A stretch of DNA of 64,000 bases from Bacteroidetes bacterium ADurb.Bin145 (lineage in GTDB: Bacteria; Bacteroidota; Bacteroidia; Bacteroidales; VadinHA17). Below, in pieces: positions 1-64,000 of this stretch. The notes beneath the pieces are model-generated. The model was not told where the DNA came from. It did not search any database and saw nothing but the letters and a program-made list of their open reading frames with translations. The DNA lies in the NCBI GenBank assembly GCA_002070505.1, contig MWDJ01000011.1:21679-85678 (forward strand), in the 5' to 3' direction. Position 1 is the stretch's first letter. Each line of letters begins with the position of its first letter. Made by a program: the position numbers and the translations under genes.

Positions 1-3000
1 GGTGTTATAATCAACAAAATTGACAACAGCAGTACCGGGCATAGCTTTTGCCTGGGTAACAACAACATCAATACCTTTATCCAAAGAAGTGGCTTTAATC
101 ACCGGAATTTTTGAGTTGGGTTTTAATAAATAGCTGTATGCTTTAACATCCGGATTAAAACTTTTCATTTTCTTTCCATCGATTGTGATTCCTGCCGGTG
201 TAAGATCAGGCATTACTTTTACGGGTAAACTATTTGACACTGTGATCCCATTATATGTAACATAAGCAAAAATTGATGCGGTACCAGGTTTATTGGCAGT
301 TACCTTTCCATTTTCATCAACACTTGCGACCGAGGGATCATTACTCTTATAGATTACTGAAGCTTTTTTAATATCAATGAAACTATCATCTGACATGCTT
401 GCAGTTATACTTGTCTGATCTGTGTTACCTGGGCGGAAGATTATTTTGTTACAATCGATAACAACAGTTTTCAGGATTGCATTATATTCCCCGCTCATTG
501 TTGCTTCAACCTGTCCTTTAATGTTTTTTGAAGAAGCTCCTATTTCGAAGATATACCTTCCCTTGTCAAAAGTGATCCTTTTGTTTTCAGTATCCCAGAA
601 CCAAAGATCCTGGCAATCGATATCAATAGAAACTGTTCTGGTCTGTCCGGCAGGTATTGTAACCCTTTCAAATCCTTTCAGTCTCTTTACGGGTCTCTGT
701 AAAGATGATGGACTGTCAGGAGTTCTGACATATACCTGTGCGATTTCATCGCCGTCAACTTTACCTGTGTTTTTAATATCAAACGTTATAGTAACCTTAG
801 CGTTCGGGGTAATTCTGGGATTACTGATTTTAAAATCACTGTACTCGAAAGAGGTGTATGACAGTCCATATCCAAATTCATAAGAAACTTCTTTATTGTA
901 ATACCAATATGTCCTTCCGGTTTTACCATTACCTCCGCGAAGAGTATAATCATTAAAATCAGGCAGATCTCTGACCGATTTATACCATGAGATGCTTAGT
1001 TTTCCTCCCGGGTTGACCTCTCCGAATAATATTTTGGCAATTGCCGTTCCCTGTGCCTGTCCGTTGTATCCGGTCCATATCATGCCCGGGATATTCTGAT
1101 TATTCCTGAAATCTTCCACTTCCACCATTCCCATTCCCTGCATCACCACTATTGTATTTGGATTGACAGCAGCAACTGCTTTAATAAGTTCTGCCTGATT
1201 TCCGGGTAATGCAAGTGAAAAACGATCAGATTCCTCTCTTCCAGTTGTCTGATCTGTGCCTACAAAAATAATCGCAACATCAGCGGAAGCTGCCAGATCA
1301 AGTGTTATTTTATCAGTTGCCGGAGCTTCGGGTTCACGATAAACAAGGACAATTGTCTGAGGGCCGGTAATTCCCAGAGTATTAATTTTTGATGCTATAA
1401 TTGTGGGTCTTCCTCCAAATCCTCTGAATGCTCCGCCTCCCTGCTGCTGAGGTGCTTCAATTTTTTTTGATGCTATAATATTTCCTGTCGCTGATCCTAT
1501 CCTTGCTTCAATTGTACCACCGGCAGCTACAGACAACCTGAATCTGATTGAATCGAGATCAGTTAAATCGATATTGTCATAAGCTGTCCAGTCTCCATCC
1601 TTAATTCCTCTTAGTGAGGCTCCGCCAAATCTTGAAGATGTTATAATACCGCTTGCTGAAGCATTGAATTTTGTCGCATCATATTCTTTTACGGTTCTGT
1701 CTTTTGTTACTGTTGTAAAACTGTTAAGTGTGAAGAAATCTGTTCTTCTTTCAGTATTTCCTCCGGAACTGTGCACAATTTCAATATCGTATCCATTTTT
1801 CCTGATATAGTTCTGAATACCGGCCAGGGGAGAAACTTTCAACTCAGGTTCAACGTCACCCGAATAATCACCAAGTTCAGTTTTATCGGCCTGGGGACCC
1901 AATACTGCGATCATCTTAATATCATTATTAAGAGGTAATGCTTTCTTCCCGGTTTTTGTTACGATTTCATTTTTCAGCAGTACCGGTGTTTTTGTAGCAA
2001 TTTCAAGTGCCAGATCATTATGTGAAGGATCATTTATTATATCAGGTTTTATACCAGCATAGCGGACTATTTCCTGTGGGTCAAATTCACCAAGCCGCAT
2101 CCTGATAGCGAAAATGTTAACAAGAGCCTTATCCATATCAGCTTCTGTCATCAAACCTTTCTGAATTGCATTAAGGGCGCTTGTCTGATAAACGCTGCCG
2201 CAATCAGTATCAACTCCTGATTTCAGTCCCAGAGCTGTTGCTTCCTCATTGCTTTTAACATAATTATGGCCTGAGCGTATATCTGATATAGCGCCACAAT
2301 CGCCGGTTACATAGCCATCCAAGCCATAAGTTCTTCTTGCTATGGTATCCACAAGGAATTTACTTGCCGATACCGGCACACCATTTACGGCGCTGTAGGC
2401 GGTCATTATTGAAGGAAGCTTATCATTTGTTATAAGTGATCTGTATGGTGCCAGATAATATTCCCTCATATCCCTGTCATCCATGTCTGCACTTCCCGAA
2501 TGACGGTTAAATTCGGTATTATTTGCAAAGTAGTGCTTACCGCAGGGTACGGCTTTAAGATAGGTTGGATCATTTCCCATTAATCCGCGTATAAAACCAC
2601 TGCTTATCCGGGATACTAAAAACGGATCTTCTCCAAAGGTTTCTGCAGTCCTTCCCCATCTCGGGTCACGGGTTGGTTCAACAACCGGTGACCAATATGT
2701 CAGAGTAAAGATTAAATTGTAATTGAAGCCCCTGGCTTCATCGGCAATAACTGATGTTTCTTTCAAAATCAGTTCAGGGTCCCAGCTTGATCCGACTGCA
2801 ACGCTGTTTGGGAAAGATGTTGCGGTTTTTCCGCTATTATTGTTCCTCCCCATAATTCCGTGAAGTGCTTCACCCCAGATGTCGTATTTATTAACGCCCA
2901 GCCGCGGAATTGCAGGCATTGTATTTCCTAACTGACTTTGTTTTTCCTCAAGAGTCATTCTTGAAACAAGGTCAACGGCTCTTTCTTTAAAGGAATAAGC

Positions 3001-3108
3001 TGTATTAAGATAAATTGGTTTTTTAGCATTCCCTCCATCCCGGGAGAAAGCCATTACGGAAATGCCAATACAAATTAACAGAAGAATCCTGATTGTTTTT
3101 GTTTTCAT
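1..3108 (-). CDS. GH3 beta-glycosidase with CBM6-like and Big2-like modules (3' end beyond window)
   Basis: The frame is open from an ATG at 3108 to the left edge (1036 codons, no stop), so the C-terminus is missing. A hydrophobic signal peptide (about residues 5-21) indicates export. The GH3 N-terminal barrel carries RDPRWGRTAETFGEDP near 148 and the KH motif near 191, and the catalytic nucleophile is the Asp of the TGDCGAI segment (about 270). The alpha/beta sandwich domain is interrupted at about 480-610 by a beta-rich block resembling a CBM6. A GH3 C-terminal Fn3-like domain follows, then a bacterial Ig-like Big2 domain (about 905-985). The family covers beta-glucosidases and beta-xylosidases, and specificity cannot be read from the sequence. 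The gene starts 11 bp after the neighbouring GH95-like gene ends, so co-transcription is likely. Confidence 0.9.
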   Translation of the reverse strand, partial: MKTKTIRILLLICIGISVMAFSRDGGNAKKPIYLNTAYSFKERAVDLVSRMTLEEKQSQLGNTMPAIPRLGVNKYDIWGEALHGIMGRNNNSGKTATSFPNSVAVGSSWDPELILKETSVIADEARGFNYNLIFTLTYWSPVVEPTRDPRWGRTAETFGEDPFLVSRISSGFIRGLMGNDPTYLKAVPCGKHYFANNTEFNRHSGSADMDDRDMREYYLAPYRSLITNDKLPSIMTAYSAVNGVPVSASKFLVDTIARRTYGLDGYVTGDCGAISDIRSGHNYVKSNEEATALGLKSGVDTDCGSVYQTSALNAIQKGLMTEADMDKALVNIFAIRMRLGEFDPQEIVRYAGIKPDIINDPSHNDLALEIATKTPVLLKNEIVTKTGKKALPLNNDIKMIAVLGPQADKTELGDYSGDVEPELKVSPLAGIQNYIRKNGYDIEIVHSSGGNTERRTDFFTLNSFTTVTKDRTVKEYDATKFNASASGIITSSRFGGASLRGIKDGDWTAYDNIDLTDLDSIRFRLSVAAGGTIEARIGSATGNIIASKKIEAPQQQGGGAFRGFGGRPTIIASKINTLGITGPQTIVLVYREPEAPATDKITLDLAASADVAIIFVGTDQTTGREESDRFSLALPGNQAELIKAVAAVNPNTIVVMQGMGMVEVEDFRNNQNIPGMIWTGYNGQAQGTAIAKILFGEVNPGGKLSISWYKSVRDLPDFNDYTLRGGNGKTGRTYWYYNKEVSYEFGYGLSYTSFEYSDFKISNPRITPNAKVTITFDIKNTGKVDGDEIAQVYVRTPDSPSSLQRPVKRLKGFERVTIPAGQTRTVSIDIDCQDLWFWDTENKRITFDKGRYIFEIGASSKNIKGQVEATMSGEYNAILKTVVIDCNKIIFRPGNTDQTSITASMSDDSFIDIKKASVIYKSNDPSVASVDENGKVTANKPGTASIFAYVTYNGITVSNSLPVKVMPDLTPAGITIDGKKMKSFNPDVKAYSYLLKPNSKIPVIKATSLDKGIDVVVTQAKAMPGTAVVNFVDYNT

Positions 3109-3118
3109 TTTAAGTTAG

Positions 3119-5845
3119 TTATGTAAGTAAGTAATTTATTCCAGCCCATTCAAGCGGATTATGCTGCCCAAGTTCAATATGTATATCCACCGGCTTATTT
3201 TCCGGTAAGCTGATTACACAATCAGCATTGCCTTTTCTGAATTTTACTGTGATTCCCGAGGAAGCTGAAATATCATTTATTCCATAACGGGCAATCAATG
3301 TTATTTCCTGGTTTTTTAAAGAAGTAATCGTTATATCAACAGTTCTCTTATGCATATCCCAGGTCAGTTCGTCAATTCTGGCGAAAGTACGGGCCAGCAT
3401 CCCTTTGATAGATCCTTTTACAAGAGTAAGAGGAAGTGCAGGGAGCACCTCTATCACTCCGGGGCGCGAATAAGCGATCATTTCCATAATAATTGCCGGA
3501 ATTCCAGCCTGTGCATCAGGTATAGGTATTCCATACGGTTCGCGTGAACACCTCAGGGCAGTACTTACATAGCCCTGTTCAAGCAGTTGCCGTAAGTGTG
3601 TGTCAACGATGATGTTGTCTTTAAGTCTTGCACCGGCCAAGGCTCTGTGGCATCGGGTATAAGCAGCCAGGGTTTCTCCTGCAACCGCGGTAGACATAGT
3701 ATCGAAAGTGCGACGCCGGTTTGCAATAACTGCAGAGCAGGCCAGTTCCGGGGTTCCATCGGGCTCAATTTCACTGCCCGGCCAGACGCCATAGAGATGA
3801 GACACATGTCTATGACTGTAGTGCTCTTCCAATGTCGGCCAGGCCCATTCCTTAAGTGTACCATCCGTTTCGACAAGATAGGGTGGCATCTTATCCAGCA
3901 TGGCTTTCCATTTAGAAATATCGCCACTATCACTGCCGAGTATTTCCGAAGCCTGAATTAAATTTGTCAGCACTTCCCGGCATACTGATATATCCATTGT
4001 GGCATTGATCAGAACAGGTCCGGAAGGATCTGTTCTTCTGGGTAAGTGCTCCGGAGAGATCGATGGTACAAAAATATAATTCCCGTCTTTGTCTGTGACA
4101 GTCAGAAAATCCTCGTAGAACTGAGCCAGTTCTTTATAGGCCGGTACAACGCGATTTCTAAGAAATTCCAAATCTCCTGTTACCAGATAATAGTCCCAGA
4201 AGTTGCGCAATAACCATCCTCCTGCAGAGATCCAATAGGGCCATATTCCAATTTCAGAGGCAGCAGTATAATAGAAATTAACACCAAATTCCTTATCAGG
4301 GAAGAGAGGATAGGAAGTACCTCTGAACCCAAAAATATTCTTTGCATTATTCCGGCAATCCGGTACGATTTCCTCCATCCACTTAAAATAGGCTTCCATT
4401 CCTTCCCGCAGATCGCCCTGCACAGCTCCCGCCGTTTGCAGGTTTATTGTAGAGTTAATTCCGGTTGCGATACCCGGATATTTGCCACTGTTAAGGATGA
4501 ACCAGTGTCGACCCATTTCGAAGACCTTCTGGAGCAGGGCAGGGGAATAATCAGATCTTGACCGCTGATCGGATAAAAGCTCCTCGGCAGAAAGACCATA
4601 TTGTTCTGCCCCTCCGAAATCAACAGTGACCCGGTTAAGGATTTCAGACTGTACCTTTTGATGCCGCTCCAGCAGTGCAGGGTAGTTGGGTGTGATTTCT
4701 TCAACGGCTTTCAGAAGGGCTGCTACCTCAGCCTCGTTGAAATCAGGGAAATATTCAATTCGTGTAAGCAACATTACCGATGATGCGTTCCCAATGACCA
4801 TAGTATTTCCTTCCATCCTGGATGAGCCGCCACTGCTGACGACACGGGTTATTCCGGCATAGCCGCTGTTATCGACAGATGGATCCAGAAGGCATTTGTA
4901 AATCAAATTTTGCTTGTTTGATCCCTGCCGGACATCACATGTCTCAACACCCTTTGGTGCGAGTCTTTTCTGGTCGGCTGTCAGCTGGACAAATGCTTTC
5001 ATATCCGGATCTGTAGTGCCTATTCCACGACGTGCACCCCAGTCCATTCCGGAAACCATGCTCCATCCGGCAGATCTCTCAAGGGAGATCCGGACGCTTA
5101 AAGTCTTGCCTGCAGGAGCAGTGAGCAATTGAACAATAACATTATCGGGTCGTGAAGCAAAGGTCTGACGAACCCATTCACCCTGTTCGTCGGTCCAGAT
5201 CACTTTTATCTCGCTGTTTTCAAAATTGACAGTTCGAAGGTAATTCCTGACTGAACTTGTTTTGGGGAGATCGAGCCTCATCAGGAAGGCCGGAATAGTG
5301 AGATGCGGCTCGGTGTCCTGCTTTACCGGACTTTCATTCATATGCTGAAGGGCAAGAGCTATGGCTTCGTTGTTTTTCCCATCCATTACCATCTGGCGGA
5401 TCTGTGGAAAGACATCAGCTACGTTGGGTGCTTCCACCGGCCTCTTCCATGGCATAAGCAGGTTTTCGTGACGGAATAAAATTTGCTCTGAATAGGGATC
5501 GCCCATCAATTCGATATTCATCGCTCCATTGCCGGATATTAAAGCCTCACTGACCAGATTTCCGGGAGCAATACTGCAAAAGCCTTTTCGGGGTACAATC
5601 TCCCGCCTGATCCGTTCATCCAAAGGCATAGGTGAGACCGGATACGATTTACCGGCTTGTGGCATTTCGGGTAGAAATGGGTCTCCCTTCACACGATTAA
5701 GATATTCAGCCGGACGATTATCAGCTGCAATAGCATCTGTTTTTTGAGATTCCTGTTCAGCAGCAACAAGTATTGATGGTATTTCCATAGTACCAACCAG
5801 GCCCACAGCCGACGCACTTGTTTTAACAAATTTCCTGCGTTTCAT
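3119..5845 (-). CDS. Divergent GH95-like glycoside hydrolase, Tat-exported
   Basis: This 908-residue protein starts with a twin-arginine signal (MKRRKFVK, then a hydrophobic stretch), so it is probably exported folded. The central (alpha/alpha)6 region and the GH95 landmarks SISPE (putative general acid Glu599), HRHVSHLYG and VLPALP are recognisable. The segment that is N-I-N in typical GH95 enzymes reads T466-I-N468, and the usual HHxTDxW segment is replaced by YPLFPD. The first catalytic Asn therefore seems lost. It is a paralogue of the next gene upstream (5877-8534), 31 bp away. Family membership is fairly safe. Activity is uncertain: it may be an alpha-L-fucosidase/galactosidase with changed specificity, or it may be inactive. 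Confidence 0.75.
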   Translation of the reverse strand: MKRRKFVKTSASAVGLVGTMEIPSILVAAEQESQKTDAIAADNRPAEYLNRVKGDPFLPEMPQAGKSYPVSPMPLDERIRREIVPRKGFCSIAPGNLVSEALISGNGAMNIELMGDPYSEQILFRHENLLMPWKRPVEAPNVADVFPQIRQMVMDGKNNEAIALALQHMNESPVKQDTEPHLTIPAFLMRLDLPKTSSVRNYLRTVNFENSEIKVIWTDEQGEWVRQTFASRPDNVIVQLLTAPAGKTLSVRISLERSAGWSMVSGMDWGARRGIGTTDPDMKAFVQLTADQKRLAPKGVETCDVRQGSNKQNLIYKCLLDPSVDNSGYAGITRVVSSGGSSRMEGNTMVIGNASSVMLLTRIEYFPDFNEAEVAALLKAVEEITPNYPALLERHQKVQSEILNRVTVDFGGAEQYGLSAEELLSDQRSRSDYSPALLQKVFEMGRHWFILNSGKYPGIATGINSTINLQTAGAVQGDLREGMEAYFKWMEEIVPDCRNNAKNIFGFRGTSYPLFPDKEFGVNFYYTAASEIGIWPYWISAGGWLLRNFWDYYLVTGDLEFLRNRVVPAYKELAQFYEDFLTVTDKDGNYIFVPSISPEHLPRRTDPSGPVLINATMDISVCREVLTNLIQASEILGSDSGDISKWKAMLDKMPPYLVETDGTLKEWAWPTLEEHYSHRHVSHLYGVWPGSEIEPDGTPELACSAVIANRRRTFDTMSTAVAGETLAAYTRCHRALAGARLKDNIIVDTHLRQLLEQGYVSTALRCSREPYGIPIPDAQAGIPAIIMEMIAYSRPGVIEVLPALPLTLVKGSIKGMLARTFARIDELTWDMHKRTVDITITSLKNQEITLIARYGINDISASSGITVKFRKGNADCVISLPENKPVDIHIELGQHNPLEWAGINYLLT

Positions 5846-5876
5846 ATTATTTTTTATTTGATTTTTTGCTTATAGA

Positions 5877-8534
5877 TTATACCCAATTGATCCAGTCCAG
5901 GGGGTTTCGCTGGCCTATTTTCAAATGAACCTCAACCGGTTTCCCTTCCGGTAAGTGCAGATTGCAGGCAGCTTCTCCGGGTTGGGGTTTCACTTCCAGA
6001 GTTCCGGAAGAAGCAGAAATTTCTTCAATACCATATCGTGCAATTAAAGTCACATCCTGCTTTTTCACAGAAGTAACAGTTAAATCCACGATCCGATCAT
6101 CCAGGTTCCAGTTCAGTCTATCAAGTTTTGCAAACGTTCGCAGAAGCATTCCATTGATAGATCCTTTGGTAAGCGAGGGAGGAAGAGCCGGAAGCACTTC
6201 AATAACCCCGGGACGTGAATACGCAAGCATTTCCATCATTATCGCCGGGATACCGCCTTGTGCGTCAGCTATTCGCATGGCGGCATATGGATCGTGAGGA
6301 CAAATAAATGTTGTGCTCACGAAACCCTGCTCAATCATAAGCCGTAGCTGGCTGTCTACCAAAAAGCCGTCTTTGAGCCTTGCTGCAGCCAGAGTCCGTT
6401 GGCAATGACTATGAGCGGCTAAGCGCTCGTCTACACGTTTGCGGGCTGCTATCACCAAGGCTTTGGCCAGTTGAGGTGTACGATCCGGATCAATTTCATC
6501 ACCGGGCCATGCACCGTAACATTGAGAGATATGCCGGTGGTTATAACGGTCTTCCAGATCGGGCCATGCCCATTCCTTAAGGGTCCCATCCGGATTTAGC
6601 AGATAAGGCGGCATTTTAGCCAGCATAGCTTTCCATTTCGACACATTGTCAGCTTCAATGCCCAGCAGTTCGCAAGACTCCACCAGATTAGCAAGAACTT
6701 CGCGGCATACCGAAATATCCATTGTGGCATTGATCACTGCCATACATCCGGGATTCAGATTACCGGGATTGTTCTCAGGAGAAAAAGAAGGGACAAAGAT
6801 GTATTTTCCGTTTTTATCTGTAAGGGTCAGGAAATCCTCGTAAAACAATGCCAGGTCTTTATAAAGCGGCACCAGGCGATTACGGAGGAAATCGAGGTCG
6901 CCAGTTACAAGATAGTGATCCCAGAAGGGGCGCAAAACCCACCCTCCGGCACTTATCCAATAGGGATGCGGCCAGGTCTCACCGGTGTTATCTGCGTAAT
7001 CGAACATATTAAAAACACCGGAATCTTTCGACGGCGCGATAGGATAATGGGCGCCACGAAATCCATATATGTTCTTTGCATTTGTTCGGTAATCGGGGAC
7101 AAGACTTTCAATCCAGTCGAAGTATGCCATCTCTCCTTCACGGTAGTTGCCTATACTTATTGGCGCAATCTGAAGGTTGATATTGACATTTGTCAGAGCC
7201 GATACGCTTAAATACTTGCCGCTGGAAAGAATAAACCAGTAGCGGCACATTTCGAAAAACGTTTTGAGAAAAGCACCCGAAAAGTCAGTGCTGGATCTTT
7301 GATCAGACAGAAGTTCCTCAGATGACAGGCCATATTTTGAGTTGTCACCGAAATCCACAGTAACACGGTTAAGCATTTCTGACTGGACTTTACTGGCCCG
7401 CTCCAGAAGGGTCTTATAGTCGGGAGTGAGTTCTTCCAGGGACTTACGCACGGCTTCCACATTGTCCTCACTGTAGTCCGGGAAATATTCTATCCGGGTA
7501 AGCAGAGTCACAGATGTTGCATCCCCGATAATCAGGGTATCATCCTCCATCCGGGCTGAGCCGCCTTCACAGACCACGCGGGTCACGTTGGCATAACCCC
7601 TGTTATCAACTGAAGGATCCAGACGGCCTTTAATAATCAGACGTTGCTCGTTGAAATCGTTTTGAGTGTTTGTTACTCCACTGCCTCCAGCCTGTGTTTC
7701 TCTTCGGCTGCGTATGCCTGCAAAATCCTGTCCTCCTCTGGCAGCAGGGCCCCTTCCTTCCGACATTCTTATACGGACATTCACCAACTGTCCTACCGGA
7801 GGCGTAAACTGTTGGACAACCACATTATCAGGTCTCGATGCAAATACACTACGAACCCAGTCGCCTTTTTCATCTGTCCAATGGACCTTAATCTCAGTGC
7901 TCTCAAAATCAACTGTACGCAAATAGTTGCTGACAGATGAGCTTTTTGGAAATTCCAGAAGCATAGAGAATCTTCCACCGCCAAATCCGCCCATTCCCCG
8001 GGTGACAGGATTCTTTTGCCATTCATTATAGCCCACCATAGCTGCCTCGTGATATTTTCCGTCCATTATCATCTGCCGCACTTTTTGAAAAACATTTGCG
8101 ATCTTCGAGGTTTCCGAAGATTTCTTTCGGGGTGCGAACAGGCTTTCATGGTTGAAAGGGATCAGTTCAGTGTAAGGATTTCCTGCAACTTCAATACTTA
8201 CAGCTCCATTCCCTGAGAGAAGAACATCACCTCCGGGAGCCAGACTGCAAAAACCACGGTTCGGAACAATTTTACGTCTGATTCGCTCCGCTAAAGCCAT
8301 TGGAGGGATTGTGGGATTTTTGTATTTCAGCTTTTTTGGAAGGAACTTGTCAGACTGAGCACGCTGAAGATAAGCGGAGGAGCGAATTTCTTTCTTTTTC
8401 GCCCTGGAAGATAAAGTACCAGATTTCGGCTTTTGTGAGGATTCCTTACAGGCTGTCAGTGGCAGAAAGGAAGCCGGGATACCGACCAGTCCTGCCGCGA
8501 CTACACTTTTTTTTAAAAATTTTCTTCTTTTCAC
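5877..8534 (-). CDS. Divergent GH95-like glycoside hydrolase, Tat lipoprotein
   Basis: This 885-residue paralogue of the 3119-5845 protein carries a Tat motif (MKRRKFLKK) and a lipobox-like LPLTAC, suggesting a Tat-exported lipoprotein. The Asn-x-Asn pair is kept (N451-I-N453), as is the putative acid Glu587 in SFSPE. The HHxTDxW segment of classical GH95 enzymes is missing here too. A Gly/Arg-rich stretch lies at about 260-285. Near-identical C-terminal blocks shared with its neighbour (SRPGVIEVLPALP, IARYGI.EISASSG) point to a tandem duplication. It probably cleaves alpha-L-fucose or alpha-L-galactose caps, but the substrate pocket differs from characterised members. Confidence 0.75.
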   Translation of the reverse strand: MKRRKFLKKSVVAAGLVGIPASFLPLTACKESSQKPKSGTLSSRAKKKEIRSSAYLQRAQSDKFLPKKLKYKNPTIPPMALAERIRRKIVPNRGFCSLAPGGDVLLSGNGAVSIEVAGNPYTELIPFNHESLFAPRKKSSETSKIANVFQKVRQMIMDGKYHEAAMVGYNEWQKNPVTRGMGGFGGGRFSMLLEFPKSSSVSNYLRTVDFESTEIKVHWTDEKGDWVRSVFASRPDNVVVQQFTPPVGQLVNVRIRMSEGRGPAARGGQDFAGIRSRRETQAGGSGVTNTQNDFNEQRLIIKGRLDPSVDNRGYANVTRVVCEGGSARMEDDTLIIGDATSVTLLTRIEYFPDYSEDNVEAVRKSLEELTPDYKTLLERASKVQSEMLNRVTVDFGDNSKYGLSSEELLSDQRSSTDFSGAFLKTFFEMCRYWFILSSGKYLSVSALTNVNINLQIAPISIGNYREGEMAYFDWIESLVPDYRTNAKNIYGFRGAHYPIAPSKDSGVFNMFDYADNTGETWPHPYWISAGGWVLRPFWDHYLVTGDLDFLRNRLVPLYKDLALFYEDFLTLTDKNGKYIFVPSFSPENNPGNLNPGCMAVINATMDISVCREVLANLVESCELLGIEADNVSKWKAMLAKMPPYLLNPDGTLKEWAWPDLEDRYNHRHISQCYGAWPGDEIDPDRTPQLAKALVIAARKRVDERLAAHSHCQRTLAAARLKDGFLVDSQLRLMIEQGFVSTTFICPHDPYAAMRIADAQGGIPAIMMEMLAYSRPGVIEVLPALPPSLTKGSINGMLLRTFAKLDRLNWNLDDRIVDLTVTSVKKQDVTLIARYGIEEISASSGTLEVKPQPGEAACNLHLPEGKPVEVHLKIGQRNPLDWINWV

Positions 8535-8606
8535 AATTACTTATTTTAATAATTTAAATACTGGATCAGGGTATTAAGAAGTTTTTTATCCCAGAAGAAT
8601 GACGAT

Positions 8607-11021
8607 TTATTGCAATTCTTCATTTATTCTAATAGAATTTCCTAAGGGAAGTTTAAATGTTTTGGTTTTTTCGCCGTAGCGTACAGTGAAAGGATTACCA
8701 AGCAGAGATTTGATATCGCATGCTTTTAATTTACCGTTTTCCCAGCTTATATTTATCTCAAATCCGCCTCTTGCCTTAAGCCCTGTCACAGAACCATTTT
8801 TCCAGCTGACCGGCAATGCAGGTAACAGGGAGATTTCACCTGCATGACTTTGTAAAAGGCATTCCGCAACACCAGCCGTAAATCCGAAGTTGGCATCCGA
8901 CTGGTTACTTGACGGGTTATGCAGATTATTTCCTATTCCGCCTCTTGGCATCTGTGTACCAGGTATGTCTCTTCTTATTGGCGGGACACGGAAGAACTGC
9001 CGGATTGCTGTATCGGCTCTTATGCCATTCTCAAGACGTGCCCAGTCGCAGATATCCCAGGCGCTTGGCCAGCCTAATCTTGAAACACGCGGTTCCAGCC
9101 ATTTTTGGATTGCTGCAGCTATTTCAGGATCCTTTCTCAACGTTATTGAATTACCGGGGAAGAATCCGAAGTTAGCAGACATATTGTGACCTTCATTGCC
9201 TCTTATCCAGTCCTCCAGCCATACCTGCAGAAGACCATCTTTACCGATCATATAAGGCGGTATCTGGTCAAGTGCTTTTTCAAGCATATCACTGAATTCC
9301 TTGTCGACATTCAGGATCTTTGCAGCCTCGATGCAGTGAGGGAAAAGGTCTTTAATCATACCGATGTTCATTGTTGTAGAGGGAGCAAGGAATGCCTCTT
9401 CAGCACCTTCTCTGACAAAGAATCCCTGTTCAGGCGACATTGAGAACGGAATTACCAGGTAATTATATTTTGGTTCATATGTCATTATATCTGTCAGGAA
9501 TTGTGCAGCCCCTTTCATAATGGGATAATACTCTTTCAGGAATTCCAGATCGCCTGTGTACAGATAATGTTCCCAGATATGCTGGCATAACCAAACACCT
9601 CCAACGGGCCACATCCCGTAGCGGGCTGCATCAACAGGTGCGGTACCGCGCCAAAGATCTGTATTATGATGAGCTACCCATCCTCCTGCATTGTAATATA
9701 ATTTAGCTGTTTTAGCACCATTTTCCGAAAGATCTTTTATCAGGTTAAACAAAGGGGGTGTACATTCTGTCAGATTTGTTACCTCTGCCGGCCAGTAGTT
9801 CATCTCAGTGTTAATATTAATTGTGTATTTACTTCCCCAGTTAGGCAGCAGATCCTGATTCCATCTTGCCTGTAAATTAGCCGGTTCACTTCCGGCCCTG
9901 CTGCTTGAAACGAGAATGTAACGACCGAACTGGAATATTTTGGATAGCAGTTCCGGATCGGAGAGTCCCTTTTTAAGGTCAGCAATTCTCACATCCGTAG
10001 GTTTTTCATTCATCATGGGATCGCCAATTTTAAGATGCACACGCCCCATCAATCCTGAGAAATCTTTCAGGTGGGTGTTTTTCAGGGTATTATAATCTTT
10101 GCCTGAAATATCCGATAAAATCTTTTCGCATTTAGCTGCAGGATCCCCGCTTATATCCTTATAATTAACAAAACTGGTGGCAATTATAAGTACAAATGTT
10201 ACAGAATTGGAATTTGTGATCACAAGGCTTGAATCAGTCGCTTCAAGTTTTCCTTTATCGGGTGTTGCAATTAGTGAAGTCTGAAATTTTGTACCAGGGC
10301 CATCGACTTTTGCAATGAGCCAGCTGTCGCTTTTCGGGAGATATTTCCAGGTACCATTCATAGTCAGCTTGTTATCCTTGGCGATTGATTCTTCAAGGAA
10401 AGGGCTTCTTAGTTTTGCCTCTACAGAGACTTTTCCCGGTTTGTTTGCTGAGACTTTCATCACCATTGCATGATCGGGATATGACATGAAAATCTCCCGT
10501 GTCATCTTAACATTTCCGTCGGTATAGCTTATCTTAACAATACCGGTTTCCATATCCAGCTCACGGTAGTAGTCTTTTATTGAGTCTCCTGTTATCTTAA
10601 AGTCAAGAAGAAAGTCGCCTAACGGCTGATAAGCCTGCTGAGCCGCCGGTATTCCATAAAAATGCTCGTCAGCCAGTTTTTCAGCTTCCTTGTATTTACC
10701 TGCAAATACAAGGTCTTTGATTTTATCAAAATATCTGTATGCTTCAGGATCGTTATAATCATGGGGTTTCCCGGACCAGAATGCAGATTCATTCAAAGCG
10801 ATACGTTCATTGCGTACTTTTCCAAAAACGTTCGCTCCCATGTAGCCGTTCCCTATGAACATACCATCAAGCCAAACCTTTTCGGCGGGTTTGTCATACC
10901 ATAGAACCATCTCTTTTGCTTCAGGCGGTTTTTGAGAGGAAGTTGAACAGGATGTTGGTATCATCAAAACAGCCATAATCAGAATGATAACTTCTCTCAT
11001 GTGAAAAATAACTTTTTTCAT
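8607..11021 (-). CDS. GH95 alpha-L-fucosidase/alpha-L-galactosidase lipoprotein
   Basis: This is an 804-residue lipoprotein (lipobox IPTSC, Cys25) of typical GH95 length. The N-terminal beta-sandwich starts at about 36 (WYDKPAEKVW) and leads to an (alpha/alpha)6 barrel. Visible catalytic features are N402-I-N404 in the NINTEMNYWPAE motif, HHNTDLW at 451-457 and the general acid Glu531 in SMSPE. The family hydrolyses terminal alpha-1,2-L-fucose by inversion, and some PUL members remove alpha-L-galactose from xylan. It closely resembles the 16785-19163 protein along its whole length. The HRHxSHL motif of most GH95 enzymes is replaced by GHNMSANFG. It starts at the divergent promoter region shared with the GH97 gene. 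Confidence 0.9.
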   Translation of the reverse strand: MKKVIFHMREVIILIMAVLMIPTSCSTSSQKPPEAKEMVLWYDKPAEKVWLDGMFIGNGYMGANVFGKVRNERIALNESAFWSGKPHDYNDPEAYRYFDKIKDLVFAGKYKEAEKLADEHFYGIPAAQQAYQPLGDFLLDFKITGDSIKDYYRELDMETGIVKISYTDGNVKMTREIFMSYPDHAMVMKVSANKPGKVSVEAKLRSPFLEESIAKDNKLTMNGTWKYLPKSDSWLIAKVDGPGTKFQTSLIATPDKGKLEATDSSLVITNSNSVTFVLIIATSFVNYKDISGDPAAKCEKILSDISGKDYNTLKNTHLKDFSGLMGRVHLKIGDPMMNEKPTDVRIADLKKGLSDPELLSKIFQFGRYILVSSSRAGSEPANLQARWNQDLLPNWGSKYTININTEMNYWPAEVTNLTECTPPLFNLIKDLSENGAKTAKLYYNAGGWVAHHNTDLWRGTAPVDAARYGMWPVGGVWLCQHIWEHYLYTGDLEFLKEYYPIMKGAAQFLTDIMTYEPKYNYLVIPFSMSPEQGFFVREGAEEAFLAPSTTMNIGMIKDLFPHCIEAAKILNVDKEFSDMLEKALDQIPPYMIGKDGLLQVWLEDWIRGNEGHNMSANFGFFPGNSITLRKDPEIAAAIQKWLEPRVSRLGWPSAWDICDWARLENGIRADTAIRQFFRVPPIRRDIPGTQMPRGGIGNNLHNPSSNQSDANFGFTAGVAECLLQSHAGEISLLPALPVSWKNGSVTGLKARGGFEINISWENGKLKACDIKSLLGNPFTVRYGEKTKTFKLPLGNSIRINEELQ

Positions 11022-11701
11022 ATAGTTGTTTTTAAGTAATTTCTTCGCCAGTCAGTAAAACTGAAAATAGGTCGGATATAATTACAACTTTAAAAATGGA
11101 CTGCCAAACTATTAAAATCATTTTGATTATAAAGAGCTGGATATTAATTTTCCAATAGTTAAAAATTTAAATTCTATTTATTCGGGGTTGTAAAGAATCA
11201 TGAACCAGATTATTAATAAGATTGTAACATTTGTTTTTAATTACAAGGTTTTCGCTTATTTCGCCCGTCTTCAACACCCCTTTTAAATAAAATTTTGCTT
11301 TCCCGGTAACTTTCTCGTATAAAATTATAATAAATATAATATATAGAACTATTAAAATTAATAAATTTAAAAATGCATAATCAATATATATCTAATTCAT
11401 TTTTAATGTATAATCCGGTTATGTAAACAGCGACCAATAAAATACATAACACATGAAAAAGTGGATTTCAAATGTGGTCATTATCAGGCAAATGCTTATA
11501 TTCAATATTAAAACTACAATTATTGATAAGATACTAATTTTGTTTTCAAACCTGATATCTATTATCAGAAATAATTTTGGTTTTGCATTTCAGCCGGCTG
11601 AATATTTCGGCTTTAAACAAATAAATAACAATATTTTTATTAGCACTATTTGAGAGTTTATTATATAATGTAATATGTCAGAAATATTAAAATATACGAA
11701 T
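11022..11701. promoter_or_regulatory. Divergent intergenic promoter region between GH95 and GH97 genes
   Basis: This AT-rich 680-bp spacer must hold the promoters of the minus-strand GH95 gene and the plus-strand GH97 gene. At 11304-11323 it contains CGGTAACTTTCTCGTATAAA, which recurs with one mismatch upstream of susC. I found no convincing TAnnTTTG element paired with a -33 element. A 66-codon open frame at 11453-11653 looks like chance coding in AT-rich DNA. Confidence 0.55.
11304..11323 (-). promoter_or_regulatory. Shared 20-bp motif, copy 1 (candidate operator)
   Basis: CGGTAACTTTCTCGTATAAA on the plus strand matches 19 of 20 bases at 24451-24470. It lies about 280 bp upstream of the GH95 start at 11021 and points the same way relative to a minus-strand gene as the susC copy. 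It is not clearly palindromic, so assignment to the LacI regulator is only a guess. Confidence 0.4.
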
Positions 11702-13561
11702 ATGAAATCAATTAACAGAGGGATGTTACTAATAAGCATATTTTGCTTTCTGAACCAGTGCGGTATTCAGAAGAAGGTGTCAGATGCAATTCAGGTCTAC
11801 AGCCCTGATGGTAAAATATGTGTTGAAATGTTTAAAGGCACTGATTCTAAGCTTTTGTACAAAGTTACAGCCTCTGGAATGGAGATAATTACTCCTTCGA
11901 GGTTCGGAATTATAAGTGATAGTATTGATCTGGGTTCCAATATTACATTTGGATCAGTTGAGTCAGGGATGATTGATGAGACATATTCAGTTTTCGGTAT
12001 TCATAATAAAGCAATTAATCGTTGTAATACTAAAACAGTTGAAGTTCGGACCGGAGGAGAGAAGTGGTTTCTTGATATACGCGCATATAATGATGGTGTT
12101 GCAGTTCGTAGCCGGCTTTCAGCTAAACCGGATCGTCATATCACAGGTGAAGTAACAGAATGGAAGCTACCGTCTAATACTCTATACTGGTATCAGACTG
12201 ACCTTGTTTCCTATGAAGGAACATTTCAAAAAGTTTTAACAGACACTCTCGCATCCGATCAGATTATTGGACTGCCTGTAACTGCATTATTATCATCGGG
12301 TAAATATGCTTTATTAACAGAAGCCAATTTGGTTGATTATTCTGATCTTGCTGTTAAGTCAGGAGAAGGGGGGACGTTAAAAGGCTTTTTCCATGCAGAG
12401 GAAAAGGGATGGTTCACAAATGACGAAGTTACTCAACCCTGGAGAGTAATCCTTATTCCGGATGATCTAAATGCTTTAGTCAATAGTGATTTGATACGAA
12501 ATCTTTGTCCGCCACCTTCATCAGAATTGGTAAATGCAGACTGGATAAAACCTGGCCGCGCGGCATGGAACTGGTGGTCAACACCTGCACTTGTATATAA
12601 CCAACAGCATCAATGGATTGATTGGACAAAACAATTAGGCTTTGAGTTTTACCTGATTGATGCAGGTTGGACCCGGTGGCAAGAAGGTAATATGAATGCA
12701 TGGGATTGCCTTACAGAGGTAGTCAGTTATGCAAAGTCTGTCGGAGTCGATATCTGGATCTGGCTTCATTCAAGGGAAGTTTCTAATGAAGCAGACCGTA
12801 CAAGGATATTTGAAAATGCTGTAAAAGCTGGCGTGTCTGGACTTAAAATCGATTTTGTTCCAAAATGTACACGCGATTGGTCAAACTGGTATGAGGCGAC
12901 ATTGCGGGATGCTGCAAAAAACAGGTTAATAATAGATTTCCATGGTCCCGTAAAGCCAACAGGACGTGAACGCACATGGCCAAATGAACTTACCCGGGAA
13001 GCCATCAGAGGTCATGAATACCATATTAAAAGGTATAACCGGATACTGGAACCTGATCATGATTGTACTGTACCATTTAACCGGTTTGTACAGGGATTTG
13101 CCGATTACACACCGACTGTTTTTAATCCGTCCGAACTCCTGGGATATACCTGGACCCGTGAAATTGCTCAGGCAATAGTGTTTACATCACCATTTTTATG
13201 TTATGCCGATCACCCTGAAAATTATTTGAAAAATCCGGCAGTTGATATAATAAAGTCTATTCCTTCAACCTGGGACGAAACCATTGTCCTGCAGGATAGT
13301 GAAATAGGAAAGTGTGCTGCGTTTGCCCGACGTAGTGCAAATACCTGGTTTATTGGTGTAATAAACGGCGGTGAAAATAAAAATATAAATATTCCTCTGA
13401 GATTTTTACAGGCAGGTTCTTACAAGATGGATGCCTGTGAAGATGATCCTGATCGGGATGATGATATTAATAAATATGTAAGTACGGTTAGCCAGTCGGA
13501 CAGTATTAAATTAACAATAAGACCGAAAGGAGGTTTTGTGGCGAAATTAACCAGATTGTAA
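11702..13561 (+). CDS. GH97 glycosidase (retaining, alpha-galactosidase-like), lipoprotein
   Basis: I chose the ATG at 11702 over an in-frame ATG at 11675, because it puts MKSINRG and a hydrophobic core directly before a lipobox-like LNQC. The protein has an N-terminal beta-sandwich, a catalytic barrel (AAWNWWS, YLIDAGW, GLKIDF) and a C-terminal beta domain. The Asp of KIDF and the Glu of LTREAIRG, 49 residues apart, match the nucleophile and acid/base positions of retaining GH97 enzymes such as BtGH97b (Asp415/Glu470). The inverting SusB type uses Glu residues instead. This points to alpha-D-galactosidase or a related retaining activity. It is one of two GH97 genes in the window. Confidence 0.88.
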   Translation: MKSINRGMLLISIFCFLNQCGIQKKVSDAIQVYSPDGKICVEMFKGTDSKLLYKVTASGMEIITPSRFGIISDSIDLGSNITFGSVESGMIDETYSVFGIHNKAINRCNTKTVEVRTGGEKWFLDIRAYNDGVAVRSRLSAKPDRHITGEVTEWKLPSNTLYWYQTDLVSYEGTFQKVLTDTLASDQIIGLPVTALLSSGKYALLTEANLVDYSDLAVKSGEGGTLKGFFHAEEKGWFTNDEVTQPWRVILIPDDLNALVNSDLIRNLCPPPSSELVNADWIKPGRAAWNWWSTPALVYNQQHQWIDWTKQLGFEFYLIDAGWTRWQEGNMNAWDCLTEVVSYAKSVGVDIWIWLHSREVSNEADRTRIFENAVKAGVSGLKIDFVPKCTRDWSNWYEATLRDAAKNRLIIDFHGPVKPTGRERTWPNELTREAIRGHEYHIKRYNRILEPDHDCTVPFNRFVQGFADYTPTVFNPSELLGYTWTREIAQAIVFTSPFLCYADHPENYLKNPAVDIIKSIPSTWDETIVLQDSEIGKCAAFARRSANTWFIGVINGGENKNINIPLRFLQAGSYKMDACEDDPDRDDDINKYVSTVSQSDSIKLTIRPKGGFVAKLTRL

Positions 13562-13585
13562 TTGACCTTCAGTCTGTAATTATTT

Positions 13586-13917
13586 TCAATGTGAGAGATG
13601 CGAAGATTCACATTGCCATTCTGCTATCATGATCTTCACAGCCTCTTGAGAGGTCAGCTTCATCTTTTCTAAGTATTTCCTGTATTTTTTTACTTCCAGC
13701 TCTCTTGGGATTTTTTTCAATTTATAAGAAATAGCTGCAGCCACACCTGCAGCTTCCCCTATCCGTGCAGGACCACCTCCCATAACCAGTACATCTGTTT
13801 TAATAGTATTAGATCTCTTTTTTCTGATTATCTCAGGCGATTGAGTGATCTGCCTTTTAAGCCGCCTATTCCTAAAAGCGAGGCACCTGTTGCTGTCAAA
13901 AATTTTCTCCTTTTCAT
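13586..13917 (-). pseudogene. Remnant of a Tat-exported FAD-dependent oxidoreductase
   Basis: From an ATG at 13917 the sequence reads as a Tat signal (MKRRKFLTATGASLLGIGG) but stops after 29 codons at 13828-13830. Moving one base gives a seamless continuation (SPEIIRKKRS, then TDVLVMGGGPA), the N-terminal Rossmann dinucleotide-binding motif of the FAD_oxidored family. The next residues (RIGEAAGVAAA, IPREL, then a short helix) are the extreme C-terminal motif of the same family. The gene thus appears to have suffered a frameshift plus an in-frame deletion of nearly all of its middle. The last 65 codons stay open to a TGA at 13586-13588. It lies between the GH97 and GH95 genes on the opposite strand. 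Confidence 0.7.
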
Positions 13918-14260
13918 TTTAATTAATATTGCATTAATAATCAGGTTTGTTTAAAGTTAAGTAAGAAAAAAAATGAACAGTTGGAAGGATATCAATTTCA
14001 GTCAGGTTTATTTTAACACAAAACCAACCACTTAGTAACACAAATTTATCCATTTTCTCCCGGATTTTCAGATTAGTTCACTGTGTTAATATTCTCAGTA
14101 CTTCAGGATAGGCTGTTCTTATACAACATTGTCAGCAAAGATTATCTATTATGATTAGTAATATATTGCCAACTTGCTTTTTAACAACGATATAGGTAAA
14201 TTTATAAATTGTTGTAATTATTTGTCTAGTACTTAATTTGATTTATTAAAATACGATACT
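13918..14260. other. Intergenic region upstream of plus-strand GH95 gene
   Basis: This AT-rich spacer precedes the GH95 gene that starts at 14261 and should hold its promoter, and formerly that of the pseudogene. I found no clear TAnnTTTG element, strong hairpin or copy of the shared 20-bp motif. Confidence 0.4.
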
Positions 14261-16687
14261 ATGCACGTTAAAATGTTTTTTCTGGTTTGTTTTAGTCTGG
14301 GTATTCAGTCACTCTGCTCTCAAAAGAATAATATAGAAGTTATACAGGATGAAATGTGCTGGTGGTATAATAAACCTGCAACAAAGTACTGGGAGGGACT
14401 CCCAATCGGAACCGGACGATTTGCGGGAATGGTATCTGGCAAAACGTCGGATGAAGTTATCCCTTTTAATGATGAAACTTTATGGACAGGGGGGCCTTAT
14501 AATCCAAATAATCCGAATGGTCCTGAAATCTTAAAGAATATTCGAAAATATGCTTTAGAAAAAGATTGGGTAAACGCAGATAAAGAAGCTGAAAAACTCT
14601 CCAGCGATCCAATGAGTGTGCAATACTATCAGCCAATGGGCCGGTTGCACATTCAATTTCCCGGACATGATGAGGGCAGAGTAGAAAAATATATCAGAAA
14701 ATTAAGCATGGATAGTGCCATGGTTACTATTTCATATCAACTCGACGGTGTGGATTATAAAAGGGAAGTTTTTGCCAGTTACCCGGATCAGGTAATTGTG
14801 ATGAGGTTAAAATCAAATAAGAAAGGTGCGATTGATATTAATGTGTGGTTGTCCAGTCTTCAACCGTCAGCAACAACCTATTTTGAAAACGATGTTATTG
14901 TAATTGAAGGCACAACAATTGAGAATACTGAAAACCCTTATAACTTAAGAATATTACCTGCACAAATGAAATGGCAATCGAAGGTGAAAATACTTCAGGA
15001 AGGTGGAAGTCTTACAAGAGGTTCGGGTGAGAACAGAAATAAAATCATTGTTAAAAATGCCAATGCAGTTACTTTAATCCTGGCAGGAGCCACGAATTGG
15101 AAAAACTGGAACGATGTCTCAGAAAATGAAAAAGACAAATGTGCGGAATACATTTCAAGAGCATCTCATTACACTTATCCTCAGCTTAAAGAACGACATT
15201 TAAAAGACTATTTACCCTTATTCCATACCTGTAAGATTGATTTAGGTAAGAATAGGAATTCAGAATTAAATACAACGCAAAGAATGGATAGGTTAAGGGC
15301 AGGTGAAAATGACCCGTTGTATATTTCACAATATTTTCAATATGGCCGGTATCTTTTGCTTGCAGGGGCCAGGGAAAATACACTGGCTTTTAATAATCAC
15401 AACATATGGCTGGATGATCTTGAAGGACGGTGGAGAGGCAGATGGACATTAAACATTAATATTGAAGAATGCTACTGGCCTGTTGAAAGTACTAACCTGC
15501 CCGATATCAATGAATCTTTACTTCTCTTTGTCGAGAATTTAGCCGAAGCCGGAGCCAGAACAGCTAAAGAGTTATATGGCTGCCGGGGCTGGACAGCTCA
15601 TCATGGAACAGATATATGGTTTAATACGGCGCCAACAGATGGGAATCCACAATATGCGACATGGCCCATGGGAGGGGCATGGCTTATGCAGCAATTATTT
15701 GATCATTATGAATATTGTTGCGATACATCTTATCTTAAGAGGATATATCCCTTGCTGAAAGGGGCCACAGAATTTTTTCTTGATTTCTTAATGACGGACC
15801 CTGAAACCGGATGGCTTGTGACATGCCCGTCAACCACCCCAGAAAATAGTTTTGTTACTGATAAAGAGGGAATTTGCTCTATTTCAATGGGAACATCCAT
15901 GGATAATCAACTCATACGCAATCTCTTTAGAAACTGTATAACAGCATGCAAAGTACTAAATACAGACAGCGAACTAAGACAAAAGCTTGGAGATAATTTG
16001 ATGAAGTTGCCTCCGCATCAGGTTGGACGATTTGGACAACTGCAGGAATGGTTGTATGACTTTAAAGAAGCAGAGCCCACCCATCGGCATTTATCGCATC
16101 TTTTTGCAGCATATCCTGATGACGATATTACATTACGCAAAACACCTGAATTGGCACAAGCGGTTGGTGTAGTTCTGGAAAGAAGAGGGGACATAAATCT
16201 CGGGTGGTCAGGTGCATGGAAAATAAACCTTCATGCAAGGCTGGAAGAGCCACAATCAGCATATAATATCCTGAAAAATATGTTAACAGAAGTAAGTCTT
16301 CATCCTAGACCAGAAGATAGCCAGATTACTCCTTCCTTTGAGGGAAATCAGGCAATCCAGGGGGTGACTGCCGGAATTACAGAGATGTTGATGCAAAGTC
16401 ATTCTTCTGAAATATCACTTTTACCTGCTTTGCCAGATGAATGGAAAAATGGCGGTATTCAGGGACTTGTCGCCAGGGGTGGTTACAACATAACTATCTT
16501 TTGGAATAGTGGTAAATTAACCAGGGCACTTATATTTTCAAAATTCAGCAATAGATGCAGAATCCGGACCAAAAGCAATGCAAAAATTCTCCTCGATGGT
16601 AAAGAAATAAAAACTTACAGTCCTGAACAGAATGTATTTGAGTTTAATACAGAAGCCGGGAAATTGTATGAGATTATGTCAGTTTAA
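14261..16687 (+). CDS. GH95 alpha-L-fucosidase/alpha-L-galactosidase
   Basis: This 808-residue protein has an N-terminal hydrophobic signal ending near SLCSQ. The GH95 beta-sandwich opens with WWYNKPATKYW, and the (alpha/alpha)6 barrel carries NIN within LNINIEECYWP, HHGTDIW, the acid Glu in STTPEN, and HRHLSHLFAAYP. Unlike the minus-strand GH95 lipoproteins it keeps the HRHxSHL motif, so it belongs to a different GH95 branch. An in-frame ATG at 14273 is an alternative start. It faces the 16785-19163 GH95 gene end to end with a 97-bp gap. The likely role is removal of terminal alpha-L-fucosyl or alpha-L-galactosyl caps. Confidence 0.88.
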   Translation: MHVKMFFLVCFSLGIQSLCSQKNNIEVIQDEMCWWYNKPATKYWEGLPIGTGRFAGMVSGKTSDEVIPFNDETLWTGGPYNPNNPNGPEILKNIRKYALEKDWVNADKEAEKLSSDPMSVQYYQPMGRLHIQFPGHDEGRVEKYIRKLSMDSAMVTISYQLDGVDYKREVFASYPDQVIVMRLKSNKKGAIDINVWLSSLQPSATTYFENDVIVIEGTTIENTENPYNLRILPAQMKWQSKVKILQEGGSLTRGSGENRNKIIVKNANAVTLILAGATNWKNWNDVSENEKDKCAEYISRASHYTYPQLKERHLKDYLPLFHTCKIDLGKNRNSELNTTQRMDRLRAGENDPLYISQYFQYGRYLLLAGARENTLAFNNHNIWLDDLEGRWRGRWTLNINIEECYWPVESTNLPDINESLLLFVENLAEAGARTAKELYGCRGWTAHHGTDIWFNTAPTDGNPQYATWPMGGAWLMQQLFDHYEYCCDTSYLKRIYPLLKGATEFFLDFLMTDPETGWLVTCPSTTPENSFVTDKEGICSISMGTSMDNQLIRNLFRNCITACKVLNTDSELRQKLGDNLMKLPPHQVGRFGQLQEWLYDFKEAEPTHRHLSHLFAAYPDDDITLRKTPELAQAVGVVLERRGDINLGWSGAWKINLHARLEEPQSAYNILKNMLTEVSLHPRPEDSQITPSFEGNQAIQGVTAGITEMLMQSHSSEISLLPALPDEWKNGGIQGLVARGGYNITIFWNSGKLTRALIFSKFSNRCRIRTKSNAKILLDGKEIKTYSPEQNVFEFNTEAGKLYEIMSV

Positions 16688-16784
16688 TTATTTGTTTGAA
16701 AGTTATAAGACGTTCTGTAAACCCCCACACCAGAAATAAAAACAATTCAACGGGAACTGCTAGCAGAAAACTAGAATCCTTGAG

Positions 16785-19163
16785 CTAAGTACCTTCTATA
16801 ACAATTGTTTCACCCTTAACCGGGCTATATTTTGTAGTTTTCCCGTCAACCCTGACAATACACGAATTTCCAAGCAATGACCTGATCTCTGCCTTTGTCA
16901 ATTTTCCATCCTTCCATTCAATATCGACCTCAAATCCGCCTCTGGCTTTTAATCCAGTCACCAATCCGTTTTCCCAGGTTACAGGCAGTGCCGGTAGCAA
17001 AGAGATTTCACCTGCATGACTTTGCAGCAGGCATTCAGCAATACTTGCAGTCAATCCGAAATTTAAATCTGATTGATTAGCGACAGAATTGTGTAAATTA
17101 TTTCCAATTCCTCCCCTGGTACTAGGAGTGCGTAAGCAACCTCTCATAATTGAATCAGCTCTTAATCCGTTTTCAAGCCTTGCCCAGGAGCATATATCCC
17201 AGGTGCTGTTAAACCAATTTCTTGCAGGACGGGGGTCCAGCCATTTTTCAAGTGCTGCAGATAACTCCGGATTTCCCCTTAAGGTAATTGAGTTTCCCGG
17301 ATAGAATCCAAACATTAACGACTCGTTGTGAGATTCCTTGCCTCTTATCCAGTCTTCAATCCAGGTCTGAAGACGGCCGTCCTTACCTATCTGGTATGGT
17401 GGAATTTTTTCTAATGCCTTTTCGAGCTGATCTCCGAATTCCTTATCAACATTAAGAATCTTCCCTGCTTCAATGCAATGTGGGAAAAGATCTCTTATTA
17501 TCCCGATATCCATTGTAGTTGATGGAGATAAAAAGCATTCTTCAGCTCCCTCGCTGACAAAATAACCTTGTTCAGGAGACATTGAGAATGGTATTACCAA
17601 CCATTTATACTTTGGATGTTCAACCATAAGATCCATTAAGAACTGTGCAGAGCCTTTCATGATCGGATAGTACTCTCTAAGAAATTCGATGTCACCGGTA
17701 TAAAGGTAATGTTCCCATATATGCCGGCACAACCAACTTCCTCCGACCGGCCACATACCGTATCTGGCTGCGTCAACAGGAGCTGTGGCCCGCCATAGAT
17801 CAGTATTATGATGGGCTACCCAGCCGTCCGCATTATAATATAATTTTGCTGTTTTAGCCCCGTTTTCAGCTAAATCCTTGATCATGTCAAACAATGGTAT
17901 GTGGCACTCTGAAAGGTTTGTGACTTCAGCCGGCCAATAGTTCATCTCAGTGTTGATGTTGATCGTATATTTACTTCCCCAGTTTCCAAGCTGTTCCTGA
18001 TTCCATCGTGCCTGGAGATTTGCAGGTTCGCTGCCTGGCCTGCTGCTTGAAACCAGCATATAACGGCCAAACTGGAATAATTTACCGATAAGATTTGGAT
18101 CCTGAAGGCCCTTCTTAAGGTCTGTAAGTCTCTCGTCAGTTGGTCTTTCATTCATCAGGGGATCCCCAATATCCAGGTGAACCCGCCCCATCAGATTGCT
18201 GAAATCATTTACATGCGTATTTTTTAGTTGTTTAAATTTTTTGCCTCTGACCCTTGCAAGAATTTCTTCACATTTTGCTGCAGGATCTCCGCTAATATCA
18301 GTGTAATTAACATAGCTGGTTGCTGCGGTAAGGATGAATGTCACGGAATTTGCGTCAGTAACAATTAAACTCGAATCGGTTGCCAGGAGGCTTCCCTTTT
18401 CAGGCAGGGCAACAATATCTGTCTGAAACCTGAGACCTGTTCCTTCTACTTTTGCAACAAGCCAGTTTTCGGTAAGGGAAAGATATCTCCATATACCATT
18501 TATTGTTAACCTGCTGTCGTTTGTGGTTGTTTGCTCGGTAAAAGGGCTCGCTAACTTTGCCTCAACAGATACACGGCCTGGTTTATCAGCTGACACTTTC
18601 ATTACCATCACATGGTCAGGGTAAGACATAAATACCTCGCGGGTCATCTTCACATCTCCATCAGTGTAACAGATTTTAACAATACCGGTTTTCATATTTA
18701 GTTCACGATAGTAATCACTGATGGAATCACCGGTTACCTTGAAATTCAGTAAAAGATCTCCAAGAGGCGCATATGCTTGAAGTGCCGTAGGTCTACCATA
18801 GAAGTGTTCATCCACAAGTATCTCCGCTGCCTTGAATTTCTCTGCGAAGACAAGTTCCTTGATCTGATCAAAGTACTTAAAGGCATCAGGATCGTTATGA
18901 TCATGGGGCCTTCCGGACCAGAATGTGGATTCATTTAAAGCGATTCTCTCGTTCTGTACTCTTCCAAAAACATTTGCACCCATATAACCATTCCCGATGA
19001 GTAATCCATCATGCCACACCTGATCGGCGGGTTTATTATACCAGGCGACCATATTTTTCTCCTCCGGAGACTTTTGAGTGGAATATGAACACGAAGTCGG
19101 CAGGATAAAAGCAGCCATCAATGCGACGAACATAATGTTGATCAAAGTAGTTGAATTTTTCAT
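16785..19163 (-). CDS. GH95 alpha-L-fucosidase/alpha-L-galactosidase lipoprotein
   Basis: This 792-residue lipoprotein (lipobox LPTSC) aligns almost without gaps to the 8607-11021 protein through residue 531 or so, including N402-I-N404, HHNTDLW and Glu531 in SMSPE. It shares the same loss of HRHxSHL (here SHNESLMFG). The pair looks like a duplication within the locus. The gene sits behind susD, separated by a strong terminator at 19194-19246, so it may have its own promoter or depend on read-through. Confidence 0.9.
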   Translation of the reverse strand: MKNSTTLINIMFVALMAAFILPTSCSYSTQKSPEEKNMVAWYNKPADQVWHDGLLIGNGYMGANVFGRVQNERIALNESTFWSGRPHDHNDPDAFKYFDQIKELVFAEKFKAAEILVDEHFYGRPTALQAYAPLGDLLLNFKVTGDSISDYYRELNMKTGIVKICYTDGDVKMTREVFMSYPDHVMVMKVSADKPGRVSVEAKLASPFTEQTTTNDSRLTINGIWRYLSLTENWLVAKVEGTGLRFQTDIVALPEKGSLLATDSSLIVTDANSVTFILTAATSYVNYTDISGDPAAKCEEILARVRGKKFKQLKNTHVNDFSNLMGRVHLDIGDPLMNERPTDERLTDLKKGLQDPNLIGKLFQFGRYMLVSSSRPGSEPANLQARWNQEQLGNWGSKYTININTEMNYWPAEVTNLSECHIPLFDMIKDLAENGAKTAKLYYNADGWVAHHNTDLWRATAPVDAARYGMWPVGGSWLCRHIWEHYLYTGDIEFLREYYPIMKGSAQFLMDLMVEHPKYKWLVIPFSMSPEQGYFVSEGAEECFLSPSTTMDIGIIRDLFPHCIEAGKILNVDKEFGDQLEKALEKIPPYQIGKDGRLQTWIEDWIRGKESHNESLMFGFYPGNSITLRGNPELSAALEKWLDPRPARNWFNSTWDICSWARLENGLRADSIMRGCLRTPSTRGGIGNNLHNSVANQSDLNFGLTASIAECLLQSHAGEISLLPALPVTWENGLVTGLKARGGFEVDIEWKDGKLTKAEIRSLLGNSCIVRVDGKTTKYSPVKGETIVIEGT

Positions 19164-19193
19164 AATTGGTAATTGTTGATTCCCTGATAAAAA

Positions 19194-19246
19194 CTGGCCA
19201 GCCCGAATTTAACTTTCCGTTTCAGGCTGAGACCCAGGCTGGCCAG
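19194..19246 (-). terminator. Rho-independent terminator after susD
   Basis: A perfect 10-bp inverted repeat, CTGGCCAGCC (19194-19203) and GGCTGGCCAG (19237-19246), flanks a 33-nt loop. On the minus strand the second arm runs straight into TTTTTATC. The plus strand also ends in AAAAC, so it is weakly bidirectional. It lies 46 bp past the susD stop and upstream of the GH95 gene. Confidence 0.8.
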
Positions 19247-19292
19247 AAAACTTATTTCCACTCAATAACAAGCATTCAACTGGCTAAATGGT

Positions 19293-20999
19293 CTAATCAT
19301 AACCAGGATTTTGATCTATCTGAGGGTTACGTTGTCTCTCATCCTGTGCAATGGGAAGGAGACTCTGATAATCCTTAAATGTATTCGACCTGTCAAGCAA
19401 TACTACCTTTTCATACCTTTTAACGCCGGTCGACTTATTCAAATAAATATCGTACGTTGTAATCTTTGCATTTTCGACTGTGGTAGCTATTTTCCAACGC
19501 CTGACATCAAAGAACCGGTGATTTTCAAATGCCAGTTCTATCCTTCTTTCATTATAAATTCTTCTCCTCAGGTCCTCCCCGGTAACAGTGGCAGGGATGT
19601 CTGGCAGGTTAACACTTGCTCTTCTTCTTACTTTATTTACATACTCTCTGGCCGTAACTTCATCGCCCAGCTCAAACTTTGCTTCGGCATAATTCAGGTA
19701 TATTTCGGCGATCCTGAAAAACGGCCATTGTATTGTGAACTGTGTTTGCCAGTTAAAAGGACCCTGTTCAGGCATGAACTTCAGGAGTACCGTATTTGTT
19801 CTGGGATTGTCACCCGTGGCTTTATATGAATCATAGCCCCAGGAAGCACCATCTTCAGCAATCCACATCTCAAAATGGTCTCCCCGGAAATACATATCAT
19901 CATGCAGAATAGTAGCTTCAAACCGGGGATCACGATTCTTGAAAGGTTGGGTTGGATCATAGCCTGAAGCAGGATTAACAGATCCATCGGGCAGGAATGC
20001 CGGTTCCCCGTTGATCATGTCGTAACTATCAATCAGGTTCGCGGAAGGCCCGTTACTGCCCCACCATCCTCCATAACCTTCATAACGACGGTTGAAATTA
20101 TGCATGGGTCCCTGATGACCGTTGGCGGTGGTAAAGCCCCTGGAAAATATCACTTCATCATTGGCGGCACCCTGTGACATTTGAAAAAGCTTATTGTAAT
20201 CAGAATACAAAGCGAAACCTTTGTTTAACAGAGCTTCTGCGGCATCAGCGGCTTTCTGCCATTTTTGCTGGCTTTTTGTAGGACTGAATAAAGGGGAAGC
20301 TGCATAGAGATACACACGGGAAAGCAGAGCCTGGCAGACAACACCTGAAGCCCTTCCGTATTTAGCATCCGTGGATGAGTACTTATCCGGCAAAACTGCT
20401 TTGGCCGCAGTAATATCCTGTTCAATAAAAGTCACGCATTCATCAAAGGTACTTCTCGTAAATTGTACTTCATCGCCGAGTTGATAAACCTCGTCGACGA
20501 TCGGTACTCCGCCAAACCTTTCAATGAGATTGAAATAAATGAAGGCTCTTAAGAACCTTGCTTCTCCAATCAATTGGTCTTTATCATTCATTTGAACATC
20601 GCTTTCCTGCATTTTACTCAGGAAAACATTAATCTTGCGAATATACTCATACGCACGATCCCAGTAATACATGTAACCGCTGCCTGAAGCCCAGAATCCA
20701 GTACCACCTCCTGCCTCTGCAATATTGTCGGGAGTATATGTATTGAGTTTAAATAGATTGGCTCCGCAGCATGGGGCATTGTTAAAAGCTTCATCAGTAT
20801 ATTTTGAATACATATGAATGAAAAATCCGTGCGGTACCGCGTTATAAAGTTCGGTATGGTAAGCACGTATAAGGTTTGGATCACTCCACACGGCATCTTC
20901 AGCAATACGATCCTGAGGTGAAATATCCAGTATATTCTCACAGGAAATACTGAACAGTATAAGTAATATTACTGGTATTATTATTTTTATCGTTTTCAT
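19293..20999 (-). CDS. susD: SusD/RagB-like outer-membrane glycan-binding lipoprotein
   Basis: The ATG at 20999 was preferred over one at 21038 because it avoids overlapping susC and starts MKTIKIIIPV, then a lipobox (SISC) followed by ENILDISPQDR, typical of SusD. The protein of about 568 residues has the TPR-like helical pattern (IGEARFLRAFIYFNLIERFG) and the C-terminal SusD signature (RIAEIYLNYAEAKFELG, IYNERRIELAFENHRFFDVRRW). It works as the lid of the SusC transporter at the cell surface, capturing oligosaccharides. It lies 13 bp behind susC and ends in the terminator at 19194-19246, so the SusCD unit is compact. Confidence 0.95.
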   Translation of the reverse strand: MKTIKIIIPVILLILFSISCENILDISPQDRIAEDAVWSDPNLIRAYHTELYNAVPHGFFIHMYSKYTDEAFNNAPCCGANLFKLNTYTPDNIAEAGGGTGFWASGSGYMYYWDRAYEYIRKINVFLSKMQESDVQMNDKDQLIGEARFLRAFIYFNLIERFGGVPIVDEVYQLGDEVQFTRSTFDECVTFIEQDITAAKAVLPDKYSSTDAKYGRASGVVCQALLSRVYLYAASPLFSPTKSQQKWQKAADAAEALLNKGFALYSDYNKLFQMSQGAANDEVIFSRGFTTANGHQGPMHNFNRRYEGYGGWWGSNGPSANLIDSYDMINGEPAFLPDGSVNPASGYDPTQPFKNRDPRFEATILHDDMYFRGDHFEMWIAEDGASWGYDSYKATGDNPRTNTVLLKFMPEQGPFNWQTQFTIQWPFFRIAEIYLNYAEAKFELGDEVTAREYVNKVRRRASVNLPDIPATVTGEDLRRRIYNERRIELAFENHRFFDVRRWKIATTVENAKITTYDIYLNKSTGVKRYEKVVLLDRSNTFKDYQSLLPIAQDERQRNPQIDQNPGYD

Positions 21000-21012
21000 A
21001 ATCACACTTATT

Positions 21013-24000
21013 TTAAAAATTGACATTAATACCAACATTTATAATCCTTAGAGGCGGATAGGTCCCAAATGAGCCGTTAATTTCCGGATCTCTCCATGTA
21101 ATTTCTTTAGCCCATGTAAGTAAATTAGTGCCACTTACAAATACACGGACGTCATTAAGACCTATTCTTTTAGAAAGATTATTCCCCAGGCTGTATCCAA
21201 GTTCAAGGTTTTTAATTCTGATAAACGTGGCTTCGTAAAGGAAGAAATCTGTAGTTCCGGGTTGCACGGCATCTGCCCTGGGCATGGTAGCGCCCTCCTG
21301 ATTGTCCTTGGTCCAGCGGTTGGTTGCCCGGTAAACGGTATTATTATCAAGATTTGTCCGTGCAAATGATTCAAGTCCACCATCATAGGTCCAGGCATTG
21401 GTTTGTCCCTGGAAATACAGGATCAGATCAAATCCTTTGTATTGCAGATTTGTAGTAAGACCAAATACATATTCCGGAATTGGAGAACTATTGGTCATAT
21501 ACCGGTCATTTCCAGTTATTTTACCGTCTTTATTCAGGTCAACTAAAAAGATATCGCCCACCTGAGCTCCGTTGGCGTGCGGGTAATTGGCATACTCTTC
21601 CTGGGTGTTGATAATACCATCAGACTTGTAATAAAGCCCTGATCCAAGTGGATGTCCGGTTTGTGCCATATAAGGTTCAGCCGGCGGCACTTCGTCCATG
21701 AATATTATCTTACTTCTGGCAAAAGATACGTTTGCATTCACTGAATAGGTCAATTGTCTAACAGTGTTACGGTGAGTCAGCATCAGTTCAAATCCATGAT
21801 TCTTCACCTCCCCGATATTTTGGTCGGGTAATGCGGGAAATCCGAACACATGACTTACCGAAAGGACAGGCTGGAGAAGGATGTTGGATCTTGTTTCACT
21901 GAATATTGTCACTTCAGCACCAAGCAACCTGTTCCAGAGAGAAGCTTCCAGTCCAAAGTCCATTTTCTTACTGACCTCCCAGGTAATATCCGGGTTGGGC
22001 AATCTGCTGGAGTATATGCCCGGCGAATCTTTGCCGCCGAAAACATAATTGTTACCAAACTGGAAAGCCTGCAGGTATTGGTATGCAGGTACCCGGTCGT
22101 TACCCAACTCGCCATACGAACCTCTGAGTTTCAATTCATCTACGAATGGCAGATTGTCTTTAATGAAGTTTTCTTCAGACAGTCTCCATCCCGCTGAAAC
22201 TGCGGGGAAGAATCCATATCTTTTTCCTTTCGGAAAAATCTGTGAACCATCGTAACGGAATACAAATTCTACCAGGTATTTGGATTTGAAATCATAATTC
22301 AGACGTCCAAAAAAGTTATTGTAGGCACTCTCCGAAGCGCTTCCACCGGTTTCGGCATCAGTCGCACTCGTACTTCCTACATTGATCTGTGGGATAACTG
22401 CACTGACGAAATTCTTCCGGTAGGCCATTGCATAACTATAGTTCGCCTTCTGTTGCTCAGTTCCCAACATAGCAGAAATATTATGGTTTTCCGCGATTGT
22501 TCTTCTATATGAGATCCTGAAATTGAACAGGGAGTTTGTCCACCTGCTGTATGTGTCCCTTACTTCGATAGGTTGAATAGTCCAGAACATATCATATTGC
22601 TTGGTTATAACGTTGTACTCATGATACCAGGCTGGTTTGCCGAAATTCTTCTGGAACTGATTTCTTAAATCGTAATTGTAGGAAGCATCCAGTGTAAGGC
22701 CCCGAACGAATGGCACTTTATATGAGGCCGTAAACGTTGATTGTAAAGGATAATTTTTAATTTCATTAAATCCCCTCCGGTCTGACAGCAGAGAACTCTG
22801 ACGGAAACGTCCGGGAGCAATCAATCCGTTGGGATATATGGCCACCACCGTTGGGTTTGACAATAATATACTGGCAAAGTCAGTTCCAACTGATGCATGT
22901 CGGTTAGAGGGAATAGCACTAATATTCGCACCAACAGTTAAATTATCCGATAAATCAACATCAACTTTTACTCTTGCATTATAACGCTTATAGCTGTCGT
23001 CAACATGTACATAATTACCACCCTGATCTGACGCACCGAAAGAGAGAAGATACCTGACATTATTTGATCCTCCGCTTACCTGGAGATTTGCATTTTGCTG
23101 AATCGCCCAATTTCTTGTTGATACATCACTCCAGTCGGTATTTGGGTATAAAATGGGATCGGAGCCGTCACGGTATTTCTGAATGGCTTCATCTGAATAG
23201 AATGGAACGAAACCAGTGGCCGGCCGGCCTTGTCTGTACCACTCAGCTTCATTATATGATTCTGCAAATACGACCGCATCCTCCATATCCGGGTTTATTG
23301 TAGGCTGATTAATAGCGTAATTGTAAGTCAGGTTGAACTTAGGGTTGATTTGAGATCCCTGTTTTGTGGTAATCAAGATTACTCCGTTGGCTGCCCGGGC
23401 ACCATAAATGGCTGCTGAAGCATCTTTCAATACCGTTATACTTTCAATATCTTGTGCATTAAGATCTTGTAAAGTATTATCACGTGGCACACCATCAATG
23501 ACTACCAGAGGATTATTATCGTTAAAAGTACCCGATCCACGGATCAATATACTTAGATTTTCAGCTCCGGGCTGTCCTGTACGCTGGTTTATAACCAAGC
23601 CAGGAAGTTTCCCCGCCAGCGAGGTAGTAACGTTTACCGAAGGACTTTTAACTATCTCCGCACCTTCGACTTTAGAAATCGATCCCGTCATGGTTTCCTT
23701 TTTTTGAGTACCGTACCCAACTACAACAACTTCTTCCAGTCCTGTAGTTTCAGATATCAGTGCTACATCAAGAGTTGTTCTGCCGGATACATTTACCTCC
23801 TGGGTCGTATATCCAATAAATGAGAACACCAGTATAGCAGATCCGTCAGGGACATTTATTGTATACGTTCCGTCAGCAGAGCTGGTAGCTCCGGTATTTG
23901 TTCCTTTAACTACAACGGTTGCTCCAACCAAAAGCTCTCCGGTATTGGAGTCAGTTACTTTACCCCTGACCTGAAGTTGCTGCAGGTCATTAGCTCCATT

Positions 24001-24117
24001 TGCGTTTACCTGTAAAAGGTTTAAGCAGGAGACTACCAGGGCAAGGTTCATAGTTAAAAGAAATCTTTTTATTCCCGTTTTAATCAGAGGGAAATAACAC
24101 AGAAGATTTTTTTTCAT
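21013..24117 (-). CDS. susC: SusC/RagA-like TonB-dependent outer-membrane transporter
   Basis: This 1034-residue protein carries a long signal region, then a carboxypeptidase-regulatory-like domain (about 48-125, VRGKVTDSNTGELLVGATV). The SusC plug motif (LEEVVVVGYGTQ, about 131-143) and the plug (LVVIDGVPRD, VLKDASAAIYGARAANGVI) follow. A beta-barrel runs to a terminal strand ending in NVGINVNF. It imports oligosaccharides using TonB energy together with the SusD encoded just behind it. No anti-sigma or FecR-type N-terminal extension is visible, so regulation probably runs through the adjacent LacI rather than an ECF sigma pathway. The leader is long and structured. Confidence 0.97.
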   Translation of the reverse strand: MKKNLLCYFPLIKTGIKRFLLTMNLALVVSCLNLLQVNANGANDLQQLQVRGKVTDSNTGELLVGATVVVKGTNTGATSSADGTYTINVPDGSAILVFSFIGYTTQEVNVSGRTTLDVALISETTGLEEVVVVGYGTQKKETMTGSISKVEGAEIVKSPSVNVTTSLAGKLPGLVINQRTGQPGAENLSILIRGSGTFNDNNPLVVIDGVPRDNTLQDLNAQDIESITVLKDASAAIYGARAANGVILITTKQGSQINPKFNLTYNYAINQPTINPDMEDAVVFAESYNEAEWYRQGRPATGFVPFYSDEAIQKYRDGSDPILYPNTDWSDVSTRNWAIQQNANLQVSGGSNNVRYLLSFGASDQGGNYVHVDDSYKRYNARVKVDVDLSDNLTVGANISAIPSNRHASVGTDFASILLSNPTVVAIYPNGLIAPGRFRQSSLLSDRRGFNEIKNYPLQSTFTASYKVPFVRGLTLDASYNYDLRNQFQKNFGKPAWYHEYNVITKQYDMFWTIQPIEVRDTYSRWTNSLFNFRISYRRTIAENHNISAMLGTEQQKANYSYAMAYRKNFVSAVIPQINVGSTSATDAETGGSASESAYNNFFGRLNYDFKSKYLVEFVFRYDGSQIFPKGKRYGFFPAVSAGWRLSEENFIKDNLPFVDELKLRGSYGELGNDRVPAYQYLQAFQFGNNYVFGGKDSPGIYSSRLPNPDITWEVSKKMDFGLEASLWNRLLGAEVTIFSETRSNILLQPVLSVSHVFGFPALPDQNIGEVKNHGFELMLTHRNTVRQLTYSVNANVSFARSKIIFMDEVPPAEPYMAQTGHPLGSGLYYKSDGIINTQEEYANYPHANGAQVGDIFLVDLNKDGKITGNDRYMTNSSPIPEYVFGLTTNLQYKGFDLILYFQGQTNAWTYDGGLESFARTNLDNNTVYRATNRWTKDNQEGATMPRADAVQPGTTDFFLYEATFIRIKNLELGYSLGNNLSKRIGLNDVRVFVSGTNLLTWAKEITWRDPEINGSFGTYPPLRIINVGINVNF

Positions 24118-24130
24118 ATTTTTGCAAAGT

Positions 24131-24226
24131 TTTTAGAAGTTTAATATACCACGGCCTGCTAAAGGAGGCCTCATTAGGAAATTTTTAAAAACCCGACGCA
24201 GGGTGTTGCAGCATCCTGCGTTTTTC
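24131..24226 (+). ncRNA. Candidate antisense sRNA to the susC leader
   Basis: On the plus strand, opposite the susC leader, TATTTTTG at 24117-24124 fits the Bacteroidota -7 element TAnnTTTG. About 70 bp further on, the inverted repeat CGCAGG/CCTGCG (24197-24220, ten pairs counting G-T) is followed at once by TTTTTC, a rho-independent terminator with no plus-strand gene to serve. Between them a GGCCT/AGGCC hairpin (24153-24170) could form. Cis-antisense sRNAs opposite susC leaders (DonS-type) are known in Bacteroides PULs. No good -33 element was seen, and the hairpin could instead act as an attenuator in the susC mRNA. The start is estimated. Confidence 0.3.
24196..24225 (+). terminator. Terminator-like hairpin in the susC leader
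   Basis: The stem CGCAGG/CCTGCG extends inward through G-T and T-A/G-C pairs to a TGCA loop, and is followed on the plus strand by TTTTTC. Read in the susC direction, the stem is followed by TCGGGTTTTT, so it could also act as a weaker attenuator about 80-105 nt before the susC start codon. Confidence 0.55.
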
Positions 24227-24450
24227 ATTATAGTTTTAATTTCTCATAGGCAGATGGATTTAGGTTATTACTAGGGTTAATTATTTATTACAATTTTAAC
24301 GCCTATATTCAGTATCGCGTCCGAACCTGAGCTTTAACCTGAAAAGGGATCATGGTAGTTTGCGTGATTATGTAAATTCCCAAAAAGCCAGTAATACTTT
24401 TCTTTCATGAGTTTACTTTCGTTTTGAAAAAACTCAAAACTTCAATTACG

Positions 24451-24470
24451 CGGTAACTTTCTCGTGTAAA
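24451..24470 (-). promoter_or_regulatory. Shared 20-bp motif, copy 2 (candidate operator)
   Basis: CGGTAACTTTCTCGTGTAAA differs at one position from 11304-11323. It lies about 335 bp upstream of susC and 170 bp beyond the lacI stop. The conservation stands out because the surrounding AT-rich sequence is unrelated. Confidence 0.4.
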
Positions 24471-24640
24471 TCTAACACATTTTTTTTTAAAATGCAATAG
24501 ATCAGGAGAAAAAAGCTTTGATTATCAATAATACAGCTTATAATGTGATTGTACTTTCACAGGGCGTAGTCTGACTTATGTATAGGAATCGTATAATTCA
24601 GAGATTTACAAGGATATCTTATTTTGAAAGCATTTCTGCT

Positions 24641-25690
24641 TCAGGACAGGATTGATTGTTTTTTTAGGATCGAAGTATTCCATTGAAAATCTACTTCAAT
24701 AAGTATTTCAGTATGAGAATTCTGTGAAATGCCCTGAATTTCATCAATCAATAAATTTGCGGCTATTCTCCCCATTTTTCTCGGATCCTGGTTGATAATT
24801 GACAAAGTCGGACTAAATAAGTGGGCTGTATCACTGAAGCCATAACCTAAAATGCCGATATCATGAGGAATTTTTAATCCTGTCTTTCTTATTGCTTTGT
24901 ATGCACCTGAAGCAACACGATCATTAACAGCCAGAATGATTTCAGGTAATTTTCCGGTAGCCCATAATTTTTCAAATGCCCTTATACCATCATCAATCTC
25001 ATAACCTCCTTCGATTATCCATTCTTCCCTGATTGGGATGCCGTTACTTATCAGCGCTTCCTTATAACCGGCGCATCGCTCACTGCCAATGCTAGTACTT
25101 GAAAACCCGGCAAAATGGGCAATTTTGGTATAACCACCTGCAATTAATTGATTAATAGCCTCTTTAGTGGCGATTTTATCATTAAAAGCAACATAACTGA
25201 AATTCAAATCCTTGATAGCACGATCAAAAAATACAAGAGGAATTTTCATTTTGCGGGCATATTTAAATACCTTCTGATCGGATGTTTGTTGTGAAACGCA
25301 AACAAGAAGACCGTCCACACGCATCCCGATCAAATTCATAATATTATTCCTCTCAAAAGCTTCTTTTTCCCGGGATACCGTTAGGATAATATGATAATTA
25401 TGTTCAGTAGCTGTGTCAATTATACTATCAACAAGATATGCAAAAAAGCAATTCTCCAGGTCTGGTACGACAATACCCAATGTGAAGGTTTTCTGAAGTG
25501 ATAATTGTTTAGCAATGAGATTTGGAGAATATCCCATCCTTTCAACAGCTTTAATAATCCTTTCCTTCATTCCCGCAGATATGTCAGGATGATTTCTCAA
25601 TGCTTTTGAAACAGTAATACGTGATACTTTTAACTTGTCGGCTATATCCTGTTGAGTTATATGATTTCTTTTCATTTTATTAGTTAACAA
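24641..25690 (-). CDS. LacI/PurR-family transcriptional regulator
   Basis: This 349-residue protein has an N-terminal LacI helix-turn-helix (about residues 10-58, with QQDIADKLKVS and TVSKALRNHPDIS) and the hinge segment ERMGYSPNLIAKQLS. A periplasmic-binding-protein-like ligand domain follows (about 65-340; TFTLGIVVPDLEN, AVNDRVASGAYKA, GYGFSDTAHLFSPTLS). An in-frame ATG at 25675 (MKRNHITQQD) is an equally good start. It lies between susC and the 17-gene array, so it probably controls this PUL in response to a sugar or short oligosaccharide. Most PULs use hybrid two-component systems or SusR or ECF regulators, so a LacI here is less usual. Confidence 0.93.
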   Translation of the reverse strand: MLTNKMKRNHITQQDIADKLKVSRITVSKALRNHPDISAGMKERIIKAVERMGYSPNLIAKQLSLQKTFTLGIVVPDLENCFFAYLVDSIIDTATEHNYHIILTVSREKEAFERNNIMNLIGMRVDGLLVCVSQQTSDQKVFKYARKMKIPLVFFDRAIKDLNFSYVAFNDKIATKEAINQLIAGGYTKIAHFAGFSSTSIGSERCAGYKEALISNGIPIREEWIIEGGYEIDDGIRAFEKLWATGKLPEIILAVNDRVASGAYKAIRKTGLKIPHDIGILGYGFSDTAHLFSPTLSIINQDPRKMGRIAANLLIDEIQGISQNSHTEILIEVDFQWNTSILKKQSILS

Positions 25691-25709
25691 TTACTTTAAT
25701 AACCCAATA

Positions 25710-25739
25710 CAAAAATATAATTTCCCTAAGACTTTCAAA
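25710..25739 (-). promoter_or_regulatory. Bacteroidota-type promoter of the lacI gene
   Basis: On the minus strand TATTTTTG (25717-25710) matches the -7 consensus TAnnTTTG, and TTTG (25739-25736) lies 18 bp further upstream, close to normal -33 spacing. The start codon of lacI is 20 bp downstream of the -7 element. Confidence 0.5.
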
Positions 25740-25941
25740 TTGACATTCTTCATATCCAACAGTAAAAATTCAGACATAACGGCCTATGCCTGAATTGGAC
25801 AGAGATGCCGAAGCTATTCGTACTTTTACCGATGAGCTGGGTCTGACTCTAAAAATATATTAGAATAACTGATATAAAGAGCCCTTTACTCTGTCAACAA
25901 TCAGAGATCAAATAAATCAGAATAAGTGTTATTTCTACACT

Positions 25942-27285
25942 TTATTTAAAGCTTATCCAGTCGATTTCGACGGGATTATTACTCATTGATGTAACAACCA
26001 GATTCTGAACACCTTTTTTCGATTTTGACACTTTTGCATTTACAGTATTCCATCCGCTGCCAGCCGGGATCTTCATTTCTGAAATGACAGGTCCCTGATT
26101 ATTATTCAATCTGATCTGAATGACGCCTCCATCTCTGGCAGATACCATGGCTGAAACGGATTTTGCCTTTTTCTTTCCAAAATCAACGCTGTTGTACTGT
26201 ATCCAGCTGTTCTGCTTGTCGAATATTGTTTTCCACCCTTTGAAGGTATTAGTAGTATCAAGAAAAGCAACCGACACTCCTGCGTCACCTTTTTTGCTGT
26301 ACCTGTCGATTTCAATTTTCTTTGAAGCATTTGTCAGACCCACTCCCCGCAAGGTGGGTTTAACTTTTTGAATAGTGCCATCGGGATTAAAGAACAGGCT
26401 ATCTATCCTTGCAGATCTGTTCTTGTCAAAATTGGGCGACAGGTCTTTATCATGATAAAATAGATACCACTGATTTTTAAATTCGATAAGTGAGTGATGG
26501 TTTGTCCAGCATCCGGATTCTGATTCATCCATTATCACACCTGTAACTTTAAATGGGCCCAGAGGATTATCGCTTATAGCATATTCTAACCTTTCTGTAT
26601 TCTTCTCCACATGAGGATATGTCATATAATAGATACCGTTTCGCTCGAAAAAGAAAGGACCTTCCACCAGCCCTTTTGTTGGAAAATCTCCCAGTACCTT
26701 AACTTCGGAATCAAGTTCCAGCATATTTTCCTTCAATTTCGCTCCGAAAAGCCTGTTCATGGAATAGTAAATATAAGCCTGGCCATCTTTATCAATAAAC
26801 ACCACAGGGTCTATGCCTGTAATACCCTTTATTGGTTCAGGCTCGGGAGTATAAGGCCCTTCCGGCTTGTCGGCAACAGCAACACCTATCCCAAATCCTC
26901 TTCCATGTCCCGTCTTAACGTTCGCCGGGAAATAGAAATAATACTTCCCGTTTCGTTCAATACAATCCGGTGCCCACATGCTGAATGTTGCAGGATCTAC
27001 CCAGTTAACATTTTTCTGAGTAACAATAACTCCGTGGTCTGTCCAGTCTGTAAGATCAGACGATGAAAAGACATGGTAATCTTCCATACAGAACCAGTCC
27101 TTGCGTTTAAACTCTTCCGGAGCCTTGATATCATGAGAGGGGAAGAGATATACCTTTCCGTTAAAGACCCTGGCTGTGGGATCGGCAGTGAACTGATCAC
27201 GGATTATAGGATTTTGCGCAGATAGAACAGCTGTAAATAATACAGTTAATACAATTGTTAGAATGAATCGTTTGTAAGTTTTCAT
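25942..27285 (-). CDS. GH43 family glycosidase with C-terminal CBM6-like domain
   Basis: This 447-residue secreted protein has a signal peptide ending near LSAQ. The five-bladed propeller shows the GH43 triad: base Asp in FTADPTARV (about 35), modulator Asp in GIDPVVFID and general acid Glu in GLVEGPFFF. The residues after about 320 form a beta-rich domain (FKGWKTIFDKQNSW to a terminal EIDWISF) typical of CBM6-type modules. GH43 enzymes of this layout act on arabinofuranosyl or xylosyl linkages, and the subfamily cannot be fixed by eye. It is the last gene of the 17-gene array, 38 bp behind another GH43. Confidence 0.88.
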   Translation of the reverse strand: MKTYKRFILTIVLTVLFTAVLSAQNPIIRDQFTADPTARVFNGKVYLFPSHDIKAPEEFKRKDWFCMEDYHVFSSSDLTDWTDHGVIVTQKNVNWVDPATFSMWAPDCIERNGKYYFYFPANVKTGHGRGFGIGVAVADKPEGPYTPEPEPIKGITGIDPVVFIDKDGQAYIYYSMNRLFGAKLKENMLELDSEVKVLGDFPTKGLVEGPFFFERNGIYYMTYPHVEKNTERLEYAISDNPLGPFKVTGVIMDESESGCWTNHHSLIEFKNQWYLFYHDKDLSPNFDKNRSARIDSLFFNPDGTIQKVKPTLRGVGLTNASKKIEIDRYSKKGDAGVSVAFLDTTNTFKGWKTIFDKQNSWIQYNSVDFGKKKAKSVSAMVSARDGGVIQIRLNNNQGPVISEMKIPAGSGWNTVNAKVSKSKKGVQNLVVTSMSNNPVEIDWISFK

Positions 27286-27323
27286 AATAGTAAGTATAAA
27301 TTTATAGTTTAATTTTTAAGAAT

Positions 27324-28877
27324 TTATTTAATCCTGAACCAGTCGAAATCGACAGATCCTCCTGGCGTTTTAGTTGCATAATTAAAAAGCCCGTAGCGAT
27401 AGCCCATAAAATGAGGCATTGAATATTCCATTTTCAGCTGATTACCGATAGGTTTCCACGTTTTTCCGTCTAGACTGTAGAAGAAAACAGCTACATCCTT
27501 AAGGTCTGTAAAGTCACAATCTGCTTTCAGATAAGCGACCTTCTGGTTAAAAGGGATACTCTCCACAACAACAGGTCTTCCTGACTGGGCATTAACCATG
27601 ACGATCGCTTTTGCCCCGTCTGTATATTTTACACCAACCAGTCCAAATTTTCTTTGAAGAAGAGCAAGTCCGGCAAAATCCCCTTCCTTCATATTAGTGA
27701 CATCAATCGCTGCTGAACCTGAACATTTTGGGCCGAAAGTGCGCTGGGTTAATGTATTGCGCGCCTCTACAAACAAAGTATCTATACGGCTTGTGGTAAG
27801 ACGAAGGAATCCTTTCCGTGCAGTCACCGACCATAACTCATTAACCGGATTATGGTTCCACTGCCATACAAGTGGAAGAGCCTGATCCTTCTTTCTGCGT
27901 TTAAACTCATCAGAGGCGACTATCCCCGGAATCAAACCTTTGCTTGCAGGAAGGTCAAGAAGATCAGGAGCCTTTCCATTCACTCCGATAACCGGCCATC
28001 CATCTTCCCATTTCATAGGAACGAGATAGGGTATACGCCCCACTGATCCATAATCACGGAAAAGATAGGCAAACCATCTGCCATCTGGAGTATCCACTAT
28101 TCCACCCTGTGCTACTCCTTTGTCCTGAAAAACAAGTTTCCCTTCCCAGGGACCTGTTATTTTATCTGCCCTGTGAACGACAACTGTACGCATTCCGCCC
28201 TTGGGCCAGGTAATGTTAAAAAGATAAAGCTTACCGTTTACCCTGAATAATTGCGAACCCTCACCAAGGCTGCTTTCCGGACCAGAGGGAGCACTTGAAT
28301 TCTCAATAATTACCTGGTTTATCCCACCGTCCTTAACTCCGGTAAGATCAGGTTTTAGTTCAACAAGGGTTAGTTTTTTATTACCATAGATCAGATAAAC
28401 ACGACCGTCATCATCGAAAAACAAAGTATGGTCATGAAAACTCGGGCTGAACGATATCTCTTTCCAGGGTTCTATACCAATATTCTTTGTTGACCAGATA
28501 TAGGTCTTACCAGTTGTAGATGAAAAGGATGATACATAAAAAGTCCCGTTGTGATAACGAATACAGCTTGCCCAGGTACCCCGGCCATAAGCATTTTTTC
28601 CGTTATTAAGTGTCAGGGCATCGTTATCACCAAGAGTACTGTAAGTGTAACTGACAATCTCCCAGTTTACAAGGTCCTTTGATCTCATTACCGGAACACC
28701 GGGATTCATATGCATTGTTGTACTGCTCATATAATATGTGTCTCCGACCCGTATCATTGATACATCGGGCACATCAGCAAAGATTATCGGGTTTTGGGCA
28801 GTTTTGACCTGTGCAGTAACAGGCATTCCAGAAAGTATAACAATAAGAACTACTAAAGTGGAAGAGAGTTTTATCAT
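27324..28877 (-). CDS. GH43 beta-xylosidase/arabinofuranosidase with C-terminal beta-sandwich
   Basis: The start at 28877 (MIKLSSTLVV, signal peptide to VTAQ) was preferred over 28916. Catalytic motifs are PDVSMIRVGDTYYM (base Asp), SFHDHTLFFDDDG (modulator Asp) and SLGEGSQLF (acid Glu). A C-terminal beta-sandwich of about 190 residues (LPLVWQWNHNP, QRTFGPKCSGSA, VDFDWFRI) is the type seen in subfamily-12-like GH43 enzymes. These include exo-acting beta-xylosidases and arabinofuranosidases. It precedes the second GH43 gene and follows the mutarotase-like gene by 140 bp, the largest gap in the array. Confidence 0.88.
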   Translation of the reverse strand: MIKLSSTLVVLIVILSGMPVTAQVKTAQNPIIFADVPDVSMIRVGDTYYMSSTTMHMNPGVPVMRSKDLVNWEIVSYTYSTLGDNDALTLNNGKNAYGRGTWASCIRYHNGTFYVSSFSSTTGKTYIWSTKNIGIEPWKEISFSPSFHDHTLFFDDDGRVYLIYGNKKLTLVELKPDLTGVKDGGINQVIIENSSAPSGPESSLGEGSQLFRVNGKLYLFNITWPKGGMRTVVVHRADKITGPWEGKLVFQDKGVAQGGIVDTPDGRWFAYLFRDYGSVGRIPYLVPMKWEDGWPVIGVNGKAPDLLDLPASKGLIPGIVASDEFKRRKKDQALPLVWQWNHNPVNELWSVTARKGFLRLTTSRIDTLFVEARNTLTQRTFGPKCSGSAAIDVTNMKEGDFAGLALLQRKFGLVGVKYTDGAKAIVMVNAQSGRPVVVESIPFNQKVAYLKADCDFTDLKDVAVFFYSLDGKTWKPIGNQLKMEYSMPHFMGYRYGLFNYATKTPGGSVDFDWFRIK

Positions 28878-29017
28878 TTTAAGATCTAATAGTATTTTAA
28901 ATTTAAGATAATTCAAGTATTCTTAATAGTGATTATTAAATTCAAATTTTGGTTAAGCTCTAAAGATAAATTTCTTTTTTTACTGCTCAATAATTTTGCA
29001 GTATAATCTGATCAAGC

Positions 29018-30151
29018 TCAATAATGTGATTGATCAACCGGGATTGTATAGTATTCTAATTTATTCTTCCATGTGAACTCAGATCCCGGCTCAATATCTA
29101 TTTCAATATAAGGTTCAACAGCAAGAACACTTCTGACAGACCACAGAAGATTTCTTATCAAAGGCCGGTCGCCCGTTATTTTCACTCCTGCGCCGACTTT
29201 TTTATTTTCGATAATTACTTCAGTGTCAGAGATATTGTCTGTGAATCCCTGAATAGGTACAGCTACTTCATCTTCTCCGGATAACGTTTTTAAATAGACC
29301 ACCTGGTTATCCCTTACCTCAGCAAGATTCTTGTCAGGTGGCCGGTTTGTCTTTATATTATAAGGTACACTGATAGTAAAATCCGGTCCCGGAGCCTGCC
29401 TGTCAAGCACAATAAAGTTATGGTTGTAAACATCGCTCTGGATAGGCTTTTGTCCGGTATTCTTAAGACTGTGTTGTATAATCATTTCAGGCCTTCCTTT
29501 TTCGAGGCGTACAACTTTTTTATATATATAAGCGTAACCCAGATCAGGATCACTTAGCTCCTGGGTAAATTCAACTGAACTTTTATTTTTCCTGACAGAC
29601 CATTTACCACTGTTAATTACATCATAGGGTTGGAAGCGATTATAATTACCAGCGTCTCTTTTAAGTACACCAACTCCCAGTTTGATAAATTTTCCACCTG
29701 GTTTTGCTTCATTATATCCCAGAGGAGTCTGGAATTCGTCAACGGGTCCGAATAAAGCACTGCAAGGTCCTGAAACGATTTCCTGGCCTTTGTGAACCCA
29801 GTTAATTACTTCCGGATCAATCCTGTCGAACCACGATCCGTAAAAATCATGCCCTTTATAATTAAGGCTATAGACAGCTCCTGACCAGTCGAAACGGGTA
29901 GAGCGGTAATACCCCTTCTCGGGATCGGGAAGATATATCTTAGCCGTGATTATACCATTTGATATCCCGGCCTCAGGGAAATCAGCTATAGGTAAGGTTG
30001 TTTCAGAGGAAACGTAATATTCCCTTTTCTGACATCTCATCTGGTTTTCGTTTGGAGCCGGGCCAAAAGAAGCAGGAGGTTTAGCTTGGCGGTTCGAGAA
30101 GGAAATGACAGCTGTATACAGCAGAACCCCCAATATAATTTTCCTGATCAT
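29018..30151 (-). CDS. Secreted galactose-mutarotase-fold protein of unknown role
   Basis: This 377-residue protein with an N-terminal signal is probably periplasmic. The visible pattern (ISNGIITAKIYLPDPEKGYYRSTRFDWSG near 60, VVRLEKGRPEMIIQHSLKNTG near 215, VYNHNFIVLD near 245) resembles the all-beta supersandwich of aldose-1-epimerase/galactose-mutarotase families. The standard epimerase active-site His/Glu set cannot be pinned down. It could interconvert anomers of released sugars, bind carbohydrate, or be a lyase-related protein. It sits between the GH29 and GH43 genes in the array, so a sugar-related role is likely. Confidence 0.6.
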   Translation of the reverse strand: MIRKIILGVLLYTAVISFSNRQAKPPASFGPAPNENQMRCQKREYYVSSETTLPIADFPEAGISNGIITAKIYLPDPEKGYYRSTRFDWSGAVYSLNYKGHDFYGSWFDRIDPEVINWVHKGQEIVSGPCSALFGPVDEFQTPLGYNEAKPGGKFIKLGVGVLKRDAGNYNRFQPYDVINSGKWSVRKNKSSVEFTQELSDPDLGYAYIYKKVVRLEKGRPEMIIQHSLKNTGQKPIQSDVYNHNFIVLDRQAPGPDFTISVPYNIKTNRPPDKNLAEVRDNQVVYLKTLSGEDEVAVPIQGFTDNISDTEVIIENKKVGAGVKITGDRPLIRNLLWSVRSVLAVEPYIEIDIEPGSEFTWKNKLEYYTIPVDQSHY

Positions 30152-30215
30152 GGTTGATAGAATTGAAATTATATGTTTTATAGATCTTGGCAGTTATATA
30201 TTTGATATAATCATA

Positions 30216-32582
30216 TCAATTGACTGTAAGTGCATCAATTGCTACCGGTCCCGGGCCCCGGTTAATTATTGATACAGTGTGTCTGTCGTGAGTAAGACCT
30301 TTAATTTCACAAACCACCTGTTGAGCAAGCCTTTGGCCGTCGGTTGACAGATCGGCTGTTCCCATTTTTTTCCCGTCAACCTGAACTTCGATACTGCCTG
30401 CTCCCTTTTCCCTGGGCGCAATGATTTTAAAGCCTGTTCCGGTAAATGATGCGTTCCAGTTTAATCCGGGCGTATTACTCATAGTGATATCATTATTATA
30501 ATCACCGGTCCCAAGGTTACAATATCTCATCCATCCGGGATAAATAGCGCCAGGATCATCGTCATTGAACCAACTCTTCTCGTGCGTGATACGCAGGACG
30601 TGGCACATGGATGCAAAAGATTTATCAGTTATTCCCGGGAGCGGTTGCACTGATCCACCGGGTACGATAGTTAATCCATGATCGTCCTGAACAAATGTGA
30701 GCGGGACATCAGTACCAACAATTTCAACTTTCGATATCTTACCGAGTGTCGCACCGCCTGCGCGTAAGGCTTTGAGAGTGACCGGCCCTCCCTGCCACTT
30801 CATCAATGTGGCATAGACCTTTCCGTAATTACGGGTGTAAAAAACAGATCCGGAGTCTTCCTCTGATATTTCGAACGGACGCGATGTATAAACAGCTTCA
30901 CCGTTAACTTTAAGCCATGCCCCCACATCCCTGGAAATATTGATAACCAGCGTATCGAGATCTCCACGGCCATGTTGGCTGAGATTGAGCAACAAACTTC
31001 CGTTACGGGAAACATTCTGCATCAGCAACCGGATTATTGTTCCGGCATCGAGATAACTCTGGCCCGTCTGGTAATGCCACACTCCACTGGTTGTCTCAGT
31101 CTGGAAAGGATATGCCATAATTATAGGTTCGATGATTGCCTCACTGCTCTTAACCAGGGCGCGTTCAACAATATTAATAAGTTCAGGATTTTTCTTGAAG
31201 CTGTCGTAACGTCCGCCAATACACTTAAGGTTGATAACCACATCCATTTTTCCTTTGTTCCATTTCAGTGATTTATTATAGTAGTTGGAAACCAGCCTGG
31301 GAGCAAGAAAACCCAGCCCCATGCGAACACCCAAATCCATCAGGGTATCGCCGGCGGCCTCATCAAAATAGATCACATCCGGATGGTACCTGTTGATGGC
31401 GTCATCAACACGCCACATAAATTGGTTTGCAAAGGGTGAAAGGAGGGGATATTCTTTTGTATGAACGGGTCCGTAAAGGTCTACAGGATCCATGCCATCC
31501 CACCATTTTCCCCTTCCATCCAGGATTGTCATGAGCGCGTCATAAGGTTTGCCCTGCATCGGACCTGATCTGTCGCTTGTATAACGAACAGGCATGAACT
31601 GACCCCATGTCCGTGGAGGAGAATTATGAAAACCTATACCGAAGCGCATTCCGTATTTGCGTGCTGTCTTTTCCCAGGTACCCACTATATCTGTCTTGGG
31701 ACCAACATTCACAGAATTCCAGGGTTGATATTTGGAATCATAACAGTCGAAGTTACCGTGATGACAACCCATTGCAATGAAGTATTTTGCACCCATTTCC
31801 AGATACAGATTCATCAGCCCCTCCGGATCCCATCTGTCTATTACCCAATTGCTGCATATTTCTTTGTAGCCATATTCAGAGGGATGGCCAAAGTTCTTGA
31901 GATGGTATTCGTATTGCCTGTGACCCTGCATATACATTCCACGTGCATACCAGTCGCCATATTCGGGCATTGACTGAGGACTCCAGTGCGACCATGCCCC
32001 AAACTTTGCATCACGCCACCATTCTGGTGTGAAGTAAAGCCCGCTTATGTCATACCAGTCGGGAGAATACGGACCATCTGTTAGTGGTAACGAAGGTAAA
32101 TTCCAGATATCCGGAGAAAGACCAAGATCTCCTTTCCCCACCAGAATATAGTCAAGACTCAGACTAATATCCGAGCTATCCTGCATAATTGTAAGACTGG
32201 CGTCTTCAGGAATAGTCAGATCGATTACAGCATTTAAATAACTGCCGGCGAGAGCTCCTGAAGAGTGAACATTTACTTTTACAGGTGGAAGGTCGTTTAC
32301 ATAAACACTTATTGTCCCTGTGTTCACCGATGCATATCGGATAGCCAGCCTGACGGAGGAGGGAAGTTTACTGAATTTTGCTGCCCCTCCTGGCTTTTCC
32401 AGGCTGACCAGATTTCCGCCGGATGCATTTTTATCTGTAATCTTCAATGCTCCACCGGTTAATCTGGCTTTTTCAGCCTCAACCTTATGTGGTCCGGGAG
32501 CAAAGGATGCAACAAGTGCAAGAACGGCAAAAAAGACCCCTGCAAGATGGACAAAAAGCTTGTTTTTTCCTCTTTTCGTCAT
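30216..32582 (-). CDS. GH29 alpha-L-fucosidase with flanking carbohydrate-binding-like domains
   Basis: This 788-residue protein is longer than a simple GH29. After a signal or anchor helix (about 9-28), residues 35-150 form a CBM6/CBM35-like beta domain. The GH29 barrel runs from about 180 (WWRDAKFGAWSHW) and includes the nucleophile Asp407 in DVIYFDEAAGD, the motif GCHHGNFDCYDSK and YGMRFGIGFHN. The last 130 residues (from about WMRYCNLGTGDYNND) form a second beta module. GH29 enzymes are retaining exo-alpha-L-fucosidases with relaxed linkage preference. Together with the GH95 genes it implies an L-fucose- or L-galactose-capped substrate. The two flanking domains are inferred from beta-rich patterns only. 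Confidence 0.88.
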   Translation of the reverse strand: MTKRGKNKLFVHLAGVFFAVLALVASFAPGPHKVEAEKARLTGGALKITDKNASGGNLVSLEKPGGAAKFSKLPSSVRLAIRYASVNTGTISVYVNDLPPVKVNVHSSGALAGSYLNAVIDLTIPEDASLTIMQDSSDISLSLDYILVGKGDLGLSPDIWNLPSLPLTDGPYSPDWYDISGLYFTPEWWRDAKFGAWSHWSPQSMPEYGDWYARGMYMQGHRQYEYHLKNFGHPSEYGYKEICSNWVIDRWDPEGLMNLYLEMGAKYFIAMGCHHGNFDCYDSKYQPWNSVNVGPKTDIVGTWEKTARKYGMRFGIGFHNSPPRTWGQFMPVRYTSDRSGPMQGKPYDALMTILDGRGKWWDGMDPVDLYGPVHTKEYPLLSPFANQFMWRVDDAINRYHPDVIYFDEAAGDTLMDLGVRMGLGFLAPRLVSNYYNKSLKWNKGKMDVVINLKCIGGRYDSFKKNPELINIVERALVKSSEAIIEPIIMAYPFQTETTSGVWHYQTGQSYLDAGTIIRLLMQNVSRNGSLLLNLSQHGRGDLDTLVINISRDVGAWLKVNGEAVYTSRPFEISEEDSGSVFYTRNYGKVYATLMKWQGGPVTLKALRAGGATLGKISKVEIVGTDVPLTFVQDDHGLTIVPGGSVQPLPGITDKSFASMCHVLRITHEKSWFNDDDPGAIYPGWMRYCNLGTGDYNNDITMSNTPGLNWNASFTGTGFKIIAPREKGAGSIEVQVDGKKMGTADLSTDGQRLAQQVVCEIKGLTHDRHTVSIINRGPGPVAIDALTVN

Positions 32583-32674
32583 TCAGATTCCGGATTGACT
32601 TATTAAATGGTATTTTTATTACTACATGATAGACTATTAAGTAATTATTCTTCCGTTAATAGATGTTTATTTTT

Positions 32675-35293
32675 TCAGAGAATAGTAATTGTCCGTTTTT
32701 TCAAATCCCTTGGTGCCGAACTCTGGCCGTACCAGATTTCATATTCACCGGGTAACGCAGTCATTTTATCACTTGCCCTGTCGTAGAATTCGAATGCAGT
32801 TGGCGGCAGTGAAATTGTAATTTCTTTCGTTTCTTCTGCTTTCAGGTTCACGCGCCGAAAGGCCCGGAGAGTTCTCAAAGGTCCATCAGTTGAGTTTGAT
32901 TTCCGGATATATATCTGTACAATCTCCGTCCCGTCGCGTTTTCCTGTGTTTGAAACAGGTATCTTAATGTCTGCAGTTTCATTAGCCCTGACAAGATTCC
33001 TATCGATCTTTGCCTCTCCGACTTGAAAGGTTGTAAAGCTTAATCCAAATCCAAACGGAAACAAAGGGTCGGACATGAAACGGTAAGTGCGGTTCTTCAT
33101 TGAGTAATCTTCAAAATCGGGAAGTTGATCAATACTTTTATAAAAGGTTACAGGTAATTTTCCGGAGGGATTATAATCACCGAAAAGAACATCAGCAACT
33201 GCCTGTCCGCCCGATTCACCACCATACCAGGCCTGAAGTATTGCTTCACAACTTTTCGTTTCAGGCACAAATCCTATAGCAGATCCAGATAGATTTACAA
33301 GTATTACTTTCTTTCCTGCCTGTTTTAAAAGGTTTATACAGCGACGTTGTATCCATGGTAATTCAATATCGGTACGATCCCCACCCTTAAATCCGGGGAA
33401 GGATACCGGCATTTCTTCTCCTTCAAGAATATTGGAAAGCCCTCCTACAAATATGACTGTATCTATTCCTTTCATCTTTTCCAGTAATCCTGAAAAATCC
33501 TTTTCAGATTCAATGCCGAAATCAAATTCGATTGCTGCCTGCCAGGTGTAAAGCTGTTTAAACAGGATTTCAATTTTATATTTCCTTCCTTCTTCTACTT
33601 TATATGAAGTTTTCGAGATAAGAGTCCGCCAATCTTCAAAATTCTTAATGGTATCTCCATTTATGAAAAGCTGAAAGGATCCAGCGGCTCCGCATTTAAT
33701 TGTTAACTCACCAGTTTTGGCAGGGATGAACTCTGTTTCAAATTTTGCAGAAAATCCTTCAAGTTGTACTCCGGCCGCCAGAGGACGTACACCTTCGGTT
33801 GCCAGATGCAAAGGAGATTCCTGCTGCTGTTCAGCTGCAATATCGCCACTCATGTCATTGCTGTTCCAGTAAGTAGCTTTGAATCCTTGTTTTCCATCAA
33901 TGGAACATCCGGAAGCCAGGCTTTCAAGGACTTTATTATCAATAATATCACAGGCGTCATCATATATTATCCTGTCTGCAGACAATTTTGATTTAATGCC
34001 ATCCAGGATAGTAATTGTACGGACAGGAGTTCCGTTATAATTTCCCCATAAAACTCTTTCATTATCTGCATTTGGACCTATAACAGCGATTTTTCTAGCT
34101 GATTTACTCAGAGGCAGAATATTATTTTTATTTTGAAGTAAAGTCATCGTTTCCCTCGACATTTCAAGGGAAAGTTTTCTATGTTCTTCATTGTTAATTA
34201 CAGAAGAGGGGATTTTAGTCCAGGGAACAATCGCGTCATCATCCATTTCACCCAGGTCGAAACGACCAACAAGTAAGCAGAACACGCTTTTGTCAATATC
34301 TTCTTCCTTAAGCAGACCTTTTGAAACAGCCTCGGGGATATGTTTATAACTGTAATCCATCCAGGCACATTCGACGTCAGTCCCGGCCGGAACGCTTTTT
34401 GCCACGGCATGAGTGGCATCGGGAGAGAATTTATGGCCATTATAAAAATCGGCTATTGCATCGCAATCAGATACTACCAGGTATTTATACCCCCAATCGT
34501 CCCTCAGGATTTTTTGCAGTAATTTTGAATTACCACAGCAAGGTTCGTCCTCCAGACGCTGATATGCACACATCACTTCACGTACATCTGCTTCCTGAAC
34601 CAATGCTTTAAAAGCCGGCAGATATGTTTCATTCAGATCGAGCGGATCAAGATTATTTATGTTCAGGGAATGACGACTCCATTCCGGCCCTGAGTGTACG
34701 GCAAAGTGCTTTGCGCAGGCAAGCAGTTTACGGTACCTGGAAGAGTCGGGTCCCTGGAGCCCTTTGACAACAGAGATGCCCATTCGTGATGTCAGATAGG
34801 GATCTTCGCCGTATGTTTCCTGACCGCGACCCCAGCGGGGATCACGAAAAATATTGACATTAGGGGTCCATACAGAAAGGCTCAGAAAACGTGAGTTTTC
34901 CTTTCCCTGCTGTATTGTTTCATTATACTTAGCCCGTGTTTCATCTGATACGGCATCGAAGATCCGGTAAACCAGATCATCATCAAATGAGGCAGCCATG
35001 GCGATTGGTTCAGGAAATACTGTTACATTTTCATTGTTTGCAAGACCATGTAAAGCTTCACTCCACCAGTTGAATTTCTTGATCCCAAACCGGGGGATCG
35101 CTTCCGATGCATCACACATGAGAGTTACCTTTTCATCAAGTGTAAGGCGTGATAAAAGATCTTTAGCTCGCTCCTCAGAGCTTAGCCCGGGATCCTGATA
35201 TGCGTATTTTTTCCCGCAGGAACATAGTGAAACTATAATGACCGATGTGATAATCAGATAGTTTCGAGGGCAATGGATTAATGATAATTTCAT
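32675..35293 (-). CDS. GH3 beta-xylosidase/glucosidase lipoprotein with PA14 insert
   Basis: This 872-residue protein has a signal followed by a lipobox-like LCSC. The GH3 barrel contains DPRWGRGQETYGEDP (about 151-165), CAKHFAVHSGPEWSRH (about 193-208) and the nucleophile Asp276 in VVSDCDAI. The HxxxHSGPE.sRH pattern is common among beta-xylosidases. A PA14-type module is inserted in the second domain (about 455-600: FKATYWNSNDMSG, LTIKCGAAGSFQLFING, EIDFGIE-like strand). An Fn3-like domain closes the protein. It is 18 bp behind the GH97 gene, so co-translation is likely. It probably releases xylose from debranched oligosaccharides. Confidence 0.9.
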   Translation of the reverse strand: MKLSLIHCPRNYLIITSVIIVSLCSCGKKYAYQDPGLSSEERAKDLLSRLTLDEKVTLMCDASEAIPRFGIKKFNWWSEALHGLANNENVTVFPEPIAMAASFDDDLVYRIFDAVSDETRAKYNETIQQGKENSRFLSLSVWTPNVNIFRDPRWGRGQETYGEDPYLTSRMGISVVKGLQGPDSSRYRKLLACAKHFAVHSGPEWSRHSLNINNLDPLDLNETYLPAFKALVQEADVREVMCAYQRLEDEPCCGNSKLLQKILRDDWGYKYLVVSDCDAIADFYNGHKFSPDATHAVAKSVPAGTDVECAWMDYSYKHIPEAVSKGLLKEEDIDKSVFCLLVGRFDLGEMDDDAIVPWTKIPSSVINNEEHRKLSLEMSRETMTLLQNKNNILPLSKSARKIAVIGPNADNERVLWGNYNGTPVRTITILDGIKSKLSADRIIYDDACDIIDNKVLESLASGCSIDGKQGFKATYWNSNDMSGDIAAEQQQESPLHLATEGVRPLAAGVQLEGFSAKFETEFIPAKTGELTIKCGAAGSFQLFINGDTIKNFEDWRTLISKTSYKVEEGRKYKIEILFKQLYTWQAAIEFDFGIESEKDFSGLLEKMKGIDTVIFVGGLSNILEGEEMPVSFPGFKGGDRTDIELPWIQRRCINLLKQAGKKVILVNLSGSAIGFVPETKSCEAILQAWYGGESGGQAVADVLFGDYNPSGKLPVTFYKSIDQLPDFEDYSMKNRTYRFMSDPLFPFGFGLSFTTFQVGEAKIDRNLVRANETADIKIPVSNTGKRDGTEIVQIYIRKSNSTDGPLRTLRAFRRVNLKAEETKEITISLPPTAFEFYDRASDKMTALPGEYEIWYGQSSAPRDLKKRTITIL

Positions 35294-35311
35294 GTTATTA
35301 AAATGATCAGT

Positions 35312-37240
35312 TTAATCAAGTGGTTTTAATACTGCTGCAAAACCTCCGCGTCGCAGCAATTTGATACTTAAGGTGCTGGATTTATCCACAACCTTATACT
35401 GAGTAGAAAAGTCCTTGTCGTGTTTACCATCGGCAATTAAAGTAAGCTTATACTTTTTATTATCAGGCAGGAAATTAAAATTCAGGTTTTTTGTCCTTTC
35501 AAATCTTTCAGAACTAATACCGCCGATATACCACTGAGCACCTTTCCTCCGGGCAATAATTAAATCCCGTCCCGGATAGCCATCGAGTAATTTTGTATCG
35601 TCCCATGCAGCAGGCACTTCTTTCAGGAAGGTCCTTGCAGCATCAGGTAAGCCATAGTATCCTTCAGGACGATCAGCCAGATGCTGTAATCCTGATTCGA
35701 AAACCACACTAAGGGCCAGTTCGTGTCCAAACGATGTAATATGCGGGTACTGTGAATTTGTAAAAGTTACAGGTGTGTAATCCATAGGGCCCACCACATT
35801 TCTCGTAAATGGAAGGATAGTATTGTGTTCCGGTGCAGTAGTTGTTAAATCAGGTCCGTTATTGTACCATTCTGCACCACGCACCGCCTCAAGTGTCATC
35901 AGGTTAGGATATGTTCTTTCCCATCCGCGGGGCACAATGCATCCATGAAAATATACCATCATTTCAAATTGAGCGGCATCATCGAGGATATCCAGGTAAT
36001 ACCTTATCATATCCTGTTTTTCACTTTCAAAAAAATCTACTTTAACTCCGGCAACACCCATCTTCTTCAGTTTGGTGAATTCTTCAACACGGTTTTCATG
36101 GGTAAGCATCCGATCGCGTGGTGTTGAGCGCACTCCCGTATGCGGACCTCCCGAATTGTACCAGATTAAGGGTTTAACTCCTAATGAATGAATATATTTT
36201 ATTGCATCATCAAGATTCCCTCCGTTACTCATAGCATCCCATTCCCAGTCGATCAGGGTATAGGGCCAGCCCATGCTGGCTGCCAGATCAGCGAAATCAC
36301 AAACAATTTTATAGTCTTTGGTGCCATGATTACTTGACCAGTAATTCCATGATACAAGACCGGGTTTTATCCAATCGGTATTCTTTATAACTGAAGGGGG
36401 AGAAACATCATGAATTAGAGTTGATTCTACTATGTCTGAAAGAGTCCCCATTATGACCACACGCCAGGGAGATTTCCATGGGAGATTAATAGTCGGAGCC
36501 GATTCCCCCAGTCCATTTCCATCTTTAGGATAAGGGAATGTGATCTTATAAAATGATTTATCATCAGTGTTACTAAGTTTTGAACCGCAGTAATTACGGT
36601 CGACATCAGCTTCATGTATGAGATACCAGCAATCGTTATCGGGTGAATCAAAGAGGGCCGGGTAACCCCAGCTTTGCTGGGTGTTATCATCATTCATGAC
36701 ACTGTAAAGACCTTCATTTGCAGTATTCCATTTTTCAAGCCAACGTTTTGTTGAGGAGGGAATGTTATAGGAAGTCAGCTCATCCTTAATTACAAAAGAA
36801 CCTTCTTTATCAGGAAATTCATAACGGAATGTCATTCCATCATTATAAGCCCTGATAATCAAATTCAATTTTGCCTTCCGGGAATTCTCAAAATATACAA
36901 CAGCTTCATTGCCTGAATTTGAACAAGCTGATCGTTTCCCGTGTAAGAGGTTATATTGTTCGGTTATCTGAACCTGTTTCCCGGATTTCAGTAATTTAAG
37001 ATCCTTTGAAAAATCCTGATCATTTCGTGACAATCCAAGAATAATCTCAGGTATTACTACTGAAGTTGCATTATTGTCATTATAACTGACTTTTAAGAAC
37101 CATTCCCCTTTATCGGTATTCTGCCTGTTAATAAGATCGACAATAATCTTATTATTGGGGGATACAACTGTCACCTTTTGCGGAAATGCAGGTATTGCAC
37201 TAATAAAAATCAATACCGCAAATGCCTTATATTTAATCAT
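35312..37240 (-). CDS. GH97 glycosidase (retaining, alpha-galactosidase-like)
   Basis: This 642-residue secreted protein has a cleavable signal ending at AFPQ. The GH97 N-terminal beta-sandwich precedes the barrel (DWIKPGLVSWNYWS near 290-302, LIDWEWD, IWYNSGG). The Asp of GVKVDFFES (Asp402) and the Glu of LMTLEAVRGAEW (Glu451) match the nucleophile and acid/base positions of retaining GH97 enzymes. The SusB-type Glu bases are not apparent. In xylan-type PULs GH97 members act as alpha-galactosidases. It differs from the plus-strand GH97 at 11702 in loop sequences, so the two are not recent copies. Confidence 0.9.
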   Translation of the reverse strand: MIKYKAFAVLIFISAIPAFPQKVTVVSPNNKIIVDLINRQNTDKGEWFLKVSYNDNNATSVVIPEIILGLSRNDQDFSKDLKLLKSGKQVQITEQYNLLHGKRSACSNSGNEAVVYFENSRKAKLNLIIRAYNDGMTFRYEFPDKEGSFVIKDELTSYNIPSSTKRWLEKWNTANEGLYSVMNDDNTQQSWGYPALFDSPDNDCWYLIHEADVDRNYCGSKLSNTDDKSFYKITFPYPKDGNGLGESAPTINLPWKSPWRVVIMGTLSDIVESTLIHDVSPPSVIKNTDWIKPGLVSWNYWSSNHGTKDYKIVCDFADLAASMGWPYTLIDWEWDAMSNGGNLDDAIKYIHSLGVKPLIWYNSGGPHTGVRSTPRDRMLTHENRVEEFTKLKKMGVAGVKVDFFESEKQDMIRYYLDILDDAAQFEMMVYFHGCIVPRGWERTYPNLMTLEAVRGAEWYNNGPDLTTTAPEHNTILPFTRNVVGPMDYTPVTFTNSQYPHITSFGHELALSVVFESGLQHLADRPEGYYGLPDAARTFLKEVPAAWDDTKLLDGYPGRDLIIARRKGAQWYIGGISSERFERTKNLNFNFLPDNKKYKLTLIADGKHDKDFSTQYKVVDKSSTLSIKLLRRGGFAAVLKPLD

Positions 37241-37309
37241 TTAGCTGCCTTTAAGATTTCATTCTTTAAAATTTTTTAAATATCAGTACAAAGGAATCAG
37301 ACACTATGC

Positions 37310-38905
37310 TTATTTAATCTTGCCGCGTATCATTGTAAGAGAATGAGCGGGGAAAGAATAGGTAACTGTATTTCCTTTTGCTTTTACATCAGGTTTTGAA
37401 ACCGTTTTTACATTTTCGACACCAAAATCATTTGCTGCCTTAATATCCGGAGCATTTATCTCTGATATTTTAAGCATATCACTGAACTCGCCTGACTGGC
37501 ATATGATATCAGTTTTAATAGCGTTCTCCTTATGCCTGTTTACGACACAGATTACAACCTCTCCGTTGTTATATGTGGCTGACACATCAAGATAGGGAAC
37601 ATTTGACTGTTTTGTTTGTGTTTCACCCAGACCAAGATAGAATTCATCAGTATTGTATGTGGGACAATCAACAACGAGATCAAGTGATTTGCCTTGCATG
37701 TTTTTGGCAAAAAGTTCCAGGGGAAAATAGATTGTCTGTCTGAACATGCCTTTTTCTTCAGCAAAGACAGGAGCAATAACATTTACAAGCTGGGCCATAT
37801 TAGCCATTTTAATTATATCGGCATTACGGATAAATACATTCAGGAATCCTCCAATGACAAGTGCATCTTCAAGATTGTATTTTTCCTCAAGCGCTCTTGT
37901 TCCCTGCATTAGTTCATCTGTCCTTGCCCTGTACCATACATTATATTCATCCCAGGCTATATACATGGGAGGTCTGTTTCCCCTGTCGGCTTTCTGCATA
38001 GCCTCCTTTATCATTCCCCTTACGATATCAGTTCTTTGCTCCATTACCAGGGGGGTTGCAAGAAAATTATAATAATTATTCTCAGGATTACCGACATACA
38101 TATGAAGTGCAATATAATCCACAACGTCTCGAAGGTTGTTAATTGTTGTCCGGTTCCAATGATCCGGGTCAGCATGAGGTCTGTAATTTGAAGAACCGGC
38201 AGCAATAAGTTTGATATCAGGAGAAGTAAGCCTCATAAGCTTGGCGGCTTCAAGAGCTTTCTTTGTATAATCTTCAGCATTAAGATGTCCCATCTGCCAC
38301 TCTCCATCCATCTCATTTCCAAGGCTCCAGTATTTTACATTATAAGGTTCCGTAAAACCATGTTTTTTCCGGAGCTCTGCATAGTAAGGGCCTTCTTTTA
38401 TATTACAGTATTCGACCCACCTTTGTGCCTCCTCGATAGTTCCGGTTCCCATGTTGACCGACAGATAAGGTTCACTGCCCACAGCCCGGCAGTATTTAAT
38501 GAATTCATTTGTTCCGAATTCATTTGTCTCCAATCTTGCCCAGGCAAGCTCCATTCTTGGCACTCGTTCATTTTTAGGTCCGACGCCATCAATCCAGTGA
38601 TAATTAGATACGAAATTTCCTCCCGGATAACGGATGAGTGAGACATTCAATCCCTTAACAGCTTCAAGCACATCTTTACGGAAACCATTGGCATCAGAAA
38701 GTGGCGATCCGGGTTCATAAATCCCGCCATATACGCATCTTCCAAGATGTTCAACAAAATTGCCGTAAAGATTTTTATCAACCTCTCCGATAATACGGTC
38801 GGTATCAAATTTTATCCTGGCGTTCTGACCAAAAACTTCAGAGAAACCGGGGAAGAATAAAAGGATTACTAAAGATCCGAGATAGATTTTAATTGTCTTT
38901 TTCAT
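37310..38905 (-). CDS. GH51 alpha-L-arabinofuranosidase
   Basis: This 531-residue protein has a signal peptide ending at VFGQ. The GH51 barrel shows the acid/base Glu198 in YWSLGNEMDG, the nucleophile Glu320 in YIAWDEYNVWY and the N-terminal NFVEHLGRCVYGGIYEPGSP motif. The C-terminal beta domain ends with SFPAHSLTMIRGKI. Such enzymes remove alpha-1,2-, 1,3- and 1,5-linked arabinofuranose by retention. The signal peptide places it in the periplasm, where it would finish imported oligosaccharides. It lies 27 bp behind the GH67/GH115-like gene. Confidence 0.95.
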   Translation of the reverse strand: MKKTIKIYLGSLVILLFFPGFSEVFGQNARIKFDTDRIIGEVDKNLYGNFVEHLGRCVYGGIYEPGSPLSDANGFRKDVLEAVKGLNVSLIRYPGGNFVSNYHWIDGVGPKNERVPRMELAWARLETNEFGTNEFIKYCRAVGSEPYLSVNMGTGTIEEAQRWVEYCNIKEGPYYAELRKKHGFTEPYNVKYWSLGNEMDGEWQMGHLNAEDYTKKALEAAKLMRLTSPDIKLIAAGSSNYRPHADPDHWNRTTINNLRDVVDYIALHMYVGNPENNYYNFLATPLVMEQRTDIVRGMIKEAMQKADRGNRPPMYIAWDEYNVWYRARTDELMQGTRALEEKYNLEDALVIGGFLNVFIRNADIIKMANMAQLVNVIAPVFAEEKGMFRQTIYFPLELFAKNMQGKSLDLVVDCPTYNTDEFYLGLGETQTKQSNVPYLDVSATYNNGEVVICVVNRHKENAIKTDIICQSGEFSDMLKISEINAPDIKAANDFGVENVKTVSKPDVKAKGNTVTYSFPAHSLTMIRGKIK

Positions 38906-38932
38906 GCTGAAAAAATTATTAGTTAGACTTGT

Positions 38933-41650
38933 TTAGATTTTACGAATTACAAAGTAGGGCTGACTGGTTAATGTTGCATTAAAACCAGGGAAGAGGCAAA
39001 CTTTTTCAGGTCCTTCTCTCAGTTCAAAATAATATTGAAGAGGATATTCAGAATTTGAATATTCAGCAGATATAGTCGCTTTATAACTATTACCGGTGCG
39101 CACCATTTCAATTGTCTGATAGCGTTCGGCATGATTGACATGACGGTAATACATTGTTACTGAAGCTATGTCCTTTTCAATCGAAAGATCAAGTTCCAGT
39201 GGTTTTCCCGCAACAAAGTTTTTCGGCTGCTGATGAAGGCATTTCACAGAAATCCGTTCTGGTTTGCCCAGGGTTTCCTGAATAGCTATCCGGACATTTT
39301 CCGGTTGCCTGTCAGAAGGCTCAATGCTTTTCAGCTTTGCAGCCATTAAATCTATATCTTTATCCATAGCGGGCAGCCTGTCGAGCCAGTGTCCCCTGAT
39401 CACATCGTTTTCCCCGATTGTAATGTCAGGTTTATATACATTCCTTGCAGTTTCAGCAAGATCAGACCAATAACCCCTGGCTTTACGGTATAATTCCAGA
39501 GACGATTCAAGGGCTGACCGATCGTTGCTCTGTTCAAAAATCCCATAAAGGACTCCCGACCTGAACCGTGCTCCAAAGAACCGGCCTAATCCGATCATTA
39601 TTTTTAGATCAATTGACACCCTCCTGAATTCAGTACTTCTTTTATCTTTTATCCTGTTTTCGGCACGGATCAGCAACCTTGATGCTTCTTCAGCATAGTT
39701 TTCTATCCATTGTGCATATTCAACAGGAGAATATTTACCGCTGCGTTCCCTTTTCAGCAGCTGACCGGCAAAATCATTGATACCCGTAAATAATTGCGGA
39801 TCAAACGGGCTGACATTACCGAAAACTTTCGGAGCGGGTGTATCAGAAAAGGGTGTTCGCATCTTCGGATCGACAACCGACAAATTAGTATAGATTTCAG
39901 GCCAGTAAATATTATTTGCAGCAGAGACTCCATGAGCTGTTGTAACGAGCGGAAGAATCCTCGAAGCGTTGGCAAGAGCCAGTTCAATGTCTTCTGATGC
40001 TTCACCAAAATGCATGTTGAGGAACCTCTGCCAGACATCCGGCTCTGTATCAGGGTTATAGGCTAATCTGCCAAAAACGCGAAGGCTGTAGAGGTATTTT
40101 TCCCAGTCCCAGCGGGGTTTCAGTGAAGAGTCAAGGTATGCGCAACGATCTCCGGAAATTCCCGATCCGCGACGGCCCTTGAAAGACAGGGGTTCCATAA
40201 GATCTACACCGGCACTCCCGCAGAAGCTGAAATTCCGTGAATGGGCAGCACTTGTCTCCGGGTCACCCCAGATCAAAAGACGTTGTGTACCTGGCCAGAT
40301 TCTATGCACCACACCATGTTTCCGGTTTTCCTTAAACAGATCGCCATAGCCGTACCGGGTAAAACTGCGCGAACCAGCACTAAGGTTCATCAGTCCCTGA
40401 GCATTTTGATTGTCTTTTGGAATTTCAAGCGCGCGAATATCAGCCTGATGATATGGCAGACCCAGGTGCTCAGCCCAGTATTTTGGAGAAATGTTAACAG
40501 GCATGCCTGATCCAACCGCCAGATCGATCATCTCCTGGTTCATCCCTTTGGCATGCATATCGATCTCAACTTCACGGCCACAGGAGGAAACACCTTCAAA
40601 AACGGTTTTCCAGAAATTGTAACTTCCTTCTGTTACTCCGCTTTCTCCATGTATGCGGAAAGTTATACCACTGATAGCAGGGCATTCCTGTAAAAGCTGC
40701 CTGACAGCATCCCTGCAATAAGGACCATGTGTTTCCGGAGTTAATCCTTTGATTGTATAATTCGGACTGGGGCTGTTCAGCCATTCATAACCATGCATCC
40801 AGATTCCCAACTGGAACTGAATACCACGGGCAACAGTATTTTCGCTTATGAACTTCAGCATTTCCAGGTTATTCTTCTGTTCCTCAACAGGCAATTCCGG
40901 TACACTGACATCGTAACCCGGGACAGACAAGAAAAACGGATAGGCAAAAAGAAAATATCCGTCAGTTACATTCTGCAGAAAGTCATAGCCGATTCCCAGG
41001 CTCAGATTAAATCGGTTAAACCTTTGCGTGGCAATCATATTAAGATACTGTTCCCACATTTCCCGGTCATTGAACCAGGGCTTGTCTTCAATATCGCTTA
41101 CAAAAAGCCGGTTCAGACTTCGGATTTTATTAGCCGGTTTCTCAATAACCGGTTTCCTGATTGTCAGGGAATCAAGGGGCTGGTCTGAATATCGCACACG
41201 GTCAGCAAGTTCCAAAACAGCATAAACAAGGCCACGTATATCATATCCACAGGCCAGCAGAACCTGTCTGCCTTCCTGTTGAACCGGAACAAGACCAAGT
41301 GCTTCCGGGATCTGCGGGATATCTGTTTTGGCTTCTTCAAGTAATTTCCGGCCCAGTAAAGAACCGGCAGAAGCTGCAACTATGATCAGATCATTATCTT
41401 TTGCATCATTAATCTGATTTGTATTCCCGACATTAATTCCCGCGGATTTCAGCCAGCTTTCAAGTTCTTTTAAAGACCATTGTACCGGCGCAGATCCGGC
41501 AATCATATCTCCGGCTTCAGTGACAATACTAACTCTTTTAGCATTGAATTTTACGCAGCCAAATGTAGAAAGCCCTGCAGCTGAAATTCCGGCGACTTTT
41601 ACGAAATCACGCCTGCTTATATTTTTATGTCCTGCAGACTGTTTCTTCAT
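38933..41650 (-). CDS. Tat-exported GH67/GH115-like (putative alpha-glucuronidase-type) protein
   Basis: This 905-residue protein starts with a Tat signal (SRRDFVKVAG) followed by a possible lipobox (STFGC). Residues 35-165 form an alpha/beta domain ending in DIRGLVYAVLELADRV, the motif that leads into the barrel of GH20/GH67/GH115-type enzymes. A TIM-barrel-like region follows (FNRFNLSLGIGYDF, FQLGIWMHGYEW, FRIHGESGV, NISPKYWAEHLGLPYHQ), then a helical region (about 520-780) and an Ig-like C-terminus. I cannot assign a CAZy family. An alpha-glucuronidase role fits the missing 4-O-methylglucuronate step of a glucuronoarabinoxylan pathway, but that is inference. Its start codon overlaps the stop of the upstream GH54 gene (ATGA), suggesting translational coupling. 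Confidence 0.6.
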   Translation of the reverse strand: MKKQSAGHKNISRRDFVKVAGISAAGLSTFGCVKFNAKRVSIVTEAGDMIAGSAPVQWSLKELESWLKSAGINVGNTNQINDAKDNDLIIVAASAGSLLGRKLLEEAKTDIPQIPEALGLVPVQQEGRQVLLACGYDIRGLVYAVLELADRVRYSDQPLDSLTIRKPVIEKPANKIRSLNRLFVSDIEDKPWFNDREMWEQYLNMIATQRFNRFNLSLGIGYDFLQNVTDGYFLFAYPFFLSVPGYDVSVPELPVEEQKNNLEMLKFISENTVARGIQFQLGIWMHGYEWLNSPSPNYTIKGLTPETHGPYCRDAVRQLLQECPAISGITFRIHGESGVTEGSYNFWKTVFEGVSSCGREVEIDMHAKGMNQEMIDLAVGSGMPVNISPKYWAEHLGLPYHQADIRALEIPKDNQNAQGLMNLSAGSRSFTRYGYGDLFKENRKHGVVHRIWPGTQRLLIWGDPETSAAHSRNFSFCGSAGVDLMEPLSFKGRRGSGISGDRCAYLDSSLKPRWDWEKYLYSLRVFGRLAYNPDTEPDVWQRFLNMHFGEASEDIELALANASRILPLVTTAHGVSAANNIYWPEIYTNLSVVDPKMRTPFSDTPAPKVFGNVSPFDPQLFTGINDFAGQLLKRERSGKYSPVEYAQWIENYAEEASRLLIRAENRIKDKRSTEFRRVSIDLKIMIGLGRFFGARFRSGVLYGIFEQSNDRSALESSLELYRKARGYWSDLAETARNVYKPDITIGENDVIRGHWLDRLPAMDKDIDLMAAKLKSIEPSDRQPENVRIAIQETLGKPERISVKCLHQQPKNFVAGKPLELDLSIEKDIASVTMYYRHVNHAERYQTIEMVRTGNSYKATISAEYSNSEYPLQYYFELREGPEKVCLFPGFNATLTSQPYFVIRKI

Positions 41651-44600
41651 TGAGGTTTTCTTACATATTGATTCGGTTCACCCGGTGTAGGGACATTGCC
41701 AGCTACCTGTGAACCTTTTTCATGAGCCATACTCAATGGCCTGGCAAGGGTTATACCACTGCCGGAGACCATTGAACCCACAGCATGCACATTTTTTAGC
41801 GGTGCAGTGACTTTGATTGTGTCCATCGGCATAGTAAAACCTCCGCCGCCAAAACGTCTGCGTCCGGCTGCTATTGAGGCGATAACTGCAGTCTCCATTT
41901 TTGCACCGGTGTTTATTGTTATTGTCTGACCGGCACTAAAGCCTTCGATGCCTGTGACAGGAATTGATGTCGCACCCGCCCCAGTAGAAGTACCCACTGT
42001 TGTTGCTCCTGCGGTGCCAATTTCAGTAATTACAGCTTTCTCGCTGTTCTTATCTGTCCCGATTATAATTTCCTGACCAATAATAAAGTCGTTCACACTG
42101 GCGGTTTTAATATTATTTGCCCCGATTCCTGATCCTGCTGACAGAGTAGTTGTGTTCTGAAGCATAAAATCAGTGCAGTTATTATCTGTATCATTTCCAT
42201 CGGGGTAACGGCCCACGCTTTTATTGTTATTTCCAGATATCGGGGCGAATGGTCCTGTGTTTCGTCCGGCACCAGGAGCTATTACTATGCAACCACCCTG
42301 ACTTTGATCGCCTTCAAGGATAGCGATCTCGGGGCTTGTGATAGTTCCATTGGCGCTTGAGTTACTCTGTCTTGATCCATAAACAATTGCATCGACAACT
42401 ACTATACCGCTATTATCAATTAAAGCGACGGAGCCTGCAGATGATGAAAGGGGAGATCCATACCACTGATCAGGTTCTACAGGGCCCTGATAACCCGAAG
42501 TTTTATCTGATGGATTAAGCACAGCTGCACCAGCTTCGTAATTATTCTTCAGAGCATCTCTCAGGGTAATGCCGCTTCCTAATGCCTGAACGGCATCTCC
42601 GCTTCTATGTTCAAAGCGGGTCGCCGGTTTAAAATCTATTCCAGTTCCTCTGTCGGATACATCTTCAGCAAGCATATGGTTGAACTTAAGGGGCACAGTC
42701 AGTTCCACCTCTCCTGTCCGGCTTCCTCCGAATCCCTGGTCAAATCCTCCGCGTGAAGGAGCCTCGACAACGTTGATAAGACGTTTAACTTCTGCCGATT
42801 CTTTACGGGAACCGGTTCCTATTGTAAGATTGTCACCGACAGTCATATTGGAATTGGCAGCAACTTTAATAACGGTTTCACCTGCTTTTGCTTCTGCAGC
42901 CAGTGTAGTCAATGTTGATGCCTTACCGACAGCAGTTACTGTGGCCACCTCATAATTACCACCAATATCGATGCCGATTTTCTGCCCAACCGTAAAGCCG
43001 TTTGTGTTAGTGACAGGCAGATTGGTTGAGCCGGCAGGGATCGTTATCCATGGACCAGTGGAGACCGGGACAAAGATCATAGCCATAGGAGAAGCTTCTG
43101 TTCCGACTTTTGCGATCGTGTAGGCCTCTCCGCCAATGACGATCTTCTGGCCAGTGCTTAATCCGGCTGTACTTCGTACATTGATAATGTTATCTCCCTG
43201 ATTTGCAGGAGCAGCAAGTCCTGAGGAGGAAAGGCCCAGCAGGAAGAACCCGTGTGCCGGTATTTTTTTGCCTTCCGGGATTGTACCAAGTTTTACAGGA
43301 GCCCATTCGCTCCTGGTGTTTACAAGAGTCCAGCCGGAGATATCAACATCCTTATCTCCCGCGTTGAATAATTCGATGAACTGGTTAGTTTGACTGGCAC
43401 TGCCTCCATCGAAGCGGATCTCGTTGATTTTAACAGGAAAAGCATTTCTGACCCTTTGGGAAGTTTCCGCAGATTGTTTTTTCCATCCGGCTCTCAATGT
43501 AATGAATCCGGCACCCGTTGTTTCTCCCGAAGTAATTTTAAATGTAGTATTTACACTTTTTCCGGGTGCTATGCGCTCACTGAAGGTCTTTGATTTATCT
43601 TCAGAACCTGATACTAAGACAGTCCAGCCTTCAGGCACGGACATGCTAAGTGTAACACCTGAAACAGCAGCTCCGGTGGTATTTGTGAATGTAGCGGTTA
43701 CTTCCTGGGAAGATCCGGGTGTAAAAGTAATAACGTGCGACAAGCTGACTCTTTGTACATCATATTTTGCCGATACGATATTCTTCTGTACGGCATCCAG
43801 GGTAGTTTCGTCAGGATATCCGGTAATCATCACTCCTTCATAGAAAGTACCGGCCGAACCATTGCCATTATCGCCGCCATTACCCATCTGAACGGCTCCC
43901 TTCCTGTGCATCGGGTAGTACCAGTCGTTGTCGAGTGAGTGAGGACGTATTCCTTTATAGAATGTTGCAAGCTCACCCTCCTGGGCGTTACCACCATGGA
44001 TCTCCCACTGATTTCCGCCGCCTCCGCTGACCATTCCGGTAACGAAGCGCCAGGAATCAATCGTAGGATTGGCAACGTTTTGTTTTGCATCGTATCCTGA
44101 GAACAGGCCGGCTTCCATATCGGACATTATCCACGGACCAGTGCCGCTGCCGCTGCCCCATGCTGTAGCTGTACCGAAATAAACTGTTTCCATTGTTCCT
44201 CTACCAACAGCCCGGCTGTTTGTTGAGGTATTGCCATAATTGAAACAGCAACCGCTGTCAAAATGTTTGCCATCACATACCATATAAATACCCTGCGGTT
44301 CATCATTGATTGCAAGTCCGGTGGCATTATTGTTTCGCAAACCCATACCCGGCATTATATAAACACCATAAGCCTTATGTCCCATTATTGTGACAGGTGC
44401 CATATCTGCAATGGGAAGTGTATTGAATCCGCCTTTTGCAGGTCCCCTGAAAGTTCCGGGAGGTGCCTGAACGAGGTGATTCCCATTTCCGGACTGATCA
44501 TAAATAGTAGTAATCCAGCATAAATCATTGGCGCAGAATGCATCCTGGGCAGCTGCATCAGCATACCCGCCCGGATCTCCCTTACCTGGCTGGACCACAC

Positions 44601-44841
44601 CTATATCAAGTGTCTTACCATCCGACTGACGCATAACCTGATACAACGGCCCGTTGTATGAAGCTAACAATGCACGTGTACTGCTATGGGCTGTCAGACA
44701 GGGGAAACCCGAAGCAGTATAAATATCGCATGGTCCTTCCGGCCTGTGAGGAATACCTATTCCGGAACATGCAATTGCCATTATAATGGCTGCAGGAACG
44801 ATCAGCGCCAGAATAATAATTGTCACAAAACGATTTTTCAT
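41647..44841 (-). CDS. GH54 alpha-L-arabinofuranosidase with split lamin-tail C-terminus
   Basis: Residues 35-370 of this 1064-residue protein match the arabinofuranosidase-B catalytic domain (GPCDIYTASGFPC, SYNGPLYQVMRQSDG, YDQSGNGNHL). The vicinal cysteines C198-C199 (SGCCF), the nucleophile Glu243 in WIMSDMEAG and the acid/base Asp324 in GNGGDN correspond to C176/C177, E221 and D297 of Aspergillus AkAbfB. The fungal CBM42 is absent. Instead there is a NEW3-like beta domain (371-465), the start of a lamin-tail domain (468-545), repeat-type strands (550-780), the middle of the lamin-tail domain (790-895), more repeats (900-1045) and the closing TPGEPN. The N-terminus is a membrane helix with a possible lipobox (AIAC). 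It is a paralogue of the 46244-49594 gene. Confidence 0.9.
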   Translation of the reverse strand: MKNRFVTIIILALIVPAAIIMAIACSGIGIPHRPEGPCDIYTASGFPCLTAHSSTRALLASYNGPLYQVMRQSDGKTLDIGVVQPGKGDPGGYADAAAQDAFCANDLCWITTIYDQSGNGNHLVQAPPGTFRGPAKGGFNTLPIADMAPVTIMGHKAYGVYIMPGMGLRNNNATGLAINDEPQGIYMVCDGKHFDSGCCFNYGNTSTNSRAVGRGTMETVYFGTATAWGSGSGTGPWIMSDMEAGLFSGYDAKQNVANPTIDSWRFVTGMVSGGGGNQWEIHGGNAQEGELATFYKGIRPHSLDNDWYYPMHRKGAVQMGNGGDNGNGSAGTFYEGVMITGYPDETTLDAVQKNIVSAKYDVQRVSLSHVITFTPGSSQEVTATFTNTTGAAVSGVTLSMSVPEGWTVLVSGSEDKSKTFSERIAPGKSVNTTFKITSGETTGAGFITLRAGWKKQSAETSQRVRNAFPVKINEIRFDGGSASQTNQFIELFNAGDKDVDISGWTLVNTRSEWAPVKLGTIPEGKKIPAHGFFLLGLSSSGLAAPANQGDNIINVRSTAGLSTGQKIVIGGEAYTIAKVGTEASPMAMIFVPVSTGPWITIPAGSTNLPVTNTNGFTVGQKIGIDIGGNYEVATVTAVGKASTLTTLAAEAKAGETVIKVAANSNMTVGDNLTIGTGSRKESAEVKRLINVVEAPSRGGFDQGFGGSRTGEVELTVPLKFNHMLAEDVSDRGTGIDFKPATRFEHRSGDAVQALGSGITLRDALKNNYEAGAAVLNPSDKTSGYQGPVEPDQWYGSPLSSSAGSVALIDNSGIVVVDAIVYGSRQSNSSANGTITSPEIAILEGDQSQGGCIVIAPGAGRNTGPFAPISGNNNKSVGRYPDGNDTDNNCTDFMLQNTTTLSAGSGIGANNIKTASVNDFIIGQEIIIGTDKNSEKAVITEIGTAGATTVGTSTGAGATSIPVTGIEGFSAGQTITINTGAKMETAVIASIAAGRRRFGGGGFTMPMDTIKVTAPLKNVHAVGSMVSGSGITLARPLSMAHEKGSQVAGNVPTPGEPNQYVRKPQ

Positions 44842-44930
44842 TTTCGTATAGGTTAGTTTGATGGTTATTTACTGAAATTAGTAGTTTATTATTACTTTAT
44901 CTTTAATCACTTTGAAGGTTTTCTATTGGG

Positions 44931-46136
44931 TTAAGGAGACGGAACACCCAGGTTCTCCTGAAGAATTCTGATGAGGTCATCAGCATTATATGGCTCCGGG
45001 ATTACCCATCGGGAACCGAAAATCATTTTTGGTATACCACCCATACCACTCTGAATGGTATAACCGTAAATCTGAGTAGAGGTTTTTATATATTGTCCTA
45101 TCCAGGGATCGGCCAATGAAGCTTCGAACTTTTCCCGGCCAACCAGCTCAATGGCTTTTTCCCTTGCGGCTTCAGGACTTCTGGGCAGCCAGTAGTTGCC
45201 TGATTCATATGTGAACATCCAGTTTTCGAAGACGGAATACGCCTTGCGATCGGCAAGCCAGACCGCCAGGCCAATCCCGGCAAGATCGCAGGAATTGATG
45301 TAGGCATCCACATCCCGGGGAATGTAAGGGTTGCACTTTGAATTCAAGGGGGCAGGACAAAGAACAAATGCAAGCTTGTTATTATAACGGTGAATTAGCT
45401 CATCGAGCATAAAATGTATTTTCTGACAATGGGGACATTGATAATCAAAAAGCAAAGTTACGATGTAAGGAGCTTCAGGAGATCCAATAACCGGTGCATT
45501 TTGATAATTGATGGCAGGCAGGTTTTGCTGTGAGCCGACGTCACTATGAACAGCCTTTGGATTGAAGGCTGCCTGGGAAACAGCCAGGACACCTGCAAGA
45601 GTCATTCCACTCAGAACCAGGCCTGTTACCGATAATGGTTTAATTATCCGCCCTGACATATTTCCACCTGTTTTAGTTAACACTCTCCAGATTACCAGAG
45701 CAGCCAGCAGCAGACCGGTTATGTGCGCGGTCATACAATAAGGGCAAAATGCCCTGATGATCCATTTCTGTAAAATTGTGAACCATATAGCGCTGCCCGC
45801 AACCGAACCTGCAAGGAATAACATTACTTTCCAGGCTAACCGGCGGATTGATTCATCTGCAGCAGGACCGGTATACATACCTGATATAAGCATAGCAAGA
45901 TATACTCCTATAGCCAGGCCGCTGACCGGGAAAACACCCGCTATATCCGACCACCGGCTGTTAAGCACTTGTTCGCACGGGCTCCCTCCGCCACAACCTG
46001 CCATAGAGCCGCCCGCCAGATAATGCCAGCTCATGATCACACTCAGTACCAAAGCTAATATGTTCAATCCCGTCAGAACAAGGCGCCACAAGGGCCAGCT
46101 CTGTTTAAGACGGGCGATTTCACCTTGATCAGTCAA
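44931..46136 (-). CDS. VKOR-DsbA fusion: periplasmic disulfide bond-forming enzyme
   Basis: Numbered from the GTG at 46169, the N-terminal half is a four-helix vitamin-K-epoxide-reductase membrane domain with the cysteine pair C59/C65 (CGGGSPC) and active site C142-P-Y-C145. A further helix (about 178-200) leads to a thioredoxin-fold domain with C245-P-H-C248 and a cis-Pro loop (GGIPKMI). Such fusions oxidise substrate dithiols and pass electrons to quinone. I prefer the TTG at 46136, which lies 8 nt behind AGGAGG, because the GTG at 46169 falls inside a terminator stem. Its position between two GH54 genes suggests it serves those cysteine-containing enzymes. Confidence 0.9.
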   Translation of the reverse strand: MTDQGEIARLKQSWPLWRLVLTGLNILALVLSVIMSWHYLAGGSMAGCGGGSPCEQVLNSRWSDIAGVFPVSGLAIGVYLAMLISGMYTGPAADESIRRLAWKVMLFLAGSVAGSAIWFTILQKWIIRAFCPYCMTAHITGLLLAALVIWRVLTKTGGNMSGRIIKPLSVTGLVLSGMTLAGVLAVSQAAFNPKAVHSDVGSQQNLPAINYQNAPVIGSPEAPYIVTLLFDYQCPHCQKIHFMLDELIHRYNNKLAFVLCPAPLNSKCNPYIPRDVDAYINSCDLAGIGLAVWLADRKAYSVFENWMFTYESGNYWLPRSPEAAREKAIELVGREKFEASLADPWIGQYIKTSTQIYGYTIQSGMGGIPKMIFGSRWVIPEPYNADDLIRILQENLGVPSP

Positions 46137-46162
46137 AATCAAATCCTCCTGTGTTTTGAAAT

Positions 46163-46210
46163 AAAACACCCCGCGGTATCTGATTTTACTTTCGATCCGC
46201 GGAGTGTTTT
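46163..46210 (-). terminator. Hairpin terminator after the upstream GH54 gene
   Basis: AAAACAC-C-CCGCGG (46163-46176) pairs with CCGCGG-A-GTGTTTT (46197-46210): 13 base pairs with one mismatch and a 20-nt loop. On the minus strand the stem ends in GTGTTTTATTTC, so the T-rich tail is part of the stem. It lies 34 bp after the GH54 stop and just before the VKOR-DsbA start. Confidence 0.7.
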
Positions 46211-46243
46211 CAATATATTAATATAAACCAGCTTTCATGTTAA

Positions 46244-49200
46244 CTAAGGCCTCCTTACATATTGATTAGGTTCACCTGGTGTCGGGAGGTTACTTGATAA
46301 CTGCTCACCATTTTCATGAGCTTTGGTCAGAGGAGAAGTAAGGGTTATACCGCTGCCGGAGACCTGAGCACCAACAGCATGTGCAAATTTAAGGGGCATT
46401 GTTACCTTAATTGAGTCCATTGGCATACTGCCACCTCCGGCGCCAGGTCCCATACGACGTCGTCCGGCAGATGTTGAAGCAACAACAGCAGTCTCGAGGT
46501 TTGCACCACCATCGATCGTGATGGACTGGCCGGCATTAAATCCTTCCATGCTGACCACAGGAATAACAGTAATACCTGCTTTAGTAGCAGTACCTACTGT
46601 TGTGCCACCGGTTGTACCAACAATCGCGATTACTGCGGTCTCACTGTTCCTGCCGCTTCCGATAATTATTTTCTGACCGTTTACAAAGTTTGCCACGCTT
46701 CCTACTTTAATGTTTTTTGAACCTGCTGCTGCCGGAGCCAGAAGGCTGATCGCATTCTGCAGCTGGAAATCACGGCAATTGAAGTCGCTGTCGGCACCAT
46801 CAGGGTAACGGCCGGCGCTTCTGTTTGGCTGGCTGGCAGGTGCAGTCTGTCCCATCCTGAAGCCTCTGCCGGCAGATGGCGCAGGTACCAGGCATCCGCT
46901 TGCTCCTGCACCTGAAGCAGCCTGATAACCCTCAGCTGCCCACGGATCAACAAGTAAGCCATAGTTGAGACCATCAACAACATTGCCATTAGCGTCACGC
47001 AGTACCATATTACCGGCACTGGCGGAAAGTGCCGGACCACCGAACCATTGGTCAGGCGCTGGTGCTCCCTGGTAACCCGCAGTATTTACTTTTTCATCCC
47101 GTACTACATCATCAATATCGTGATCATTTGCCAGAGGCTGGTCGAAAGTGATGCTGTAGCTGAGTGCCAAAACAGGCTCATTGCTGGAGTGAGCAAAGGC
47201 TGTTGCAGGTTTGAAGCTTATACCTGTTCCCCTTGCACTGAAAGGCATGTTTGATGCATGATTGAATTTCAGACGTCCGGTAAGATCCAGCCCTGTACCA
47301 GGATCATCCTTTGCCGTAAGCGGACCGTTGAAGGTACTGCGGGAAGATTGAGTTCCGACACGTTTCACAGTGACAGTTTCGATTCCATGTCCCTTGCTGT
47401 CGATATCAAGTCTGATCTTATCACCTGGTGAGATATTTTCGACTGAAGAAACTTTAATGTTCCTGTCACCAGGTTTAGCATCCATTGAGAGCCATGCCTG
47501 AGTGCCGGGTTTGCCAACCTGGGTTATCGTAACTATCTCGTATTTTTCAATAAACTGAGAAGCGGAGGGATAAGTGGCCCCATAACCGATAGCCATTTTC
47601 TGTCCGACTTCGAAGCCGCTGACACTTGTGACAGGAATATTGACAGATCCTTTGGGGATTGTTATTACCGGACCATCGGGCAGGGGCTGCCAAACCGTTG
47701 TTGAGCCTCTGGGTCCGCCTCTCTGTCCACCACCAAATGGTAAAGCTGGCGTTTCAGGCGCAGAAGGTGCTGTGAGGCTTACTATCCTTCGGGTTTCCAT
47801 TGCCGGTCCGGTACCGATCTGTACCATATCTCCTACCGACATATCTGTTGTATTCCTGACATAAATTGTCTTTTCTCCCTTTTTTGCCGGAACTACAAGT
47901 CCGGAGTTGGAAAGACCTAACAGGTAGAAACTTCTCGGAGATAGTTTTATCCCGGCAGGGATCTTCACGGATGAGAAGATCGGCATCTGGGTCTGGTGTT
48001 GAGTGAGAGTCCAGCCTGAAATATCGACCTCACTGTCTCCTGCATTATAAAGTTCTATGAATGAGTTTGTTGAGTTGTCTGCAGAACCATCGCTTACACG
48101 AAACTCATTAATCTTTACAGGACTTACATTACGGACTTTTTCAACCGTTGTTTCGGACCGGTTTCGGCCGTTACCTGAATCTGTCCATGTTGCTTTGCCG
48201 ATCAGATCCCCGTTGAAAAACTCCGATCCTGAAGTAACAGTGAATGTTGCACTGACACTTTCGCCTGGTGCTACCGGGGCAGAGAATTTTTTCGAAGTTT
48301 CGTTTGTACTTAAGACAACGGATTTCCATCCTCTGGGTACAGTAATACTTAGAGTTACATCCTTAACAGAAGCTCCTGTTGAATTTGTGAAAGTAACAGT
48401 AGTGTTTTGTGAGGTACGTGGTGAGAAAGTCTGAAGTCCGGGAGGAGTATCTGTTTCATTTGCAGGAGCTATGCTCAGGTAATGTACATTGTATTTTGCA
48501 GCTACTACATTGGCCTGGATTTTCTGATTTGTTTCCTGTGTGGGGAAAGTACCCGCTGCGGTCATTGCACCTTCATAGAAGGTACCTTGTGAGCCAACAC
48601 TGTTATCACCACCATTACCCAGCAGGATAGCTCCCTGCTTGCGCATCGGGTCATAGCTGCTTCTGTCATTTATAACACGCGATCCATCGAACATGACTTG
48701 CAGATTACCCTGCTGGGCATCTCCTCCCATTGATCTCCAGTGATGAGGTTCGCCGTCAGCTGTTGCAGTCACGAAGCGCCAGGAGATACTTGGCAGATCG
48801 GGGCAGTATTTATCGTTCGGGGATGGATTGACACAGCCGACCAGGTTATTTTCCTGGTCAGTCATGATCCATGGTCCGGGGGCCTGCCCACGATACCAGG
48901 CAGTGGCATTGCCATAGTAGGTTGTTTCCATTGTACCATCTCCGTCGTCACGGCTGTCGGTCTCTGCATTGCCGTAATCGAAGCAGCATCCGGAGTTGTA
49001 ATGATGTCCGCTGATTACCCAATACTGACCTTCGGCCTGGTCGTCGACAGCAGTACCAACCGGATCGTCGTCGCGAAGTCCCATACCCGGTTCGATGAAG
49101 ACACCATAAACTTTATGGCCCTGTATCGTAACAGGAGCCATGTCGGCGACTGGCAGATTGTTAAATCCGCCCATTGCCGGGCCACTGAATCCGCCCCGGG

Positions 49201-49594
49201 GAGCCTGGGTCAGGTGATTGCCTTTACCTGACTGGTCATAGAGAACAGTGATCCAGCAGTAAGTATTGGCGCAGAAAGCATCCTGAGCGGCCGCGTCAGC
49301 ATATCCTCCGGGATCGCCCTCGCTGGGTTGCGCGACACCTATATCAAGGGTCTTGCCGTCTGATTGCCGCATTACCTGGTACAGCGGGCCATTATAGGAA
49401 GCATATAATGCACGCGTACTGCTGTGAGCTGCCACGCACGGATTGCCGGCAGCAGCATAGACATCGCATGGACCTTCCGCTCTTGGCGGAGCAGCCTTGC
49501 TCCCCAACCCCGACATTGCCATTACCATTATCATGGCAGCAGGCAATATAAGTGCCAGTGTAAGAATAATTAAGAAACGACTTTTCTTCTTCAT
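46244..49594 (-). CDS. GH54 alpha-L-arabinofuranosidase with split lamin-tail C-terminus
   Basis: This 1116-residue paralogue of the 41647-44841 protein carries the GH54 domain at about 40-375, with vicinal cysteines C203-C204 (SGCCFDYGN), nucleophile Glu248 in WIMTDQENN and acid/base Asp330 in GNGGDNS. It has extra cysteines (C254, C264) that its sister lacks. The tail repeats the same plan: NEW3-like domain, lamin-tail start (VKINEFRVSDGS, DISGWTL), repeat block (SVNIPVTSVSGFEVGQKM), lamin-tail middle (NMVLRDANGNVVDGLNYG, SAGRYPDGADSDFNC), second repeat block and TPGEPN at the end. GH54 enzymes release arabinofuranose from arabinan and arabinoxylan. An N-terminal membrane segment implies export. 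The AAGGAG ribosome site is better than at most genes here. Confidence 0.9.
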   Translation of the reverse strand: MKKKSRFLIILTLALILPAAMIMVMAMSGLGSKAAPPRAEGPCDVYAAAGNPCVAAHSSTRALYASYNGPLYQVMRQSDGKTLDIGVAQPSEGDPGGYADAAAQDAFCANTYCWITVLYDQSGKGNHLTQAPRGGFSGPAMGGFNNLPVADMAPVTIQGHKVYGVFIEPGMGLRDDDPVGTAVDDQAEGQYWVISGHHYNSGCCFDYGNAETDSRDDGDGTMETTYYGNATAWYRGQAPGPWIMTDQENNLVGCVNPSPNDKYCPDLPSISWRFVTATADGEPHHWRSMGGDAQQGNLQVMFDGSRVINDRSSYDPMRKQGAILLGNGGDNSVGSQGTFYEGAMTAAGTFPTQETNQKIQANVVAAKYNVHYLSIAPANETDTPPGLQTFSPRTSQNTTVTFTNSTGASVKDVTLSITVPRGWKSVVLSTNETSKKFSAPVAPGESVSATFTVTSGSEFFNGDLIGKATWTDSGNGRNRSETTVEKVRNVSPVKINEFRVSDGSADNSTNSFIELYNAGDSEVDISGWTLTQHQTQMPIFSSVKIPAGIKLSPRSFYLLGLSNSGLVVPAKKGEKTIYVRNTTDMSVGDMVQIGTGPAMETRRIVSLTAPSAPETPALPFGGGQRGGPRGSTTVWQPLPDGPVITIPKGSVNIPVTSVSGFEVGQKMAIGYGATYPSASQFIEKYEIVTITQVGKPGTQAWLSMDAKPGDRNIKVSSVENISPGDKIRLDIDSKGHGIETVTVKRVGTQSSRSTFNGPLTAKDDPGTGLDLTGRLKFNHASNMPFSARGTGISFKPATAFAHSSNEPVLALSYSITFDQPLANDHDIDDVVRDEKVNTAGYQGAPAPDQWFGGPALSASAGNMVLRDANGNVVDGLNYGLLVDPWAAEGYQAASGAGASGCLVPAPSAGRGFRMGQTAPASQPNRSAGRYPDGADSDFNCRDFQLQNAISLLAPAAAGSKNIKVGSVANFVNGQKIIIGSGRNSETAVIAIVGTTGGTTVGTATKAGITVIPVVSMEGFNAGQSITIDGGANLETAVVASTSAGRRRMGPGAGGGSMPMDSIKVTMPLKFAHAVGAQVSGSGITLTSPLTKAHENGEQLSSNLPTPGEPNQYVRRP

Positions 49595-49695
49595 TTTAAT
49601 TCTCCTTTTTAATATTGTTATGTATTTAGTTTTGTTTTACCTGATATTATGATTTAGGGCACTTTCAAATATCTTCATTTTTATTTATCGTTAAA

Positions 49696-51360
49696 TTAAC
49701 GATCTAATCCCCGGAATTTAAAATTTTTAAAAATAACATCGCCTTTGCCTGCCGCATAAAGTGAAATAGTATTTGCATTAGACACAGAAGTTGAGTTTTT
49801 AAACATTGTCCAGTTTTTACCGTCACTACTGTAAAAGCAGGAAATATCAGCATTGATATTTCTGATCTTAACAAAGATATGCAAACCATCCCAATCGAGA
49901 TAATTAGCTACTCCTCCCCATGTGGCAAAAAGTTCACTTTTACGGATTCCGGCTGTTGCGAAGCTGTTACGACCGCCGCTTCCGGTTATAAGTAAACCTC
50001 CTTCTGCTGTTTCGGGGATTTCAACCTCTACCTCTGCTTCATAGGAATGATGGTATTGAGTTACTGATATTACAGATGCACCTTCCGGTTGTATAGCTGC
50101 CTCCCCCGGAATACTTCCCTTTGCAGGCATCTTTAAAAATCCCTTTCCAAACTCATACCCGGCGGCTGGATCCGCATCTTTTCCTGCAGTCCACTGCCAT
50201 CCAAGCTTTTCAGAAGTAAAGTTATCTGAGACCGGTATCCCATGTCCGATATTTTCTCCTGCCGGTTTCTTAATATCATCATAAACAGTTACTCCCTCAG
50301 CGATTACCGGCCATCCATCTTCAGTCCATTGAACCGGAAGAAGTAATGATTGTTTACCGAGAGTCTCATAGCCTTTCTCATAACCTGTAAACATAAACCA
50401 CCAGTTTCCATCAATATCGTCGATGAGCGTTCCATGTCCCTGGCGTACCCATTTCTCATTCTGGTCCCAGGTACGGACGATCGGATTATAAGGTGAGTTT
50501 TCCCAGGGTCCTTCCAGCGATCTGGCCCGTGCAATAACTCCCATATGGGCTGTTGTAGGGCCTCCTGTTCCTCCTTCGGCACTTGCTATATAATAATAGT
50601 CATTATGATGAATCAGTTTTGGTGCTTCAAGACATTTACATTCCATTACCCATCCTTCGGGGACATCCCATCCATCATAAACCTCCTTAAGATCTCCCTT
50701 AACACTAAGGCCGTCAGGGGCGAGCCTGATCATCATGCCCTTATTAAAAAAGAGATAACGGTTTCCTTCTGAATCTACAATATGTCCCGGATCAAAGAGA
50801 CCGTATACTCCCAATTCGATGGGCTCGCTCCAGGGACCTGCAGGATCGTCAGCCCAGATAACTACATTGCTCCATCCTTTATCGCCCTTGTCCTTAAATG
50901 GTACTCCAAGCAGACTTCGTTGAGCCATATTTAAGGGTCCAACGTTGCCAATTGACATATTTACCTCAGTAGTATATATGTAATATTTTCCTTTATAATA
51001 AGTTATATCTGAGGCCCATGTACCACTCCTGAATGTATTCAGTGAAGGAGGTAACGGTACCCAGTTCACCATGTCGCGGGAATGCCAAACCGACCTGCCT
51101 CCTGCCATCATGTAATAATCTTTGTCTACCCTGACAATTGTATTATCGCCTCTGGTGCCTGTCAAAACCGGATTCCGAAAATACCCGTTACCAAGATCAG
51201 CCAATGGGATGGTATTGTCGTTTGACAATTCAATAGCTGGTTGTTTCTTGACTTTTTCAACTGAGGTTTCTTGTTTTTGTTTACATGTCACTGTAGATAG
51301 CGACATGACAATAACCGATGCGATAATTATTCTTTTTGTATCTGGCATCTTAATAGTCAT
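49696..51360 (-). CDS. GH43-like glycosidase lipoprotein
   Basis: The 554-residue protein has a lipoprotein signal (STVTCK). A five-bladed propeller shows GH43 signatures: base Asp in RGDNTIVRVDKDYYM, modulator Asp in GLFDPGHIVDSEG and acid Glu in KCLEAPKLIHHNDYYY. A C-terminal concanavalin-like sandwich (about 370-554; SEKLGWQWTAG, DVIFKNFKFRG) is typical of larger GH43 members. It is expected to act on arabinofuranosyl or xylosyl groups. The start codon overlaps the stop of the preceding gene (ATGA at 51357-51360). A second in-frame ATG at 51348 is possible. Confidence 0.87.
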   Translation of the reverse strand: MTIKMPDTKRIIIASVIVMSLSTVTCKQKQETSVEKVKKQPAIELSNDNTIPLADLGNGYFRNPVLTGTRGDNTIVRVDKDYYMMAGGRSVWHSRDMVNWVPLPPSLNTFRSGTWASDITYYKGKYYIYTTEVNMSIGNVGPLNMAQRSLLGVPFKDKGDKGWSNVVIWADDPAGPWSEPIELGVYGLFDPGHIVDSEGNRYLFFNKGMMIRLAPDGLSVKGDLKEVYDGWDVPEGWVMECKCLEAPKLIHHNDYYYIASAEGGTGGPTTAHMGVIARARSLEGPWENSPYNPIVRTWDQNEKWVRQGHGTLIDDIDGNWWFMFTGYEKGYETLGKQSLLLPVQWTEDGWPVIAEGVTVYDDIKKPAGENIGHGIPVSDNFTSEKLGWQWTAGKDADPAAGYEFGKGFLKMPAKGSIPGEAAIQPEGASVISVTQYHHSYEAEVEVEIPETAEGGLLITGSGGRNSFATAGIRKSELFATWGGVANYLDWDGLHIFVKIRNINADISCFYSSDGKNWTMFKNSTSVSNANTISLYAAGKGDVIFKNFKFRGLDR

Positions 51361-53789
51361 TTTCCTGTTGACAATAATTTATATAATTCCGGATCAAATT
51401 CCTCCAAACCGGTAATACCGTGCAAATGATTGACTGAAACCCATGGCAGCCAGCTCCGGTGTGATCCGTTGCCTCTGTTCCGGCCCATACTCCAGTTTTC
51501 CTGTTGCCATCCGGGCCCTAAAAGATCATATGTTCGTCCCGGGATTGCAAGCATTGCTTTTGTATTATGCAGAAGGATATGTGCTACATCAAGGTAGTGT
51601 TCATCATTAGTATATTTATATAATCTGGCGTAAGCGGGTACTGACCAGGCCATATACTGGTCTACGCCTGAGCCACGTGCAGTTATTCCATTAACTCCGG
51701 TTGTAGGTACACCTGGTTTCCAGCCAAGCATTGCAGGATCAGCATCGACAGGCATGGGTACATTCCAGATCCATATCCAGCTCTCGGCAAAATTTGCAGC
51801 TGCTTTGGCGCGTTCAAGCCACTTATTGTCTTTTGTATTTTCATATAGTGCAAGATATCCTTCAAGAGCAAGCATTCCAGCCTCTTTATCAGTAACATTA
51901 GGATTGTCAGTAGCTCCTCCTATAAAGATACCACGGCTGCCGTAGGTATTCCATGTATATTCACCTGCGCGTATGGCACAATCCAGATATTTTTGCTGAC
52001 CGGTTTCTTCAGTAAGTCTGACAAGAAGGGGTACAGGAATGCAACTGCTTGTCCCAGACTCTTCTCTGGGTGTACCCAGTCCGGCGTTCCAGCTTCTCGG
52101 GAATGAACCGTCGGTACGCTGCTGGGGTATCAGCCAGTCGCCGAACTGCTGACACCAGGCCATCCATTCCGGGTGTTCACGTCCGGATTTCCTTTCACGG
52201 CGGATAACATCAATCAGACAACGCAGATCTTCCGATGGTTCTCTTATTGTAACTACTCCTTCAGACTGACAATCAGGCTTCCCGGTCAATAAATTAAAAC
52301 CGGTACCTGCCGGAGGGGCCAGTGGTACAATACGGACAAAACTGTTTATTATCATTAATCCCAGTTCTCTCATTCTCTGACCGCGCGGACCGGGATCGCG
52401 ATCACCTTCCTGTAAAAGCTGGTCGGCAGATTCTATTCCCTTTGCTACAAAACCCATTAAAATTTTTGGCCAGCGGGCCAGTTCATATGCCTTAGGATCG
52501 AAACTAACCTTAAGGGTACGTGCAAGGATCTCCATTTTAACCAATTCTTCAGGAGTAGGAATGGATCGTCCGGTACCATCTACAGGACGGGCCTGAGCCG
52601 GCTGAGCCGGCCGGGGTTGCGGGGCAGGGGCCACTGCATTAGCGGGTAATCCCCCGGGTACCGGCAAAGAAGTTCTTCGATAGGAACCAGGGTTTCCTGT
52701 AACTGCATCATAAAGAAACCCTACTCCAGCCATATCACGAACAACAAGGACATGATCTGCAAGATGATCTATCATTGCGCGGCGGGCAACTTCTATATCG
52801 ATAGGTGTGATCTGAGGTTTCAGGCTTTCCCATGCCCAGCGCCAGCCATCACGGACCAATGAGCTGAAAGAATCACCCTTGCTCAGTCGGAAACCCACCT
52901 GATAATTCTGGGTAAAACCATTTATGACTGGATTATATCTATGTCTTACTATTCTTGTTGGTGTTGTTGAACCGGAAAGCCCAAATCCCCCGGAGAATTC
53001 ATTTGTTGTACCCGGCATCCAGAAGCCAAATTCAACTCCACTGCCATCCACTTCACGTGCCCCAACAGCGCCGAATCTGATCTTTTCATCAATTACCGGC
53101 GTTGTAGCAGGAGCAGTTGTCTCTGCGAGGGTTGTCGCACCATCCGGAGCGAGATCCAGGACAGCCGCCCAGCTCCCGTTCTTGAAAGACAGACCAAACA
53201 GAGGTGCGGATATATAATCTTCTCTTATCGAAAAGCATTTTGAATTGTAAGCCAGAGTGCCTCCCGGTGAAGTTTCTCCATCGTAAGTGGGATCGCCATA
53301 TAGTACATCCGGTGCGAAATAGGTCATATCCTCCCATTTCAATATTGGTTCAGTTGAAAACCTTATAGCTGAAAGAAATCCGGCGTCATTTCCGGATCCA
53401 TTAACAGTTACTTTCCTGTGGACAGACAATACATCACCCGAAATGCTCCATTTGTCCTCGATACTAAAAGAGGCTCCATTACCATCCGCTATTTCAGCTT
53501 TCGAGACCAAAGCACCTTCCGTTTTTTTCACTGACTGATAGCCTGAAGCAAGTTTTATTATATCCTCAGCGCTTTTAAAGACTTCAATTTGAGCAGGTTT
53601 CCGGTTTAAAAGCAAAGGAAATTCAGTCCCTGAAATTTCAATACCCCAGTTACCTGATGTATCACGCACAAACGAAACTATTGCACCCGATTCCAGTACA
53701 CCAAGTTTCGTCCGTTTACCATAGTGGTTACACCCTGAAAGAAGTAAAAGGCACAATCCGAGAATAAAACTTTTTCTTATTGTTTTCAT
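51357..53789 (-). CDS. Uncharacterised (alpha/alpha)6-barrel lipoprotein, putative glycoside hydrolase
   Basis: This 810-residue lipoprotein (lipobox LLSGC, Cys20) has an N-terminal beta-sandwich (about 28-310) and a C-terminal helical toroid (about 325-800) with repeats such as YLDCAIRAGEYTWNTYG, LALEGYLALYENTKDNKWLERAKAAANF and YARLYKYTNDEHYLDVAHILL. This is the layout of GH88/105/127/154-type enzymes. A Pro/Ala/Arg-rich linker (about 376-412) interrupts the first helices. Candidate acidic residues exist (EESGTSS, DKEAGM), but no catalytic set matches a family I know. It lies between GH127 and GH43, so a role in side-chain removal is plausible. Confidence 0.6.
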   Translation of the reverse strand: MKTIRKSFILGLCLLLLSGCNHYGKRTKLGVLESGAIVSFVRDTSGNWGIEISGTEFPLLLNRKPAQIEVFKSAEDIIKLASGYQSVKKTEGALVSKAEIADGNGASFSIEDKWSISGDVLSVHRKVTVNGSGNDAGFLSAIRFSTEPILKWEDMTYFAPDVLYGDPTYDGETSPGGTLAYNSKCFSIREDYISAPLFGLSFKNGSWAAVLDLAPDGATTLAETTAPATTPVIDEKIRFGAVGAREVDGSGVEFGFWMPGTTNEFSGGFGLSGSTTPTRIVRHRYNPVINGFTQNYQVGFRLSKGDSFSSLVRDGWRWAWESLKPQITPIDIEVARRAMIDHLADHVLVVRDMAGVGFLYDAVTGNPGSYRRTSLPVPGGLPANAVAPAPQPRPAQPAQARPVDGTGRSIPTPEELVKMEILARTLKVSFDPKAYELARWPKILMGFVAKGIESADQLLQEGDRDPGPRGQRMRELGLMIINSFVRIVPLAPPAGTGFNLLTGKPDCQSEGVVTIREPSEDLRCLIDVIRRERKSGREHPEWMAWCQQFGDWLIPQQRTDGSFPRSWNAGLGTPREESGTSSCIPVPLLVRLTEETGQQKYLDCAIRAGEYTWNTYGSRGIFIGGATDNPNVTDKEAGMLALEGYLALYENTKDNKWLERAKAAANFAESWIWIWNVPMPVDADPAMLGWKPGVPTTGVNGITARGSGVDQYMAWSVPAYARLYKYTNDEHYLDVAHILLHNTKAMLAIPGRTYDLLGPGWQQENWSMGRNRGNGSHRSWLPWVSVNHLHGITGLEEFDPELYKLLSTGK

Positions 53790-53858
53790 AGGTCATGTTA
53801 ATTATTGCAATGTCTTTTTATTACTGATGTTTTCGATATCTATTAGCCTGGACCCACA

Positions 53859-55775
53859 TTATTCAGGTTTTAAGATCTTCCAGTACATCATATACCTTGA
53901 ATCATGTATCATAAAGAATGGTTCTAAAATCATCTCTTCAGCAGTATTAATGGAAGAGGCAGGCAACTTAAAAACAAGTGGATTCTCTTTTAAAGGAACA
54001 AGCAATTCCGGAGCTTTGCTGAGGGTTACATTTACTATTGCGGGAGCTTCATCAACAGGAAGTTTTTCTCCCGAAGCAATATGACCCCATCGGCTGTCGT
54101 CCGCGATCAGCCCTTTCAGATCCTTAGTACCTGTTCTAGCTCCAAGAAGAATTGGTCCATGGAGGAAGGCAATATATTCCGGGACATTTGGCATCTGCTC
54201 AATAGTATTATTCATCGGAAGTATAATCTGTAAAACATCCCCTGTCTTCCAGGTCCGGTCAATCGCCATATAAGATGATGGATGCTGATTATAGGCTATC
54301 GATTTACCATTGATCTTGATTATAAGAGCTCTGTCCCTGACCCAAGACGGGTATCTTATCAAAAGAGTGAAATGAGTGGACTTCCCGGTAAAAGTTAACT
54401 TCGTCTGCTCCTTAAAAGGAAATTCTGTTTCCTGCTTTATTTTAATTCCTTTATCCCGCCAGTTCAGTTCGGATGCAATAAACAGGTTCAGGTATAATGA
54501 ATCATTTGTATGGGTATAAATGAATTGATTGTACTTCCCGTGATTTTCCATACCGCTGCCAACACAGCACCACATTGCTTCATTCGGCGTAGAATAGACT
54601 CGGTAATGACGCGGGCGGGCAGGAGTGAAATACACATAACCTCCGTGTTCAGGATGTTGTGTCGAGAGAATATGGTTAAATAATGTCCTTTCGTAATAAT
54701 CTGCATATTGTGCCAGAGGTCTGGTCCGGAACAGGTCCTCAGTCAGCCGAAGCATATTATATGAATTGCATGATTCCGGGCCCTGAACCTCTTCCACAAA
54801 ATCTTTGCAGGAATTTGCGTCCGGGAAGTGTTCCCTTCTGCTGTTGCCTCCGAATGCCAGAGAACGGTTCTTTGTTACTGTTTCCCAGAAAAAACTACCC
54901 GCATCCAGAAATACCTTTTCGTGGGTAAGTTCTGCGATCCGTTGAAAACCGATTGCTTTTGGCACCTGAGTATTAGCATGCTTGTTATCCAGATTATCAA
55001 TGCCGGCAGCCATTGAATCAAGTAACAACCTGTGCGAGAACCTTTTTGCAGCAACGAGGTACTTAATATTGCCAGTCATGTGGTAAGCATCAGCAAATAT
55101 CTCATTTATTCCGCCATGTTCCGTATCCAGCATCGATTGCATCTGTTCATCGGAAAGAGCAGCTGTAATATCAATACCCCAGTCACAGAATTTCAGGAAG
55201 ATATCTTTTGCATTCTCATTTCCTGTGTACAACCAGGCATCTCTCAGACCGGCATATATTTTATGTACGTTATACCATGGCACCCATGCCGACCTGTATG
55301 CCTTGAAATTTCCATCTTTAAAGGTGCTCCAGATAGCATCGCTATTCGGTACTCCGCCGACATAACCTTTTCCCCAGTCAGGGTATTTTTTCCCGTTTGC
55401 TTCCTGGCATTCCCGGAGTTCAGAGATGATATATTCCATGCGTTTCCTGCATTCCTCATTCTTTACGGAAACATAATTCATGGCTATTGCAGAAAGATAA
55501 TGACCTGCAACATGGCCATCCAATCCTTCCCAGTTAGGATACAGCTCTGCTTTTTTGGAAAGACCGGCTTCTTTCCTGAAAGTGGCGAAAAGCCTGTCAA
55601 CATCATATTGCAGGAGTACTTTAATGTTCAGGTCACGAGCCCGTTTGAACGGACCGTCGAGCAAAGTTACATCTCCCAGAGGGAATTCATTTCTGTAAAG
55701 AGCATTCTGAGCTCCGCCTGATCCGCTTAACAGGAGCAGGCAGAAAATTATAGAGATGGGGTTCTGTCTGACCAT
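53859..55775 (-). CDS. GH127/GH146 beta-L-arabinofuranosidase
   Basis: This 638-residue protein has a signal peptide ending at GGAQ. The DUF1680-type (alpha/alpha)6 barrel contains the zinc-thiolate site of this family: Glu334 and Cys336 in GPESCNSYNML plus Cys403-Cys404 in MWCCVGSGMENHGKY. These correspond to E338, C340, C417 and C418 of HypBA1, where C417 is the nucleophile. Glu315 in the SRREHF segment fits the acid/base position. It should remove beta-L-arabinofuranose. GH127 and GH146 cannot be separated by eye. It shows that beta-linked as well as alpha-linked arabinose is targeted. Confidence 0.92.
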   Translation of the reverse strand: MVRQNPISIIFCLLLLSGSGGAQNALYRNEFPLGDVTLLDGPFKRARDLNIKVLLQYDVDRLFATFRKEAGLSKKAELYPNWEGLDGHVAGHYLSAIAMNYVSVKNEECRKRMEYIISELRECQEANGKKYPDWGKGYVGGVPNSDAIWSTFKDGNFKAYRSAWVPWYNVHKIYAGLRDAWLYTGNENAKDIFLKFCDWGIDITAALSDEQMQSMLDTEHGGINEIFADAYHMTGNIKYLVAAKRFSHRLLLDSMAAGIDNLDNKHANTQVPKAIGFQRIAELTHEKVFLDAGSFFWETVTKNRSLAFGGNSRREHFPDANSCKDFVEEVQGPESCNSYNMLRLTEDLFRTRPLAQYADYYERTLFNHILSTQHPEHGGYVYFTPARPRHYRVYSTPNEAMWCCVGSGMENHGKYNQFIYTHTNDSLYLNLFIASELNWRDKGIKIKQETEFPFKEQTKLTFTGKSTHFTLLIRYPSWVRDRALIIKINGKSIAYNQHPSSYMAIDRTWKTGDVLQIILPMNNTIEQMPNVPEYIAFLHGPILLGARTGTKDLKGLIADDSRWGHIASGEKLPVDEAPAIVNVTLSKAPELLVPLKENPLVFKLPASSINTAEEMILEPFFMIHDSRYMMYWKILKPE

Positions 55776-55812
55776 AAAATAGATTTTATTCCATCATACA
55801 GGATATTTGTTC

Positions 55813-61127
<5,315 letters not shown>

Positions 61128-61612
61128 TTTTTCACCTTTTTAAATTGAAATAGACTTTATTTCTTGTTTTTGGGCTTATCTTAATAACTGAGAGAATAAG
61201 TCAGATTCTTCATTGTTATTGTAATTAACAGGTTTTGTATCGGGCAATCAAGGTATTAGAATCGACTTCTTCAATATCAACATATTAATCCTGCAGAAAT
61301 TTTTATTTTCAATAAAGGTAGCAGATAATTTTAATAAGTGTATATATTACATTTAAAATGTATTTGATTATCAATGTTTTGTTTTGAAGTTCAGACTTCA
61401 AATCTGAAACTTTGTCAATAGCTTCCTGAATGTGAAGGATAACAGGTAAAATTAAGAAATAATTGAAAATTTCTTCATTGCGGGTATAATAAAAATGTTA
61501 TAAGCCGGGGAATGGTATTTAGTTTTTAAAAATTAACACATCAGCAGTAGTTTACAATTTTAAAATTTGGATAAATGTGGACAAGACATAAACGCAATTC
61601 ATAATATCAGAA
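61128..61612. promoter_or_regulatory. Spacer upstream of the 17-gene array
   Basis: This AT-rich spacer of about 480 bp should contain the promoter of the array. At 61383-61408 two overlapping inverted repeats (TTTGAAG/CTTCAAA and TTCAGA/TCTGAA) could form alternative hairpins or an operator. ACATTTAAAATGT at 61350-61362 is palindromic. No clear TAnnTTTG or shared 20-bp motif was found. Confidence 0.4.
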
Positions 61613-61638
61613 AAGCCGTCTCATTTCTGAAACGGCTT
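61613..61638 (-). terminator. Terminator after the right-hand susD
   Basis: AAGCCGT (61613-61619) and ACGGCTT (61632-61638) form a 7-bp stem with a 12-nt loop. On the minus strand the second arm is followed by TTC. It lies 21 bp past the SusD stop and separates that SusCD operon from the enzyme array. Confidence 0.65.
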
Positions 61639-61659
61639 CACTATTAATTAACATAAAAC

Positions 61660-63414
61660 CTATGGTCGCGGCATTAACGGGTTTCTTTCCAATTCTTGTT
61701 GCGGAACAGGAAGAATAAGCGACTGCCAGCCTTTATAGCCCGGTTTGCCTTTTACAAAACCGGCACCTTTTTCCCAGCGTTTCAGGTCTTCGCGTCTCCA
61801 TCCTTCACCATAACCTTCAACATAGCGTTCGTGTTCGATTGCCTGCATTAAAGTCCATCCTTTTTGGGTCATTAATGTTAACACTGGTGGCAATTGACCG
61901 CGAACACCCGCACGGGCGCTATACAGATGCGACTGGTCGCCGGTCATAACATTATTTGCCCTGTCGCGAACCTTGTCAACCCAGTAAACACCACTGTTTA
62001 CATCGGTAGCACTAAGGTTGGAAGGATTTATATTTGCAAGACATTCAGCATAATTCAACATAATATCAGACAGGCGTAAAAGTCTTAAGTTAATGACTGT
62101 ACTGGTAGCATTATTACCTGGTAAACCTACATCGCTTTCATGCGACCTTTTGCGAATTCCAAAAGAGCCATAAGAATCTAAACCACCTATTTTATACATT
62201 GTTGCAATTCTATCTCCGTCTGCATTAAGAAAATCAGCACCATTGCCCGTTTTACGGCCGGTGTAATCGACTCCATCAACCCAGTACCATCCCTGGTCTA
62301 TCCAATCAATTGTTCTTCCCTTAAGCGTGAGATTTATACCGTTAGGTACACCCAAAAAAGTTGCGTAAACTCTGTAGTCATAAACAGTAGTGGGTTGCCC
62401 GTTAATGGTTTCTGTCCAACTTTCAAAATCGTCGAGTTTATAGGTAGGAACTGCAAAGTTCCACCCAACCATAGCTGCCCATGCATTATGATCGTTAAAT
62501 GACCAGTTCTGAACTGCTCCACCGCGTTGGTTTGAAGGCGTAGTTACATCGGTTAATTGAACTTCGAAAAGCGATTCGCTGTTATTTTCTCCGGCATTGG
62601 TAAAATTAGCCCTGTAATCGCCAAGTGTATATGTGCCATAAGCAGGGTCGCCCACTCCGGGAAGTAATTTTTTAAATTCGGCTGCTGCTTTTGCATAGTC
62701 TTTATTATTTAAATACAATTTACCTAACAACGCTGTGGCAGATCCGCGGCTTGCCCTCCATTTTCCATAACCAGGTGTGGTGTTGGTACCCTTTACCAAA
62801 AGCTCCTGTGCCTTTTTTAAATCGGCTTCAATAAATGCAAATGTTTCTTCTTTAGTTGACGGAGCCTTGATAAATTCTTCACCGGGAGTTAAAACCTGTG
62901 TATTTCTCAAAACAATTATATTTTTTGGGAAATAATCGAATAAAATGTAATAGTAATACGCCCTGAGAAAATAAGCCTGCCCCTCCATAACGTCTAAATC
63001 ATCCTGAGTAAAATTCGGGTCGGCTTCCTTGGCCAGTTTCATATTATCTAAGGCAGTATTTGCACGTTGTATGGCTGCATACCAGGCGTTCCACACACTA
63101 TTAACGTCGTTACCATTAATAAAAAAGTTATTTATGTTGCCCCATGGTAAAAATCCTGCTGCTTTTGGGGTTTCATAAAGATCATCACCAAGAATATTAT
63201 GCATAACGATGGTTCCGCCCCATGTACTACCATATTCAGTGCGAAGCTGCGTATAAGCTCCAACAAGCGCTTGTTCAGCCCTGGCTTTTGTGGTGAAATA
63301 AGAACCGGGATCATAGCTCGACTTATCTAAATCTTTAGTTATAAAATCTTCAGAACAGGAGACAAAAAACAGTATCCCTGCAATGAATAAGATTATTTTG
63401 GTTTTCATCTTCAT
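61660..63414 (-). CDS. susD: SusD/RagB-like outer-membrane lipoprotein (second pair)
   Basis: This 584-residue lipoprotein (lipobox FFVSC, then SEDFITKDL) has the SusD TPR-like helices (EGQAYFLRAYYYYILFDYFPKN, LLGKLYLNNKDYAKAA) and a C-terminal signature (LRLSDIMLNYAECLANINP, IEHERYVEGYGEGWRREDLKRW). It is only distantly similar to the SusD at 19293, so it probably binds a different glycan or oligosaccharide size. It lies 12 bp behind a SusC gene and is closed by the hairpin at 61613-61638. Confidence 0.94.
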   Translation of the reverse strand: MKMKTKIILFIAGILFFVSCSEDFITKDLDKSSYDPGSYFTTKARAEQALVGAYTQLRTEYGSTWGGTIVMHNILGDDLYETPKAAGFLPWGNINNFFINGNDVNSVWNAWYAAIQRANTALDNMKLAKEADPNFTQDDLDVMEGQAYFLRAYYYYILFDYFPKNIIVLRNTQVLTPGEEFIKAPSTKEETFAFIEADLKKAQELLVKGTNTTPGYGKWRASRGSATALLGKLYLNNKDYAKAAAEFKKLLPGVGDPAYGTYTLGDYRANFTNAGENNSESLFEVQLTDVTTPSNQRGGAVQNWSFNDHNAWAAMVGWNFAVPTYKLDDFESWTETINGQPTTVYDYRVYATFLGVPNGINLTLKGRTIDWIDQGWYWVDGVDYTGRKTGNGADFLNADGDRIATMYKIGGLDSYGSFGIRKRSHESDVGLPGNNATSTVINLRLLRLSDIMLNYAECLANINPSNLSATDVNSGVYWVDKVRDRANNVMTGDQSHLYSARAGVRGQLPPVLTLMTQKGWTLMQAIEHERYVEGYGEGWRREDLKRWEKGAGFVKGKPGYKGWQSLILPVPQQELERNPLMPRP

Positions 63415-63426
63415 AATGTTTTAATG

Positions 63427-64000
63427 TTAAAAATCAACTTGAATACCCATAAGTAGTGCACGAGCCTGAGGATAATATCCCTGATCGATACCCCTTGCTG
63501 TACTTGAGTTACCACTGGCTCCCAAACCAGCACCTCCCGAACCTATTTCCGGGTCGTAGAACGGATAACTGGTCAATGTTAACAGGTTACGGCCTGTGAA
63601 ATAAACTCTTACATTGTCAAGCTTAACATAGTTAACCAATGATTTGGGCAGGGTATAACCCAACGTAAGGTTTTTCAATCTTAAATACGAACCATCGAAA
63701 AGATACCTGTCCGAAACGTATTTAACGTTGTTATTGGGGTCGCCCCGAACAGCCCTTGGTACATTTGTATCTTTATTTGTAGGTGTCCAGCGGTTAAGAG
63801 CGTTTTTGCCCAGGTTAAAGTTGTTGTGCATACCTTCGGTCCATGCTAATAACATACCCATAAGGTCGTTACCCTGAACACCCTGGAAGAACACTGTAAG
63901 ATCAAATCCTTTATAGTCGGCAGATAAGTTAATACCATACGTAAAATCAGGAGCAGGGTCGCCAATATAATCCATATCACTGGCACCTATTACTCCAACC
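63427..64000 (-). CDS. susC: SusC/RagA-like TonB-dependent transporter, C-terminal part (cut by window edge)
   Basis: The frame is open to the right edge, and 191 codons of the C-terminus are present. The sequence (DPAPDFTYGINLSADYKGFD, VFFQGVQGNDLMG, LRLKNLTLGYTLPKSLV, VYFTGRNLLTLT) is the last barrel section of a SusC protein, ending in the terminal strand MGIQVDF. It forms an importer with the SusD encoded 12 bp downstream. Confidence 0.93.
   Translation of the reverse strand, partial: VGVIGASDMDYIGDPAPDFTYGINLSADYKGFDLTVFFQGVQGNDLMGMLLAWTEGMHNNFNLGKNALNRWTPTNKDTNVPRAVRGDPNNNVKYVSDRYLFDGSYLRLKNLTLGYTLPKSLVNYVKLDNVRVYFTGRNLLTLTSYPFYDPEIGSGGAGLGASGNSSTARGIDQGYYPQARALLMGIQVDF

Follow-up and report, generated by a model that had tools for sequence, protein, structure and literature searches.

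A VKOR-DsbA fusion encoded directly behind GH54 arabinofuranosidase genes in several bacterial phyla: a probable dedicated folding enzyme

In many bacteria, across several phyla, the gene for a GH54 alpha-L-arabinofuranosidase is found next to one for a VKOR-DsbA fusion protein, and this arrangement suggests that VKOR-DsbA serves to fold GH54. Judged from gene sequences, the fusion is probably an oxidative-folding enzyme dedicated to the GH54 whose gene adjoins its own. The evidence consists of the domain make-up of the fusion, its invariant redox cysteines, its adjacency to GH54, the paired conservation of the GH54 cysteines and the scarcity of other oxidase matches. The pairing was first seen in a 64,000-nucleotide stretch of DNA from Bacteroidetes bacterium ADurb.Bin145 (hereafter the window), and it is more than chance, since the fusion is the sole VKOR profile match in the genome of the window and further genomes have the same two genes together.

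Gene organisation of the window locus

The clade I GH54 alpha-L-arabinofuranosidase (46244..49594, minus strand) has an N-terminus that by eye is hydrophobic and signal-like, followed by the PF09206 catalytic domain (aa 42–368) and then by NEW3 and lamin-tail domains; the cysteines of its catalytic domain are C43/C53, C108/C113, C203/C204 (vicinal) and C254/C264. Directly downstream is the VKOR-DsbA fusion (44931..46136, minus strand, TTG start), and the next gene after it is a second GH54, of clade II (41647..44841, minus strand), the catalytic domain of which is 61% identical to that of the clade I GH54; the C254/C264 pair is missing from it, and the other three cysteine pairs are retained. 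The first-pass annotation had read both genes adjoining the VKOR as GH54, and this is borne out by PF09206 matches with E values of 1.7e-125 and 2.6e-120 (419 and 402 bits against 25). According to Pfam, both GH54s of the window carry NPCBM_assoc and lamin-tail domains, and no other carbohydrate-binding-module match was found in them. The genome contains a third GH54 (C2:186816-187820), and no VKOR-like frame is present among the open frames in the 19 kb around it.

The fusion of a VKOR to a thioredoxin-type domain was likewise confirmed with Pfam: PF07884 is matched at E 1.6e-19 (70.8 bits, cut-off 27.5) and Thioredoxin_4 (PF13462) at E 4.4e-6, also above its cut-off, while DSBA (E 1.5e-4) stays below the Pfam cut-off. 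The structure model of the fusion (mean pLDDT 87) has five long helices and a C-terminal DsbA-fold domain. Among the proteins of similar fold are those of DsbA/ScsC type, with a target TM of up to 0.75, and the Synechococcus VKOR; the GH54 model (mean pLDDT 52) was set aside. On the minus strand the VKOR-DsbA frame is open as far as GTG 46169; TTG 46136, the start proposed earlier, looks better because AGGAGG stands just upstream of it. In the numbering of the resulting 401-aa protein, the cysteines are the loop pair C48/C54, C131/C134 of CPYC, C234/C237 of CPHC, and a further C268/C283. The loop cysteines had been listed as C59/C65; they are present, but those numbers fit a 412-aa frame and correspond to C48/C54 here.

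A terminator-like hairpin, consisting of a CTCCGCGG...CCGCGG stem and then a T-rich stretch, is located between GH54 and VKOR (46164..46210, minus strand), and a near-identical stem separates the two genes in ten loci, which belong to three phyla. Stems of the GGACAATGG type in several gut loci were left uncounted; by eye, they seem to fall within the VKOR coding frame.

Adjacency of GH54 and VKOR-DsbA across genomes

With one genome scanned for each species, the best 80 of at least 499 relatives were taken as the GH54 locus set; the query consisted of five rows, three of them ahead of a VKOR and another behind one. Among the 68 of these best 80 with at least 700 bp downstream, VKOR-DsbA is directly behind GH54 on the same strand in 45, the oxidase being encoded with its putative client, and the other 23 have no adjacent VKOR. 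Linked loci belong to Bacteroidota (36/40), Planctomycetota (7/7), Verrucomicrobiota (1/1) and Ignavibacteriota (1/1); none is linked in Acidobacteriota (0/14), Gemmatimonadota (0/2) or the unassigned group (0/3). Of the four Bacteroidota exceptions, one is in a genome with the pair at another GH54, two are in genomes with a GH54-type VKOR on another contig, and one genome is without a VKOR match. The first-pass annotation had held that its proposed oxidative-folding link would fail if related GH54s usually had no nearby VKOR; the 36 of 40 Bacteroidota loci with a VKOR directly downstream instead favour such a link. Its description of the VKOR as embedded between two GH54s is true at the window, but the conserved unit elsewhere is GH54 followed by VKOR, and the second GH54 of the window is of another clade (II), in which only 4 of 12 rows come directly after a VKOR.

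No third neighbour is comparably conserved. It is therefore very unlikely that some other enzyme with cysteines, encoded in the polysaccharide utilisation locus, is the client in place of GH54: the window does encode other proteins with many cysteines (up to 16), yet GH54 is the sole constant neighbour, the next family being found in 12 of 46 loci.

The association was also followed in samples of genomes. Among 247 genomes of the order, which were not chosen by similarity, the three with a full-length GH54 (one of them the window's own) are the same three that have a GH54-type VKOR, and all pairs are adjacent. When 393 order genomes were covered, the GH54-type VKOR was again confined to these three (514–603 bits; next best 31). 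Beyond the order, full-length GH54s were few: of 395 genomes sampled from the phylum, only that of the window has one, and of 392 sampled around a Planctomycetota genome, only the central genome itself, the other matches in both samples being partial. Other VKORs of the order have the PF07884 domain in common with the GH54-linked ones, but reach at most 33 bits against the GH54-linked VKOR model, the members of which exceed 400. One of them (L179) is near a gene that by eye resembles a peptidase-type ABC transporter.

Conservation of the cysteines

Each of the 47 linked VKORs, between which pairwise identity goes down to 29%, has the full set of six redox cysteines: the VKOR loop pair and the membrane CxxC are always kept, as is the CxxC of the DsbA-type domain (CPHC or CSHC). 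PF07884 is matched by 32 of 32 aligned VKOR members at E ≤ 0.001. In GH54, the vicinal cysteine pair is present in 93 of 93 rows, and none of the 46 linked clade I GH54s has a half-lost pair, which agrees with the vicinal pair and further conserved cysteines described at the outset; no result gives the vicinal pair more weight than the other GH54 cysteine pairs. In the unlinked GH54s, most of which are from Acidobacteriota, these pairs are nearly as well conserved without an adjacent VKOR. Raw cysteine content was dropped as an argument, since equal numbers of cysteines occur in other window proteins, pairwise conservation being the useful measure.

The distances of GH54 and VKOR are correlated (r 0.71, against at most 0.21 in 2000 permutations), a correlation that may stem from common ancestry or from transfer of both genes together. 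Against a dedicated role, the linked state needs nine changes on a quick tree. The two genes might be a hitch-hiking cassette, transferred together without functional coupling, as the linked GH54 catalytic domains (at least 69% identical across phyla), the nearly identical junction hairpin and the mostly unshared surrounding genes would allow. An idle partner should decay, yet the VKOR keeps its redox cysteines at so low an identity; moreover, the pair is kept, with few exceptions, through a 37-row Bacteroidota group of the tree. Transfer without coupling is accordingly quite improbable, and dedicated folding of GH54 is preferred.

Oxidase inventory of linked and unlinked genomes

Among 30 linked genomes searched, 25 have one VKOR match only, 27 have no VKOR match away from a GH54, and none has a DsbB match; G000 shows no DsbB match, and in G074 and G178 the VKOR-DsbA fusion is the only Thioredoxin_4 match. 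Genes may be absent from draft genomes. So scarce an inventory could also mean that VKOR-DsbA is the general disulfide oxidase of the cell, with many exported clients, and stands beside GH54 by chance or shared regulation. Cysteines in other window proteins and the two Bacteroidota genomes in which a VKOR of the GH54-linked type is away from GH54 would fit this as well. However, a housekeeping gene is expected in relatives without GH54, so its restriction to three of the 393 order genomes, each time beside GH54, counts against a general oxidase; in addition, the neighbourhoods vary while GH54 is constant, and in two genomes with two VKOR copies both copies seem to be beside a GH54 (one of these GH54s, its end cut by the contig, was recognised by eye). 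A general role is thus unlikely, and a VKOR-DsbA dedicated to GH54 accounts better for its distribution.

In the unlinked genomes searched, a PF07884 match is absent from 14 of 23, and no other thiol oxidase was recognised by eye within about 4.5 kb of GH54 in 25 loci without VKOR. Since GH54 exists without any VKOR match, dependence on VKOR is not universal: with 23 of 68 loci unlinked and 14 of 23 genomes lacking PF07884, such GH54s either manage without the partner or use an oxidase missed by the models. The third, unlinked GH54 in the genome of the window likewise counts against dedication. A habitat rule, by which anaerobes need the VKOR and aerobes do not, was dropped: Mucilaginibacter and Aeoliella usually live aerobically and yet have linked loci, and in KSB1 two loci lack the link.

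Proposed mechanism and comparison with known systems

In the proposed pathway, the cysteines of GH54 would still be reduced on export; GH54 would then receive a disulfide from the DsbA-fold domain (CPHC or CSHC), the VKOR loop cysteines would re-oxidise that domain, and the membrane CxxC would then send electrons to quinone (menaquinone in an anaerobe). The quinone chemistry and electron flow of VKOR-DsbA are presumed to be those of the family, quinone reduction by the window VKOR included. The junction hairpin may keep the VKOR-DsbA catalyst scarcer than its GH54 client. Because most linked genomes searched have no match to DsbB or another VKOR, VKOR-DsbA seems to bring its own oxidant, and GH54 seems to be an exported enzyme with its own oxidase.

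A close parallel is DsbL/DsbI of uropathogenic E. coli CFT073, described in PMC13426309 and PMC6067686 as a specific Dsb pair encoded in the operon of its client, an aryl sulfotransferase, which needs the pair to be made efficiently in functional form; as given in PMC6067686, the host cell also has DsbA/DsbB, and one disulfide is concerned. Compared with this account, the likeness is that the oxidase is encoded with its (here putative) client; the differences are that VKOR-DsbA is one fusion and not two separate proteins, that GH54 has three to four catalytic-domain cysteine pairs, that usually no other VKOR or DsbB match exists in the genomes searched, and that the pair is found in four phyla. 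DsbI belongs to the DsbB family, whereas the membrane part here is a VKOR; VKOR-DsbA probably works like a DsbL/DsbI system but is not one. The best reading of the sequences is that VKOR-DsbA is a client-dedicated, quinone-linked folding enzyme, a new variation on the DsbL/DsbI principle.

In the Synechococcus VKOR-thioredoxin fusion (PDB 4nv6, 3kp9), too, a VKOR core, whose loop and CxxC cysteines align with those here, is followed by a thioredoxin-fold domain; by contrast, the modelled C-terminal domain here best matches DsbA-type proteins (ScsC, alpha-DsbA2), and the fusion gene goes with that of a glycoside hydrolase. On the client side, the catalytic region of Aspergillus AkAbfB (GH54, PDB 1wd3) matches the window GH54 (E 7e-107), and its six catalytic-domain cysteines all align. 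AkAbfB has a CBM42, folds in the eukaryotic secretory pathway and forms a disulfide in its vicinal pair; clade I bacterial GH54s differ from it in the additional C254/C264 pair, and the window GH54s in their NEW3 and lamin-tail domains.

Implications

A broader picture, put forward tentatively from the sequence comparisons and at slightly less than even weight, is that GH54 and VKOR-DsbA form a portable two-gene folding module with a conserved junction hairpin, which has moved between phyla and in many hosts would be the only dedicated disulfide route for exported proteins. If so, many hosts would maintain a whole redox pathway for one carbohydrate-active enzyme, and the fold of this enzyme may be of eukaryotic origin. 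GH54 offers a clear client on which disulfide formation can be tested in bacteria carrying the pair; bacterial GH54 expressed without VKOR-DsbA may fold badly, and VKOR adjacency offers a way to find other private oxidase-client pairs.

The VKOR-DsbA Gene and Its Surroundings

On the minus strand of the window, the product of the gene at 44931-46136 joins a VKOR membrane domain to a DsbA-type thioredoxin domain. The gene is located between two GH54 genes of the same strand, one at 46244-49594, lying 107 bp upstream (74 bp if GTG 46169 is the start), and the other at 41647-44841, lying 89 bp downstream. In the structure model of the fusion (mean pLDDT 87, pTM 0.66), a thioredoxin-type domain comes after five long helices, and the structures that match its fold at E ≤ 0.001 include ScsC, alpha-DsbA2 and the Synechococcus VKOR. 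The neighbourhood resembles a polysaccharide utilisation locus: there are SusC/SusD-like genes, GH43, GH127, GH3, GH95 and GH97, together with an alpha-L-arabinofuranosidase of another family, an alpha-L-fucosidase and esterases. The genome of the window (G000) contains a single VKOR match and three GH54s, and the third GH54 (L029:6597-9950, on G000:C2) is without an adjoining VKOR, its neighbour being a beta-helix protein.

Linkage of GH54 and VKOR across Genomes

Among 247 sampled genomes of the order, a VKOR match was found in 14 and a GH54 match in 4, one of them partial (28 bits); the three genomes with a full-length GH54 (G000, G074 and G178) each have one VKOR match, located directly downstream of GH54. 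A species-genome collection was scanned with five GH54 catalytic domains, which gave at least 499 relatives, and the nearest 80 were kept, a sample biased towards its query, which is itself mostly VKOR-linked. Linkage was scored on the 68 loci with at least 700 bp downstream of the GH54 frame, leaving out 12 with less DNA, and VKOR-DsbA lay directly downstream of GH54 on the same strand in 45 of them. The first-pass annotation had proposed the fusion as an oxidative-folding enzyme for the GH54s beside it; among these 68 loci the linkage holds in Bacteroidota (36/40) and in three further phyla, namely Planctomycetota (7/7), Verrucomicrobiota (1/1) and Ignavibacteriota (1/1), but it does not extend to Acidobacteriota (0/14). 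Nor was a linked locus found there in Gemmatimonadota (0/2) or among three loci without a given phylum (two KSB1, one bacterium).

As for the Bacteroidota exceptions, L080 is unlinked, yet the other GH54 of the same genome carries the pair (G643:C30); L035 and L096 are unlinked, and in each genome a different contig carries a GH54-linked-type VKOR (549 and 402 bits), the GH54 of L035 being split between reading frames; and the genome of L071 gave no PF07884 match. At L175:6586-7759, a GH54-type VKOR stands at a contig end, behind two genes that look peroxiredoxin-like by eye, and the GH54s of that genome are on another contig, split between frames.

Partial PF09206 matches in the phylum and Planctomycetota samples (L024-L028, L207-L210) fall within profile positions 8-112, in long frames, and are perhaps a shared subdomain, not a full GH54. 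In the Planctomycetota GH54 frames at L185:1-3691, the N-terminal pair has a glycine where its first cysteine would be, and the contig edge ends the downstream DNA.

GH54 as the Constant Partner

For 46 linked loci, with flanks of up to 10 kb, some shorter, the open frames of 150 aa or more were clustered; these loci are the window, G178 and 44 of the 45 from the scan, L052 being dropped because it is the same contig as G074. GH54 was covered in 43 and VKOR in 40 of them, the remainder being lost in frame selection or clustering, and the next family occurred in only 12/46; since the loci were picked for both genes, what is informative is that no third neighbour is comparably frequent.

A profile built from the linked VKORs, minus those of the window, G178 and L052, was scored on 17 order-sample loci, 30 host-genome loci and 9 inspected regions. 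Among those listed, GH54-linked VKORs reached at least 468 bits and the two stand-alone VKORs of this type 549 and 402 bits; all other VKOR loci scored, an Aeoliella paralogue aside, stayed at or below 51 bits. That paralogue (L183:6830-8245) scored 202 bits; the matches listed include no GH54 from its contig, and it may represent a sister family that serves a different client. When 393 genomes of the order were queried with 32 linked VKORs, strong matches were found only in G000, G074 and G178 (603, 556 and 514 bits), the next best reaching 31 bits.

The oxidase inventory covered 30 linked genomes (27 of those of the 45 linked loci, plus G000, G074 and G178), which are drafts and may lack genes. 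Exactly one VKOR match, adjoining GH54 on the same contig, was found in 25 of them; G675 and G676 have two copies each, both by a GH54, one G676 copy standing beside a GH54-like end that is cut by the contig and was recognised by eye. A VKOR match away from GH54 is present in G669, G672 and G674 and in none of the other 27. No DsbB match was obtained in these 30 drafts with profile models, which could miss other oxidases, and the 53 searched genomes gave only two, both from unlinked Gemmatimonadota. In addition, 14 of the 23 unlinked genomes had no VKOR match. For PF13462 (Thioredoxin_4), the fusion is the sole match in G074 and G178, and G000 has one weak match besides it.

Evolutionary History

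A quick tree of GH54 contains two well supported clades, with many weakly supported forks. Clade I, to which the window gene at 46244-49594 belongs, precedes VKOR where linked; clade II has 12 rows, including the second GH54 of the window, and 4 of them (window, L036, L068 and L083) come directly after VKOR. Over 77 scored rows, the linked state requires 9 changes on this tree. Even between phyla, the linked catalytic domains share 69% identity or more, which suggests that GH54 may have been transferred from phylum to phylum. GH54 and VKOR distances are correlated (r 0.71, versus a permutation maximum of 0.21, n = 2000), which would be equally expected from shared descent or joint transfer.

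Redox Cysteines

Although their pairwise identity goes down to 29%, 47/47 linked VKORs keep the loop pair and both CxxC motifs, that of the membrane part and that of the DsbA domain. In the 46 linked clade I GH54s, C43/C53 is found in 43 (neither cysteine in three), C254/C264 in 45 (neither in one), and C108/C113 and the vicinal pair in all, that is to say, no pair is half lost. When all 93 GH54 rows are considered, the vicinal pair is always complete, whereas the first pair is half lost in 1 row and the second in 5, all of these rows lying outside linked clade I; the fourth pair is absent from all 12 clade II rows. In the structure of AkAbfB, the Aspergillus GH54, the catalytic-region cysteines form disulfides, one of them vicinal, and all six align with GH54 here. 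The four pairs are complete in 21, 22, 23 and 23 of the 23 unlinked clade I GH54s, so nearly as well paired that cysteine pairing does not account for VKOR carriage.

The Junction Hairpin

At the GH54-VKOR junction of the window, a minus-strand hairpin at 46164-46210 (CTCCGCGG...CCGCGG stem) has a 14-pair stem that leads into a T-rich stretch (z -3.8 versus shuffles); a simple terminator scan missed it because of its loop limit of 8 bases. A near-identical TCCGCGG...CGCGG stem is found at 10/47 linked junctions (window, L036, L041, L043, L048, L052, L058, L062, L063 and L074), in Bacteroidota, Ignavibacteriota and Planctomycetota. Among 12 folded junctions, four (L034, L039, L049 and L108) had no unusual stability, and that of L048 was only slight. 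By the 200-bp rule applied, no such hairpin comes after an unlinked GH54, but at L035 one lies about 37 nt past the 3′ part of the split GH54, suggesting that it goes with the end of GH54. The 1.44 Mb scanned contain six more such sites elsewhere. A stricter pattern, searched in 11 genomes, most of them chosen for a known junction, gave a single site, the junction itself, in six, zero sites in four, and 35 sites versus 24 in the control in the GC-rich G688. We read the hairpin as a terminator that would allow partial read-through.

Relation to Known Systems

In a literature search with most subscription journals outside it, nothing was found on GH54 coupled with VKOR. There, vitamin K epoxide reductase with arabinofuranosidase led only to work on recombinant inclusion bodies; VKOR and disulfide formation in Bacteroidetes/Bacteroides, and disulfide bonds in connection with polysaccharide utilisation loci, led by title only to other subjects; and GH54 with disulfide gave none on VKOR by title or abstract start. 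The principle of a client-dedicated oxidase encoded beside its client is known from DsbL/DsbI, whose client is aryl sulfotransferase (PMC13426309, PMC6067686). The proposed GH54 system would share this principle, the best inference being that VKOR-DsbA acts as a putative folding enzyme for GH54.
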